From: Benincasa hispida
Taxonomy: Eukaryota; Streptophyta; Magnoliopsida; Cucurbitales; Cucurbitaceae
DNA length: 64,000 nucleotides
Assembly (NCBI RefSeq): GCF_009727055.1
Contig: NW_024064153.1
Span: 862,922-926,921 of the forward strand
Direction: 5' to 3'
Position 1 is the stretch's first letter. Each line of letters starts with the position of its first letter. The notes under the pieces were generated by a model, which saw nothing but the letters and a program-made list of their open reading frames with translations, did no database searches and had not been told where the DNA came from. Positions 1 through 64,000 of this stretch are shown here, one piece after another. The translations under genes were made by a program, and so were the position numbers.

Positions 1-320
1 AGAGATAATTTTTAGTTCTTGCTGAAATTCTACTATTCTCTCTAATAACCCTCCTCACCCCTTAACAAATGGACCACCATTTGAGATTCCACCTCTTAAT
101 CTAAGTTAGATGATAGTAGAGAAGCTCCTCTTGGTGGTATACTGAACATTTGGAGGTTAATTTCGTGCTGAGTAAGGATTTGAAGAGCTACATTAAAAGT
201 AGTATTCTTATGTAACCCTATTTTTATGATAGTTTCATTATGTATTAAAACTCAAATTAAATGTAATTAGAGTGCTTATTGATTATGTTTTCTTTCGTTG
301 CATGTTAGTTTTATCTATCA
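1..320 (+). mobile_element. 3' end of a copia LTR (family B-like), fragment
   Basis: The stretch ending in TTGCATG...CTATCA resembles the last few hundred bases of the family-B LTRs at 10008-11750 and 15846-17636. It shares the order 'Lys/Asn-rich AT tract, attagagtgcttatt, ttg-gcatgtt...ca'. No primer-binding site follows it; CACTA transposase sequence starts within about 30 bases. It is therefore either a solo LTR or a truncated element whose start lies left of the window. Similarity was judged by eye against the minus-strand LTR start at 19668 and is moderate. Confidence 0.45.
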
Positions 321-340
321 TAATCAAACTTAGAAATAAG

Positions 341-2012
341 TTGTTGGTCGAGTATAGAGAAGGAATATCCCAATTTTTAGATGTGGCTAAGTTTCATATT
401 AACGATTCCAGATGAACAAGATGCCCATGCGAGAATTGTATGAATTCAATGTAGGAGTCATTAGAGGTTATGGAGCAACATCTATTAATATATGGAATAT
501 CCTCCTCATACTGTGAATGGGTTGGGTATATCACGGAGAGCCAGTCAACTTATCTAGAAGTTTTGAAAGACATACAACTTATTCAATACAAAATGATGAA
601 GAAACTAACATAGAGTGTAATGTTGTTGAAAAAATTGAAATGTTGAATCTTATAAATGATCTACAAGTTCAAATTGAAAATGAAGATGCAAATGAAGAAG
701 GGATCGAGAATGAAATATCCTCTCATGGTCAAGAAAGAGATACTATAAACTTATTTGAGGATTTAATGGCTGAAACATGTAATAAACTATACCCTGGTTG
801 TTCGCAATTTTCGTCCTTGAATTTTTTAGTGAAGTTGATGCATATCAAAGTTCTAAATAGCTGAAGTAACAAATCATTTGACATGTTACTAAAATTTTTA
901 AAAGTAATGTTTCTAGTCAGCATGGCTATACCTACTTTCTTTTATGAAGCTAAGCGAAAATTGCGTGACTTACGCCTAGGTTATGAGTTTATTCATGCAT
1001 GCAAATACGATTGTGTATTGTATTAGAAAGAATATGCAGACTTACAACACTGCCCAGTTTGTGGTACAAATTTAATGATGGCAAAGGTAAAAAAATCTCA
1101 CATAAGGTATTACATCATTGTCCATTGATACTAAGATTAAAGTCATTGTTTGCATCGAAAGAAGGTGCTTCTGACATGAGATGACATAAAGATAAGCGAG
1201 TTGAAACGGAGGATGTGTTATGACATTCAGCTGATGCAGAAGGGTGGAAACATTTTGATCGTGAATTTCTTCATTTCGCTGTGGATCCTCAAAATGTTCG
1301 TTTAGGATTAGCTTTAGATGGGTTTAATCCGTTTGAGAATATGAGTACTTCGTATAGTATGTGGCTTGTGGTGCTGATCCCTTATAATTTGCCACCTTAA
1401 AATGCATGAATGAGAAAAACTTCTTCATGTATTTGCTCATACCTAGTCCAAAATCTCTTGGAAAGGAAATTGATGTTTACTTGCAGCCGTTAATTGAAGA
1501 TTTGAAATAATTATGGACCATTGGTGTGCGAACTTATAATTGTGTTACAGATGAGTTTTTTAAACTATATGCGACCTTATTGTGAACTATTAATGACTTC
1601 CCTGTGTATGGTGACTCTGGGTGGAGTACAAAAGGTTATCATGCATGTCTCATATGCAAAGAAGATAAATCATCTTTCGGGATAAGAGAAAAATTAGCAT
1701 TCATGAGACATCAACATTATCTTTCAGAGAATCATAGTTACCGTAGAAGTAGGTAACATGATGGAAAAGTTGAACGTAGACTGCCACCAATTGTATTGAA
1801 TGGAGAAAAGATCTTACAACAAGTAAGTATGTTGAACTTTCCTACCCTTAGCAAACATCCATTGAAGTAAGATAAGAAAAGAAAACGAATTCTAAATTGG
1901 ACTAAGAAAAGTACTTTTTTCCAACTTCATATTGGTCCAGACTATTATTACGAAATAAATTAGATGTAATGCATATTGAAAAAAATATATGCGACAACTT
2001 GGTAGATGTAGT
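341..2012 (+). pseudogene. CACTA (En/Spm) transposase TNP2-like relic
   Basis: Translated pieces in shifting frames follow the order of plant TNP2/TNPD transposases. An N-terminal transposase-associated segment (EYREGISQFLDVAKF, about 350-395) is followed by a CPCENC motif near 425. An acidic linker is open from 517 to 864, then comes CPVCG near 1050. The strongest block, at about 1234-1398, reads WKHFD..F..F..DPQNVRLGLALDGFNPF and then NMSTSYSMW and VVLIPYNLPP. Further blocks are PSPKSLGKEIDVYLQPLIEDL (1445-1508), NDFPVYGDSGWSTKG (1591-1635) and a late INWKKKS-type block at 1893-2008. In the family this enzyme cuts and pastes elements ending in CACTA. Here stops and frameshifts interrupt every block, and copia sequence replaces the rest at about 2012. 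No CACTA terminal repeats were recognised. Confidence 0.85.
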
Positions 2013-2100
2013 ATAATTTTCTCCAGTTAATTTTTTGGCGCCAAGAAAAGTAACGATTGAGCTAGATATACTAATACAACACAAATTACTTATATTAGAC
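2013..2100 (-). pseudogene. copia gag N-terminus stub
   Basis: On the minus strand the frame contains LGAKKLTGENYTT, the same N-terminal signature as the gag starts at 34004 (SAKKLTGDNFSTW) and 57086 (RAEKLTGNNFTTW). The match stops at about 2012, where minus-strand reading passes into the TNP2 relic. Only around 25 codons survive. This places the truncation of the minus copia element within the first part of gag and shows that it abuts or invaded the CACTA element. Confidence 0.65.
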
Positions 2101-4255
2101 ACTTGTGCAAAAAATTATTTTTCATTTTAATCCAATCAGTTTAGCAAAAACAATTAATAATAAACCCAACATTATTTATTTTGCAAAGATACATTCAATG
2201 ATTTTGAATAAATACCACCTCAAGGTGTAAAGTTATTCCTATCATTGAAGTGAGACACTCAATCAAATATTATCCCAAAATAACTCCTTATTCACATAAT
2301 ATTTAAATAAAATATTAACTGCCTGAATGCTTTATCGTAAGTGTAACCCTTCATTTTCAACCCTATAACCAGTCTACCCCAACCAGTTTGCCTCAGGAAA
2401 GAACATGATTGGAACAATTGATTATAGCGATCTTATCCATTTCTGGAGTTTGTAATACCCTTCCTCCATGCAAATACCGTTCTAAGGGAGAGGCCTAGGC
2501 ATCACAAGGCCAAGCATGAAAGAAACTTTACAAATTAACGAAGGAGACAGTGGGATATGTTGTCACACGTCATTCTCCCACTTATTATAAACACTTTCTC
2601 CATTCACCTTGATATTGACCCATGCAAATACCTTCCTAAGGGAGAGTGCACTCAAGGCACCACGAGACCAAGCATGAATCTCACTCTGTGAACTTTTAGG
2701 GAGAGCATGAGTGAAAAAATGACATATCATATACATCTTTTTCCTCCCACTAAGTGTTCTACCTTTTGGGTTTACTAACTTAGTAAAATCTAGCTAATCA
2801 ATTTTTAGCCAAGTTCTTTGTTAATTTGCTGAATATAATGTTTATATTGAATATTTAACAATATGTTATCTTATTCATTGAACTCTTAACAAAATTGATC
2901 ACTTATTTCATGCTTATAAAATATTTGCCCAATTCACCTTCCAGGTTAGTTTTTAGGTAGAGGTGTTCTATTTTCGTCAACTTAAAAACCTTAACCTAGT
3001 CAGAACCTTCCTTAGACAAAGATCCCTTATGGACAATTATTTTATAAATTTAATATTTTAACGAAGTTCATTTTAATCCTATTAAAACAAATTAAAAGAT
3101 TAACCTATTTCTAATCTCATTAGAAACGCGTTTAATATAAGTCTATGTAAATTAATTTTAAACCATTTAAAATAATTTAGACCTATTTTGCATGCAACTC
3201 TTGATTATAGATTTTAATTCTAATTTCATTATCCTTATAACTATTATATAAAAAAAATAAAATATAAAATTTGTAAATTTGCATTTGGTGACATTGATAA
3301 AATATAACGTTTATACTAATATAAGTAATGTCATGCTCAATAAAAATTCCTTTTTCATTGTAATTATATTAAACAATCATTAAACATAAAAAACCATCAT
3401 GGCATCATACATTATTAGCAATTATAACATTGTATGATGCATGAACATGCTTAATGTACTATACATCTAAATAATATAATATTTATATTAAGATGCATGT
3501 GCATGCTAATTCAATCATGCATAAAAAATATAATATTTATATTTAGACATGATGCATGAACATGTTTATCTTAAGGTGAGATTTTAAATCTATATGGCAT
3601 TCAATATGTAACATATAAATCATATAATTTAAACATATATCTTATGCACATTCAATTATATAAAAGACATTAATAGACCAATATTTGGCACCCTAATAAA
3701 ATAATTAAATTAATATAATCGGACTATACTAATTTAATTACAAACAAAAAATCTAAAACCTTATTTTTAGAAAACGTTAAGAGAAATCAAAGAAAAATAA
3801 AGAAATTGCTTCTGTTCGGTGACAACGATGGATAAACTAGAGCTCAAAACAACGATCCAACCATTCAAAACAAGACCCTAGGTGTCCTGAACATACTGAC
3901 CAAATTTCAACTCAATCCAACGATTAGAACTCCAACAATCGACAAATTAGTGAATGTTGTCCCTGAAAAATTGAATTGCACTATTTCTCTCCGTTTTTCT
4001 TGTTTCACCTTTGTTTCCCTTGGTTCTTTTCTCAACATCCTTTTGCCATGAATGACACAGACTTATAGACTCAATTTACAGTCAAAATACCTAAAAAAAA
4101 TGGGCCCTTATGTGCAAAATACCGAAAACATCTATTAAGCCAAAAATACCCAAATGAAATTTACATTTCTCATCTCATGAAAAGAGTATACAAAAGCACC
4201 CATCATGTTCTCTATTTTTTTTTTCAAAAAACAAAAAATCAAAATTGCAAAAATT
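2101..4255 (-). mobile_element. copia 5' leader (between PBS and gag), non-coding
   Basis: This AT-rich segment aligns by eye with the leaders at 34010-36266 and 54550-57085. Shared marks, read on the plus strand, are the doubled paragraph containing 'ctccattcacctTGATATTGACC' (about 2590-2620), the 'aggtagaggtgttctattttcgtcaactta' zone near 2950, and the atataa/ttatatt plus GCATGC arrays at 3290-3660. No protein is apparent. The segment joins the gag stub to the PBS and is part of the untranslated 5' leader of a minus-strand element. Confidence 0.7.
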
Positions 4256-4270
4256 GGCTCTAATACCAAT
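4256..4270 (-). promoter_or_regulatory. primer-binding site, initiator Met tRNA type
   Basis: The minus strand reads ATTGGTATTAGAGCC, one base away from the usual plant copia PBS ATTGGTATCAGAGCC that pairs with the 3' end of initiator methionine tRNA. It lies directly beside the LTR edge TGAAGGG at 4271 and fixes the orientation of the element as minus. Confidence 0.8.
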
Positions 4271-6169
4271 TGAAGGGATCGAATCCCAAGCGCAAGCGTG
4301 TGAACGTCTTAAATTTAGATAATTGATTTTTAAAGAAACAAAAACAGAAACAAATCATGCATTTATCAAATAAACATTCAAAATAAACATATGCATGCTA
4401 GAATAGAGGAGGAAATCAAACTTATCTTTGATGATTCCTCAAGCTTTCTTCTTCTACCGTTTTCGATAATCTCGAGCTTTTACAATCAAGATGGACACTA
4501 CCAACAAGATTGGCTTGCTATTCTCTAGGATTCAAAGATCTTGGAAGTGTGGTCTCCAAGAACTTTGAGGAGGAAAAAGGGAAGAGAATTTCTAGAGAGA
4601 AGTTAAAGATAAGGTGGAGGTTGGAGGCTAGGATTTAATAAAAATCTCTTGCCCTAAATGGGCTATAAGGATATATTTATATGGAGAAGGGTTAACCCTT
4701 CTCCAAGTATTCCCCTTTATACCCTTAATGCTAATTAATTAAATAACCATTATTTAATTGACACATTAATTAAATGACCATATATTAAATTCTATTTGAT
4801 ATATATACATTTAATTAATTATCATAAATATCATATATTTATACTAACCTCTAATCTCCATAATTTCTCAATCAATTAATTAACCATTAATTAATTAATT
4901 AATTAACTATATTAAATCATATTTAATATGGAGTTAATTAACATATAAATACCACATATTTATATGTATACATCTCTTTATGAATCCAATTCATATAAAT
5001 CTAATATTTAAATCTTATTCAAATATATTTCTCTTACATAATTTGGATTATAGATCATATCTATAATTAACCATTATATATTAATCTCATTAATATAAAA
5101 TTTCCTTATTTGATTTGAACAATTTAATTCATTCCTCATTACTATCCTCTAGTGAGCTAACAAAGGACCTGATGGACCTATAGATTAGAAGCTCAAATGA
5201 TATGAGATTATTTGATTAAACTTCTTTAATCCAATTAATCAATATTCATTAACTACCGATCATTTCACTAAAGATCGAAAGCTGCACTCTTTGCACTGTA
5301 GATATATTTATGTGTCGATGGATATTACCAATGAATAGAGTGATGGCTCTTCACAAATGCTTATAACTATAGCTGGATCAAAATACCATTTTACCCCGAT
5401 AGTTATATCTAACTCCTTAAGTACCAATGATTCCTTTAATGAACAAATAGTTTATAGTCCAATTGTAAGCTAACACCTCTGGGCTAGTGAGAGATTGAGG
5501 CCTCATTATTTAAGATCCAGAACCAACAATTAAAGAATGTGAAGGAATGAATTTCCATATTGTGTAGTTGTGTTCCCAACTCCTTAATTGGACAAATTCC
5601 CAAAATCGTAAACTTGTCGAGTCGGCTATCATAGCCACTTTCACCCATACAGATCAAAGGATTGTTGTCATAAACAAGAGTTCACAACTCACTCAGGATT
5701 AAGGTCAAGTCTCCTATGGTCATCCTAGTGAAATTTTAGTTTCTTCAAGTAATGATGTTATAAATAGAAACTAATTATTTCGCGGTCCGATCTATGTATA
5801 AACTCCTTTATATAGGATACCTCCACTCGTACGTCTCTACATGAACAATATGGTTCATATTGTTTGTAATACTTACATCTCATATAACAATTACAAAGTG
5901 GGTTGTATCCATAGTGTTACAAGGATAAGACACCCAACTTTCATCCATTTACTGCAAACCTTTTAGGTTATTACCTGAACATGAACCACCTGTTTGTCAA
6001 CCACATATTGTTCAAGTGACATCATATAACCTTAGATCTTAATTTATTGGGTTGAATTAATGTTGTCTCAATGTCAAATAAAATATCTCTGGTTTTATTA
6101 GATAAATAAATTGTGTTAACAAAACTATAAACCATGAGATACACTAGATTTAGAATATCAATCCCAACA
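4271..6169 (-). mobile_element. 5' LTR of minus copia element (family C)
   Basis: On the minus strand it starts TGTTGGGATTGATATTC at 6169 and ends ...CCCTTCA at 4271, next to the PBS; length 1,899 bp. The inner part shares blocks with the other long LTRs of the window, such as the 'actcactcaggattaaggtcaag...ctatggtcatcctagtga' zone (about 5690-5735). The opposite LTR is not in the window. The outer flank (TACGA at 6170) could be one half of a target duplication, but its partner is missing because the element is truncated at about 2012. Confidence 0.8.
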
Positions 6170-8030
6170 TACGACACCAAAGACACACCAATAGGCTGGA
6201 TAGTGCACACTGACGTTGTGGATGGGTTTTGTGTCACATGCATTGGGCCTTTAGGTGCACACACAGGCTACTGGATGGCCTCTCGTAGGCAGAAAATCAC
6301 GTACATAGGTGCTCGGATAGGAGGTGTGCTCAGCAGCAACACACACGGCTGGGCGTCAGGGTGCATAGACACTAGGCGATGAGCTGCTCTCTTGCCAAGC
6401 GATGGGCTTGTTGCATACCTAGTGGCGTGGACGTGCAATAGGTGCACCCTCGCCTAGTCCACTTGTTTGTTTGTTCCACCCGTGCAGTTTCCTGCTTATT
6501 CATCCAAACCCTTATCTCAACTTTAGAACTTATAACTCGAAATCTATTCATTAAACCTCAAAACTTTCTTCTATGAACTTTTTACTCATCCTTTAAACTA
6601 CCTTACCTCAAAATTGAGCTTTTAATTCCTTGTGATGAGCTCAAAACCCACCAATCTTCACAACTTGCTCTAGATGATTAAGAGATTAGAACACTCTTTA
6701 GTTTCTTCAAGAATTCACCATCAATCTGTGGGATTTTCCTTTTAACAACCCCAGGTCTTCTTTCTCACTGATTTAGCTTTCCTTTGGCTACAAAATCTCT
6801 CTTATCGCATGAGCAAAATGGCAAAACCATTTCCCCTATATTTGTAATTGCACTAGTGGCTTCCTTGCCTAAGTAATTGCCACCTCATGCTACTAAACCT
6901 TGTCTTAGGCTCCTAATTGTGTCACTTGGCTCACTAACGAGGATTAATAGACTTACTTTCCTCAGCATACCAACCCCTAAGGTGGTTCACTTCATAGCCC
7001 AAGTGTCACGACCATTTCCACCGCCTAAACTAACCTCCAAGCCATCGTCTACCCATCTTTTCTTCATGCCATCACCTATTTCATGCCAACTCCCTCGCCC
7101 AAGGCTTTCTTCTCTCCCAGGCCTTCTTGCCAACTCTTCCTTCAATCGGCAAGCCTCCCATGGCTCATCACCAAGGTCTTCGCCTACCTTTACCAACCAC
7201 AAGCTCCACATCTAACTCTCTTCAATCACACAACTTCTTAACATTTGGCTAAGTGTTAGGAATGCTTCATAGGACCCGAGAGCTCCCTTTTCTAACACTT
7301 AGAATATTTTTCCAACCTAAACTTGGTTCTTCTTTTTTGAGGGCTTGAATACTTAGAAAAAAATTCCTTTACTACTTCCTACTTAACCAAATAAAGACTA
7401 ACTCCATAAGCACACTTTAAAACACTTTACAACAATAACAACAACAACAATCATGAAACTCAACCATGTCATCTAGGGAATTTAAGTTCCAGGGTTTACA
7501 GAAGGCTAGGGTGTCAACGGATCTCATAAAGGAATATAGGACTAAGAGACTAGGAATAGGAGGGTCACGTCACCTTAGGAATAAGAGACACCATAAGGTA
7601 AAGAAACTAACTTTAATTAATCTAGGATTCAGCTACTCATGGGAACATTCGGTAATAGCTGCTTAGAACTCCTAAAGGAACTAGACACCAGACCGAATAG
7701 GTCTAAATTTTTTCCCATGCATATTTTGTTGTCCTGATGTGATGCGGCAACATCACTTTTGCTATAGAGCCTAAAAGGTTAAAGCATTGTTAGCCCCCTT
7801 CAATCATCATTATCTACTGTTTTAATTTAAATTTTTGTTCTTTCACAACATAAATCCCCCTTGTTACCTTCAGTTTCATTAGGCCACAATCTCGCACAAA
7901 GTAAACTACTATCAGTTTTGTGGGTTTGATACTCAGAATACTCCAAGATTATTACTTCTTCGACAGTGTATGCTTGCACTTAAACCTCAATTCTCTAAAA
8001 TACTTTACCTCTCATACATTTGGTCGATCA
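6170..8030. other. unresolved repeat-like region, no gene recognised
   Basis: No reading frame here resembles a known protein. The longest frames (112 aa at 6877-7215 plus, 74 aa on the opposite strand) are Pro/Ser-rich low-complexity readings with no domain. Near 7900-7985 the text 'tttgtgggtttgatactcagaatactc..attattacttcttcgac' resembles the stretch often seen next to plant gypsy LTR ends. Part of the region may therefore be an old gypsy LTR or leader, with low certainty. A (CAA)n-like tract is at 7430-7450. Confidence 0.3.
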
Positions 8031-8834
8031 CCTATGTTTGCATGCAACTCTGAATTATAGATTTTAATTTCTAATTTATTGACCATATAACTCTTATAAA
8101 TAATGAATTATTAAAACCTATAACATGCATACTAATGACATTAATCGAACATAACAATTATATTAACTAAGTAATGTCATGCTGCATGCATTTCCAATTT
8201 TATTAACAAACATAATATAACAATTATATTAAGCTACCAATGAACTATATATAATAAGCATGCTTTTAATCATACATTAAAAATAATATAACACTTATGT
8301 TATAAACATGCAAATTGTATTATATACATCATGCATGTGCATACTTTAGGAATAACCTAAACTTTAAATATAACATTTATATTTAAACATGGTGCATGAT
8401 TATGCTTAACCTATGGTGGAATTTAAATCTATATGGCATACAATATGCAATATATAAATAATATAATTTAAACATACATCACACATACATTAAATAATAT
8501 TATAAGCATTAATAGACAGATATTTGGCACCCTAAACAAATAATTATATTAATATAATCGAATTATATTAATTTAATTATAAAACAAAAAGATGACAAAA
8601 AAGGGAGAAAAATGGCTGCTAGTTTCGAACCCACGAATAGCACATCGTGCACGCACCTTTGATGTTTGAAGTGCCGCGATGCTACAGAAAACTGTCCTTC
8701 TCACCTCGGTGTTGGTGGCATCGCGACGCTTTTTCCAGAAATGCCTAGAATTGTTTGATTTTTGTAGTTCTCCTCTGTATTCCAGTGTTTTCCACAACAA
8801 AAATCACAAATGACTCAAACAACAAATTACAGAC
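8031..8834 (-). mobile_element. copia 5' leader fragment, outer host of nested insertions
   Basis: The first bases repeat the leader text seen at 3190 (TGCATGCAACTC then attatagattttaatt). The segment carries the same atataac..ttatatt and GCATGC arrays at 8110-8510. It ends at the CAGAC target duplication (8830-8834) of a solo LTR and continues beyond that insertion at 18383. No coding sequence is seen. Together with the PBS-like site near 18601 and the LTR at 18616 it forms the 5' end of one minus-strand copia element. Confidence 0.65.
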
Positions 8835-10007
8835 TGTTGGAATGTAGAAACAAGCAACAAAAGAAAAACAGGATCATTAAACATTCTAATTCATTAATTT
8901 TGCTTCAAATTCAGCATGCTCATAAACTAAAAAGAGAGTTTCAACACTAACCTTTGAAGTACCTCTTGAATCACGATCTTCAACTATAATCTCCTTTTCC
9001 TTTAGTTGCAACCACCACAAGGTCTTCCCTACCATTCTTTTGGAGCTTTAGATTGAGTTGCGAGACTCAAAACATGCTTAAATTAGGGAAATTGGAGGTG
9101 AAGAACTGGTTTTTCAGTAGTGTGAAGAACACTTCTTCAAACATTTTTTTTCAGCAAAATTCAACTACTTGCATGCCTAATTTCCACTCAAAAGTAAAGT
9201 TTATATTGCATGACTTTCAAGCAACAAACCTTATGCATGAATTCCAACTCAAGCTAGAGAATTTGAGCTGTAAAATTAGTGGAACCATGAATAAGCTACT
9301 AGATTAAAGAAGTGGGAAAATCCCACTTTGAGAGTTTATCATTTTCTTCATTTTCCATTTAATTTTGAAACTATTAAAAAAATTAAATTCCAATTTTAGT
9401 TTTTAATCTTAAAATTAAAATTGAAATTAATTTTACAAAAATTAATACAAAATTAATTTTTCTAATAAAATTAATATTAATTAATTAAACAATTTAATTA
9501 ATTCTAATTAATTTAATATCAAATATTAAATTAATTCAACACTAATTCCATCATCATGAATCCCTATTCATGGATTTAATAATTAAATCATATTTAATAT
9601 TAACCAATCTCCAATTTATTTTAATTCCAAAATTAAACGTGTAATTATATCACATATAATTACTAATTCCCTTAATTCGTATTTGAACGATTCAAATTGA
9701 CTTATCACGCTATTCTAAAGCTTATTTGTTTGTGAGCTGGTAGGGAGACCTAATGAACCTATAGATCATGGGCTCCAACGATCCGAGATTAATTGACTAA
9801 ACTCTTTATACCAAATTAACCCTTAGTCATTAACTACCGGGTCACTCCACTAAAGCCTGTAGTTGCACTCCCGTGATTGTAGATATATTGTGCCCACTCG
9901 ATATAGCCATGATTAATTAGTTAACCCTTCACAGGTTGTTCGTAATAACGGCTGGGTCAAAAGGTTGTTTTACCCTTGAGATTACCTCTTGTTTCTTAAG
10001 ACCCACT
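8835..10007 (-). mobile_element. solo copia LTR (family B), right-hand LTR part 1
   Basis: The sequence starts TGTTGGAATG at 8835, the complement of an LTR end, and aligns in reverse with the family-B LTR at 10008-11750. It includes the 'cattctaattcattaatttt' zone, the 'cctttgaagtacctcttgaa' zone and the 'agctggtagggagacctaatgaacctatagatc' zone. It is interrupted at 10007 by a complete gag-only element and continues at 17642-18382. The flanks 8830-8834 and 18383-18387 are both CAGAC, a perfect 5-bp target duplication. That marks it as a solo LTR of about 1.9 kb left by recombination of a former full element. Confidence 0.85.
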
Positions 10008-11750
10008 TGTTGGGTTTTATGTCCTAAAACTTGTGGTTTGTAAACATTAGAACTTATTTTGAGAATTCAATAAAGTTGTTGTTGAATATATTGTTTTTTA
10101 GAAATCTAATAAACCTAAGTCCCTTGATTATTATATGAGTACTTGAACTTTATATGGAGACATACAAGTTGATCAGGTTCGAGTAAATAGTCAAAATGAT
10201 CATAGTATATGAATAAGGTTGGGTACCTTATTCTGGTAACACTATTGGATGCGGCCTACTCTGTAGTTGTTACAAAGTGTTGTAAAGCGCTACATACGAA
10301 GTGATCCTAATTCGTGCATGTTGAGACATGAGGAGTGGGGGCGTCCTGTGCAAATGAGTTTTGTGCAAGATCGGACCACAAACTTGTCACCCTTACTTTA
10401 TAACATTGTTTACTGTTTAAGACTGACAATTTCAAAGTGATAACCTAGGTAACTTAACCTTAATCCTGAGCTAACTATGAACTCCTGTTTGTTTGGGATT
10501 ATCCTTTGATCTACAAACGGTGAGAGTAGGCCAATTGTCTCTGCTCAATAAGCTTACCATTTAGGGGATAAGACCGGATGAATAGCTGGGAACATAGGGT
10601 GCAAGGGGGAATTCACTCCTAACCGATTAGGGTTAGTAGAGAGGTTGTTTCCTTCAAGTTTTGATTCTGGGTCTTGACAAAAGGCCTTACCCTCTCATTG
10701 GCATGAGAGGGATTCAATTTGTTGATTGGATCAGAAATCAATTGTTCATTAGAGGATCAGTGGAACTTAAGAAATAAGAGGTAATTTCGGGGATAAAATA
10801 GAGATTCGACTCAGCCGTTATTACGAGCAACCTGTGAAGGGTTAACTTACTAATCATGGTTATATCGAGTGGACATAATATATCTACAGTAATGGGAGTT
10901 TAGCTATGGGTTTTAGTGGAATCACCCATTAGTTAACGAATGGGGCGTTAGATCGGTCTAATGAGTTTAGTCGATTAATCTCGAATCATTGGAGCCCTAT
11001 GATCTGTAGGTCCGCGAGGTCCCCCTACTAGCTCGTAAATGGGTACGCTTTAGGGTAGCTTGAGAAATTAATTTGAAACGTTCAAATTAAACAGAACAAG
11101 AGAATAAATTATTTAAATATGATTAAATATATAAAGATGATTATTGCGAAAAAATTAATTTAAGAAAATTTAATTTTTAAATTAAATGATTTAAAATTCA
11201 TTTTTTGTTAAAAAGGAAAATGAAATTCGTTTGCATGGGTTGCACATAATGGAAAAAGATTTTTTTTCCATCATCATCATCTTATGCTCACACACAAACT
11301 ATGATCTTCTCTACTTTGATTCTCCAAGCATGAGCTGCAAGCCATGCACTCCATCTTTTTTCATGTTCATCTTGAATATATAAAGAAGATTGGATTTGTG
11401 AGAAGCGAGATGAATACAGAATTTTGAGAGAAAAATCGTGGTGAAGAAGAAGCTGTCTTCTTCAACTTGCTGCTGTGAGCTTCCCTTGTTTCTCCACATC
11501 TACAAGCTGTTCTTGAGTCCCACAACTCTGCCTAAAGCTCCAAGAGCATAGTAGGGAAGGCTTTGAGGTGGTTCACGTTGATATCAAGTGAAGGCAGCAG
11601 TTGAACAGATGATTTTCTTGAAGAGTTCTTCAAAGGTATGTTCTGAAAACCCATTTTTATGAACAACATGCTTTAGTTTTTGCGAAAATTAGTGAATTAG
11701 AATGCTTATGGATCCTTGATACTTCTGCTGCATGTTGTTTAACTCTAACA
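10008..11750 (+). repeat. 5' LTR of the gag-only element (family B)
   Basis: It runs from TGTTGGGTTTTATG at 10008 to ...TTTAACTCTAACA at 11750 (1,743 bp). The TG...CA ends are intact and the PBS follows immediately. It is closely similar along its length to 15846-17636 by eye, with scattered substitutions and small length differences. The pair is therefore a real LTR pair and the insertion is fairly recent. Confidence 0.9.
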
Positions 11751-11763
11751 ATTGGTATCAGAG
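11751..11763 (+). promoter_or_regulatory. primer-binding site, initiator Met tRNA type
   Basis: ATTGGTATCAGAG matches the canonical plant copia primer site for initiator methionine tRNA and lies directly after the LTR end at 11750. Confidence 0.9.
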
Positions 11764-14311
11764 CATCTTTTAAGCTTTCAATTCAGTCTAATTTTGGCAA
11801 GGTGGGTGTTTTTCTATGAGATATATGAAACTGTTGTACTACTATGGTTTTTTCTATTTTGGCATTTTAATTCTCTTTAATTTCTCAATTAAATTTATAA
11901 TTGGCCCTTTTTTTATGAAAATTTATGTGTTAGGAAGAGTCTGTAATTTATTTGGAGTCATTAGAGTTGAAATTAAGATGTAATTGAAGAAACAAGCGAA
12001 GGAGGTCGAGCTGCTGTTCCAAAGTTTTCAGCTTCTGATTCAATCGTTGCTGAGGTCCAGTTGCTAAACGATCGTTTAGCTCCAGACGCTACACGATGAG
12101 AAGAAAAGCTATATGGTCGTTTAGTAATATGCGCTGGTCGTTGTGATGTTGAATGCTAAACGATCGTGTACCTGCGGGAGCTAAGCGATGTGTTCATTTG
12201 CTATACGATAACATACAGGATCATTTAGTTTGAATTGTAGGAACTAAACGATTAATTGATTTTGCTAAACGATGGCACTATACGATCGTTTAGCAATGAT
12301 GTGCGCTAAATGATGCAATGAAATGCTACGCGATAGCACTGAGCGTTCGTTTGATCGCGGAGCTAAGCAATCGTGTAGATAAATGCTATACGATGTGATG
12401 ATGTTCTATACGATGGAGCTATGCAATCGTTTAGCTACGGCGGATACTAAACGATGACTTGAACACGTTGGGCGATGGTGTTATTCGATTGTTTAGTACA
12501 TGCGATAGAGCTAAACGATTACACTGTGATGGAACTAAACGATCGTCTAGTCCTATGCGATAGAGCTAAACGATCGTCTAGCTTCCAATGAACACTATGC
12601 AATCGTGTACTTCCTCTCAACTGAAGTGGACGACGCTAGACGATTACCTCCAGGCACTACACGATTGACCTTAGTAGCATATTGAGGTTGGACCAAGAGC
12701 AACCGATTCGACTGGTTTACTCAAGGTTCAATCCAGTTCAGCCTCACATGGTTGTAGTTGGTTCGGTTTAGCAATTGTTGGTCCAGTTCAGACTTGTCCA
12801 GCCCAGTTCAAGTTGTTTTAGGTTCGGTTTGGAGCGGTTTGAGTGGTTCAAAGATGGTTGTGAAGCTATTTGTAATAGTTAGCTATCTTTTTGCTTGTTT
12901 ATGCCAAAACGAAAACCATAACAGTTAATATTTAATTGTTTATGCATGAGATGTATGTGATAATTAAATAAATTCATGTATATGCATACAGTATGCCATG
13001 TAGATTTAAAACCCCACCATAGGAAGCATGAACATGCATTGACAGTATGTTATAATTGTTATGATATATAGTATGCATGTTAGGGTTATGTTTAATATAA
13101 TAGTTATATTAGATACCTTCGTTGTTTTTTGTGGATATTTAGCATGTCTAAATTTTATAAGCCGTTATAAAATCGGTTAGACTTTAAAATCCATAACAAA
13201 GAACAACTGCATGTTCACTTAGGTTAACTGCTTGTTTTAATAGTTAAAATAGGTCGTTAAACTTGTAAAACTAGGGTTACAAACTCAACCGGTATATAAT
13301 CCTGTCGAAGGCTGGGGGTATTTAAGTTNNNNNNNNNNNNNNNNNNNNNNNNNNNNNNNNNNNNNNNNNNNNNNNNNNNNNNNNNNNNNNNNNNNNNNNN
13401 NNNNNNNNNNNNNNNNTTTGACGGTCTACGGAACACCTCCATACCTGGGGATTATAGCCGAATAATTGAGACGTTGACCAATTTTATGAGCATTCATGAG
13501 CGATGCGACGGTAATAAAATGGTTTATCACCTAGACATGTAGGTGAAATCCAATTATAAGAGTATATTTGGATAAACTACTTAGACTTAGGTTGTATGAA
13601 ATTAGCCGTCTAACCTAAGTATAAATATACCCAAACATTAGAACACTTCAGTGGAGAATAAAAGTTATTAGCACTCACGTCTCAAAAGTTTCACACCATG
13701 AGATCCATGCTCGCTTCTTGTTGATTTTTTTTGGATAAACTACTTAGACTTAGGTTGTATGAAGTCGTTCATAGTAAGTGGGTGAAGAAAATGTGTCAAC
13801 ATTCTCCTACGGTCTCCTCCATTAGTCTGAACCATGAGATTCTAATGTTGCGCCTGCTGTCGTTTTTCATGCAGCACTAGTTAGTCGTTAACCGCGATGA
13901 TCCCTATAGAGGGTTGTAACATAAGATCCGGAACAACCTAGGTTTCAGTAAAATGAATAAGATCTTATAGTTTCGTTTTGGGTATTTTCTTCTATTTCGA
14001 AGGCATGCTCATACCGTTCTGTAAGATTTGAAACTGGCAGGTCTACACTTACAAGACTTACTAAGTGTTAGTAATAATCTTGTCCGAAAATGATAATTAA
14101 ATGACTATCAGAATATGAGTTATTCTGGAGATAGTATTTGGTCAAGAACTGTCTTGTTTTTGTGAAGGAATTCTTGATTGCCCCATGGTAGCATTTGTTC
14201 TAAATCACTTAAGTATCGTTGCAAAAAATAATGATTATAGGTACATTATCACTTTGCTAAAATTTGATTGGATTTTGCAATATGCTTATAAAATTTGTTT
14301 ATAATTTCAGA
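11764..14311 (+). mobile_element. leader of the gag-only element, with palindrome array
   Basis: About 2.5 kb lies between PBS and gag with no protein signal. Positions 12060-12665 hold a dense array of the CGATCG-centred word, including a perfect 16-bp palindrome CTAAACGATCGTTTAG at 12064-12079. Positions 12950-13120 carry the GCATGC / ttataat leader motifs seen in other copia leaders. An 88-base N gap lies at 13329-13416. A 34-base direct repeat occurs at 13567-13600 and 13730-13763. Confidence 0.7.
13329..13416. other. assembly gap (88 N)
   Basis: There are 88 consecutive undetermined bases inside the leader of the gag-only element. The true length of the missing sequence is unknown. Confidence 0.99.
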
Positions 14312-15215
14312 ATGACGAGTTCTATTATATATTGTTGGCTTCAAACAAACTGATTGGGGACAATTATGTAAACTGGAAATCAAATTTGAATACAATACTC
14401 ACGATAAACGATTTGAGATTTGTCTTAACGGAGGAATGTCCTCCCATTCCTAGCTCAAATACCAACCAAACTATTCGGGAAGCGTTTGATAAATGGATCA
14501 GAGCTAATGATAAAGCCCGTGCTTATATCCTCACCAGCCTGTCTGACATTTTGGCAAAAAAACACGAGGGTATGAACACTGCCAAAGAGATTATGGAATC
14601 TTTAATAGGGATGTTTGGACAGCCGTCCTTTACCCTAAGGCATGATGCTATCAAATATGTTTACAATAGTCACATGAAAGAGGGGACCAATGTTCGTGAA
14701 CATGTCCTGGACATAATGGTCCACTTTAATGTGGCTAAAGTGAACGGTACTGTGATGGATGAGAGAAGTTAAGTTGGCTTTATTCTAGAATCTCTTCGGA
14801 AGACATTAATGATGCTGTTCGTCAATGGTGCTATGAGTTTTCTGTAATTTTGTACCAATGCCTTGATGAATAAAATTGAATACAACTTGACAACTCTGCT
14901 TAATGAGTTGCAGGCATTTCAGACCATGTTGAGAACTAAAGGTTTGGAACCAATACCAGAAGTAAATGTTGCTTCTACTGAAAAGAGAGGAATGTCCTCC
15001 AAGCCTGAAGTTGCCTTGTCTTCGTAAACTAAGAGTATTCTAGCGAAGAAAGACAAAGGGAAAGGGAAAAAGCTTGATGGTAAGAAGAGCAAGAAAACCG
15101 CTGCAGAGAAAGGGAAATGTTTCCACTGCAATGAGCTAGGGCACTGGAAAAGAAATTTCCCTAAATATCTTGCAGAGAAGAGAGCAGAGAAAGGCAAACA
15201 GGCTACTTAGATCTT
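14312..15215 (+). pseudogene. copia-type Gag, gag-only element, broken
   Basis: The ATG at 14312 is the likely original start (MTSSII). It is out of frame with the long reading from 14332, which fits a 1-bp change near 14330. The open stretch to 14772 carries the Ty1/copia gag pattern: LIGDNYVNWKSNL, a region rich in KARAYILTSLSDIL, and EGTNVREHVLDIMVHFN. A stop at 14770 ends it. Remnants continue in other frames: NGALMNKIEYNLTTLLNELQ-like text near 14870-14920, a basic Lys-rich tract, and a CCHC zinc knuckle at about 15118-15160. That knuckle reads CFHC....H but has Phe where the last Cys belongs. Gag would form the particle and bind RNA. Stops and the altered knuckle indicate it is not functional as assembled. 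Confidence 0.85.
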
Positions 15216-15834
15216 GGAGACCATTTGCTCAGCTCATCTAGTAGGAAAAGTTGCTGATGAAGATGTAAATTTCCTGTTTTTTTTAAACCTTATAATGAAC
15301 CTTTTGTACATATTTTTGTGTTAAATGAAATGTTCATTTTTAAGAAATATGTTTGTTCTATCTCATAGCAACTTCTGTTAAGAATCAAATTGTTAATAGC
15401 CATCAGAAAATATTCAAATATTTAAATGGCTAAGCTCGAAGTATAATGAATTTAAGATTTTTAGCTTTGACTGTTAACAAGAGTTGTTAAGGCAGGTCAG
15501 ACCATCTTAATCAAAGAGTTGAGAGTAACTCAATGTAGTGGGAGAAAAATGTGTTTCCTAGCCATTGAGAAAAAGATGATTTTCTCATAAGAAACCTATT
15601 TGTATGCTAATATGTTTACAATGATTCTCTCGACTAAAGTGTTTAAAAATCATCTACTAAGACTAGAAATACCAGAGGTTAATAACCTAGGGCAAGTGGG
15701 AGAAATATCAAGTATGAGATACTAAATGGCAAAAACTATGGGTATGGGATGCCCTAGTTTATTGTATTTCTCTATAAACTCAGAAACTCAGTCTTATATA
15801 TCAGATATATAAGTTACCACTGGAGTTTTAGTCG
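15216..15834 (+). mobile_element. 3' non-coding segment of the gag-only element
   Basis: About 600 bases follow the last gag trace, and no protease, integrase or reverse transcriptase motif is present. The final part ('ccctagtttattgtatttct...tatatatcagatatataagtt..ctggagttttagt') corresponds to the bases just inside the 3' LTR of the minus element at 21199-21330. That suggests the gag-only element arose from such a relative by loss of pol. Confidence 0.6.
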
Positions 15835-15845
15835 AAGTGGGAGTT
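15835..15845 (+). promoter_or_regulatory. polypurine tract before the 3' LTR
   Basis: AAGTGGGAGTT lies directly upstream of the LTR start at 15846. The equivalent purine run is found next to the 3' LTRs at 21199, 30228 and 38549 on the minus strand. Confidence 0.75.
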
Positions 15846-17636
15846 TGTTGGGTTTTATGTCCTAAAACTCGTGGTTTGTAAACATTAGAACTTATTCTGA
15901 GAATTCAATAAAGTTGTTGTTGAATATATTGTTTTTTAGAAATCCAATAAACCTAAGTCCTTTGACTATTATATGAGTACTTGAACTTTATGTGGAGACA
16001 TATAAGTGGATCGGGTTCAAGTAAATAGTCAAAATGATCAATAGTATATGAATAAGGTTGGGTACCTTATTCTGGTAACACTATTGGATGCGGCCTACTC
16101 TGTAGTTGTTACAAAGTGTTGTAAAACACTACATACGAAGTGATTCTAATTTGTGCATGTTGAGACATGAGGAGTGAGGGTGTCCTGTGCAAATGAGTTT
16201 TGTGCAAGATCGGATCACGAAACTTGTCACTCTTACTTTATAACGCTGTTTACTGTTTAAGACTGACGATTTCAAAGCGATGACCTAGGTAACTTAACCT
16301 TAATCCTGGGCTAACTATGAACTCCTGTTTGTTCGGGATTATCCTTTGATCTACAAACGGTGAGAGTAGACCAATTGTCTCTGCTCAATAAACTTACCAC
16401 TTTGGGGATAAGACTAGATGAATAACTGGGAACATAGGGTGCAAGAGGGAATTCACTCCTAACCGATTAGGGTTAGTAGAGAGGTTATTCCCTTCAAGTA
16501 TTGATTCTGGGTCTTGAACAAGAGGCCTCACCCTCTCATTGGCTTGAGAGGGATTCGATTTGTTGATTGGATCACAAATCAATTGTTCATTAGGGGATCA
16601 GTGGAACTTAAGGAACAAGAGGTAATTTCGAGGATAAAACAGAGATTCGACCCATTAGTTAACGAATGGGGGTTAGATCATGGTTATATTGAGTGGACAT
16701 AATATATCTACAATGATGGGAGTTCAGCTATGGGGTTTAGTGCAATCACCCATTAGTTAACGAATGGGGGTTAGATCGGTCTAATGAGTTTAGCCGATTA
16801 ATCTCGGATCGTTCTCTTATACACATCTAGATGTGTATAAGAGACAGATCTGTAGGTCCGCGAGGTCCCCCTACTAACTCGTAAATGGGTACTCTTTACG
16901 ATAGCTTGACAAATTAATTTGAAACGTTCAAATTAAATGGAATAAGAGAATAAATATTTAAATATGATTTAAATATATAAAGATGATTATTGTGCAAAAA
17001 TTAATTTAATATTTGATATTAAATTAATTTATGAAATTAATTTAAGAGAATCCATTTTTAAATTAAAATGATTTAAAATTCATTTTTTGTTTTAAAAAGG
17101 AAAATGGAAATTCGTTTGCATGGGTTGCACATAATGGAAAAAGAGTTTTTTCCACTATCATCATCTTTATGCTCACACACAAACCATGATCTTCTCTACC
17201 TTGATTCTCCAAGCATGAGCTGCAAGCCATGCACTCCATCTCTTTGCATGTTCATTTTGATATATAAAGAAGATTGGATTTGTTGGAGAAGTAGAGATGA
17301 ATACAAAATTTTGAGAGAAAAATCATGGTGAAGAAGAAGCTGCTTCTTCAACTTACTACTGTGAGCTTCCCTTGTTTCTCTACATTTACAAGCTGTTCTT
17401 GAGCCCCACAACCTTTCCTAAAGCTCCAAAAGCATAGTAGGGAAGGCTTTGAGGTGGTTCACATTGATATCAAGTGAAGACAACAGTTGAACAGACGATT
17501 TTCTTGAAGAGTTCTTCAAAGGTATGTTCTGAAAATCCATTTTTATGAATAACATACTTTAGTTTTTGCCAAAATTAGTGAATTAGAATGCTTATGGATC
17601 CTTGATACTTCTGCTGCATGTTATTTAACTCTAACA
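15846..17636 (+). repeat. 3' LTR of the gag-only element (family B)
   Basis: It starts TGTTGGGTTTTATG and ends ...CTCTAACA. It aligns with the 5' LTR at 10008-11750. In place of about 12 bases of the 5' LTR it carries a 35-base transposase adapter sequence at 16813-16847. Positions 16648-16678 also show a local rearrangement, because 'cccattagttaacgaatgggggttag' occurs twice within about 100 bases. Confidence 0.88.
16813..16847. other. Nextera-type Tn5 mosaic-end junction adapter (artefact)
   Basis: Positions 16829-16847 are exactly AGATGTGTATAAGAGACAG, the 19-base Tn5 mosaic end used in tagmentation libraries. Positions 16813-16828 are the reverse complement of its first 16 bases, so the two form the inverted junction found in mate-pair libraries. 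The paralogous LTR at 10008-11750 has about 12 ordinary bases here. This is library sequence left in the assembly, not plant DNA. Confidence 0.95.
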
Positions 17637-17641
17637 TCACT

Positions 17642-18382
17642 GATTCTCTAATGAACAATTGTTTTGTGATCCGATCATTAAACCGAGTACCTCTCGGGCC
17701 AATGAAAGGGTAGAGCCCCTTGTTCAAGATCCGGAGTCAGCACTTAAAGGAACTTTTCTACTATCCCTGATAGCAGGTAGGAGTAAATTCCATCTTACAC
17801 CCTATGTCCTCAGTTATCTACTCGACGCTGTTGAGCTAACCCTCACCTATGAAAATTTAAGGATAATCCTGAATAAACAGGAGTTCATAGTTAACTTAGG
17901 ATTAAGGTCAAGTTACCTAGGTCATCGTTTTGAAATAGTCAGTCTTAAATAGTAAACAACATTATAAAGTAAGAGTGACTTATTTCTTGGTCCGATCTTG
18001 CACAAACTCATTGCACATGACGCCCCCACTCCTCATGTCACTACATGTACGAATTAGGATCACTTCGTCTGTAGCACTTCACAACTCTTTGTAACAACTA
18101 TAGAGTGGGCCTCATCTGACAGTGTTATCAGAATAAGGCATCCAACCTTATTTAGATACTATAGATCATCTTGACTATTTACTCGAACCTGATTGACTCT
18201 TATGTCTCCATATAAAGTTCAAGTATTCATGTAATAATCATGAATCTTTTAGTTTATTGGATTTATTTTTTAAATGAAATAAGCAATTCATATATTTTAT
18301 ATAACTTTATTGAACTTTATTGAATTTATCAGAATAAGTTTATTATTTACAAACCACGAGTTTTAGGACATAAAACCCAACA
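17642..18382 (-). mobile_element. solo copia LTR (family B), part 2
   Basis: Continuation of the solo LTR that begins at 8835. It reads on from the insertion point with 'gattctctaatgaacaattg' and ends at 18382 with ...ACCCAACA, the complement of the TGTTGGGT start. CAGAC follows at 18383-18387, matching the left flank. Confidence 0.85.
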
Positions 18383-18387
18383 CAGAC

Positions 18388-18615
18388 TTGATTATAGTAA
18401 ATAAACACCCAAAGCAAATGAACCCTTACAAATTGATCAAATTAAATGGAAAATCGAATCTAAATGCCAAATACCAAAATTTTCTATTATGCAAAACCCA
18501 AAAATAAATTTAAAGCATTCATCACATGAAACTGAGCAGAATTTCACCTACCAAAAATCAATTTTTGATTCTCTAAACCAAAAGATAAAACAATTCCATT
18601 GACACTGATATCAGT
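18388..18615 (-). mobile_element. copia leader end and degenerate PBS
   Basis: This continues the leader interrupted at 8834, with 'caaataccaaaattttctatta..caaaaccc' text like that at 4100-4190. The last bases (about 18601-18615, minus strand AACTGATATCAGTGTC) are a degenerate primer-binding site that keeps the TATCAG core. The LTR follows at 18616. Confidence 0.6.
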
Positions 18616-19667
18616 TGAAATGATTGAATCCCAATGCGAAAACGTTTAACATTTTTGTCTTTGAATTGGGAAGGAAAAACTCAAAATTGATTTTACAGAA
18701 TACAAAAAGCTAGCATTCAATTACAAGAAATAAAAGAAATAATACCTTTGAAGACCAAATCTTCAATAAAATATTTTGCACGTTCTTTGAAGACAGATTC
18801 TTTGTAACGACCCGAGTTTAGAAGGGATACATGAATGAACCAGTATCACATCTGAACGAGAGGGATCCTAAGGACATGAAAGTATGGTTAAGAAAGACTT
18901 AAAAGAATTAAAAGTTACTACCTATATCAACAAGGTGCACCTTTCTTTTCGGTGGCTCAATCATACAAACTCCAAAGTTAAGCGAGCTTGGCTTGGGTCA
19001 ATCCTATGTTGGGTGACCTCCTGGGAATTTTCCTAGGATGCATGTGAGGGAGGTAGGGAGGATGACATAGCCAGGTCGCAGAGGATGTAGATGTGATCCG
19101 TGTTCCATTTTTTTTTTTTAAAAAACTCTTTTCATTTTTTAAGAATAACATTACGTGAGGGGAGTTATCCCCTCACCCACTAACCGCTTCCTACATAACT
19201 GCATGGGAGTTATCTCACTATTTATTATTTATTTAATATTAATATTAACTTAAATTAAATATAAATTAAATCAAATTTAATGTATGTATATATAAAATAA
19301 ATAATTAAATAATTAATAAATATCATATATATATATATATATTTATATTTATTGTGCATTTAAATCATATAAAATGCATATCTCTTTCTTGATCTATAAT
19401 TTTAATATAAATCCAACTCATATTAAAATTAACATTTGAATCTTATTTAAAATATTATTTTATCATATTATATAGTTTTAGTTATAAACCATATTTATAA
19501 TTATTTATATACTATAATTTATCATAATATATTATATTTTACATTAATCCATATTAATATAAAATTCCCTTAAATAATTTGAACAATTCAAATTATTCCA
19601 AAATTTAGCCGATCCTTGTTTTACCTTTAGTGAGCTAGCAAGGGGACCTAATGGATCTATGGATTAG
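18616..19667 (-). mobile_element. 5' LTR of minus copia element, truncated and interrupted
   Basis: It starts TGAAATGATTGAATCCC, comparable to TGAAGGGATCGAATCCC at 4271, so it belongs to or near family C. A Cassandra-like copy interrupts it at 18803, and it stops at 19667 in 'ggacctaatggatctatggattag', where a family-B LTR begins. The rest of this LTR is not seen in the window, so it is presumably displaced to the right of the nested stack. Confidence 0.65.
18803..19107 (+). mobile_element. Cassandra-like TRIM LTR with 5S rRNA-like domain, copy 1
   Basis: It starts TGTAACGACCCGAG. Positions 18961-19027 resemble the 3' two-thirds of plant 5S rRNA: AACTCCAAAGTTAAGCG (box A region), then GGGTGACCTCCTGGGAA (box C region). 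Cassandra elements are short non-autonomous LTR elements that carry such a 5S domain in the LTR, so this fits a solo Cassandra-type LTR. The right edge is approximate, and no clear target duplication was found. It lacks about 75 bases present in copy 2 after the 5S part. Confidence 0.7.
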
Positions 19668-21198
19668 TGAAAGAATATACTAGTATGCAACAGAAGCAAA
19701 TAAAATTAATAAGCACTCTAATTATATTTAATTTGAGTTCTAAAAGCATGCTTTCACAAGAGGGTTTGAAATAAACATACCTTTTGATGAATCTTCCAAT
19801 TCCAAGCTGCTCTTCACTCTAAATCAGCTCCAAATCGACAGTGAATCACTAAGAGATCTTCTCTACTATTCACAGCCTTGAATTTGAGTGGTGGAACTCA
19901 GATTCGAGTGAATTTGGTGAATGTTTGTTGTGGGTTTGAAGAGAAAGAAGAAGATGAACCAGAAACCAATTTTTCCAGCTTTCAATCTCTGTCCCATTAC
20001 TTCATCTCAGAGAAATGGAGGTGTTTTGTTCTTCAGTAGCATGCAAGCAACATCAATAATCCATTTGGCCAGTAGCTGCTACACTTTTGAAGTGGAATTT
20101 GTGTGAGCATGGAGGAGAAACACCTCCTCTTGCTTCAAAAGTGGGAAAACCCCGCTTTTGGGTTCCAATTTCCAATTTTTTCCTTTTTAAATTCAAATTC
20201 AATCCAATTAATTCATAATAAATTAATACTTTAATTTAATTAATTCATAATTAGTTAAATCTAAATCATTCAATTTCCTAAATTGAATTTAAAATTGGAA
20301 ATTTATTTTTAATTAATTAAACATATTTAACTTAATATCAAATATTAAATTGATCACACACCTACTTTAAACATAAATCCTATTCATGTAATTAACATTT
20401 AAATCAATATTTAAATATTATAAAATCTCCAATTTCATCTAATTTTAACAAATTAAATGTTAATTATATCGAATATAATTAAGCAAACCCTAATTTGATT
20501 TTGAACTAATTCAAACTCAAAACCCTAATTTCAATTTGAACAATTCAAATTGATATCATTTCAAATTCACTCAATTTAATAATTCAAGGTGTTTATGTTT
20601 TAATAACTAGTAGAGGGACCTTATGGATCTATAGATTATGAGCTCCAACGATTAAGATTAATTGGCTAAACTCTTTAGACCGAATTAATTGGTATTTGTT
20701 AACTATCGAATCACACCACTATACCTCGATAGTTGCATTCTTCGCACTATAGATATATTTGTGTCCACATGATATAACAATTACTAGTAAGCTGACCCAT
20801 CACAGGTTGTTCGCAACACCGACTGGGTCAATGTGCCTACTCCTCATGTCAATACATGAATGAATCTGGATCACTTCGTTTGTAGTATTCTTACAACAAC
20901 TTGTAACAACTACAGAGTAGGCTGCATCCAATAGTGGTACCAGAATAAGGTACCCAACCTTAATCATGTACTATAAACCGTTTTGGCTATTTACTCGAAC
21001 TCAATCTATCTTTATGTCTCTACATACAGTTCAAGTATTCATATAATAGCCATGGATCTTAGTTTATTGGATTTAGAATCTATGAAATAGATTCAATACA
21101 TTTATTGAAGATGAAGAAATGTTAAATAACATCTTTTATTGATAATAGAATATGTTTAACTTTTACAAACTGCGAGTTTTAGGACATAAAACCCAACA
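19668..21198 (-). repeat. 3' LTR of minus copia element (family B)
   Basis: It begins TGAAAGAATATAC at 19668 and ends ...AAAACCCAACA at 21198, the complement of TGTTGGGTTTTATGTCC. A polypurine tract complement (GTACTCCCACTT) follows at 21199 and RNase H coding sequence starts a few hundred bases on, fixing it as a 3' LTR on the minus strand. Length is 1,531 bp, shorter than its relatives; an internal deletion near 20825 joins two distant LTR blocks. Confidence 0.8.
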
Positions 21199-21509
21199 GT
21201 ACTCCCACTTGGACTAAAACTCCGGTGGATCAATATATACAAATATATACAATGTTGAGTTACACTGAGAGAACAAAAAGTATAAATACAATATACTAGG
21301 GCATTAAATACTCATATATTCTCCCACTTTCCCTAGTGATAAATATCTCGTAGACCTAGTCCTATTAGGTGACCCTCGAACACTTTAGCCGAAAGGGCCT
21401 TTGTAAATGGATCAGCTAAGTTGTCTTGTGAGGCTATTTGCATGACGATCACATCTCCTCTATGTACTATCTCCTTGATGAGATGGTACTTCCACTCGAT
21501 GTGCTTTCC

Positions 21510-22311
21510 TCATTTATGGGTTCGAGGTTCCTTTGAATTTGCAACTGCTCCACTGTTGTCACAATAGAGGGTGACAGACAGGTGCATATTAGGAACTACT
21601 TCTAGGTTAGTCAAGAACTTTCTGAGCCATACTGCTTCTTTCACTGCTTCACTTGCAGCTACATACTCAGCTTCCATTGTGGAGTCTGCAATACAACTTT
21701 GTTTGATGCTTCTCCACACAAATACTCCTCCATTCAGAGCGAATATTGACCCTGAAGTTGATTTTCTTGAATCTATATCGGTTTGAAAGTCAGAATCAGT
21801 GTATCTAATAAGGATCAGATCCTTAATACCATAAACAGGCATATAATTTCTCATTCTCCGAAGATACTTGAGAATGTTCTTAACGTCAGTCCAATGATCA
21901 TATCTAGGATTGGACTGAAATTTGCTGACTATTCCAACTACATAGCATATATTGGGATGTGTACACAACATGGCATACATCAAGCTCCCTACCGTTGATG
22001 CATATGGAATTCGTTTCATATCCTCAACCTCTTGAGGTGTCTAAGGACTTTATTCTTTAGACAAGTGAACTCCATGTTTGAAAGGTAATGCTCATTTCTT
22101 GGAATTTTGCATTTTATATCTAGACAACATCTTGTCTATATAAGATGCTCTAGATAGTGCTAATGTTCTGTTCTTGCGATTCCGAACTATTTGGATCCCA
22201 AGAACATACTGTGCTTCTCCCAAATCTTTCATTTGGAATTGTGTAGCCAACCATCTCTTAACGTTAGCTAGAAATTCTACTTCATTCCCAATGAGTAGAA
22301 TATCATCAACA
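21510..22311 (-). pseudogene. copia Pol: RNase H and end of reverse transcriptase
   Basis: The open frame 22019-21510 (169 aa) contains the conserved C-terminal copia signatures in order: PYASTVGSLMYAMLCTHP, the FQSNPRYDHW tract, YTDSDFQTDIDSRKSTSG, WRSIKQSCIADSTMEAEYVAASEA and LYCDNSGAVANS. The Asp and Glu residues of the RNase H site (TDSDFQ, MEAEY, CDNSGA) are present. Remnants from 22020 to 22311 continue toward the YVDD region. A solo LTR splits the frame at 22312. The product would degrade the RNA strand during reverse transcription. Confidence 0.9.
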
Positions 22312-24458
22312 TGTTGGGGATAATGCCCTAAACTCTCGTTGGGTTCTGTAGTTTGTAAACACTGTATTGAACAAACGCTTGCGATATAACAATATATGAT
22401 TTTTTTTCACTGTTGTCTATGAAACATGGGATGTTTTAATTGCTTTACCACAAACCAATAAACTAAAATCCCTGGTTGTCATTGTAACTTAAGCATGTAT
22501 GTGGAGACATACAGGTGGATCATGCCTTAAGTGATAACCAAAATGATCTGTAGTATATGGATAAATGAGGGAAACCTTATCCTGGTGAGACTATGGATGC
22601 GACCCGTTTTGTAAATTATTACAAGTGTTGTGACGTACTACAGATGGTTTGATCCTGATCATTCATGTGAAGACATGTGAGTGGAGGCATCCTATACAAA
22701 GGAGTTTGTATAAGACCGAACCACGAAGTGTTATAGTCTCGTTATATAACGTCGTGCATGACAAAGACTTCACTTCACTAGGATGACCATAGGTAACATG
22801 ACCTTAATCCTGAATGAGTTGGGAACTCTTGTTTTTAAGGGCGGTCCTTTGATTTGCATGGGTGAGAGTGGCCAGATTGTCGACTCAAACCTACCACTTT
22901 GGGAATTTTTCTGATTTGGGAGCTGGGAACTCAACTACACAAGATGGAATTCACTCCTTCCTCGAAATAGGGGTAAGTAGATAGATTGCTTCCTTAAGGG
23001 TTGATTCCGGGTCTTGAACATAGTGACCATAACCTCTCNGGAACTCAACTACACAAGATGGAATTCACTCCTTCCTCGAAATAGGGGTAAGTAGATAGAT
23101 TGCTTCCTTAAGGGCTGATTTCGAGGCTTGAACGATGAGGCGTCACACACCTTCTCATGGCCTGAGAGGTGTCCACACATAGTAGGACTATGTTATATTG
23201 TTCATTAGAGGGGTCGGTGGTACTTAAGGACTTAGATGTAACTATAAGCGCAAAACGGTAAATTGGCATAGTTGTACTTACGAGCATCTGTGAAGGGTTA
23301 TCGTACTGTTGACTGGTTATATCCGATGGACACAGAAATATATCTGTGATGAGAAGAATGCTACTATCAGTCTTTAGTGGAGTGCCTAGTAGTTAACGGA
23401 TGGTGGATCGTAGCTAAAGAGTTTAGTCAGCTATTCATGTATCATTATAGCTTCAAGCCACAGGTTCATAAGGTCCCCTTAGTAACTCAATGGATTCAAG
23501 TTGAGAATCAGTTTTTGGGTCAGTTTGAAATGTTCAAATTGACAAGAGGGAGTCTGATTATATATGATGTGATTAAACTGGTCAATTATATATGATATAG
23601 TTGACATGATGTATGAGATACACTAATTGGAGGAAAATGATATAAATATGATTTATATCTAGTGGAGGAGAAAAAGACTATGGTTTAAATGTTGCATATG
23701 CTGTGATATTAAAATTATAGATTATAAATATAATATGATAAGTTAGTTATTATATTTATTTATAATTAAACAATTATGAGATAATTGTTGGTGGTTTTCT
23801 CCATAACTGTGCGTGAAAGTGGGAGGTTGCATTCAATTTTCATAACTGAAGGATAAAATGGAATTAGTTTTCATTTTTGCAAGAGAATCAGATAATCGCA
23901 TCTCGATTGTACACTGTCTATCGTTTAGCTAACGAGAGCCTACACGACAGCTTAAGCTTTCCTAAACGATCGTGTACACGCGCAGTTTCCTAAACGATCT
24001 TGTAGCTTTTATTAAGCTATCACGCGCGAGAGCCAGATTACCTAAACGATCGTCTAAACAATCAACCTAATTTTTCTAAACGATCCTATACCTTTTATTA
24101 AACGATCAAGCACCACTCTGAGAATACCAAAGTCACTGAGTGGTGGTGTCCTAGTTGCTGCTTATTCATGGAGATGTCTGTTCGTTTGCTGAGCGACAAT
24201 GAGATTTGGTAGATGATTGGCTTAGCGTTGCAGTGACAGCAAAAGGTGTTGTTCTTGACGTGAGCGAGAGAAAGATAAAAGAAGAGTTCTTCAAAGGTGA
24301 GTCTCTCGGTCTTTTGTATTTATTATTAATAGCATGTCGTAATTTGTTCTGAAATGCTTAACTACTGTGTATGTTTGTGAATGCTTGTATTTCTATCACA
24401 ATAAACTTGGAATGATCTTGCTTCCGCTCATAGGTACTCTTTGATAAGAGATCCTTCA
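22312..24458 (+). mobile_element. solo copia LTR (family A) inside pol
   Basis: It runs from TGTTGGGGATAATGCCC to ...GAGATCCTTCA, the same termini as the family-A LTR at 52480-54534. The flanks are CAACA (22307-22311) and CAATA (24459-24463), a 4/5 target duplication, and minus-strand RT reading resumes on both sides at the YVDD region. No internal domain is present, so it is a solo LTR of 2,147 bp as assembled. That length includes an apparent local duplication around an N at 23039. The CGATCG-word array is at about 23920-24110. Confidence 0.88.
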
Positions 24459-24463
24459 CAATA

Positions 24464-25709
24464 TACAACACCAACAAAATGATAGTTTTGTTAACAATTT
24501 TCTTGTAAACATGAGGTTTGTCAACTTTTTGTTCAAAGCCATAAGATTTGATCGTAGTGTCAAATCTCATATTCCAGGATCTAGGTGCTTGTTTCAACCC
24601 ATAAATGGATCAATTAAGTTTTCAAACCTTTTGCTATTGACCCTGTTCAATAAACCCTCTGGATGAGACATATAGATACTCTCTTCAAGATAGCCATTCA
24701 GAAAGGCTGTCTTAACATCCATTTTTCATATTTCATAATCATAAAATATAGCTATGGACAAGAGTATTCTAATTAACTTTATCATGATAACTGGAGAGAA
24801 GATTTCTTCATAGTCTACCCCTTCTCTTTGGGTAAATCCTTTTGCCATAAGTCTAGCTTCGTAGGTCTGTACGTTACCAGCTTGGTCTTGTTTTCTCTTG
24901 TAGATCCATTTGACGATGGGTTTTATCCCTTTAGGTTGATCTACAGGATCCTAGACAGAATTGAAATACATAGATTTCATTCAAAGGTCCATGGCTTCAA
25001 TCCATTGGTTTTTATCCACACCATTCATTGCTTGTTTGAAAGACAATGGATCCTCTAAGCCATCACCTGGTATGATGACTCGAGTTTCAGTTAAACCCAT
25101 GTACCAGTCAGGCTATTGCACAACCTTCCCACTACAACGAGGCATTCTCAACTCTTGAGAATGATATGAAATACCAGTATCATCAACAACTCTTGATGGA
25201 CCTTTTCTGTTAACAGCTCTTATTAATGTATTTTTCGTTTCTCTTGACATTTCTTCTATTACTTACTGCGAGGTTAGTGATTTTTCATGTGTTCTTCCTC
25301 TAGGAAGGTTGCATTTGTCGATATAAATATCTTGTCTTCTTGAGGATCATAAAATAAACCATCTTTCGTTTCTTTTGGGTACCCTATAAATAGGCATACT
25401 TTTGAACGACGTTCCAACTTACTAGGATTTTGCACCAACACATGTGTTGGGCAACCCCAAATTCTGAAGTGGCATAAATTTCCTTTGCGTCCTCTCCAGA
25501 GCTCATAAGGTGTTTTAAAAACACTTTTCGAGAGAACCATGTTCAAAATATACACTGTAGTTTCAATTACGTAAGAATTTGGTAATTGAGCATCACTCAT
25601 CATGGAACGAACCATGTCCAACAAGGTTCTGTTCCTCTTTTCTGCCACACCATTTTGTTGAGGTGTGCCAGGGCTGTGAGTTGAGATTGGATTCCTTGTT
25701 CTATCAAAT
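24464..25709 (-). pseudogene. copia Pol: reverse transcriptase N-part and integrase C-part
   Basis: On the minus strand, 25709-25274 reads integrase text: SPGTPQQNGVAEKRNRTLLDMVRSMM, YILN, then the YELW.GRK and FRIWGCPTHV blocks, LERRSKVCLFIGYP and FYDPQEDKIFISTNATFLEEEH. Decayed RT follows (MDVKTAFLNG near 24720, SRSWNMRFD near 24575, VYKKI and VLY near 24490). The DDE glutamate context (QQNGVAEKRNR) is visible. The upstream half of integrase, the protease and gag of this element are not seen; it stops at an LTR edge at 25710. Several stops make it non-functional. Confidence 0.88.
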
Positions 25710-26377
25710 TGTTGGGGTTGATGCCCTAAACTTTCATAGGGTTCTGTAGTTTGTAAACACATGTATGAACAAACGCTTGTGATGTAATAATATGATATAT
25801 TTTCTTCATTGTTGTCTATGAAATATGAGATATTTAATGTGCATTTACCACAAACCAATAAACTAAGATCCCTGGTTGTCGTTGTAACTTAAGCAGACAT
25901 ACAAGTAAATCATGCCTTAAATGATAACCTAAATGGTCTGTAGTATATGGATAAAGGAGGGAAATCTTATCCTGGTGACACTACAGATATGACCCGCTTT
26001 GTAGATGTTACAAATGTTGTAAAGTACTACAGATGGTTTGACCCTGATCATTCATGTGGAGACATGCGAGCGGGAGTGTCCTATACAAAGGAGTATGTAT
26101 AAGGCCAGACCACGAAATGTTTAGTCTTGTTATATAACACCGTTCATGACAGAGACTTTCATTTCACTAGGATGACCATAAGTAACATGACCTTAATCCT
26201 GAGTGAGTTGGGAACTCTTACCTATGAGGGCGGTCCTTTGATTTGCGTGGGTGCGAATGGGCAGATTGCCAACTCAAAACTACCACTTTGGCGATTCATC
26301 TGATTGGAGAGCTAGGAACTCAGCTACACAAGATGGAATTAACTCCTTTTCCGAAGCATGGGTAAGTAGATAGATTT
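25710..26377 (+). mobile_element. family-A LTR, 5' portion only
   Basis: It starts TGTTGGGGTTGATGCCC at 25710 and follows the family-A LTR through 'ggtaagtagatagatt' at about 26376. It then switches abruptly to LTR sequence in the opposite orientation. The remaining 1.4 kb of this LTR is not found. It sits exactly where the integrase reading of the preceding element stops. Confidence 0.75.
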
Positions 26378-28130
26378 GGGTGAGGCTCTTGGACAACAAT
26401 CTCTTACTGTTGCTTGGATCACAAACAAACTTCTCCATGAATAAACACCCTCTTAGACACCACCATTCGGCAACCTTGGTATTCTTGGAGTGCAATCCAG
26501 GAGGTGTGGGCTCTGTTGGATTTGGTAGAGGGTTGGACATAGGCAATGATCGAACTATACGGCCAAGCAAGTGGGAGAAGAAACTGTCCATCACATAGAT
26601 TTTGTGTGCTTGATCGTTTATTAAAACTCAATAGGTACATGATTGTTTAGAAAAGCTGGCTTGATCATTTACACAATTGTTTAGAGAATCTCGTTACGCA
26701 CGTGATCATTTAGTAAAACTTTACACGATATTTTAGTCAAAGGTGCTTTACACGATCGTTTAGGCTCTCGCTTATAAGGCTATCGTATAGTCTCTAATAA
26801 GTTAAACGATTGGTAATTGTTTTAATGAAGCGATTCACTTTAAAAAATGAAAACATTTTTCATTTTATCCTTCAGTTATGAAGACTGAACATAACCTCCC
26901 ACTTTCATGCACAGTTAAAGGAGAAACCACCCACAATTATCATATAATTATTTTAATTATAAATAAATATAATAACTAACTTATCATATTATATTTATAA
27001 CCTATAGTTTTAATAGCATATCATATGTAACATTTAAACCATAGTTCCTTTCTCCTTTATTCAATTTGAATCATATTTATATCAAAATCCTCCAATTAAT
27101 GTATCTCATATATCATATCAATTATATCACATATAATTGAACATTTTTAATTATATTATATATAATCAAACTCCCTCTTGTTAATTTGAATACTTCAAAC
27201 TAACCCAAAAACTAATTCTCAACTAGAATCCATTGAGCTACCAAGGGGACCTTCTGGACCTGTAGCTTGAAGCTCCAACAGTACGTGAATAGCTGACTAA
27301 ACTCTTTAATCACGAGATCCACCATCTGTTAACTGTCGAGCACGCCATTAAAGACCGACAGCTGCACTCTTCTCACTATAAATATATTTATGTGCATCGG
27401 TTATAACCAGTCAACAGTACATTAACCTTTCCCAGATTGCTTGTAAGTACAAGTGGGCCAATTTACCGTTTTGCCCCTGTAGTTACATCTAATTCCTTAA
27501 GTACCACTAATTCCTCTAATGAATAATACACCATTGTTCTACTATGAGTTGACACCTCTCGGGCCATGAGAAGTTGTGTGGCGCCACATCGTTCAAGCCT
27601 CGGAATTAGCCCTTAGGGGAGCAATCTATCTACTCATCCCTGCTTCGGTGAAGGAGTGAATTCCATCTTGTGTAGCTGAGTTTCTAGCTCTCCAATCAGA
27701 AAAATCCCTAAAGTGGTAGGTTTGAGTTGACAATCTGGCCATTTACACCCATGCAAATCAAAGGACCACCTCATAGGTAGGAGTTTCCAACTCACTCAGG
27801 ATTAAGTTCATGTTACCTATGGTCATCCTAGTGAGATGAAAGTCTCTGTCATGAAGGACGTTATATAACGAGACTAAACATTTCTTGGTCTGGTCTGGTC
27901 TTATACAAACTCCTTTGTATAGGACACCCCTGCTCATATCTCTACATGAATGATCAGGATCAGACCATCTGTAGTACTTTACAACACTTGTAATATCTAT
28001 ATAGCGGGCCGTATCCGTAATGTCACAAGGATAAGATTTCCCTCATTTATCCATATACTACAAAACATTTAGGTTATCACTTAAGGCATGATTCACTTGT
28101 ATGTCTCCATATACATGCTTAAGTTACAAT
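26378..28130 (-). mobile_element. 3' LTR of outer minus copia element, part 1 (family A)
   Basis: The segment reads as a family-A LTR on the minus strand and includes the CGATCG-word array at 26600-26830. About 115 bases of the LTR end nearest the left junction are missing. At 28130 it is cut by a complete copia element and resumes at 38378. The junction text 'aagttacaa' plus 'gacaaccaggg' restores the order seen in other family-A LTRs. Confidence 0.75.
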
Positions 28131-30227
28131 TGAAGGAACTCTTATATTAGAGTGCCTATGAGCGGAAGCGATCTTTCCAATTTCATCATGACAGAATTTC
28201 CACACATACATTCTAACATATAGATATGCATTGAAAACACTAATTACTGGCATGCTTTAAAAGATAAATATAAAAGACCGAGAGACTTACTACTTGAAGA
28301 CAGTTTTCACAAGAACTCGGTCCAACGTGAACGAGTTCCTCTCACTCTTTCTTGTCCAGCAAGTAATCACCTAGCAGCACCACGGTCGTCTACATGATTA
28401 GCAGCGCACAAACAACAAGCAACCAGGGACGACACCACCACTCGAAGCCCCCAATATTCTCGGAGTGAGAATCCAAAGGGTGGACTTTGATGGAATTGGT
28501 AGAGGGGAGGAGGAAAAGTGATCATGTACTACGAATAAGCAAGTGGGAGAAAAGGGAAGGCTATCGTATAATCAGGTGTGCTCGATCGTTTAAAGCGGGG
28601 TACACGATCGTGTTGTAAATACTAGGCGACCGTTTAGTTACATTCGTCGCGCTAAGCGATCATCTAGCAAAGGCAAGCGATCGTTTAAGAAATCGCGGGC
28701 GATCGTTTAATTACGCAGGTGTGCGATCGTTTAGGAAAGCGGGCCCTATCGTATAGGCTCTCAACACTAAGTGATCAAAAGCTTTCACACCGTGAGCGAA
28801 TTTATTGATCTCTTGAAAAATGAAAACAATTTTCATTTTATTCTTCAGTTACAAGAACTGAATTCAACTTCCCACTTTCATACGAATCCGGAGAAAACTT
28901 TGGCCAATTATCTCATAACTGCCTAATTAGTAATATAATGAATATAATCATATTATATTCTTAACCTATAGTTTGATATCATATATCAACTATAGTATTT
29001 TCTCCTCTACTTGATATAAATCATATTTATATCCAATTTCCTCCAAAATAATGTATCTCATACATTTAGTCAAAGATATCATATATAATTAACCAGTTCA
29101 ATTATATCATATATAATCGCTCTTGTCAGTTTGAACATTTCAAACTGACCCAAAAACTGATTCTTAACTTGTATTCAAGCTACCAAGGGGACCTTATGAA
29201 CCTATGGCTCGAAGCTCCAACGGTATGTGAAAAGCCGACTAAACTCTTTGGCCACGAGATCCACCATCCGTTAACTGCCAGGCATTCCACTAAAGACCGA
29301 CAACTGAACTCTTCTCACCACAGATATATTTTTATGTCCATGGGATATAACCAATCATGAGTACGATAACCCTTCGTAACAATAGTTGGGCCAATTTACC
29401 GTTTTGTCCCTATAGTTACATCTCACTCCTTAAGTACCACTGATCCTCTAATGAACAATACAACCTAGTCCAACTATGTGTGAACACCTCTCGGGCCATG
29501 AGAAGGTGTGTAGAACCACATCGTTCAAGCCCTGGAATTAGCCCTTAAGAGAGCTATCTATCTACTTACCCTTGCTTCGGGGAAGAAGTGAATTCCATCT
29601 TGTGTAGCTAAGTTTCCAGCTCCCAAATTAGACGAATCCTCAAAGTGGTAGGTTTGAGTCGGCGGCCTGGCCACTCGCACCCATGCAAATCAAAGGACCG
29701 TCCTCAATGGCAAAAGTTCCTAACTCATTTAGGATTGAGGTCATGTTACCTATGGTCATCCTAGTGAAGTGAAGTCTTTGTCATGCATGGTGTTATATAA
29801 CGAGATGTTAACACTTCGTGGTCAGGTCTTATACAAACTCTTTGTATAGGATGCCCCCGCTCACATGTTCCCTACATGAATGATCAGGATTAGACCATCT
29901 GTGACAAGTTACAACACTTGTAACTATTCCACAAAGTGGACCACATTCGTAGCGTTACCAGGATAAGGTTTCCCTTATATATCCATATACTACAGACCAT
30001 TTTGGTTATTACTTAAGACATGATCCACTTGTATGTCACCACATACATCTTAAATTACATAAAGACAACCAGGGATTTTAGTTTATTGGTTTATGGCAAA
30101 GAAAATAAAACACTCAGATGAGCAAAATCAAGAAGTGAAGTAAATATCATATATTATACATCACAAGCGTTCATACAAATTGTTTACAAACTACAGGCTA
30201 CGAGACTTTAGGGCATCAACCCCAACA
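28131..30227 (-). repeat. 3' LTR of the complete copia element
   Basis: 2,097 bp, TGAAGGAACTC to ...CCCCAACA. A CGATCG-word array lies at 28580-28770, and the bases 30228-30242 next to it are the complement of a purine-rich tract. It matches 36282-38372 over its whole length by eye. Confidence 0.92.
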
Positions 30228-30399
30228 ATCTCCCACTTATCCTAAAGCAAAGTGGGGTGTACAAAAAACAAGTACAAGACAATAAACTAGGGCATAAAAG
30301 CCCAGTACAAGAAATCTCCCACTTGCCCTAGTCCAGCTGCGGGGGGTCCTGTAGACCCATGCTTTGAAGGTGACCCTCAAACATCATAGCCATGAAAGC

Positions 30400-31201
30400 C
30401 TTTGTAAATGGGTCAGCAACATTGTGCTCCGAAGCGATCTTTGTGACGATTAAGTCCCCTCAATGTACTATTTCGCATATCAGGTGATATTTTCGCTCTA
30501 TGTGTTTATCGCGCTTGTAACTCTTAGGCTCCTTGGAGTTCACCACAGCCCCACTATTGTCACAATAGAGGGTGATTGGCCTAGACATATCTGGAACAAC
30601 TTCCAGTTCTGTCAAAAACTTCCTGAGCCAGACGACCTCCTTAGTAGCTTCGCAAGCCGCTACGTACTCTGCCTTCATAGTGGAGTCAGCGATGCACCCT
30701 ACTTAGTGCTTTTCCACACTACAACTCCTTCGTTAAGAATAAGATTGATCTTGAAGTGGACTTATGAGAGTCTCTATCAATCTGAAAGTCAGAATCTATG
30801 TACTCAGTAAGGATCAAATCCTTAGATCCATACACGAGCATGTAGTCCCTCGTTCTCTGAAGATACTTGAGGATGTTCTTCACTGCTGTCTAGTGACCCT
30901 AACCTGGGTTAGACTGATATCTACTGACTATGCCCATAACGTAGCAGATGTCTGATCTAGTATAGAGCATCGCGTACATCAAACTGCCAACGGCAGATGC
31001 ATATGGGACCCGTCTCATCTCCTCAACCTCTTGAGGCATCTTAGGACACATGTCCTTAGATAAAGTGACTTCATTTCTGAATGGTAGTAGGCCCCTCTTG
31101 GAGTCCTGCATCAAGTACTTGAGCAACATCTTGTCAATGTACGATGCCTGAGACGGTGCTAGGACTTTGTTTTTACGATCCCGAAAGATCTGTATACCCA
31201 A
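30400..31201 (-). pseudogene. copia RNase H / RT C-terminus of the complete element
   Basis: 31201-30899 reads MGIQIFRDRKNKVLAPSQ, then YIDKMLLKY, PYASAVGSLMYAMLYTRSD and VSRYQSNPG. 30678-30460 reads YVAACEATKEVVWLRKFL and LYCDNSGAVVNSKEP. Between them the frame shifts, and the KSTSG/IKQ zone is decayed. These are the standard copia RNase H blocks. Compared with 38915-39652 of the surrounding element, this copy has more lesions. Confidence 0.9.
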
Positions 31202-31690
31202 AACAAACTGAGCCTCTCACAAATCTTTCATTTGGAATTGGGTCGCTAGCCAGTTGTCAACTGCATTCAGTAGACCTACATCATTCCCAATGAGTAATAT
31301 ATCGTCTACACAACATTAAGAAAACTACTAAAGCGTGGACGATCTTCTTGTAGACACAAGGTTCATCAACGTTCTGGTCAAAGCCATACGACTTGATCAC
31401 AGTATCAAACTGTATGTTCCAAGATCTAGACACCTGTTTCAGCCCATAAATGGACCAATTCAGCTTGTAAACTTTTTGCTCTTGACCTGTTTCAGCCCAT
31501 AAATGGACCAAGTCAGGCTGATCTACAAGATCCAATACTGAGCTGAAGTAATTGACTCCATCTTGATATCCATGGCCTTAACCCATTCATCCCAGTCAAC
31601 ATCCTCCATTGCCTTCTGATAAGTCAACGGATCCTCAACATTGCCATCTGCTACCATAGCAAGGATTTCTGTGAAACCCAGATAGTGAAC
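31202..31690 (-). pseudogene. copia reverse transcriptase remnant with internal loss
   Basis: The minus frame 31535-31281 holds LNWSIYGLKQVSRSWNIQFDTVIKSYGFDQNVDEPCVYKKI, given here only as the region 31465-31330. It then shifts at the catalytic site, where VDDILLIGN is readable in another frame near 31300. The part before this is short and partly duplicated ('cccataaatggacca' occurs at 31444 and 31496). Much of the RT fingers region seen at 39650-40240 is missing. The enzyme is dead. Confidence 0.85.
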
Positions 31691-31696
31691 GGATCC

Positions 31697-32698
31697 TCAA
31701 CGTCGCCATCGACTCCATCTGCTACCGGTGACATTCATTGGAAAGCTCTTGCAACATGACTTTACTTCGTGGACTGTGTCCCTAATATGATCCTTCTCCA
31801 GGAAAGTAGCGTTCGTGGAAACAAACACCCTATTTTTCGATGGATCATAAAAATAACCCCCTCGTGTACCTTTGGAGTAGCCTACAAAGAGGCATAACCT
31901 TGACCGTGGTTCCATCTTTTTGGGATTTGCCTCAAGCACATGTGTAGTGAAACCCCAAATGTGGAAGTGACGTAAAATAGCTTTATGCCCGTTCCACAAC
32001 TCCAAAGGTATTCTCACAACACTCTTGGAGGGAACACAATTAAGTATGTATACCGTAGTCTCCACTGCGAAACCCCAAAATGAGTCTAGCAAGGAAGCGT
32101 AAATCATCATCGAACGAACCATGTCCAACAAGGTTCTATTTCTCCTTTTCGCTACACCATTTTGCTGAGGTGTACCCGACGCTGAGAGTTAGGAAATGAT
32201 TCCATGTTCTATCAAATAGTCCTGGAATTGCAAGTCCAAAAACTCTTCACCTCGATCCGATCGAAGTGTTTTAATCTATCTATCCAATACATTTTCAACT
32301 TTAGCCTTGAACTCTTTAAACTTTTCAAAGGATTCAGACTTCCGTTGCATAAGATAAACATGGCCATACCTAGAGTAATCATCAGTAAAATTGATAAAAT
32401 ACTCATAGCCACCTCGGGCTCGCATATTCATAGAACCATAAAGGTCAGAATGTACTAACTCAAGAGGCTCTTTGGCTCGATAACCTTTTCCAGTAAAAAG
32501 TCGTTTAGTCATCTTATTCTCAAGGCAAGATTCACACACCGATAAAGAATTTTCTTCTAACTCACTTAGAAGTCCATTCTTCACCAATCTCTCAATCCTA
32601 TTGAGATTGATGTGCCCTAATCGAAGGTGCCAAAGTTGAACATTTTCTTTTGGAGAAATTCGTTGACGTTTAGAATGAGTTACAATAGTTTTAAACAA
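31697..32698 (-). pseudogene. copia GAG-pre-integrase and integrase, frameshifted
   Basis: 32698-32276 contains the HHCC zinc finger (HLRLGH......CESCLENKMTKRL), then LVHSDLYGSM and FINFTDDYSRYGHVYLM with the first two catalytic Asp residues. After lesions near 32200, the frame 32131-31697 holds MLDMVRSMM, VYILN, FHIWGFTTHV, RSRLCLFVGYSKGTRGGYFYDP and VFVSTNATFLE. The integrase would insert the DNA copy into the genome. At least one frameshift and stops separate the halves. Confidence 0.92.
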
Positions 32699-34004
32699 TT
32701 ATGTGTTATGGAGGGAACTAATGGCTAACGATCTTAGCACATACAATTACTTTCTAGAGACGCTGTACAAATAATAACACCATCTTTATGAATAAACATT
32801 TTATCCACATTAAATGAAATAGTGTATTTACGTTGTAGCAAGCACTTTATAGAAATAAGGTTCCTCTGAAGTTCAAGAATAATATATACATCATTCAAAA
32901 TTAGAAACCTATTATGTAAAGTTAATTGGATCCCTCCCACTGCCACAACTGAGATGACGTGCCCAGTGCCTACTCGCATCGTCATCTCACCAGCCTCTAA
33001 CTGTCGCTAGGATCTAATCCCTTGAAAAGAAGAATAAACGTGATTAGTGGCACCGAATCAATTATCCAGGCAGAATCATCATTCTCCACTAAACAAGTTT
33101 CAAGTACAAGTAAATCATATTTACCTCTATCTGCCTTGGTGACCTTTCTTTCCTTTAGCCAGTGAGGACATTTCCTCTTCCAGTGTCCATCCTGGCTGCA
33201 GTGGAAACATTTTCCCTTTCCAACCGGCAGCAGACGCATTCTTGAGGTGACAAACGACAGGTTAGCAGGCGCCTTCCCTTTCCCCTTACCACTATTCTTC
33301 TTCTTTCCCTTTGCAGAGTTAGAAGTAAAAGGTGCAGACTTCGTTCCTGAGGTCGAACCTTTATGGAATGTCCTAGAAAACAACATTTGCCTTAGCCTTC
33401 TTCCTCTCCTTACTTTTTAGTGAAGATTGGTAGGTCTGCAACTCGTTGAGGAGAGTTGTAAGGGTATATTTCACTTTGTTAAGAATCACATTACTAACAA
33501 AGTGTAGGAAGCTCTCCGGCAAAGAATGTAGGATTATGCTAACTTGGCTGCCCTCATCGATGGTAGACCCATTCAACACCGCCACATTGAAGTGGACCAT
33601 CATGTTAAACACATGTTCACGAATAGAGGTGCCTTCTTCCATTTTGGAGTTGAATATATACTTAAGAGCCTCGTGCTTGAGTTATTCAGACGGTTTTTCA
33701 AACATCCCTTGCAGGGACTCCATGATCTCACGTGTTGAGACCATGGGCTCATGATTCTTGGCCAAGACATCATTAAAACTTGCCAAGATATAGGCTCAGG
33801 CCTTCTCATTTGCCTGTGTCCATTGCTCGTATGCCTCCCGAACATTTCGAGCGACATTTGGAGTTGGAATAGGAGGACAGGCTCTGTAAGGGCAAATATG
33901 AGATCCTCGATGATTAGTATCGTCATGATCATGTGGTTCCAAGTCGAAAAATTATCGCCAGTTAATTTCTTGGCGCTAAGCAAAGCAATTGTGGCTGTGG
34001 CCAT
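32699..34004 (-). pseudogene. copia Gag and protease, frameshifted
   Basis: The ATG at 34004 starts MATATIALLSAKKLTGDNFSTW; a frameshift comes about 50 codons on. The frame 33642-33373 has SIREHVFNMMVHFN and LTTLLNELQTYQSSLKSKE. The frame 33386-32997 has a Lys/Gly-rich tract and an intact CCHC knuckle (CFHCSQDGHWKRKC, about 33167-33208), then a protease start WIIDS with a broken active site. The protease continues at 32985-32734 (VGTGHVISVVAVGG, LNDVYIILELQRNLIS). Gag forms the particle and the protease matures it. Frame lesions prevent a complete product. Confidence 0.9.
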
Positions 34005-36266
34005 TTTTCAAAACTTGTTACTGAAAAACGAACAAAACTTTTATTAGATTTTGCTAAACCACATTTTAACCAATTAATTTTGCAAAACAGTTTCAAGTAC
34101 CCTAAGTGTAAAGACTTCTATTTGGCAATGATGCCCTAGCGAGGTAGGACAAACATCACTGGTGGGGTGATCAGATGCCCCTTCACTGGGATGAGACATT
34201 CTCAACCATTAGGCAGAACCAACTCTTGGAACTGAACCTAACAACCACCATTTATTTGGTCCAGAATTGTTAACCTTTAACAATTCCATGTAAGTGTGAC
34301 CCCTCGCTTTCGGTGCCAGAGTCCCGCCCTAATGAGCCCATCGTAGGGAAGAAGCAGATTAGGACAAGAGACTAAGTAACCTTATCCTCTTCCAAGTGAT
34401 CAAATAAAGAAACGCGCAAAACTGCCATCCTAGAGGGGGACACTCCCAGGGTGCCTCGAGGCTATACGCAGTAACTTTATTCAATCCAACGAGGGAGACC
34501 ATGGGATATGCTTTCGCACTTCCCGCTCCCACTTACTATGAACACTCTCTCCATCCACCTTGATATTGACCTACCCAAACACCATCCTTTAGAGGGACAC
34601 TCCTAGGGTGCCACGAGGCCGAGGGTAGATCTCATGGTGTAAACCATAAAGGAGAAACGTGAAAGGTTTAAATGAAGCATCATATGCCCCAAGTATCTCC
34701 CACTGAATGTTCTACCTAGGGGTTCATTAACCTAGACATTCTGGCTACTGATTTTAGTAAAGTCATCTTTTTAAGTCCGCTCATAAACAATTTTTTTCTA
34801 TAAAAGAAACAAGTTCAAGTAGTCACATTTAAACACTTTAATGGACCGTCCTTAACTTGCACACATGCATCAAATCTATCTAATTCACCTTTCCAGGTAG
34901 GTTCCTTGGTAGGGGTGTTACGTTTCTGTCAACTTAAATATCCCAGCCTAGCCAGAACCCGCCTTAGAAAAAGGTCCTTATAGATAGATTTGCTACACTT
35001 TAACCTATTATTAGTCAATTTAATCCTATTAATCTGATTAAAAGATTAAAGTCTAAGGGTTGCTAATCATATTAGAACCGTGATCTTAGGTCTATGTCAT
35101 CCAAGTTTTAAACATTTTAAAACCATGAATTAAACCTAAGTTAGCATGCATGTCTTTCTTATTGCTTTTAGTTCTAATTTCTCTTTAACCTTTAAAAAGA
35201 AACAACTAAAATACATTGCACATAACTAGGTGTTTATAACGCTTATAAAGTAACCTATGTGTTATGCTTCATGTAATGTCCAGTCATTACTATACATAAC
35301 TTTTATATACATGTAATAACCAAACAAACATGCTTTCTATACACCCTTATACTATAACAATTATAATATAAAGATGATGCATGTCAATGCTTTTTATGCA
35401 TGCATAAATATAACTCTTATATTATATGATGCATGAGCATACTCTTATATAATTAAATCATGCTTCTCTAAATTATAACATTTATAAGAAAGGGATGATG
35501 CATGACCAATGCATAACCTAAGGTGGGATTTACTATATGTGCATACCATATGACATATAATAAACATACATCTCATGTAATAAACCAAAGATTAATGGAC
35601 CGGGATGAACCTTTACAAAACCAGAATGAAAAAATTCTATCTATTTCAGTTTTCATCGAGCAAATCGGTTCACAGGCGAACTGGGTCTTGAACCATCGGG
35701 GAAGCTCCATGGTTTAGTAAACGCCATAGGTAAACGATCGCTTAGAGCACACTAGATGATAGCGCAAAAATGCTAAACGATCGCTTAGACGACAACGAGG
35801 CTGCGAAGCCTGATCATCTAGACAATCACTTAACATACGAAGAGGTAAACAATTTACCGTGCGTTACTCCACGATCATTTAATCAGGTACTAAAAGATGA
35901 AGCTTGTTGAGCTAAATGATTATCTAGTGCGCGCACACATTAAACGACTCTCGAACGATCAACTCTTGATCGTCTTCTTCCTCGAAGAACCACAACTCTT
36001 GCTCAAAACTTCTTCATGAACGACTCAAAACTCAAACTAACTTTGAATTACAGACTCGATAACAATTAATTATGCCCAAAAATGCAGGGGCCTTTACAAT
36101 TAATCGAAAATGTAAAAGAATTAATCAAACCGAGGTTTCATCCAAGAATACTCCATTAATCCACACATCCAAAAATAATTTAACAATTAAACAGAGAGTA
36201 GATATGCCCCCGTCGTGAATGTATATGAAATTCTTTGCAGTAATGAAATTGGAATATCAGAAACCT
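34005..36266 (-). mobile_element. 5' leader of the complete copia element
   Basis: There are 2.3 kb without coding signal between gag and PBS. It contains GCATGC plus ttataa-type short inverted repeats at 35180-35580 and a CGATCG-word array at 35720-35970. The same layout occurs in reverse order at 54550-57085. Confidence 0.8.
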
Positions 36267-36281
36267 GGCTCTGATACCAAT
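36267..36281 (-). promoter_or_regulatory. primer-binding site, initiator Met tRNA type
   Basis: The minus strand reads ATTGGTATCAGAGCC, the exact plant copia primer site, immediately next to the 5' LTR edge at 36282. Confidence 0.93.
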
Positions 36282-38372
36282 TGAAGGAACTCTTTAAACA
36301 AGAGTATCCATGAGTGGAAGCAGATCTTTCCAATTTCATTGTGACAGAATAACCACACATACATTTTGACAAATAGATATGCATTGTAACACTAATTACT
36401 GACATGCTTTAACAAATAAAATACAAAAGACTGAGAGACTTACTAGTTGAAGACAATCTTCAATCAAACTCGATCCAGTGGAAGCGAACTCCTCTACAGT
36501 CCTTATCGTCCAGCAAACAGTCGCCTAACAGCACCACGATCGTCTACATGATCGATAGCGCACGAACCAACAGCAACCGGGGACGACACCACCACTCGAA
36601 GTCCTTAGTATTCTCGGAGTAAGAATCCAAAGGGTGGACTTTGATGGAATTGGTAGAGGGGAGGAGGAAAAGCGATCGTGTTGAACGAACAAGCAAGTGG
36701 GAGATAGTAGAAGACTATCGTATAGTCAGGTGCTTATCGTTTAGGAAAAGGTACATGATTGTGTAGGTTTATCTAAGCGATCGTTTAGTTCCGCTCGGTG
36801 CGTTAAGTGATCGTGTAGATATCACGGGCAATCGTTTAGTGCGCGGGTGTGCGATCTTTTAGGAAGACGGGCACTATCGTATAAGCTCTCAACGCTATGC
36901 GATCGTTTACTTTCACACCATGAGCGATTTTTCTTGCGTCATTTACAAAATGAAATCAATTTTCATTTTATTCTTTAGTTACAAGAATTGAATTCGAACT
37001 TCCCACTTTCGCACGATTTCGAGGAAATACTCAGCCAATTATCTCATAACCGCCTAATTAATTAAATAATGAATATAATAATATGATATTCTTAATCTAT
37101 AGTTTGATATCATATATCTAATATAGTGTTTTCTCCTCTACTTGATATAAATCATATTTATATCCAATTTCCTCCAAAATAATGTATCTCATACATTTAG
37201 TCAATTATATCATATATAATTAATCAGTTCAATTATATCATATATAATCGAACTCCCTCTTGTCAATTTGAACATTTCAAACTGACCCAAAAACTGATTC
37301 TCAACTTTATCCAAGCTACCAATGGGACCTTATGGACCTATGGCTCAAAGCTCCAACGGTACATGAATAGTTGACTAAACTCTTTGGCCATGAGATCCAC
37401 CATCCGTTAATTGCCAAGCATTCCACTAAAGACCCACAACTGAACTCTTCTTATCATAGATATATTACTGTGTCCATTGGATATAACCAATCACGAGTAT
37501 GATAACCCTTCACATATGCTCGTAAGTACAACTCGGCCAATCTACCATTTTCCCCTGTAGTTACAACTCACTCCTTAAGTATCACTGATTCCTCTAATGA
37601 ACAATACAACATAGTCCAACTATGTGTGAACACTTCTCAGGCCAAGAGAAGGTGTGTGGCACCACATTGTTCAAGCCTTGGAATCAGCCGTTAAGGGAGC
37701 TATCTATCTACTTACCCCTGCGTTGGGGAAGGAGTGAATTCCATCTTGTGTAGCTGAGTTCCTAGCTCCAAAATCAAATGAATCCCTAAAGTGGTAGGTT
37801 TGAGTCGGCGAACTGGACACTCGCACCCATGCAAATTAAAGGACTGCCCTCAATGGCAGGAGTTCCCAACTCACTCAGGATTGAGGTCATGTTACCTATG
37901 GTCATCCTAGTGAAGTGAAGTCTCTACCATGAACGGTGTTATATAACGAGATGTTAACACTTCATGGTCAGGTCTTATACAAACTCTTTATGTAGGACAC
38001 CTCCACTCGCATGTCCTATATATGAATGATCAGGATCAGACCATCTATGACAAGTTACAACACTTGTAACTATTCCACAAAACGGGTCGCATCCGTAGGG
38101 TTACCAAGATAAGGTTTCCCTCTTATATCCATATACTACAGACCATTTTGGTTATCACTTAAGACATGATCCACTTGTATGTCACCACATACATCTTAAG
38201 TTACATAAAGACAATCAGGAATTTTAGTTTATTGGTTTGTGGTAAAGCAAATAAACATTCAAATGAGCAAAATCAAGAAGTGAAGTAAATATCATATGTT
38301 ATACATCACAAGAGTTCGTACAAACTGTTTACAAACTACTGGACACGAGACTTTAGGGCAACAACCCCAATA
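36282..38372 (-). repeat. 5' LTR of the complete copia element
   Basis: 2,091 bp, TGAAGGAACTC to ...CCCCAATA, where the last bases would be CCCCAACA, so one C to T change has hit the terminal dinucleotide context. It is the partner of 28131-30227 and carries the CGATCG-word array at 36715-36905. Confidence 0.92.
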
Positions 38373-38377
38373 ACAAC

Positions 38378-38548
38378 GACAACCAGGGATCTTATTTTAT
38401 TGGTTTGTGGTAAATGTAAATAAAATATCTCATATTTCATAGACAACAGTGAAGAAAATATCTCATATTATTACATCACAAGCATTTGTTCATACAGGTG
38501 TTTACAAACTATAGGACCCTACGAGAGTTTAGGGCATCAACCCCAACA
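38378..38548 (-). mobile_element. 3' LTR of outer minus copia element, part 2
   Basis: This resumes the LTR cut at 28130 and ends ...ATCAACCCCAACA at 38548. The purine tract complement ATCTCCCACTTGTCCT follows directly. That confirms the LTR belongs to the pol segment to its right. Confidence 0.85.
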
Positions 38549-38786
38549 ATCTCCCACTTGTCCTAAAGTGACTGGGTGTACAAGATAACAATAAGTACAA
38601 AAAAATAAACTAAGGCACTAAGGCCCAGTACAAAAATCTCCCACTGGCTCTAGTTCAGCCGCGGGCGATCCTATAGACCTATGCTCTGCAAATGACCCTA
38701 AAAAACTGTAGCCGTGAGAGCCTCCGTAAACGAGTCAGCAACGTTATGCTCCGAAGCGATCTTCGTGACTATCACGTCCCCTCGAG

Positions 38787-40240
38787 TTGGCAACAACGCC
38801 ACTATTGTCAAAATACAGTGTGATAGGTAGGTGCATATCTAGAACTACTTCCAAATCATCCAAGAATTTGTGTAGCCATACTTCTTTTTTAGCAGCTTCA
38901 CATAAGGCCATGTATTATACTTCCATTGTGAAGTCAGCGATACAACTTTGCTTAATGCTTCTCCAAACTATAGCTCCTCCATTAAGAGTGAAAACAGACC
39001 CCGAAGTAGATTTCATTGAATCTACATCAGTCTGGAAATCAGAATCAATATATCTTGTAAGGATCAAATCCTTAGGTCCATACACAAGCATATAGTCCCT
39101 CGTTGTCCTTAGATACTTGAGGATGTTTTTGACAGTAGTCCAATGACTGTGTCCTGGATTGGATTGGAACCTGCTGATGATTCCAACTGCAAAGCATATG
39201 TCAGGGCGTGTACATAACATTGCGTACATCAAACTCCCAATTGTAGATGCGTATGGAGTTCTTGTCATTTCCTCAACATCTTGAGGTGTCTTAGGACATT
39301 GTTCCTTTGACAAATGAATTCCATGTCTAAAAGGTAACATACCTCTTTTGGAATTTTGCATATTATATTTTGACAACATCTTGTCAATATAAGATGCCTG
39401 AGATAGTGCTAGAGTTCTATTCTTTAGTTTTCGAAATATTTGTATACCTAGAACGTATTGAGTATCACCCAAATCTTTCATTTGGAATTGTGTTGGTAAC
39501 CATCTCTTCACATCAGCAAGGAAGCTTGTCTCATTCCCAATGAGCAAGATATCATCAACATAAAGAACTAAGAATGCTACAGTCTTGTTGTTTATCTTCT
39601 TGTATACACAAGGTTCGTCAACATTCTGTTCAAAGCCATAAGATTTGATCACAATATCAAACCTTATATTCCAGGATCTTGATGCTTGTTTTAACCCATA
39701 AATGGATCGTTTAAGCTTAGAAACTTTTTGTTCCTATCCTTATTCGATGAACCCTTCTGGTTGAGACATAAAAATACTTTCATCAAGATAGCCGTTCAAA
39801 AAAGTTGGCTTGACATCCATTTGCCATATTAGTCATAATATGTGGCAATGGATAGAAGTATTCTAATTGATTTTACCATGGCAACGGGAGAAAAAGTTCC
39901 TTCATAATCAACCCCTTATCTTTGGGTAAAACCTTTCACCACGAGTTTGGCTTTATAGGTTTGCACCTTGCCAGTTTGGTCTCGTTTTCTCTTGTAGATC
40001 CATTTGCAACCTATGGGTTTAACCCCATATGGTTGATCTACAAGTTCCCAGACAGAGTTGAAGTACATAGACTCCATTTCAACGTTCATGGCTTTTATCC
40101 ATTATTCCCTATCAATATCTTCCATTGCCTTTTTAAAGGTTAATGGATCCTCTAAACCATCATCCTGTATGATGTCTTGAGTTTTTGTTAAACCCATATA
40201 ACGTTCAGATTGTTGAATAACCCTCCCACTACGTTGAAGC
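38787..40240 (-). pseudogene. copia reverse transcriptase and RNase H of outer element
   Basis: The best-preserved pol frame in the window is 39652-38915 (245 aa). It has the catalytic VLYVDDILLIGNE near residue 30, FQMKDLGDTQYVLGIQIFR, PYASTIGSLMYAMLCTRPDICF, FQSNPGHSHWTTVKNILKYLR and KSTSGSVFTLNGGA. The end of RNase H (LYFDNSG-like, 38790-38910) and the RT start (FLNGYLDESIFMSQPEGF near 39750-39810; SIYGLKQASRSWN near 39665-39705) are readable in other frames with stops. It is the catalytic core of a copia polymerase, no longer intact. Confidence 0.93.
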
Positions 40241-40244
40241 ATAC

Positions 40245-40831
40245 TCAACTTTTGAGATGGACGTGATGGGACAACAACAGTTGTTGATGGACCAGCTTGA
40301 TCAACAACTCTTGTTGATGTTCTGTAGCATATTTGGTCATTTCTTGCAATATTAGTTTATTGCACGGTAGATGATTTTTTATATGTTCTTCTTCCAAGAA
40401 TGTAGTGTTTGTCGATACAAATACTTTGTCTTCTTGGGGATCATAGAACAATCCTCCTTTTGTTTCTTTAGGGTATCCTATAAAAGGCATAATTTCGAAC
40501 GTGTTTCCAGTTTCTTAGGATTTTGTACCAGCACGTGTGCTGGACAACCCCAAATATGAAAATGACATAAACTAGTTTTGCGTCCTTTCCATAATTCATA
40601 CGGTGTTTCTGAAACACTTTTTGAAGGAACAATGTTTAGAATAAATACTGCAATTTGTACTGCATACCCCCAAAAGGATTTAGGTAACTGAGCATAACTC
40701 ATCATTGATCAGACCATGTCTAACAAGGTTCGATTTCTCCTTTCTACAACAACGTTTTGCTGTGGTGTTTCAGGTGTCGTGAGCTGGGATTGAATTCCAT
40801 GTTCTGCTAGATAGTTCTGAAATTGTAAATC
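40245..40831 (-). pseudogene. copia integrase C-terminal half of outer element
   Basis: Minus frames 40705-40478 and 40490-40245 carry SFWGYAVQIAVFILN, PYELWKGRK, FHIWGCPAHVLVQNP, RSKLCL, GYPKETKGGLFYDPQEDK and VSTNTTFLEEEH, with a 1-base slip near 40485. The reading is cut at 40831 by a gypsy element. The N-terminal half of the same integrase resumes at 59061. Confidence 0.9.
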
Positions 40832-41090
40832 TGTTAGGAACCAGGTAGTATGGGATTCCTTTGTCCCACATTGGTTAGAATGGGATGACCAATGTGGTAC
40901 TTAAGTGGCTTGGCTCTCCCACCCGAATAGCTAGCTTTTGGGGTGTGGTTCTCTAAGGTGCTTAAGTACCTAACAATGATAGGCATCTTACTCAAAAAAG
41001 GAAGAGTAAAAGGTTGGAAGGAGCGTCGACGTCAGCGGTTGAGTTCGTTAGGGAGGTTAAGAACCGCAACTGAACCTTGATGCGCCGGCT
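40832..41090 (+). repeat. 5' LTR of the gypsy element, first part
   Basis: It begins TGTTAGGAACCAGG and passes through 'gataggcatcttactc' to about 41090. There a minus-strand gypsy fragment with 'gcgatcgca'-rich sequence begins. The LTR resumes near 45240 and ends at 45489 with CTAACA. Confidence 0.7.
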
Positions 41091-41386
41091 TGATGCGGCC
41101 ACCTTCTTGAGAAGATTTTTCGCGAGCGCAAATGATCGCATAGCCTTGCGATCGCAATCTCTTAAGGCGCTCGGACGTTAATTTCTTCGAATCATATTTT
41201 CGCCTTGCGCCAATGCATTTTCTGCACAAAAATACATAAGTTAGCTGTTTTAATGCGATGGCTGCATGCGATCGCAATGTTGTGAACTTAATGCTTTTGG
41301 ACGCAATATTGTATATTTTTACCATCGCAATCCTGCATTGTTTTATAACTTTGTGCTGTAATAACGTGCATTTTTGCCCGTTATCA
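41091..41386 (-). mobile_element. LTR fragment of a second gypsy family
   Basis: Read on the minus strand it starts TGATAACGGGCAAAAATGC at 41386. A polypurine tract AAATTTGGGGGTG lies immediately upstream (41387-41399), a hallmark of plant non-chromovirus gypsy elements. About 300 bases remain. The LTR at 50788 starts in a similar way (TGATAAATGG) and may be a relative. Confidence 0.65.
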
Positions 41387-41399
41387 CACCCCCAAATTT

Positions 41400-42740
41400 A
41401 AAACAATGCTTGTCCTCAAGCATAAGCTAAAGATTTTCTTTAGAAAGTCGATCGCCTTCTCTTTCCTAGATTTCTCAAGGGACCCTTATTCAAATCCTAT
41501 GCACCAAAATCTCCTTAATTTTTATCCAGGCCTCTTAAAATATTTTTAATATTTAGGGACCGCAAGTTTAACCTTAAAAAAAACTTTACTAGATTCCAGG
41601 GCATCGCATGATTTATTTTATAAAAAATAAATTCATTGGGGTATTTTGAAATGATTTTTATCCTTGCATATTTTAGACACATATATATATATTTTTTCTA
41701 TATGACCTTGCGCTGATCCAAGTACCTAGCCTTCGTTTTGGCTTGCCCCTACGTGTGTTATGCGGACATCCAACTACGAGCAAGGCGCTCTTTCTTAGTC
41801 TAAACTCATGCCCATTTGGTAGCGGAGTTGCGATCATTTATTTATGTGTTGATCACGATTCCTGCCTTTGTTTTGGCTTGCCCCCACAGGTGTCATGTGA
41901 ACATCCAACTACGAATAGGATCCGATCGCAACGTTTTTTTTTTTGTAGAACCTAAAAATAGTAAGGTCGAAAATGAATACCGCACCCCCAAATTTAAAAT
42001 ATAGCAATGTCCCCATTGCTTAAAGATTGAAAGAAGTCATATGATGCTCTTAGAAAGTTTCGTACAAAGTCAGTTTGAAAGAAAGTTAGCAGACCACTAA
42101 CTTCTAGAAATATTTCATGAGTTGACTGTCCTAAAATTTAGTTGACTCTAGTATATATGAAAAAATAGAGGCATGCGTTTCATCATTGAAATCATAATTG
42201 GCAAGGAGAAATAATGCGGTGACTTACTAAATTAATCAATGTTAAATGATTGCGCCGACTAAAGAGGATGCGATGATAAAATTTTCAAAATTAAAATGCG
42301 ATGCGATAGAACAACATTTGGAAATAATGAAGTCAAGGAAAGATACAACCCCCAAATTTGCGTTGTCGCCCACATTATTTGTGAACACATCCTTCTTTGC
42401 AGCGAACTGCTTTCTTCGATTGCAGTGACGGAATAAGCTAGGTGCATCTTTCGTGTGTAGCGCCTCCACAATTTTTCACCACAATCGTTTGCAAAGAAAA
42501 CATTGAGAGGGTCAAATAAAAAAATGAAGTTAACAAAATCATTTACTACGATCGTTCAACACGATCACATTCTTCCCCCTTTTTTATAATAAAGACAAAT
42601 ATACGATAATAGTTAAAAGAAAGGTAATGAAAGTTCATGAAGCATTGATATATTAAAAAAAAATAGTCCAAAAGGATTGCGTCCCTGATGAGTTTGAGTC
42701 ACATAGTAACGCAGGGACTGCTTATTTCAATTTGGACTTT
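41400..42740 (-). mobile_element. 3' internal non-coding region of second gypsy family
   Basis: No coding signal is seen. Next to the polypurine tract, 'aatgcttgtcctcaagcataagct' is typical of the tail of such elements. Positions 42087-42455 are repeated directly at 44888-45250. Two copies of a motif with 'ttggcttgcccc..c' and 'catccaactacga' occur at 41738-41780 and 41873-41920. Confidence 0.5.
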
Positions 42741-43253
42741 TTACATCCACGACAGTTTTCTCTTCTTTTCTCGGTCTTTTGGGATCTTGATTGCCTTAAT
42801 CCAGAGATTTTCCTCGTTAATGTTCATCATGATCTCCCCCTTGTGCACATCAATTTGAGTGCGACCGGTCGAGAGGAATGGTCGCCCCAATATGATGTGC
42901 GCATCGTCTTCTGCTTTATAGTCTAGAATGATGAAGTCTGTCGGCAAGTTGAATTTGTCAATTAAAATTGTGGCATCTTTCACCTCTCCCTCGGGATGTA
43001 TTCAGGATCAGTCCACAACTAGGATGGTCTCCGTCATGGGCATGAGTTTGCCCATATTCAATCGTTTGAAGATTGATAGTGGCATTACGTTTATACTCGC
43101 CCCAAGATCGCATAGTGTTTGACCAATTTTGACCCTTCCAATTGAGCATGGTATCGTGAAGATTCCTAGGTCGCACATTTTTTGTGGAATCGTCGTATTT
43201 TGCATTACTTCCATTGTAATGATCTTTCCTTCATCATTCTGTTTCTTTTTCAA
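42741..43253 (-). pseudogene. gypsy aspartic protease and linker, second family
   Basis: Minus frames 43253-43008 and 42983-42741 give PQKMCDLGIFTIPCSIG, then TLCDLGASINVMPLSIFKRLNMG (positions about 43135-43070). In the family LCDLGA(S)INVMP is the active-site block, with Asp before Leu-Gly-Ala. FIILDYKAEDDAHIILGRPFL and GRTQIDVHKGEI follow after a frame slip. This is the protease of Athila-like gypsy elements, broken by a frameshift near 42985. Confidence 0.85.
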
Positions 43254-44830
43254 TCTTTGCAGGAAAGATGGTAGCTGGACTTCTTATATCTCGTGTTCTA
43301 GAGGCTTGAAGGTGGACGCAACTTTTGGGTTCATCTTCTCGGACTCTTCTGAATCATATGTCAACGGGTCCTCGATTTTCACCGCATTCAAGTTGGTCGT
43401 GATGGGTTCTTCCCCTACTTCCACTATCATTTTTTCACTTAGCAAAGAGACTGCTAAGCATTGCTTCTTTCCTATATCCCCAACGTTGCGAGGGAGCTCA
43501 GTTGAGCTCGACAACACTCCTTGTGGTCTATTTTGAGTTCGCCCGCAATCTGTCCTAACTTAATTTCAAGATTTCGGATGGACGTTGCTTGATTCTGAAG
43601 CACTAATTCATTCTTCTCAATATACTGCTTCAGCAAGCTCTCTAAGGATGAAGATTGCGGTGCCTGCGAACTGCTGGCTTGATTTTGCGTTTGACCGTTG
43701 GTACGCGGGAAAACTCCCGGTGGCCCTTCTTTTTGCGCCACTGATTAAAAATTTTGCTGTTGATTTTTCCACGAGAAGTTAGGGTGGTTTCTCCACCGGG
43801 GGTTGTATGTATCAGAGAAAGGGTTATTCTTTATGAAGCATACTGACCGCGGATTTCTTGGGCATTCTTCCATCGGATGTGCTTCTCCACAGATGACACA
43901 ACTTGTGGTCATTTGAGCAATTGCGTTGACCCCTTTTTGCATTCCCGTGCTATTAATTGAGATGCCTCAAACTCATCATCACAGTCATTTGGTTCTAAAG
44001 GGATGTGATGGCCCCGTTGTTTGCATCACTGTCTTTAATTCTTAATCTTTGATCGCTTTCTCTCCAGTCCTCGTGATTTTTTGAAATGCGATCAAGTATA
44101 TTTTCCGCCTCATCGCAAGTTTTATCAAGCAGACCACAAGCTGCTGCCGCATTTGCAGCCGTCTGCGATGCAGGGTTTAATCCTTGGTAGAAAACCTCCA
44201 TCTATAAGCAGTCTTGTAAGCTGTTATGCAGGCAATCTCTTACTAGCCTCTTAAACCTCGCCCAAGCATCAATGAGCGATTCGTCAATTTCCTGTTCAAA
44301 ATTCGTAATTAACTTTCTCCTTCTTGCGTTGAACTTTTCCACTACTTGTTCCCACGATGTTATCTCCCCTGGTTCGAGAGAATAAGCCTATTTCCGTGCT
44401 TGATTGCATAAGGAAATGAGAACAACGTTAGTCAAACCTCCTCGGTAAAGATATTTGGGAACACAAAAGTGTTGCAGATTTCAATAAAACTCTAGAGATG
44501 GGCGTGCAGATACTCGCCACGCCTTCCACCAAACTGTCCGACCATTTAAATATCTGTAACATAACCGATTTCATTTTAAACCTTGATCTGTCTAGCGCTG
44601 GCCTCATGATTCCTGGGAAGAAATCATATAGGTTGGGCGATGCCTAGTCCCGAATGGGTTTATTGCGATCATTCGCCAGGAAGATGGGGTCGGCCATTAT
44701 ATTATTTGCGTTTGTGACCCTCTCTTCTGGTTATTCCGCCATTCTTGGAGTTCTATATTGTTGTTGTTGGCGGTTGGTTCTAAATCTTCGTCGAAACGTT
44801 CTTTCAATCTTTGGGTCGTAATTCGTCAGA
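43254..44830 (-). pseudogene. gypsy Gag, second family
   Basis: Minus pieces in changing frames include EVFYQGLNPASQTAANAAAACGL..KTCDEA and LDRISKNHEDW (44201-43995). A zinc knuckle follows (CVICGEAHPMEECP, about 43905-43860), then NPFSDTYNPRWRNHPNFSW, and a Q/S-rich linker with SLESLLKQYIEKNE (43741-43472). The order gag domain, knuckle, linker, protease matches plant Athila/Tat-type gypsy elements. Stops near 43950 and 44200 break it. No RT or integrase of this family is present. Confidence 0.85.
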
Positions 44831-44887
44831 GATTGAAAGCTGCAAAGAAAATAAAAAAATTACCGTTAGCATAAAGTATTGCCGAAG

Positions 44888-45250
44888 TCCCCTAACTTCT
44901 AGAAATATTTCATGAGTTGACTGTCCTAAAATTTAGTTGACTCTAGTATATACGTAAAAATAGAGGCATGCATTTCATCATTGAAATCATAATTGGCAAG
45001 GAGAAATAATGCAGTGACTTACTAAATTAATAAGTGTTAAATGATTGCGCCGACTAAAAAGGATGCGACAATAAAATTTTCAAAATTAAAATGCGATGCG
45101 ATAGAGCAACATTTGGAAATAACGAAGTCAAGGAAAGATACAACCCCCAAATTTGCGTTGTCGCCCACATTATTTATGAACGCATCCTTCTTTGCGGCGA
45201 ATTGCTTTTTTTTTTATTGCGCTAACTGAATAAGCTAGGTGCGTCTTCGA
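44888..45250. repeat. direct repeat copy of 42087-42455
   Basis: The two stretches share continuous similarity from 'ctaacttctagaaatatttcatgagttg' to 'aataagctaggtgc', with about one difference in 15-20 bases by eye, in the same orientation. They bracket the gag-protease fragment. Both contain a short open reading (60-62 aa), which I regard as chance. Confidence 0.85.
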
Positions 45251-45489
45251 TTGTGTAGGAGTTTGTAAGCGATTGTGGATTATTTTGTAAGCGATCGTCT
45301 AGTAATTCTTAGCGACCATGTAGAACTTCTAAACGATCGTTTAGTATTTGATAAACGATCAAGAAGCAATTGTAAGTGATCGTTTAGTCCTGTTTGACAC
45401 TATCGTTTAATAAAGAACTCAGTCTTCGTTTAGCTGTTGTGCTGGCTGGTTACATAATCAAAGTATTAATAAGAATCAGTTTCCTAACA
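45240..45489 (+). repeat. 5' LTR of the gypsy element, last part, with CGATCG array
   Basis: It contains a perfect CTAAACGATCGTTTAG palindrome (45329-45344) and several variants, ends ...TTTCCTAACA, and is closely matched by 58795-59055. The PBS follows. Confidence 0.85.
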
Positions 45490-45504
45490 AATTGGTCTCA
45501 GAGC
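45490..45504 (+). promoter_or_regulatory. primer-binding site of the gypsy element
   Basis: AATTGGTCTCAGAGC lies directly after the LTR end. It differs by one base (C for A) from the initiator-Met type TTGGTATCAGAGC. Confidence 0.7.
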
Positions 45505-45520
45505 AATCACCTGGGAAAGC

Positions 45521-46488
45521 ATGGCTCAGAAATGCTTTGAAGAGAAACTTGAGTTGCTCGACCAAGAGATCTCTAGACTTAAAGTCGAAATGCAGAAGTT
45601 GCCAACTATAGAGGAGAATCTGGCATCGTTAGCGAAAAGCATCGAGCAATTGGGAATGCAGGTGGAGAAACACCAACAGATGCTCATTTCCTACGTTACA
45701 GAAATGGCCAAGGGCAAAGCAAAGGTGGCAAGTGGAAGTGGAAGGATCAAATACCAATAATGTCTGTGGAATAAATAGTTCGGTGAAAGCAATCGGGGAA
45801 GAAGCGTTTGGCGACCGTAGTAAATTCAAGAAAGTTGAAATGTCGGTGTTTAGCGGAAGCCATCCAGATGCTTGGCTATTCAGAGCAAATCAATATTTTC
45901 AAATTCATAAGTTGACTAAATCGGAGAAGATGACCGTGGCAGTTGTAAGCTTCGACGGTGCCGCACTAGACTAGTACCGGTCAAAAGAGGGCAGAGAACC
46001 GTTTAAAGACTAGAAAGACTTAAAGAAAAGAATGTTAGTCCGATTTCGATCTTTAAGGGAGGGATCGATTTGTGGAAGATTATTGGCTATTAAACAAGAA
46101 ACAATTATGGAGGCATATCGAAATGTGTTCGATAAGTTAGTAGCGCGGTTGCCTCATCTGCCGAATGAAGTTTTAGAGGAGACATTCATGAACGGATTGG
46201 CACCATGGATAAAGGCGAAAGTTGAATGTTGGGATCCTACCAGATTGGCGCAAATGATGTCGTTAGCCCAATGTGTTGAAGATAGAGAAAACGCGTGGGT
46301 CAAAGAGTGACGAGCGTGAACATATGGAGGTAAGTTCCAAAACTCAAACACTTCGTAAATTCAACATTGATAATGTGAATAAATCGGTAGGCGGGGGGTG
46401 GACTGAAAGAATGAAGGAAAACTGGAGAGTCCTTTTCGATGAGGACCATTACCTTATGGGGGAACAAAAACAACAATAATCGGAGAGA
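45521..46488 (+). pseudogene. gypsy Gag
   Basis: The ATG at 45521 opens a coiled-coil-like, Glu/Lys-rich N-terminus (79 aa). A frame change leads into 45732-45974 (VEMSVFSGSHPDAWLFRANQYF, SEKMTVAVVSFDG) and then 46032-46310 (MLVRFRSLREGSICGRLLAIKQET, EVLEETFMNGL..WIKAKVE). This is the Retrotrans_gag domain of gypsy elements. A stop at 45973 (after ALD, where Trp-Tyr is usual) and frame changes disable it. A zinc knuckle is not clearly visible; degraded text near 46540-46590 (KGLCF.C....T.GH.CKGQE) probably represents it. Confidence 0.88.
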
Positions 46489-46589
46489 CACTCCAGCAAG
46501 GAGATTAACGGATGCTGAATTTTAGTCGAAGAGAGAAAAAGGACTCTGTTTCTAGTGTGATGAGAAGTACACTATTGGGCATCATTGCA

Positions 46590-47094
46590 AAGGGCAGGAA
46601 TTGAGAGAACTAAGATTACTTGTAGTTCAAGCGTCTGGTGAAGAATGGGAATTGTGTGAAGATGATGAAGTTAGAGAAGAGATGTTAGAGCTGAATATGT
46701 TGACATTGAGCGAAGAACTTTCGCCAATTTCTGAACTGTCTGTGAATTCGGTTGTGGGATTAACTAATCCATGAACAATGAAGATTAAAGGGGACATTAG
46801 AGAAGAATCCATCGTGGTGCTAATAAATTGTGTGCTACACATAACTTCATAACAGAAGGTCTAGTGAATTGTCTGTAGTTGGATGTCACGAATACAACCA
46901 ATAATGGAGTTGTTCTGGGATCAGGAACTGTGGTGCATGGAAAGGGAGTCTGTAAAATGCAAAAATGAAGCTGGGTGATTGGAAAGTGAGTGATAGTTTC
47001 TTACCACTGGAGTTGGGGAGTGTGGATGTGATTTTAGGAATGCAGTGGTTACATTCCTTGGGAAAAACAGAGGTTGACTGGTGAAATCTCACAA
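46590..47094 (+). pseudogene. gypsy aspartic protease, decayed
   Basis: Readable pieces are MKIKGDIREESIVVLINC (about 46781-46834), where the family has an Asp in VLIDCGATHNFI and this copy has Asn. After a frame shift comes GVVLGSGTVVHGKGVCK. LGDWKVSDSFLPLELGSVDVILGMQWLHSLG follows at about 46968-47065. The replaced catalytic Asp and the frame lesions indicate no activity. Confidence 0.8.
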
Positions 47095-48199
47095 TGACGT
47101 TCACTCGTGAGGGGTGGAAGATAGCACTGCAGGGGGATCCAAGTCTGACGAAGGTGAGGATCAGTCTAAAATGTATGGTAAAAACGTGGGAGACAGAAGA
47201 TCAAGGATTCTTGGTTGAATGTAGACTGTTGAAGGGAGACGAGATAACAGATGAGCATGAGGAATACAGAGTAGTTGAATCAGTACCGGAGTCTTTGTCA
47301 AATGTGCTCAACAAATTTCAAGATGTATTTGAATGGCCTGGAGAGTTACCTCCTCGTTGGAATATTGAGCATCACATTCACTTGAAGGAAGGAACCAATC
47401 CCATAAATGTTCAACCATATCGGTATGCATACTATCAGAAAGTTGAGATGGAGAAACTAGTGGAGGAAATCCTGGACTCGAGCATCATTCAGCCGAGTAC
47501 CAGTTCATATTTAAGTCCTGTTCTGTTGGTTAAAAAGAAGAATAGAGGATGGAGGTTTTGTGTAGATTATCGTGCCCTTAACACTGCTACTATTTTGGAT
47601 AAATTTCCGATCCCTGTAATAGAAGAGCTTTTCGATGAGATACATGGAGCTGCCTACTTCTCAAAGCTGGATTTGAAGTTCGGATATCATCAAATCTGAA
47701 TGAATAAGAGGGATGTGGAAAAGACAGCATTCTGGACACATGAGGGACACTTTGAATTTCTGGTAATGCCTTTCGGTTTAACTAATGCACTTTCTACTTT
47801 TCAAGCATTGATGAACCATATATTCAGACCGTATTTGCGCCACTTTGTGTTAGTATTTTTTGATGATATATTGGTGGATAGTTGAAACTTCAAAGAACAC
47901 TTGCAGCATTTAGAAGTAGTAATGGCAGTCTTAAGGGAGAACGAACTCTACCCTAATCAGAAGAAATGTCAGTTTGTAAGAGATAGGGTATTTAGGGCAT
48001 ATTATTTCTCAACGGGGCATGGAGGTTGATCCGGAGAAGGTACGAGAGCAGTGTTGGAGTGGCTGGTCCTAAGAGAACGAAGGAGGTACGGGGATTCTTG
48101 GGCTTATCTGGTTACTATCGAAGGTTTGTACAAAATTATGGCAGTATAGCAGCGACTTTCACACAAATTTTGAAGGGTGGGACATTCCGATGGACAGAG
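47094..48199 (+). pseudogene. gypsy reverse transcriptase, N-part
   Basis: The open frame 47094-47699 has RWNIEHHIHLKEGTNPINVQPYRY, VEMEKLVEEILDSSIIQPSTS, VKKKNRGWRFCVDYRALN and FSKLDLKFGYHQI. After one stop, 47700-47885 has [21 protein letters not shown] and the catalytic block FFDDILV (Phe-Phe-Asp-Asp). Further RT thumb text is found to 48199 in shifting frames (HLQHLEVVMAVLRENELYPNQ, then LSGYYRRFVQNYG and KGGTFRW). A solo LTR interrupts it at 48200 and the frame continues at 50433. Confidence 0.93.
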
Positions 48200-50432
48200 T
48201 GAAGGATCTCATATCTAAGAGTTCCATGAGCGTGTTCGGATCGCTCCGATCTCACAGTGACTGAAATGAAAATATATACATTCAACACATACAGTTATGC
48301 AAACAAAACTTAGTTATCGGCATGCTAAGAACAGGATAAATAACAAGGGAAAGTATAACGACCCGAGTTCAGAAGGGGTACATGAATGAACCGATATCAC
48401 ATCCGAATGAGAGGGATCCTGAGGACATGAAAGTATGGTTAAGAAAGGCTTAAAAGAAATGAAAGTTACTACCTATACAAACAAGGTGCACCTTCCTTTT
48501 CGGTGGCTCAATCATAAGAACTCCAAAGTTAAGCGTGTTTAACTTGGAGCAATCCTATGTTAGGTGACCTCCTAGGAATTTTCCTAAGATGCATGTGAGT
48601 AAGGATAAAGCATGCTGAAAGGACCCATGTTAGTTTGTGGGGACAATTTTTACTTCTAGAAGCATTCAAGGCAAGTGAGGATGACGTAGCCAGGTCGCAA
48701 GGGACGCAGGGGAATGCCGAGGCCATCAGGGGCTTTGGTGAATTTGGTAGAGGAAGGAGGAAACACGAATCGTGTAGGTGATAAGCAAGTGGGAGGGAAG
48801 AAAATGCTATCGCATAGCAGAAATAACCATTTAGAGAAGCTATCCGATTGTGTAGGAAATAATGTGCGATCATTTAGACATGAGGTAGACGATCATTTGG
48901 GCAAAGTGTGCTATCGTATAGGCTCTCAAAAACACTTAAGCGATTGTTTTGCTTTCTACCAACGCACACTTTTTATTCTTTTGGACGATTGATGAACGAG
49001 GTCTTCAAAAATGAAACGATTTCATTTTTATTTCATCGGTTACAATAACCGAATCATTCCCACTAACCTACGTCCAAACGTGAAAATTGGCTTAACTATC
49101 ATATAATTAACCAATTAATTAATTAATAAATATAGTCATATTATTTTTTTACTCTATAGTTTGATATCACATATCTACTATAGTATTTTCTCCTCTATTT
49201 GATATAAATTATATTTATATCTAATTTCCTCCAAAATAATGTATCTCATACATTTAGCCAATTATATCATATATAATTAATCAGTCTAATTATATCATAT
49301 ATAATCGAACTCTTTCTTATCAATTTGAACATTTCAAATTAACCCAAATATTGGTTCTCGACTTTATCCAAGCTACCCAGGGGTCCTGATGGACCTGTGG
49401 CTCGAAGCTCCAATGGTCCGTGAATAGCTGACTAAACTCTTTAGCCACGAGATCTACAATCCATTAACTATCAGACATTCCACTAAAGACCAACAGCAGA
49501 ACTCTTCTTACCACAGATATATTTTTGTGTCCATTGGATATAACCAATCATGAGTACGATGATCCTTCACAGATGCTCGTAAGTACAACTGGGCCAAATT
49601 ACCATTATGCCCCTGTAGTTACATCTCACTCTTTAAGTACCACTGATTCCTCTAATGAATAATACAGCATAGTCCAACTATGTGTGAACACCTCTCGGGC
49701 CAAGAGAAGATGTGTGGCGCCACATCGTTCAAGCCCCGGAATCAGCCCTTAAAGGAGCTATCTATCTACTTACCCTGCCTCGGGGAAGGAGTGAATTCCA
49801 TCTTGTGTAGCTGAGTTCCCAGCTCCCAAATCAGACGAATCTCTAAAATGGTAGATTTGAATCGGTGACCAAGCCACTCGCACCCATACAAATCAAAGGA
49901 TCGCCCTCAATGGCAGGAGTTCCCAACTCACTCAGGATTGAGGTCATGTTACCTATGGTCATTCTAGTGAGATGAAGTCTCTGTCATGAATAGTGTTATA
50001 TAACGAGACGTTAACACTTCGCGGTCAGGTTTTATACAAACTCTTTGTATAGGACGCTTCCGCTCGCATGTTCCCAACACGAATGATCAGGATCAGACCA
50101 TCTATGACAAGTCACAATACTTATGACCATTCCATAAAGCGAGCCGCATTCGTAGCGTTACCAGGATAAGGTTTCCCTCCTATATCCATATACTACAGAC
50201 CATTTTGGTTATCGCTCAAGACATGATCCACTTGTATGTCACCATATGCATGCTTGAGTTACATACAGATAACCAAGGATTTTATGTTTATTGGTTTGTG
50301 GTAAAGAAAATAAAACAAGTAACTAAGCAAAATACAAGATGTGAAGTAAATATCATATATTAACAACACAAGCGTTCATACAAACTGTTTACAAACTATA
50401 GGACACGAGACTTTAGGGAATCAACCCCAACA
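48200..50432 (-). mobile_element. solo copia LTR (family A) inside gypsy RT
   Basis: It begins TGAAGGATCTCATA at 48200 and ends ...CAACCCCAACA at 50432. Both flanks are CAGAG (48195-48199, 50433-50437), a perfect 5-bp duplication. The host reading passes from KGGTFRWTE into the DA.FAFEKLK region when the LTR is removed. It includes a 5S-bearing insertion at 48354-48713 that replaced about 250 bases of LTR. No internal domain is present, so the former element has recombined to a solo LTR. Confidence 0.93.
48354..48713 (+). mobile_element. Cassandra-like TRIM LTR with 5S rRNA-like domain, copy 2
   Basis: It starts TATAACGACCCGAG (TG changed to TA) and aligns closely with copy 1 at 18803. The 5S-like part is 48519-48588, with AACTCCAAAGTTAAGCGTG and GGTGACCTCCTAGGAA. 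After it come about 75 bases absent from copy 1, then the shared 'gaggatgacgtagccaggtcgca' tail. The right edge is approximate. The 5S domain is diverged from functional 5S genes and lacks their 5' third. Confidence 0.7.
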
Positions 50433-50787
50433 CAGAGGATGCTTAGTTTGCTTTTGAGAAGCTCAAAACAACCATGATGATGTTACCTGTATTGGCGCTC
50501 CCTGATTTTAGTATACCATTTGAGGTGAAGACAGATGCATCTGGATATGGCATAGGCGTGGTGTTGGTGCAACAGAAGCGACCGATCGCTTTTTACAGCC
50601 ATACTCTATCCTTGCGGGATCATGCGAAGCTTGTGTATGAGAGGAAATTGTTAGCGGTTGTCATGGCCATGCAGAGGTGGCGTCCTTATTTGTTAGGACG
50701 ACGTTTTGTTATCAAGACTGATCAGAAGGCTTTGAAATTTCTACTGGAATAGAGGACGATATAGCTATAGTATCAGAAGTGGGTAGC
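50433..50787 (+). pseudogene. gypsy RT connection and RNase H
   Basis: The frame 50474-50752 reads LPVLALPDFSIPFEVKTDASGYGIGVVLVQ, RPIAFYSH, YERKLLAVVMAMQRWRPYL and FVIKTDQKALKFLLE. The RNase H residues Asp (TDASG), Glu (YERKLLA) and Asp (TDQKAL) are visible. Stops follow at 50750 and after. The reading is cut at 50788 by a gypsy-type LTR and resumes at 52261 with NGATNALSRVEIEAQLAQIL. Confidence 0.92.
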
Positions 50788-52260
50788 TGATAAATGGTAG
50801 AAATGCAAGTTATTAATGTTCAAATTATTAAAACAATGGGAGAAAACGATGGTAAAATAGACAATATTACGATTGAATGCAACAAACTAAAAGAAAATTG
50901 CGATTGCTAATGCTCATCGCATAAAAACAGTTAAATTACATTATTCTGTGCAGGTATAATGTGATGGCGTGCTTGAGTTTGTGTTCCAAGGGCACAATGC
51001 GATGGCGCGTTTGAGTTTGCGGTCCAAGGGTACCTCACAGATGATCGTGTAAAGATCTTACATAAAGGCGACAACATAATGAAACATGATGGGACGTAAA
51101 GCTGATAACGATCAATTCAGAAATACAGTCGATGGCCGAAAGACCATAGCATTGCAAATACATTGAACTTTTGGTGACTATTAGATGGCGCAACAGGGTA
51201 TGGAAATTAATGCTACCCATCCACGCAATCATTAGTGAGAAGAACTTATTTGCCTAGAAGTCTATAAATACTTAATGCTACCAAACCAGAAAAAGCACAC
51301 GAGGAGGCGAGGCGAAGCTGAGGGAAGGGAATTCTTGAGAAGGAATTAATTTTCGGAGAGGTTGAGAGACTGCTGGAAACAGCACGGGGAAGAGACACTA
51401 AACCCTTACGAAAGCAAGAGTTAAAAACTTGGGAAAGAATTGAAGTGATAATAGTAGTGTAAAGAGCCAGAGGAAGTAAGACATTGCTTACCTGGCTTGA
51501 TACTTCTTATTCCATTTATTGTTTTGTACTTAACACTTTATTTGCAAAAATGCAAACTTCATTTCAATTTATGTTCAGTCTCTCCACACCAAGCATGAGT
51601 AACTAAATTTGTGAATGGGTTGAGAAGTACTTAACTGGCATGACGTAAGCTGTGCACTTTATGCGATCATCTTGTCTTATGTATGCTTCATTCATTAGTT
51701 GGAGTACTTGAGAGAGTAGTCTAAAGACAAAATCTAGGCTTGAGAGAGTCAAATTAGATCGCATAAGCAAGAGTAGAGACTTAGAAATAAGTTCTATCTG
51801 CTACATTCCATACACATTGCATGCATCCTAGAAATAGAAAATGTGGCACTATTCATTGAGAAATGTAGTGCTTAATATTTGTGTGTAGCATGATCGCATG
51901 ACTTGTACAAAATCTTAAGAAATGCTATCTAAAATATCTTCTTAACCCCTTCATCGCATACTTGTTACAACACCACCCTTTCATCGCTTCGCATTTGATT
52001 CCATCGCATTAGAAAATCTAAGTTAATTCACCATCTACTTCTTTATCACCATCGCAATAGGATCAGAGAGTCCATCGTATATCTATTTAGTAATCCCTAC
52101 GTTCGACCCTGGACTTACCAGGACCCTAAGACCGCTTATACTTGGGCTTTGTTAGGAAAACTTGCATTATCATCGCATCCACACATCCTTACATCGCATG
52201 ATAAATCAACCATCAATAGCTAAGTTACTTGGCTATGACTTTGAAGTGATATGCTAACCA
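50788..52260 (+). mobile_element. gypsy-type solo LTR
   Basis: It splits the RNase H-to-integrase linker of the host gypsy element. It starts TGATAAATGG and ends ...ATGCTAACCA; about 1.47 kb. It is rich in the word CATCGCA / TGCGATG, and at about 52095-52125 holds GTTCGACCCTGGACTTACCAGG, a text seen near gypsy LTR ends in plants. The start resembles the minus-strand LTR at 41386. No clear target duplication was found (GTAGC against GGATA), so the edges may be off by a few bases. Confidence 0.7.
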
Positions 52261-52479
52261 GGATAGGAGAACGGTGCCACAAATGCCTTATCCAGGGTGG
52301 AGATAGAGGCTCAGCTAGCTCAAATATTAGCTCCTACTTTGATTGATATAGTTGTGATTCAGAAGGAAGTTGAGCTCGATGTTCGGTTACAAAGATTAAA
52401 GACCGTGTACTAAAGAAAGAGGACAGGGTGCAGGATTTTTCTATACAGCAAGGCGTGTTGAAGTATAAAGGGAGCTTAA
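52261..52479 (+). pseudogene. gypsy pol linker before integrase, truncated
   Basis: ATNALSRVEIEAQLAQILAPTLIDI is read at about 52275-52350, followed by VELDVRLQRL and QDFSIQQGVLKYKGSL. This is the RNase H-integrase connection that precedes the HHCC domain. It stops at 52479 where a copia LTR begins; the integrase itself is absent from the window. Confidence 0.8.
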
Positions 52480-54534
52480 TGTTGGGGTTGATGCCCTAAA
52501 GTCTCGTGTCCTATAGTTTGTAAACAGTATGTACGAACGCTGTGTTTTTAATATATGATATTTACTTCACATCTTGTATTCTACTCATTTACTTGTTTTA
52601 TTTGCTTTACCACAAACCAATAAACATAAAATCCCTGGTTATCTAAATGTGACTCAAGCATGTATGTGGTGACATACAAGTGGATCATGTCTTGAGTGAT
52701 AACCAAAATGGTCTGTAGTATATGGATATAGGAGGGAAACCTTATCCTGGTAACGCTACGGACGCGGCCCACTTTGTGGAATGGTCACAAGTGTTGTGCC
52801 TTGTCACAATGGTCTGATCCTAATCATTTGTATTGGGGACATGCGAGCGGGGGCGTCCTATACAAAGAGTTTGTATATAAACCTGACCACGAAGTGTAAC
52901 GTCTCGTTATATAACACCGTTCATGACAGAGACTTCACTTCACTAGGATGACCATAGGTAACATGACCTCAATCCTGAGTGAGTTGAGAACTCCTGCCAT
53001 TGAGGGTGGTCCTTTGATTTGTATGGGTGTGAATGGCCAAGTGGCCGATTCAAACCTACCATTTTGGGGATTTTTCTGATTTGAGAGCTGGGAACTCAGC
53101 TACACAAGATGGAATTCACTCCTTCCCCGAGGCAGGGGTAAGTAGATAGATGGCTCCCTTAAGGGCTGATTCCAGGGCTTGAACGATGTGGCATCAAACA
53201 CCTTCTCTTGGCCCGAGAGGTGTTCACACATAGTTGGATTATGTTGTATTATTCATTAGAGGAATCAGTGGTACTTAAGGAGTGAGATGTAATTACAGGG
53301 GCAAAACGGTAAATTGGCCCAACTGTAGTTACGAGCATCTATGAAGGGTCATCGTACTAATAATTGGTTATATCAGATGGACAGAGAAATATATCTGTGG
53401 TAAGAAGAGTTCAACTGTTGGTCTTTAGTGGAATGTTTGACAGTTAACGGATGGCGGATCTCGTGACTAAAGAGTTTAGTTAGTTATTCACATACCATTG
53501 AAGCTTCGAGCCACAGGTCCATTAGGTCCCCTGGGTAGCTTAGACAAAGTCGAGAACCAGTATTTGGGTTAATTTGAAATGTTCAAATTAACAAGAGAAA
53601 GTTCGATTATATATGATATAATTGGCAAATGTATGAGGTACATTATTTTGGAGGAAATTGGATATAAATATGATTTATATGAAGTAGAGGAGAAAATATT
53701 ATAATAGATATATGATATCAAACTATAGGATATAAATACAATATGATTATATTTATTAATTAATCAATTGATTAATTATATGATAATTAATCCTTTTTCC
53801 ACGTTCGGACGTGGGTTAGTGGGCAGCATCGGTTATGGTAACCGATGAGTTAAAAGTGAAAAACGTTTTCATTTTTACATCGTGCAATCGATATTAATTC
53901 TTCCGCCCAAAAGATTTCGTGAAACAATCACTCGAGAGCCAATACGATAGTTGCTTCTCCGCCTAAACGATCGTCCACCTCGCGATTTAACTAAATGATC
54001 ATACACCATTTCCTAAACGATCATTCAACATTTCCTCACGATCGTGTAGCTCCTCTATGCGATAAGCACTTCTGCTATACGATAGCATTGTTTACTCTCC
54101 CACTTGCTTATCTTCTACACGACTTGTTTTTCCTCTCTCCTCTACCAAATTCACCAAAGCCCATCCTTTGGGTTTTCACTCCGAGAATACCCGGGGCTCA
54201 TTAGTGGTGGTTTCGTCCCCGTTGCGGCGTTCGTGTTTGCGTTGATCGTGCTATTGCAAACGACGTTCCCACTGGGCGTTGGTAGATTTATTGGAGGGTT
54301 CCACTGTGTTGGGGTTCTGAAGTTTGAAGATGTTTTTGGGATGAGACGCTCCCACAAGGTCCACGTTCAACTGGTACAGAACTCTTTCCCTTATGTTTTT
54401 GTTGTTCATAGCATGCCGATCATTAGACTTATTTGCATAACTGTATGTGATGAATGTATATTGTTATATTTCGGTCATGGTGAGATCGGAGCGATCTGAA
54501 CGTGCTCATCGAACTCTCAGTATGAGATCCTTCA
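52480..54534 (+). repeat. 5' LTR of the truncated plus copia element
   Basis: 2,055 bp, TGTTGGGGTTGATGCCC to ...GAGATCCTTCA. It is the plus-strand counterpart of 48200-50432, 28131-30227 and 36282-38372. A CGATCG-word array lies at 53955-54080. The open readings at 54104-54499 lie inside the LTR and have no protein similarity. Confidence 0.92.
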
Positions 54535-54548
54535 ATTAGTATCAAAGC
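54535..54548 (+). promoter_or_regulatory. degenerate primer-binding site
   Basis: ATTAGTATCAAAGC follows the LTR end and differs at two G positions (both G to A) from ATTGGTATCAGAGC. Both changes fit decay of methylated cytosine on the other strand. Confidence 0.8.
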
Positions 54549-57085
54549 TAGGTTCTGATACTCTGATTTCATCTATTGCAACAAAATGAAATATACATTC
54601 ATGGTGGGTGCATTTCTACGCTGTTTAATTGTTAAATCTACTGTGGATGTGTTGGATTAATAGATGTTTTTGGGATGATTAGCCTCAGTTTCTTTAAGAT
54701 CCTTTTACATTTGCGGTTATTTTTAAAGGCCCCTGCATTTTTGGGCATTAATAATCGTCATCGAGTCTGGGAAAGCGTTGCGGCTCTTCAAGGAAGGAGG
54801 CGATCTAGGGTTGAAAGCATCGTGCAGAAGAAGTTCTACGCGATCGCTGTCCATTGCATTGTAAAGATGAAGAAGTACGCGATCACTGATAACACATCGA
54901 TTAAATGATGGTAAATGCAATCAAGAGTTGGTCGCATCGGGTTGACGATCGAGTACGCGATTACTGAGTATTGTGTTGTGTAGACGATGAGATGCTCACG
55001 GATCGCTTAACGTGTGGGCGCGCTAGACGATCATTTAGGTCAACAAGCTTCATCGCTTGGTAACTGACTAAACGATCGCTTAGTATCGCAAGGTAAATCG
55101 TTTACCTGGTTGCACGCATCGTGTAGACGATGAGACGCTCGCATATCGTTTAAAGCGCGCGCTAGACGATCATTTAGGTCAGCAAGCTTCATCACTTAGT
55201 AACTGACTAAATGATCGTTTAGTAACTTAAGGTAAATCGTTTACCTGTCGTCGCACTACACAATCGCATAGACGATCAAGCTTCACAGCTTAGTAGTCGT
55301 CTACGTGATCGTTTACTTATGTTCCTATCGTCTAGTGCGCGTTGAACGATCGTCTACCTGCAAAGTTTGCTACATGATGAAGTCCTCCTGGCGGTTCAAG
55401 ACCCGGTTTGCCTGTGAACCGGTTTGCTCGATGAAAAATGTAATAGATAGGGTTTTTTCATTCAATTTTTTTATAAAGGCTCATCTCGGTCCATTAATCC
55501 TTTGATTATTACATGCGATGTATGTCTTTATATGTCATATGGTATGCACATATAGTAAATCCCTTCTTAGATTATGCAATGGTCATGCATCCTCTCTTTA
55601 TTATAATTGTTATAATTTAGAGAAGCATGATTTTAATTATGTAAGAGCATGCTCATGCATCATATAATATAAGAGTTATATTTATGCATGCATAAAAAAA
55701 CATTGGCATGCATCATCTTTATATTATAAATGTTATAGTATAAGGGTGAATGATAGCATGTTTGCTTGGTTGTTACGCATTATATAAAAGTTATATATAG
55801 TAATAATCGGACATTGCATGAAGCATGACACATAGGTTATCGTATAAATGTTATAAATGCCTAGTTGTGCGCAATGATTTTAGTTGTTTCTTTTTAAAAG
55901 TTAAAGAGAAATTAGAACTAAAAGAAATAAGAAAGACATATATGCTCACTTAGGTTTAATTCATGGTTTTAAAATGTTTAAAACTTGGATCACATAGACC
56001 TAAGATCACGGTTCTAATACGATTAGCAACCCTAAGGTTTTAATCTTTTAATCAATTTAATAGGATTGAATTGGCTAATAAAAGGTTAAAGTGTAGCAAA
56101 TTTATTTATAAGGGACTTTTTGTCTAAGGCGGGTTCTGTCTAGGCTGGGGTGTTTAAGTTGACAGAAACGTAACACCCCTACCTGGAAACTTACCTGGAA
56201 AGGTGAATTAGATAGATTTGATGCATACATGCAAGTTAAGGACAATCCATTAAAGTGTTTAAATGTGACTGCTTGAACTTATTCATATTTCATAGACAAA
56301 CGTTGTTTATGAGCAGAGTTTAAAAAGATGACTTAGACTAAAATCAGTAGCCGGATTGTCTAGGTTAATCAATCCCTAGGCAGAACATTCAGTGGGAGGT
56401 TCTTGGGGCATAAGATGCTTCACTTAAACCTTTCACGTTTCTCTTAAATAGTCCACACCGTGAGATCTATCCCTGGCCTCGTAGCACCTTTAGCGTGTCC
56501 CCCCAATGGATGGTTTTTGGGTAGGTCAATATCAAGGTGGATGAAGAGAATGTTCATAGTAAGTGGGAGCGGGAAGTGCGACAACATATTCCTCAGTCTC
56601 CCTCGTTAGGTTGAATAAAGTTACTGCGTATTGCCTCGAGGTACCTTAGAAGTGTCCCCTTAAAGGATGGAATTTTTGCGCGTTTCTTTATTTGATCTCC
56701 TATAAGAGGATAAGGTAACTTAGTCTCTTGTTCTAATCTGTCTTTTCCCTATGTGAGCGCATTAGGGTGGGACTCTGGCTCCGAAAGTGAGGGGTTACAC
56801 TTACGCGGAATAGTTAAAAGTTAATGATTTTGGACCAAAAAATGGTGGCTGTTAGGTTCCGTTCCAAGAGTTGGTTCTGCCTAATGGTTGAGAATGTCTC
56901 ATCCCAGCAAAGAGGCAACTGATCACCCCACCGGTGGCGTTTGTCTTGCCTCACTGAGGCATCATTGCAAAATAGAAGTCTATAACTTAGGGTACTTGAA
57001 ACTGTTTTGCAAAACTGATTGGTTTAAAAGTGGTTTAGCAAAATCTAATAAAGTTTTGTTCGTATTTTCAGCAACATTTTCAAAA
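54549..57085 (+). mobile_element. 5' leader of the truncated plus copia element
   Basis: Non-coding. A CGATCG-word array lies at 54840-55380, AT-rich inverted repeats with GCATGC at 55510-55870, and the doubled paragraph with TATCAAGGTGGATGAAG at 56530-56550. The order mirrors the leader at 34005-36266. Confidence 0.8.
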
Positions 57086-58090
57086 ATGGCAACAACCACG
57101 TTAGCTTTGTTAAGAGCTGAAAAACTTACTGGCAATAATTTCACAACATGGAAACACATGATCACGACGATCCTAATCATCGAGGATCTCATGTTCGCTC
57201 TCACGAAGGCTTGTCCTCTTATTCCAGCTCCAAATGTCGCTCGAAATGTTCGGGAGCCATACAAGCGATGGACAAGGGTGAATGAGAAGGCCCGAGCCTA
57301 CATCTTGGTAAGTCTTTCTGAAGTCTTGGCCAAGAAACATGAGCCTATGGTCTCAGCGCATGAGATCATGGAGTCCCTGTGGGGAATTTTTGGACAACCG
57401 TCTGAATAGCTTATGCATGAGGCTCTTAAATACATATTCAACTCCAAAATGCAAGAAGGCACCTTTTTTCATGAACATGTGCTTAACATGTTGGTCCACT
57501 TTAATGTGGCGGAGTTGAATGGGTCTATCATCGATGAGGGTAGCTAGGTTAGCATAATCCTGCATTCTTTGTCGAAGAACTTCCTGCACTTTGTTAGTAA
57601 TGTGGTTCTTATCAAAGTGAATTATAACCTTACAACTCTCCTCGATGAGTTGCAGACATACCAATCTTTACTGAAAAGTAAGGAGAGGTAGAAGGGTGAG
57701 GAAAATGTTACTTCATCCTCCAGGACGTTCCATAGAGGTTCGACCTCAGGAACGAAGTTTGCACCTTCTACTTCTAACTCTGAAAAGGGGGAAGAGGAAG
57801 AAGGGTGGTAAGGGAAAAGGGAAGGCACTTGCTAACCCATCGCCTGTCGCCCCAAGGAGGCGTCCACAAGTTGCTAAGGGAAAGTATTTCCACTGCAACC
57901 AAGATGAACACTGAAAGAGGAATTGTCCTCGGTATCTAAAAGAGAAGAAAGCAGCCAAGGCTAAGGCCAAGGCCGATAAAGGTAAATGTGATTTACTTGT
58001 GCTTGAAACTTGTTTAGTTGAGAATGATGATTCTACCTAGATAATTGATTCAAGTGCCACTAATCATGTTTGTTCTTCTTTTCAGGGGAT
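57086..58090 (+). pseudogene. copia Gag of the plus element
   Basis: The ATG at 57086 begins MATTTLALLRAEKLTGNNFTTW. The frame runs through TKACPLIPAPN and ARAYILVSLSEVLAKKHEP to a stop at 57407 (after GQPSE). It continues in the same frame with single stops near 57545 and 57689: EHVLNMLVHFN, LTTLLDELQTYQSLLKSKE. After a frame shift a Lys/Gly-rich tract and a CCHC knuckle follow at about 57885-57925. The knuckle has Tyr for the first Cys and a stop in the DEH.KRNC segment. It retains more sequence than the gag at 32997-34004 but is not functional. Confidence 0.92.
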
Positions 58091-58445
58091 TAGATCTTGG
58101 CGACAACTGGAGGCTGATGAGATGATGATGCGAGTAGGCACTGGGCACATCGTCTCAGCTGTGGCAGTGGGAGGACTCCAGTTAGCTTTACAAAATAGGT
58201 TTCTTATTTTAAATGATGTATATATTGTTCCTGAACTAAAAAAGAACCTTATTTCTATAAAGTGTTTATTACAATGTAAATATACTGTCTCTTTTGATAT
58301 GAATAAACCGTTTATTCATAAATATGGTGTTTTTATTTGCACAGTAAATCTGGAATCAAATTTATATGTGCTAAGGTCGTTAGCCATTAATTCCCTCCAT
58401 AATACTGAAATGTTCAGAACTACCGTAACTCAATCAAATCTTCCG
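58011..58445 (+). pseudogene. copia protease of the plus element
   Basis: VENDDST is followed by a stop, then IIDSSATNHVCSSFQGI, where the usual D-S-G-A active site has become D-S-S-A. 58122-58440 reads MRVGTGHIVSAVAVGG, FLILNDVYIVPELKKNLISIKCLLQ and LYVLRS. The reading changes at about 58441 into non-copia sequence, so the 139-aa frame 58122-58541 is a fusion across an element border. Confidence 0.88.
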
Positions 58446-59055
58446 TGCCCACCTTTCTGTTTCTTCCTTCTTTTAAACGATCAACTTCTGAACAAAATTT
58501 TAGTTGCAGTTCTTAACCTCCCTAACGGACTCAACCACTGACGCCAACACTCCTTCTAACCTTTTACTCCTCATTCTTTGAGTAAGATGCCTATCATTAC
58601 CTCCCCCCTCCATCTTTACCTTGTCCTCAAGGTAAAATTTAGGAAACTGATTCTGGAAGTGGGAGCTCAAGCGATCCATCGTGTAGTTCCTATCGTCGTG
58701 TGTTGTCTATCATTTACTTCTTTTAAGTGATCGTGTAGCGGAGGCCGATGATCGTGTAGTAGTGGTAGATGATCATGTTATAATCAGTAAGCGATTGTGT
58801 AATAGATTGTAAGCGATCGTGTAGGAGTTTGTAAGCGATCGCGGAATAATTTGTAAGCGATCGTCTAGTAATTCTTACAGACTGTGTAGAACTTGTAAAC
58901 GATCGTTTAGTATTTGATAAACGATCGAGAAGAAATTGTAAGTGATCGTTTAGTCCTGTTTAATGCTATCGTTTAATAAAGAACTCAGTTTTCGTTTAGT
59001 TGTTGTGCCAGCCGGTTATGTAATCGAAGTATTAATAAGAATAAGTTTCCTAATA
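58446..59055 (+). repeat. 3' LTR portion of the gypsy element, with inverted segment
   Basis: 58795-59055 matches 45250-45489 and ends CTAATA before the AAATC duplication. Upstream, 58490-58598 is the reverse complement of about 40972-41075 of the same element's 5' LTR. A stretch with 'cctccatctttaccttgtcctcaagg' lies between. A normal LTR start is not visible here. The CGATCG array fills 58680-58975. Confidence 0.75.
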
Positions 59056-59060
59056 AAATC

Positions 59061-59700
59061 CATATACTCACCACCTCGATCAGATCGAAATGTTTTAATT
59101 CTTTTACTTAACAAATTTTCTATCTCGGTCTTATATTCTTTGAACTTTTAAAGAGTTTTAGACTTATGACTGATTAAGTAAATGTAGTCATATCTAGAGT
59201 AATAATCAATAAAACTGGCGAAATACTGATAGCCTCCTCATGCTTTTACATTCATCGGACCACATAGGTCTGGATGTATAAGTTCGAGAGGCTCTTTGGC
59301 ACGAAGACCTTTGTTAGAAAAAGAACTTTTTGTCATTTTCCCTCAAGACATGATTCACATGGAGGTAAAGAACTATCTTTTAACTGATTTATATGACCGT
59401 TTTTTACTAATCTCTCAATCCTGTTGAGATTAATGTGATTAAGTTTGAGGTGCCATAGATAGGCGTTAAGAGATATTTTTCGTTTCTGATTTTGAGTCTA
59501 AGTCGTTTTAAACATCTCTATATTTAGAATGGCCTTTGCTTTAGTTGGTTTTAATATGTACAAGTTATTTTCGAGTCTTGCAGAACAAATATGAACACCT
59601 CTTGAAAAAACAAACACTTCATTAGATTCAAAAGATATTCTATACATATTTTCTAGCAGTCAGACAATGAAGATTAAGTTTCTTTTCATCTTAGGTACAT
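59061..59700 (-). pseudogene. copia integrase N-terminal half of outer element
   Basis: Minus-strand reading from about 59500 down gives the GAG-pre-integrase HLKLNHINLNRIERLVKNG-type block (59455-59400), CLEGKMTK-like text near 59340 and KEPLELIHPDLCGPMNVKA-type text near 59290-59240. The frame ends with FRSDRGGEYM at 59090-59060. It continues across the gypsy insertion at 40831. Frames are broken in several places. Confidence 0.85.
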
Positions 59701-60586
59701 AATATGCATTCCTAAGTAAAATAAAAGACTCCAAAAAATAGCTTGACATCTCCCATTAAATGAGCTGAAATGACTTCACCCGTTCCCACCTTGAAAGTCA
59801 TTTCCTGTCTAGAAAGTTCTCTCCAAGAACTATTTTCCTGTAGAAAACTGTAAACATGATTAGCAGCGTCTAAATCTAATATCCAGGTAAGGTGTGTATT
59901 CTCCACTAGACATGTTTCAACTACTAGTAAATCTGATTTACCTTGCTTCACCTTTTCCGCTTTCTTTTCAGCTAAATACTTTGGACAGTTACACTTCCAA
60001 TGCCCATCTTCTCCACAATGGAAACATTTTCCTTTGGGAGTTTTGTTTTTGTTTTTCTTAGCAGTGGTTTTCTTATTCCCTTTATCCTTTTTCTTCATTT
60101 GTACGGATTTGTCTTTCGAAGAAGAAGGAACAAACTTTTTCGTTTTCAGTGGGACTTGTTCCAGATCCCGACTCCTTAAAAAACTTCTTAGGTTTAGAAA
60201 TAACATTTACTTCTTTCTCCTTAAGTTTCATCATAGACTGATATATCTGTAACTTATTCAATAACGTGGTCAAATTATAAGTAATTTTGTTCATAACAGC
60301 ATTGGTTTTGAATGGTAGATAACTCTCCAGGAGAGATTCCAATATCATACTTACTTGACTTGTTTCATCTTTCATCGCCTCATGAGCCTTAGCAACATTA
60401 AAATGGACCATCATATCGAGAACATGTTCACTAACGTTGGTTCCATCTTTCATGCGAGTAAGTAGACATACTTAATGGCTTCATGTCAAATAGAGGATGA
60501 CGGTTGCCCCAACATCTCTTGGAATGATGCCATTATCTCACAGGCGGTGGGCATTACCTTATGTTTCTTATTAAGTACATCAGATA
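59701..60586 (-). pseudogene. copia Gag and protease of outer element, cut at 60586
   Basis: 60453-60082 reads NVSEHVLDMMVHFNVAKAHEAM, MILESLLESYLPF and LTTLLNKLQIYQSMMKLKEKE. 60206-59712 reads a Lys-rich tract, an intact zinc knuckle CFHCGEDGHWKCNC (about 60031-59990), LLVVETCLVENTHLTWILD and a protease start with Asp-Leu-Asp-Ala in place of Asp-Ser-Gly-Ala. The gag N-terminus is missing because a plus-strand copia element starts at 60587. Confidence 0.9.
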
Positions 60587-62825
60587 TGTTGGGATTGGTG
60601 TTCTAATTCTCCCAGAATCTCGTTGTTTTGTAAAGATACACATTGTTCAATGAATAAAATAAGTGTTATTTAATTCTTGCATTTACTCATATCCAATAAA
60701 CAAAGCTCCTTGGTTATCTTATGTGAACTTAAGCATGTATATGTGATATACAAGTGGATCATGCCTTAAGTGATAACCTAAATTGGTCATAGTATAAGGA
60801 TTAAGGTGGGATACCTGATCCTAGTAACACTATGGATACGACTCGCTTTGTAGAGGTTTGCAAGTGTTGTAAACTACTACAGATGGTAGATCTTGACCAT
60901 TCGTGTGGAGACGTGGAGCGGGGGTGTCCTATACAAAGAGTTTGTATAGACTTGGACAACGAGATGACTAGACTCTGTATATAACGTCGTTGATACTAGA
61001 GACTTGCATCTCACCTTAACGACCATAGGTGACACGACCTCAATCCTCAGTGTTTTGTGAACTCCTGCCTTTGAGGGTGGTCCTTTGATTAGTATGAGTG
61101 AAAGTGGCCAGATTGCTAACTCAACATGCCTACCTTTTTGGGGACTTGTCTGATCTGGGATTTGGGAACTCAATTCACAATATGGAATTCACTCCTCTCC
61201 CAAAGTAGGGATAAATAGAGAGATTGCTCCCTGAAGGGCTGATTCCGGGCTTGAACATAGTGGCCATAGCTTCTCTTTGGAAGAGAAGATTCAGTCATAG
61301 TAGGACTATGACTTATGTTCATTAGAGGGATCAGTGGTACAGGGCCATAACGGTTATTGGCTCAGCTGTACTTACGAGCGATCTGTGAAGGGTTATCGCA
61401 CTACTCATTGGTTAAGATGGACACATAATATATCTATGGTAAGGAGAGTTCAGCTGTCGATCTTTAGTGGTATTGCTTAGGACCACGAGTTAAAGGATTG
61501 ATATGGACTCCTATGACTAAAGAGTTTTAAGTCAGTTGGTTTCACCGACAAACCGCTTGTCATCGTGGAGCTTCGGATCTATAGGTCCATGAGGTCCCCT
61601 TGGGTAGCCTTGGATTCATGTTGAAGGATCAGTTCTTGGTGGTTTGATTTGAAAAAATGTTCAAAATTGACAAGAAGGTATTTTGATTAGAATATGATAT
61701 AATCACTTAATGAAATGTATAAGATACATCTAGTGGAGGATTGATTGTAAATGAGATTTACAATTAAGTAACCCAGGAATAGAAAAAGAACTATGGTTTA
61801 TATGTTTCATGAGATGAAATATTAAAACATAGGTTAATAAATATGTAATGATAAGTTGGTTATCATTTATATTAAATAATATTAACTATTATATAATTAA
61901 TACTTTTTTCTTTTAAAATAACCAAATGTAAGTGGGTGGTTATTGGGATCATGGTAACCGTGAGTATAAGGAAGTGGTTTCCTAATTTGAAAGAAGAAGT
62001 TTCCAACAAAAAAGTTTAAAAAAGTATTTGAGTTTTATATCCGGTGAAAAGAAACTCATGTTTAAAGGGTCGTCAAGTGATATAGATTTCTAAATGACGG
62101 CTGGACGAGCTAAACCGATCGTGCAATGTGCGAGTGTAAACGATCCGTGCCAGTTGTTTAACTAAAACGATCGCATAGCTTTGCTAGATGGTCGCGGCCC
62201 AAGGTAAACGATCGTGTAGAGTATGTACGCCAGATCGAGGCTAGATGATAAGCTAAACAATCAACATAGCTTTTGCTAGATGATCAACATAGTTTTAATC
62301 TAAAATGATTGGGACATACGAGCCTATGTGATAGGTCTACGACTTCTCCCACTTGCCCAGTCATGTACGCTATCGTTGTTTCCTCCATTCGTCTGCCTCA
62401 CACCAAGTCTGAACAGAGCCCACCCTCTAGATTATCACATCGAGAATACCAAGGTCGCCTTATTGGTGGTGTCAGAATCAACTCGACACCGTCGAGGTTT
62501 TCTGGAGGTCGTTCGTGGTGTTGCAGAGGTGCCCCTTCGTGTTGCAGAGGAGATCGTGACCGAGGAGATCATTGAGGACGAGCATGAAGTATTCATACAG
62601 TGTTCATGCGGTGTTGTGGTCATGTAGATAGAGCGTGGAGACGCTTCTGCCATTGTTAGTACAGTTTTTCCCTCTGTACATTTGTTGTTTCATGCTGTAA
62701 TTTCTCTGTAAATTGTATAACTGCTTGTATTGAAGTCGACTATAAATGATTTGTTTATTCATGATTGTAATTTTGAATAGTCTTGCTTCCACTGCTCATG
62801 GAAATCGTGATTCCGATTTCCTGCA
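60587..62825 (+). repeat. 5' LTR of a plus-strand copia element running off the window
   Basis: It starts TGTTGGGATTGGTGTTC and ends ...TTTCCTGCA, 2,239 bp, followed by a perfect PBS. The inner blocks correspond to those of families A and C. A CGATCG-word array lies at 62095-62300. The left flank is AGATA (60582-60586); the right flank is outside the window. Overlapping readings of about 90-100 aa at 62309-62627 are inside the LTR and look like chance. Confidence 0.9.
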
Positions 62826-62840
62826 ATTGGTATCAGAGCC
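62826..62840 (+). promoter_or_regulatory. primer-binding site, initiator Met tRNA type
   Basis: ATTGGTATCAGAGCC lies immediately downstream of the LTR end, the exact consensus found in the window. Confidence 0.95.
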
Positions 62841-64000
62841 AGTTTCTTTGATATTCCAAATTACAGATCTGAATTGAACGTTTTTTAAAGTCGCGGTGGG
62901 TTTCTGCATTTGTGGATGGATTTGATGAATGTTTCGGGTTTAAATTGCCTTTTTGTTAAAGCTTTCGGTATTACAAAGTGTAAATTATTAGGGCCCCTAT
63001 GTTTTTAAGCAAAATTAACTTTGCAATCGAGTCTGTAATTCGAAAAATTTGAGTTCGTTGATTCATTCGTGATGAGGCTTCGGCACATGGCGATGCAGTT
63101 CTCAACGAAGAAGAAGATCAAGCGTTGATCGGATCATGTCGCCTCAGGTAAACGATTGTAGGGATTTTACTAAGAGATCGTTTACATTTTTCGTTCTAGA
63201 CGATCGTGTAGTGTTTTCTATTCAATCGTTTAGTTAATGCTAAGCGATAGGGTAAATCGTTTACCATATCGCGTGTCATTGGTTGCGCGATCGCGTAGGC
63301 ACTGGAGGTAGGCGATCGTAATGGGAGCATGCGATGCTCGTCATTTAGTAGAAGGCACGTGTTAGACGATCGCGTAGTTAGCAAGCTTCATCACTTAGTT
63401 ACTACCTATGCGATCGTGCATCTGAAATATGGAGACATTGGCTAAGTGATCGCTTAGGCGATGGTGCTTCGCGGCATCGTAGTCACTTAGACGATCGCGG
63501 AATGCAGGCGTCGTGCGTAGCACGCTAAGTAATTTTGTACTTCAGGTTTCATCACTCAGTAAAGGTACACGATCGTGTAGTAATAACTAAACGATCGTTT
63601 GGATTTTTCTAGACGATCGTATAGTAAATGCTAAACGATCATTTAACTCTGGGAGCACTGGTAAGCGATAGAGCAAAGAGTTTGTTTTTCGTGTAGACGA
63701 TCGCGTGGTGCTTAGCACGATGGATGGTTGGAGAAGCGATGCTTTGCCGAGCAATTCAAGACCCGATTCTCATGTTTGAACCGGAGACTCCTTGTCTTTG
63801 TAATAGTTAGCTTTTCTTTTGTGTTTTAAGGAAATTTTACCCGGTTCATCAACTTTGATTGCTTATACATGTGATGTATGGTACTTATATATCAAAGTGT
63901 TTGTCATATAATTAAAAACCCACCTTAGGTTGTGCAATTATTCATGCATCATGTATTATAAATGTTATAATCTTGCATGAAGAAATTACTTGAAAGCATG
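62841..64000 (+). mobile_element. 5' leader of the last copia element (incomplete)
   Basis: No coding signal. A dense CGATCG-word array lies at 63140-63720, then GCATGC / ttataaatgttataat leader text to the window edge. The gag would be expected about 1 kb beyond the end. Confidence 0.85.

Follow-up and report, generated by a model that had tools for sequence, protein, structure and literature searches.

The 35 bases at positions 16813–16847 of the window (the whole 64,000-nucleotide stretch of DNA analysed here) are, with a probability of about 0.93, the remnant of a 38-base junction adapter that derives from a mate-pair library of the tagmentation (Nextera) type and was left behind where the assembly was closed locally. 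The sequence is real in the file and very probably absent from the plant itself. It lies within the 3' LTR of an element which, judged from its gag fragment, is of copia type, and which splits an older inverted LTR of the same family. The relevant features are as follows:

15846..17636, plus strand: 3' LTR containing the adapter (LTR alignment)
16813..16828, minus strand: left adapter arm, of which the inner 16 of 19 bases are present; T16813 is possibly genomic
16829..16847, plus strand: right arm, complete 19-base Tn5 mosaic end; G16847 is possibly genomic too
10008..11750, plus strand: 5' (sister) LTR, adapter-free; in the 3' LTR the adapter takes the place of 10990–11001
14305..14769, plus strand: copia-type gag fragment of the element (Pfam PF14223)
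10003..10007, plus strand: left target site duplication, CCACT
17637..17641, plus strand: right target site duplication, TCACT (4 of 5 bases matching)
9681..10007, minus strand: one half of the older inverted LTR that received the element, 79.3% to 5' LTR 10759–11087
17638..18382, minus strand: the other half of the same older inverted LTR, 76.6% to 5' LTR 10008–10762

Read from left to right, the window has GGATCGT, then TCTCTTATACACATCT, then AGATGTGTATAAGAGACAG, then the flank ATCTGTAGG. The first arm, TCTCTTATACACATCT, is the reverse-complemented Tn5 mosaic end without its outer three bases, so that the inner 16 of 19 remain (2 mismatches to the mosaic end when it is scored over the full 19 places), and the second is a complete mosaic end, matching at 19 of 19 bases. 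At up to 3 mismatches these two arms are the only mosaic-end matches in the window, compared to an average of 0.01 in 100 shuffles. The initial annotation had described a complete mosaic end preceded by its inverted copy, which is accurate for the former, while the latter retains just 16 of its 19 bases. In an ordinary Nextera paired-end adapter the mosaic end follows an S5 or S7 primer tail, and no such tail is present in the window at up to 2 mismatches; here the mosaic end follows its own reverse complement, which is the arrangement of the 38-base junction adapter, over 35 of 38 bases in the window and over all 38 elsewhere in the assembly.

The sister LTR reads TGGAGCCCTATG at the corresponding place, 10990–11001, and the adapter has therefore replaced 10–12 bases (the outermost T and G being ambiguous), with a net gain of approximately 23. 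The earlier estimate placed about 12 replaced bases near 10991–11010; the stretch ends at 11001. We aligned 12 of 15 BLAST rows (the 3' LTR and 11 others), leaving out three that spanned fewer than 120 query bases; none of the 11 other family copies from the window, the sister LTR included, contains the adapter, and all retain a related stretch at this place. Ten further related LTR copies are scattered through the window between 5109 and 61599, in both orientations and in some cases nested. A run of 88 Ns also lies within the same element (13329–13416), and there is a lone N at 23039; both are probably scaffold gaps.

The window corresponds to C614:862922-926921 of an assembly of 912,946,352 bp in 1,791 contigs, which is probably the wax gourd (Benincasa hispida) B227 reference, reported at 912.95 Mb (PMC9905507). 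A search of this assembly for the 38-base adapter, proposed as a check in the initial annotation, returned 9,991 occurrences of the complete 38-mer, or approximately one per 91 kb, and none of the reversed control. The mosaic end was found 11,032 times in forward and 11,021 times in reverse orientation at up to 1 mismatch (reversed control 1 and 0, respectively), while 25 bases of the TruSeq adapter had 0 matches in the assembly at the same threshold. Together with the Tn5-like flanks described below, these counts bear out the original identification of a Nextera mate-pair junction adapter inside an assembled LTR. As described in the wax gourd paper (PMC6856369), the B227 contigs were built with ALLPATHS-LG from paired-end reads, scaffolding relied on mate-pair reads from five libraries (insert sizes 2 and 8 kb), and PBJelly served to fill gaps from PacBio reads. 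The libraries are described there as following the 'Illumina standard protocol', with Nextera unnamed; the words adapter, contamination and Nextera are absent from the main text of that paper, as are adapter, adaptor, Nextera and contamina from the main text of PMC9905507.

For a view of how other adapter sites were closed, we used 40 stretches of the same genome, these being the first-listed mosaic-end places, all from the initial 5.6 Mb of contig C1, and thus a non-random sample of the roughly 10,000 sites. They yielded 48 palindromic sites, 42 of them complete, with two single-arm sites set aside. At 13 of the 48, a stretch of 10–296 nt occurs as a direct repeat on either side of the adapter, compared to none among 1,860 shuffled flank pairs; a single tandem array (L153) accounts for three of these sites. 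Given these direct repeats, the flanks at about a quarter of the sampled sites seem to belong side by side, the closure having missed their overlap, although some of these cases could instead reflect a native tandem repeat. At the remaining 35 sites no abutting overlap was seen, and collinearity there is not addressed by overlap. A looser test (a shared word of at least 16 within 400-nt flanks) added eight sites with a control of 64/1,860, and was not used. Among loci from prokaryote and viral contigs, overlaps of at least 8 nt were present at 27 of 151 sites (control 3 of 7,472 pairs), where the 151 sites are those of loci L001–L128 with 100 bases required on each side; another count of the adapter sites, with slightly different duplicate removal, gave 162. 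The site in the window errs slightly in the other direction, with about 12 bases lost. In the L153 array (C1:2861251-2861789), four complete adapters are spaced at exactly 167 bases, as if a closure had circled a loop.

A more serious consequence would be the joining of distant DNA. In a read, a junction adapter does exactly this, linking the ends of one circularised fragment that lie kilobases apart, and the 2 and 8 kb inserts of the B227 mate-pair libraries (PMC6856369) would be compatible with such a join here, as would the absence of abutting overlap at 35 of the 48 sampled sites. The left part of the 3' LTR could, for example, have been joined to the right part of the 5' LTR through a circle of about 5.8 kb, or to another copy. 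However, with a circle to the 5' LTR the right flank should be almost identical to that LTR, whereas only 150 of 160 bases agree with it at 11003–11163, and the 5.8-kb circle between the two LTRs is rejected on these grounds. Both LTRs align in register on either side of the adapter, with just the 10–12 bases missing, and divergence from the sister LTR is similar on the two sides (left, 55 substitutions in 927 columns; right, 39 in 744; Fisher p 0.59). The sequences bordering the element on its two sides also fit together, in the target duplication as in the host-LTR halves: the halves match 5' LTR 10759–11087 and 10008–10762, and therefore abut at the insertion point. These alignments all fit a collinear locus in which the flanks of the adapter are not kilobases apart, except that a short patch from another family copy at the adapter site is possible. 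We therefore consider a chimeric join improbable, and the warning in the initial annotation that two non-adjacent pieces might have been linked is not sustained. Fold-back assembly through the palindrome was also rejected, as fold-backs were found at 0 of the 48 sampled sites from this genome (control 1/1,860) and 0 of the 151 sites in the contig collections (control 0/7,472).

The adapter letters alone are no proof of tagmentation, since PMC7357533 describes a protocol in which the same 38-mer serves as a ring adapter and is ligated to DNA sheared by ultrasound. A library of mechanically sheared DNA prepared in this way would account for the sequence itself, and the right flank of the window's own adapter is a poor match to the Tn5 consensus, fitting at 2 of 7 specified positions (the left flank is cut). 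Sheared ends should however lack position-specific base preference, and this is what the sampled flanks display. Among 79 flanks of complete adapters on C1 (those sharing their first 20 bases being entered once), we found G at +1 in 35 (uncorrected p 6e-6), a pyrimidine at +4 in 63 (uncorrected p 1.6e-6), A or T at +5 in 65 (uncorrected p 4.5e-5), A or G at +6 in 62 (uncorrected p 1.6e-5) and C at +9 in 30 (uncorrected p 5.5e-5). These agree with the native Tn5 target preference AGNTYWRANCT, as given in PMC3046479, at five of the seven positions that it specifies; neither T at +3 nor A at +7 is enriched in the 79 flanks (p 0.14 and 0.46). Position +8, where the Tn5 consensus is N, is A-rich (38/79). 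The same tendency at +1, +4, +5, +6 and +9 is present in 258 flanks from prokaryote assemblies. The signature speaks for tagmentation, and the sheared-DNA alternative, which we regard as even less probable than a chimeric join, is rejected for the sampled adapters of this assembly. A genuine insertion in the plant, whether of a natural Tn5/IS50 relative or of a native palindrome, is hardly credible and is likewise rejected, as it has nothing in its favour beyond presence in the assembly, and must contend with 9,991 copies of the 38-mer, an identical 32-base core in contigs of unrelated bacteria and the 38-mer in five plasmid records, the absence of a 9-bp target duplication from the flanks of 16813–16847, and the description of the mosaic end in PMC3046479 as hyperactive and derived from the ends of natural Tn5.

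We propose that the adapter remnant arose as follows. Tn5 adds a mosaic end to both ends of each DNA fragment, and circularisation joins these ends into a palindrome, such that reads across the junction consist of genomic DNA, adapter and genomic DNA. Incompletely trimmed junction reads may then have entered contigs, and a short gap within the 3' LTR would have been closed locally with adapter-bearing sequence, at the cost of about 12 true bases and three adapter bases. Entry was presumably by contig or gap closure, with the program responsible likewise a matter of conjecture, and the self-reverse-complementary adapter perhaps helped, as two contig ends that run into it would overlap. According to PMC4348652, ALLPATHS-LG draws on jumping reads when filling voids in its graph, which is a plausible route of entry. 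The wax gourd paper (PMC6856369) mentions mate-pair reads for scaffolding alone, and the route is a guess because the B227 workflow as described there does not by itself explain an adapter inside contigs.

The effect on the element is slight. Using K2P distances and a rate of 4.5e-9, with formula and rate taken from the wax gourd paper (PMC6856369) and the alignment made here, the element has an estimated age of 7.15 My with the adapter columns kept and 6.93 My with them removed; with this change, and a net length gain of about 23 bp, age and length are little affected by the adapter. The caution in the initial annotation that both were suspect is thus true only weakly. A larger shift, to 6.57 My, results when positions 16650–16679 are also removed. 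This segment of the 3' LTR is an exact 30-base copy of 16748–16777 and stands where the sister LTR has approximately 47 bases, 17 more than here; its edges share short bases (ACCCA, as in some other copies, and ATC), and the 47-base form across this place has one occurrence genome-wide at up to 3 mismatches. It has the look of a templated insertion made during break repair, or else of a second stitch in the assembly.

With some 10,000 junction adapters in the assembly, and closures that either duplicate DNA (13/48 sampled sites) or drop it (about 12 bases in the window), we think it probable that there is systematic error in gene models, LTR counts and comparisons of small indels, of which a word search found no mention in the main texts of PMC6856369 and PMC9905507. 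This is a data-quality warning rather than a biological result: adapter sites need to be masked before gene models, LTR dates or short indels are interpreted. The combination of the palindrome and the Tn5 signature of its flanks offers a simple screen for the same fault in other assemblies.

Similar remnants are present in other sequence collections. Exact copies of the 32-base core occur in prokaryote contigs (at least 120 stretches) and in viral contigs (eight stretches), and the 38-mer occurs in five of 72,556 plasmid records, while a phage collection gave no adapter match. Some genomes carry many leftover adapter sites, e.g. Enterococcus sp. 10A9_DIV0425 and Ideonella sp. MAG2. The 38-mer of the sheared-DNA ring-adapter protocol (PMC7357533) is identical; however, as described there, Tn5 has no part in that step and no signature would be expected, whereas the sampled flanks in the wax gourd assembly are Tn5-like. 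The closest counterpart is provided by untrimmed Nextera mate-pair adapters in draft assemblies, which have the same palindrome of two mosaic ends as the window. The present case differs from the prokaryote, viral and plasmid examples in that the assembly is of a plant, spans 913 Mb and contains 9,991 complete copies, and in the left arm of the adapter in the window, which is three bases shorter.
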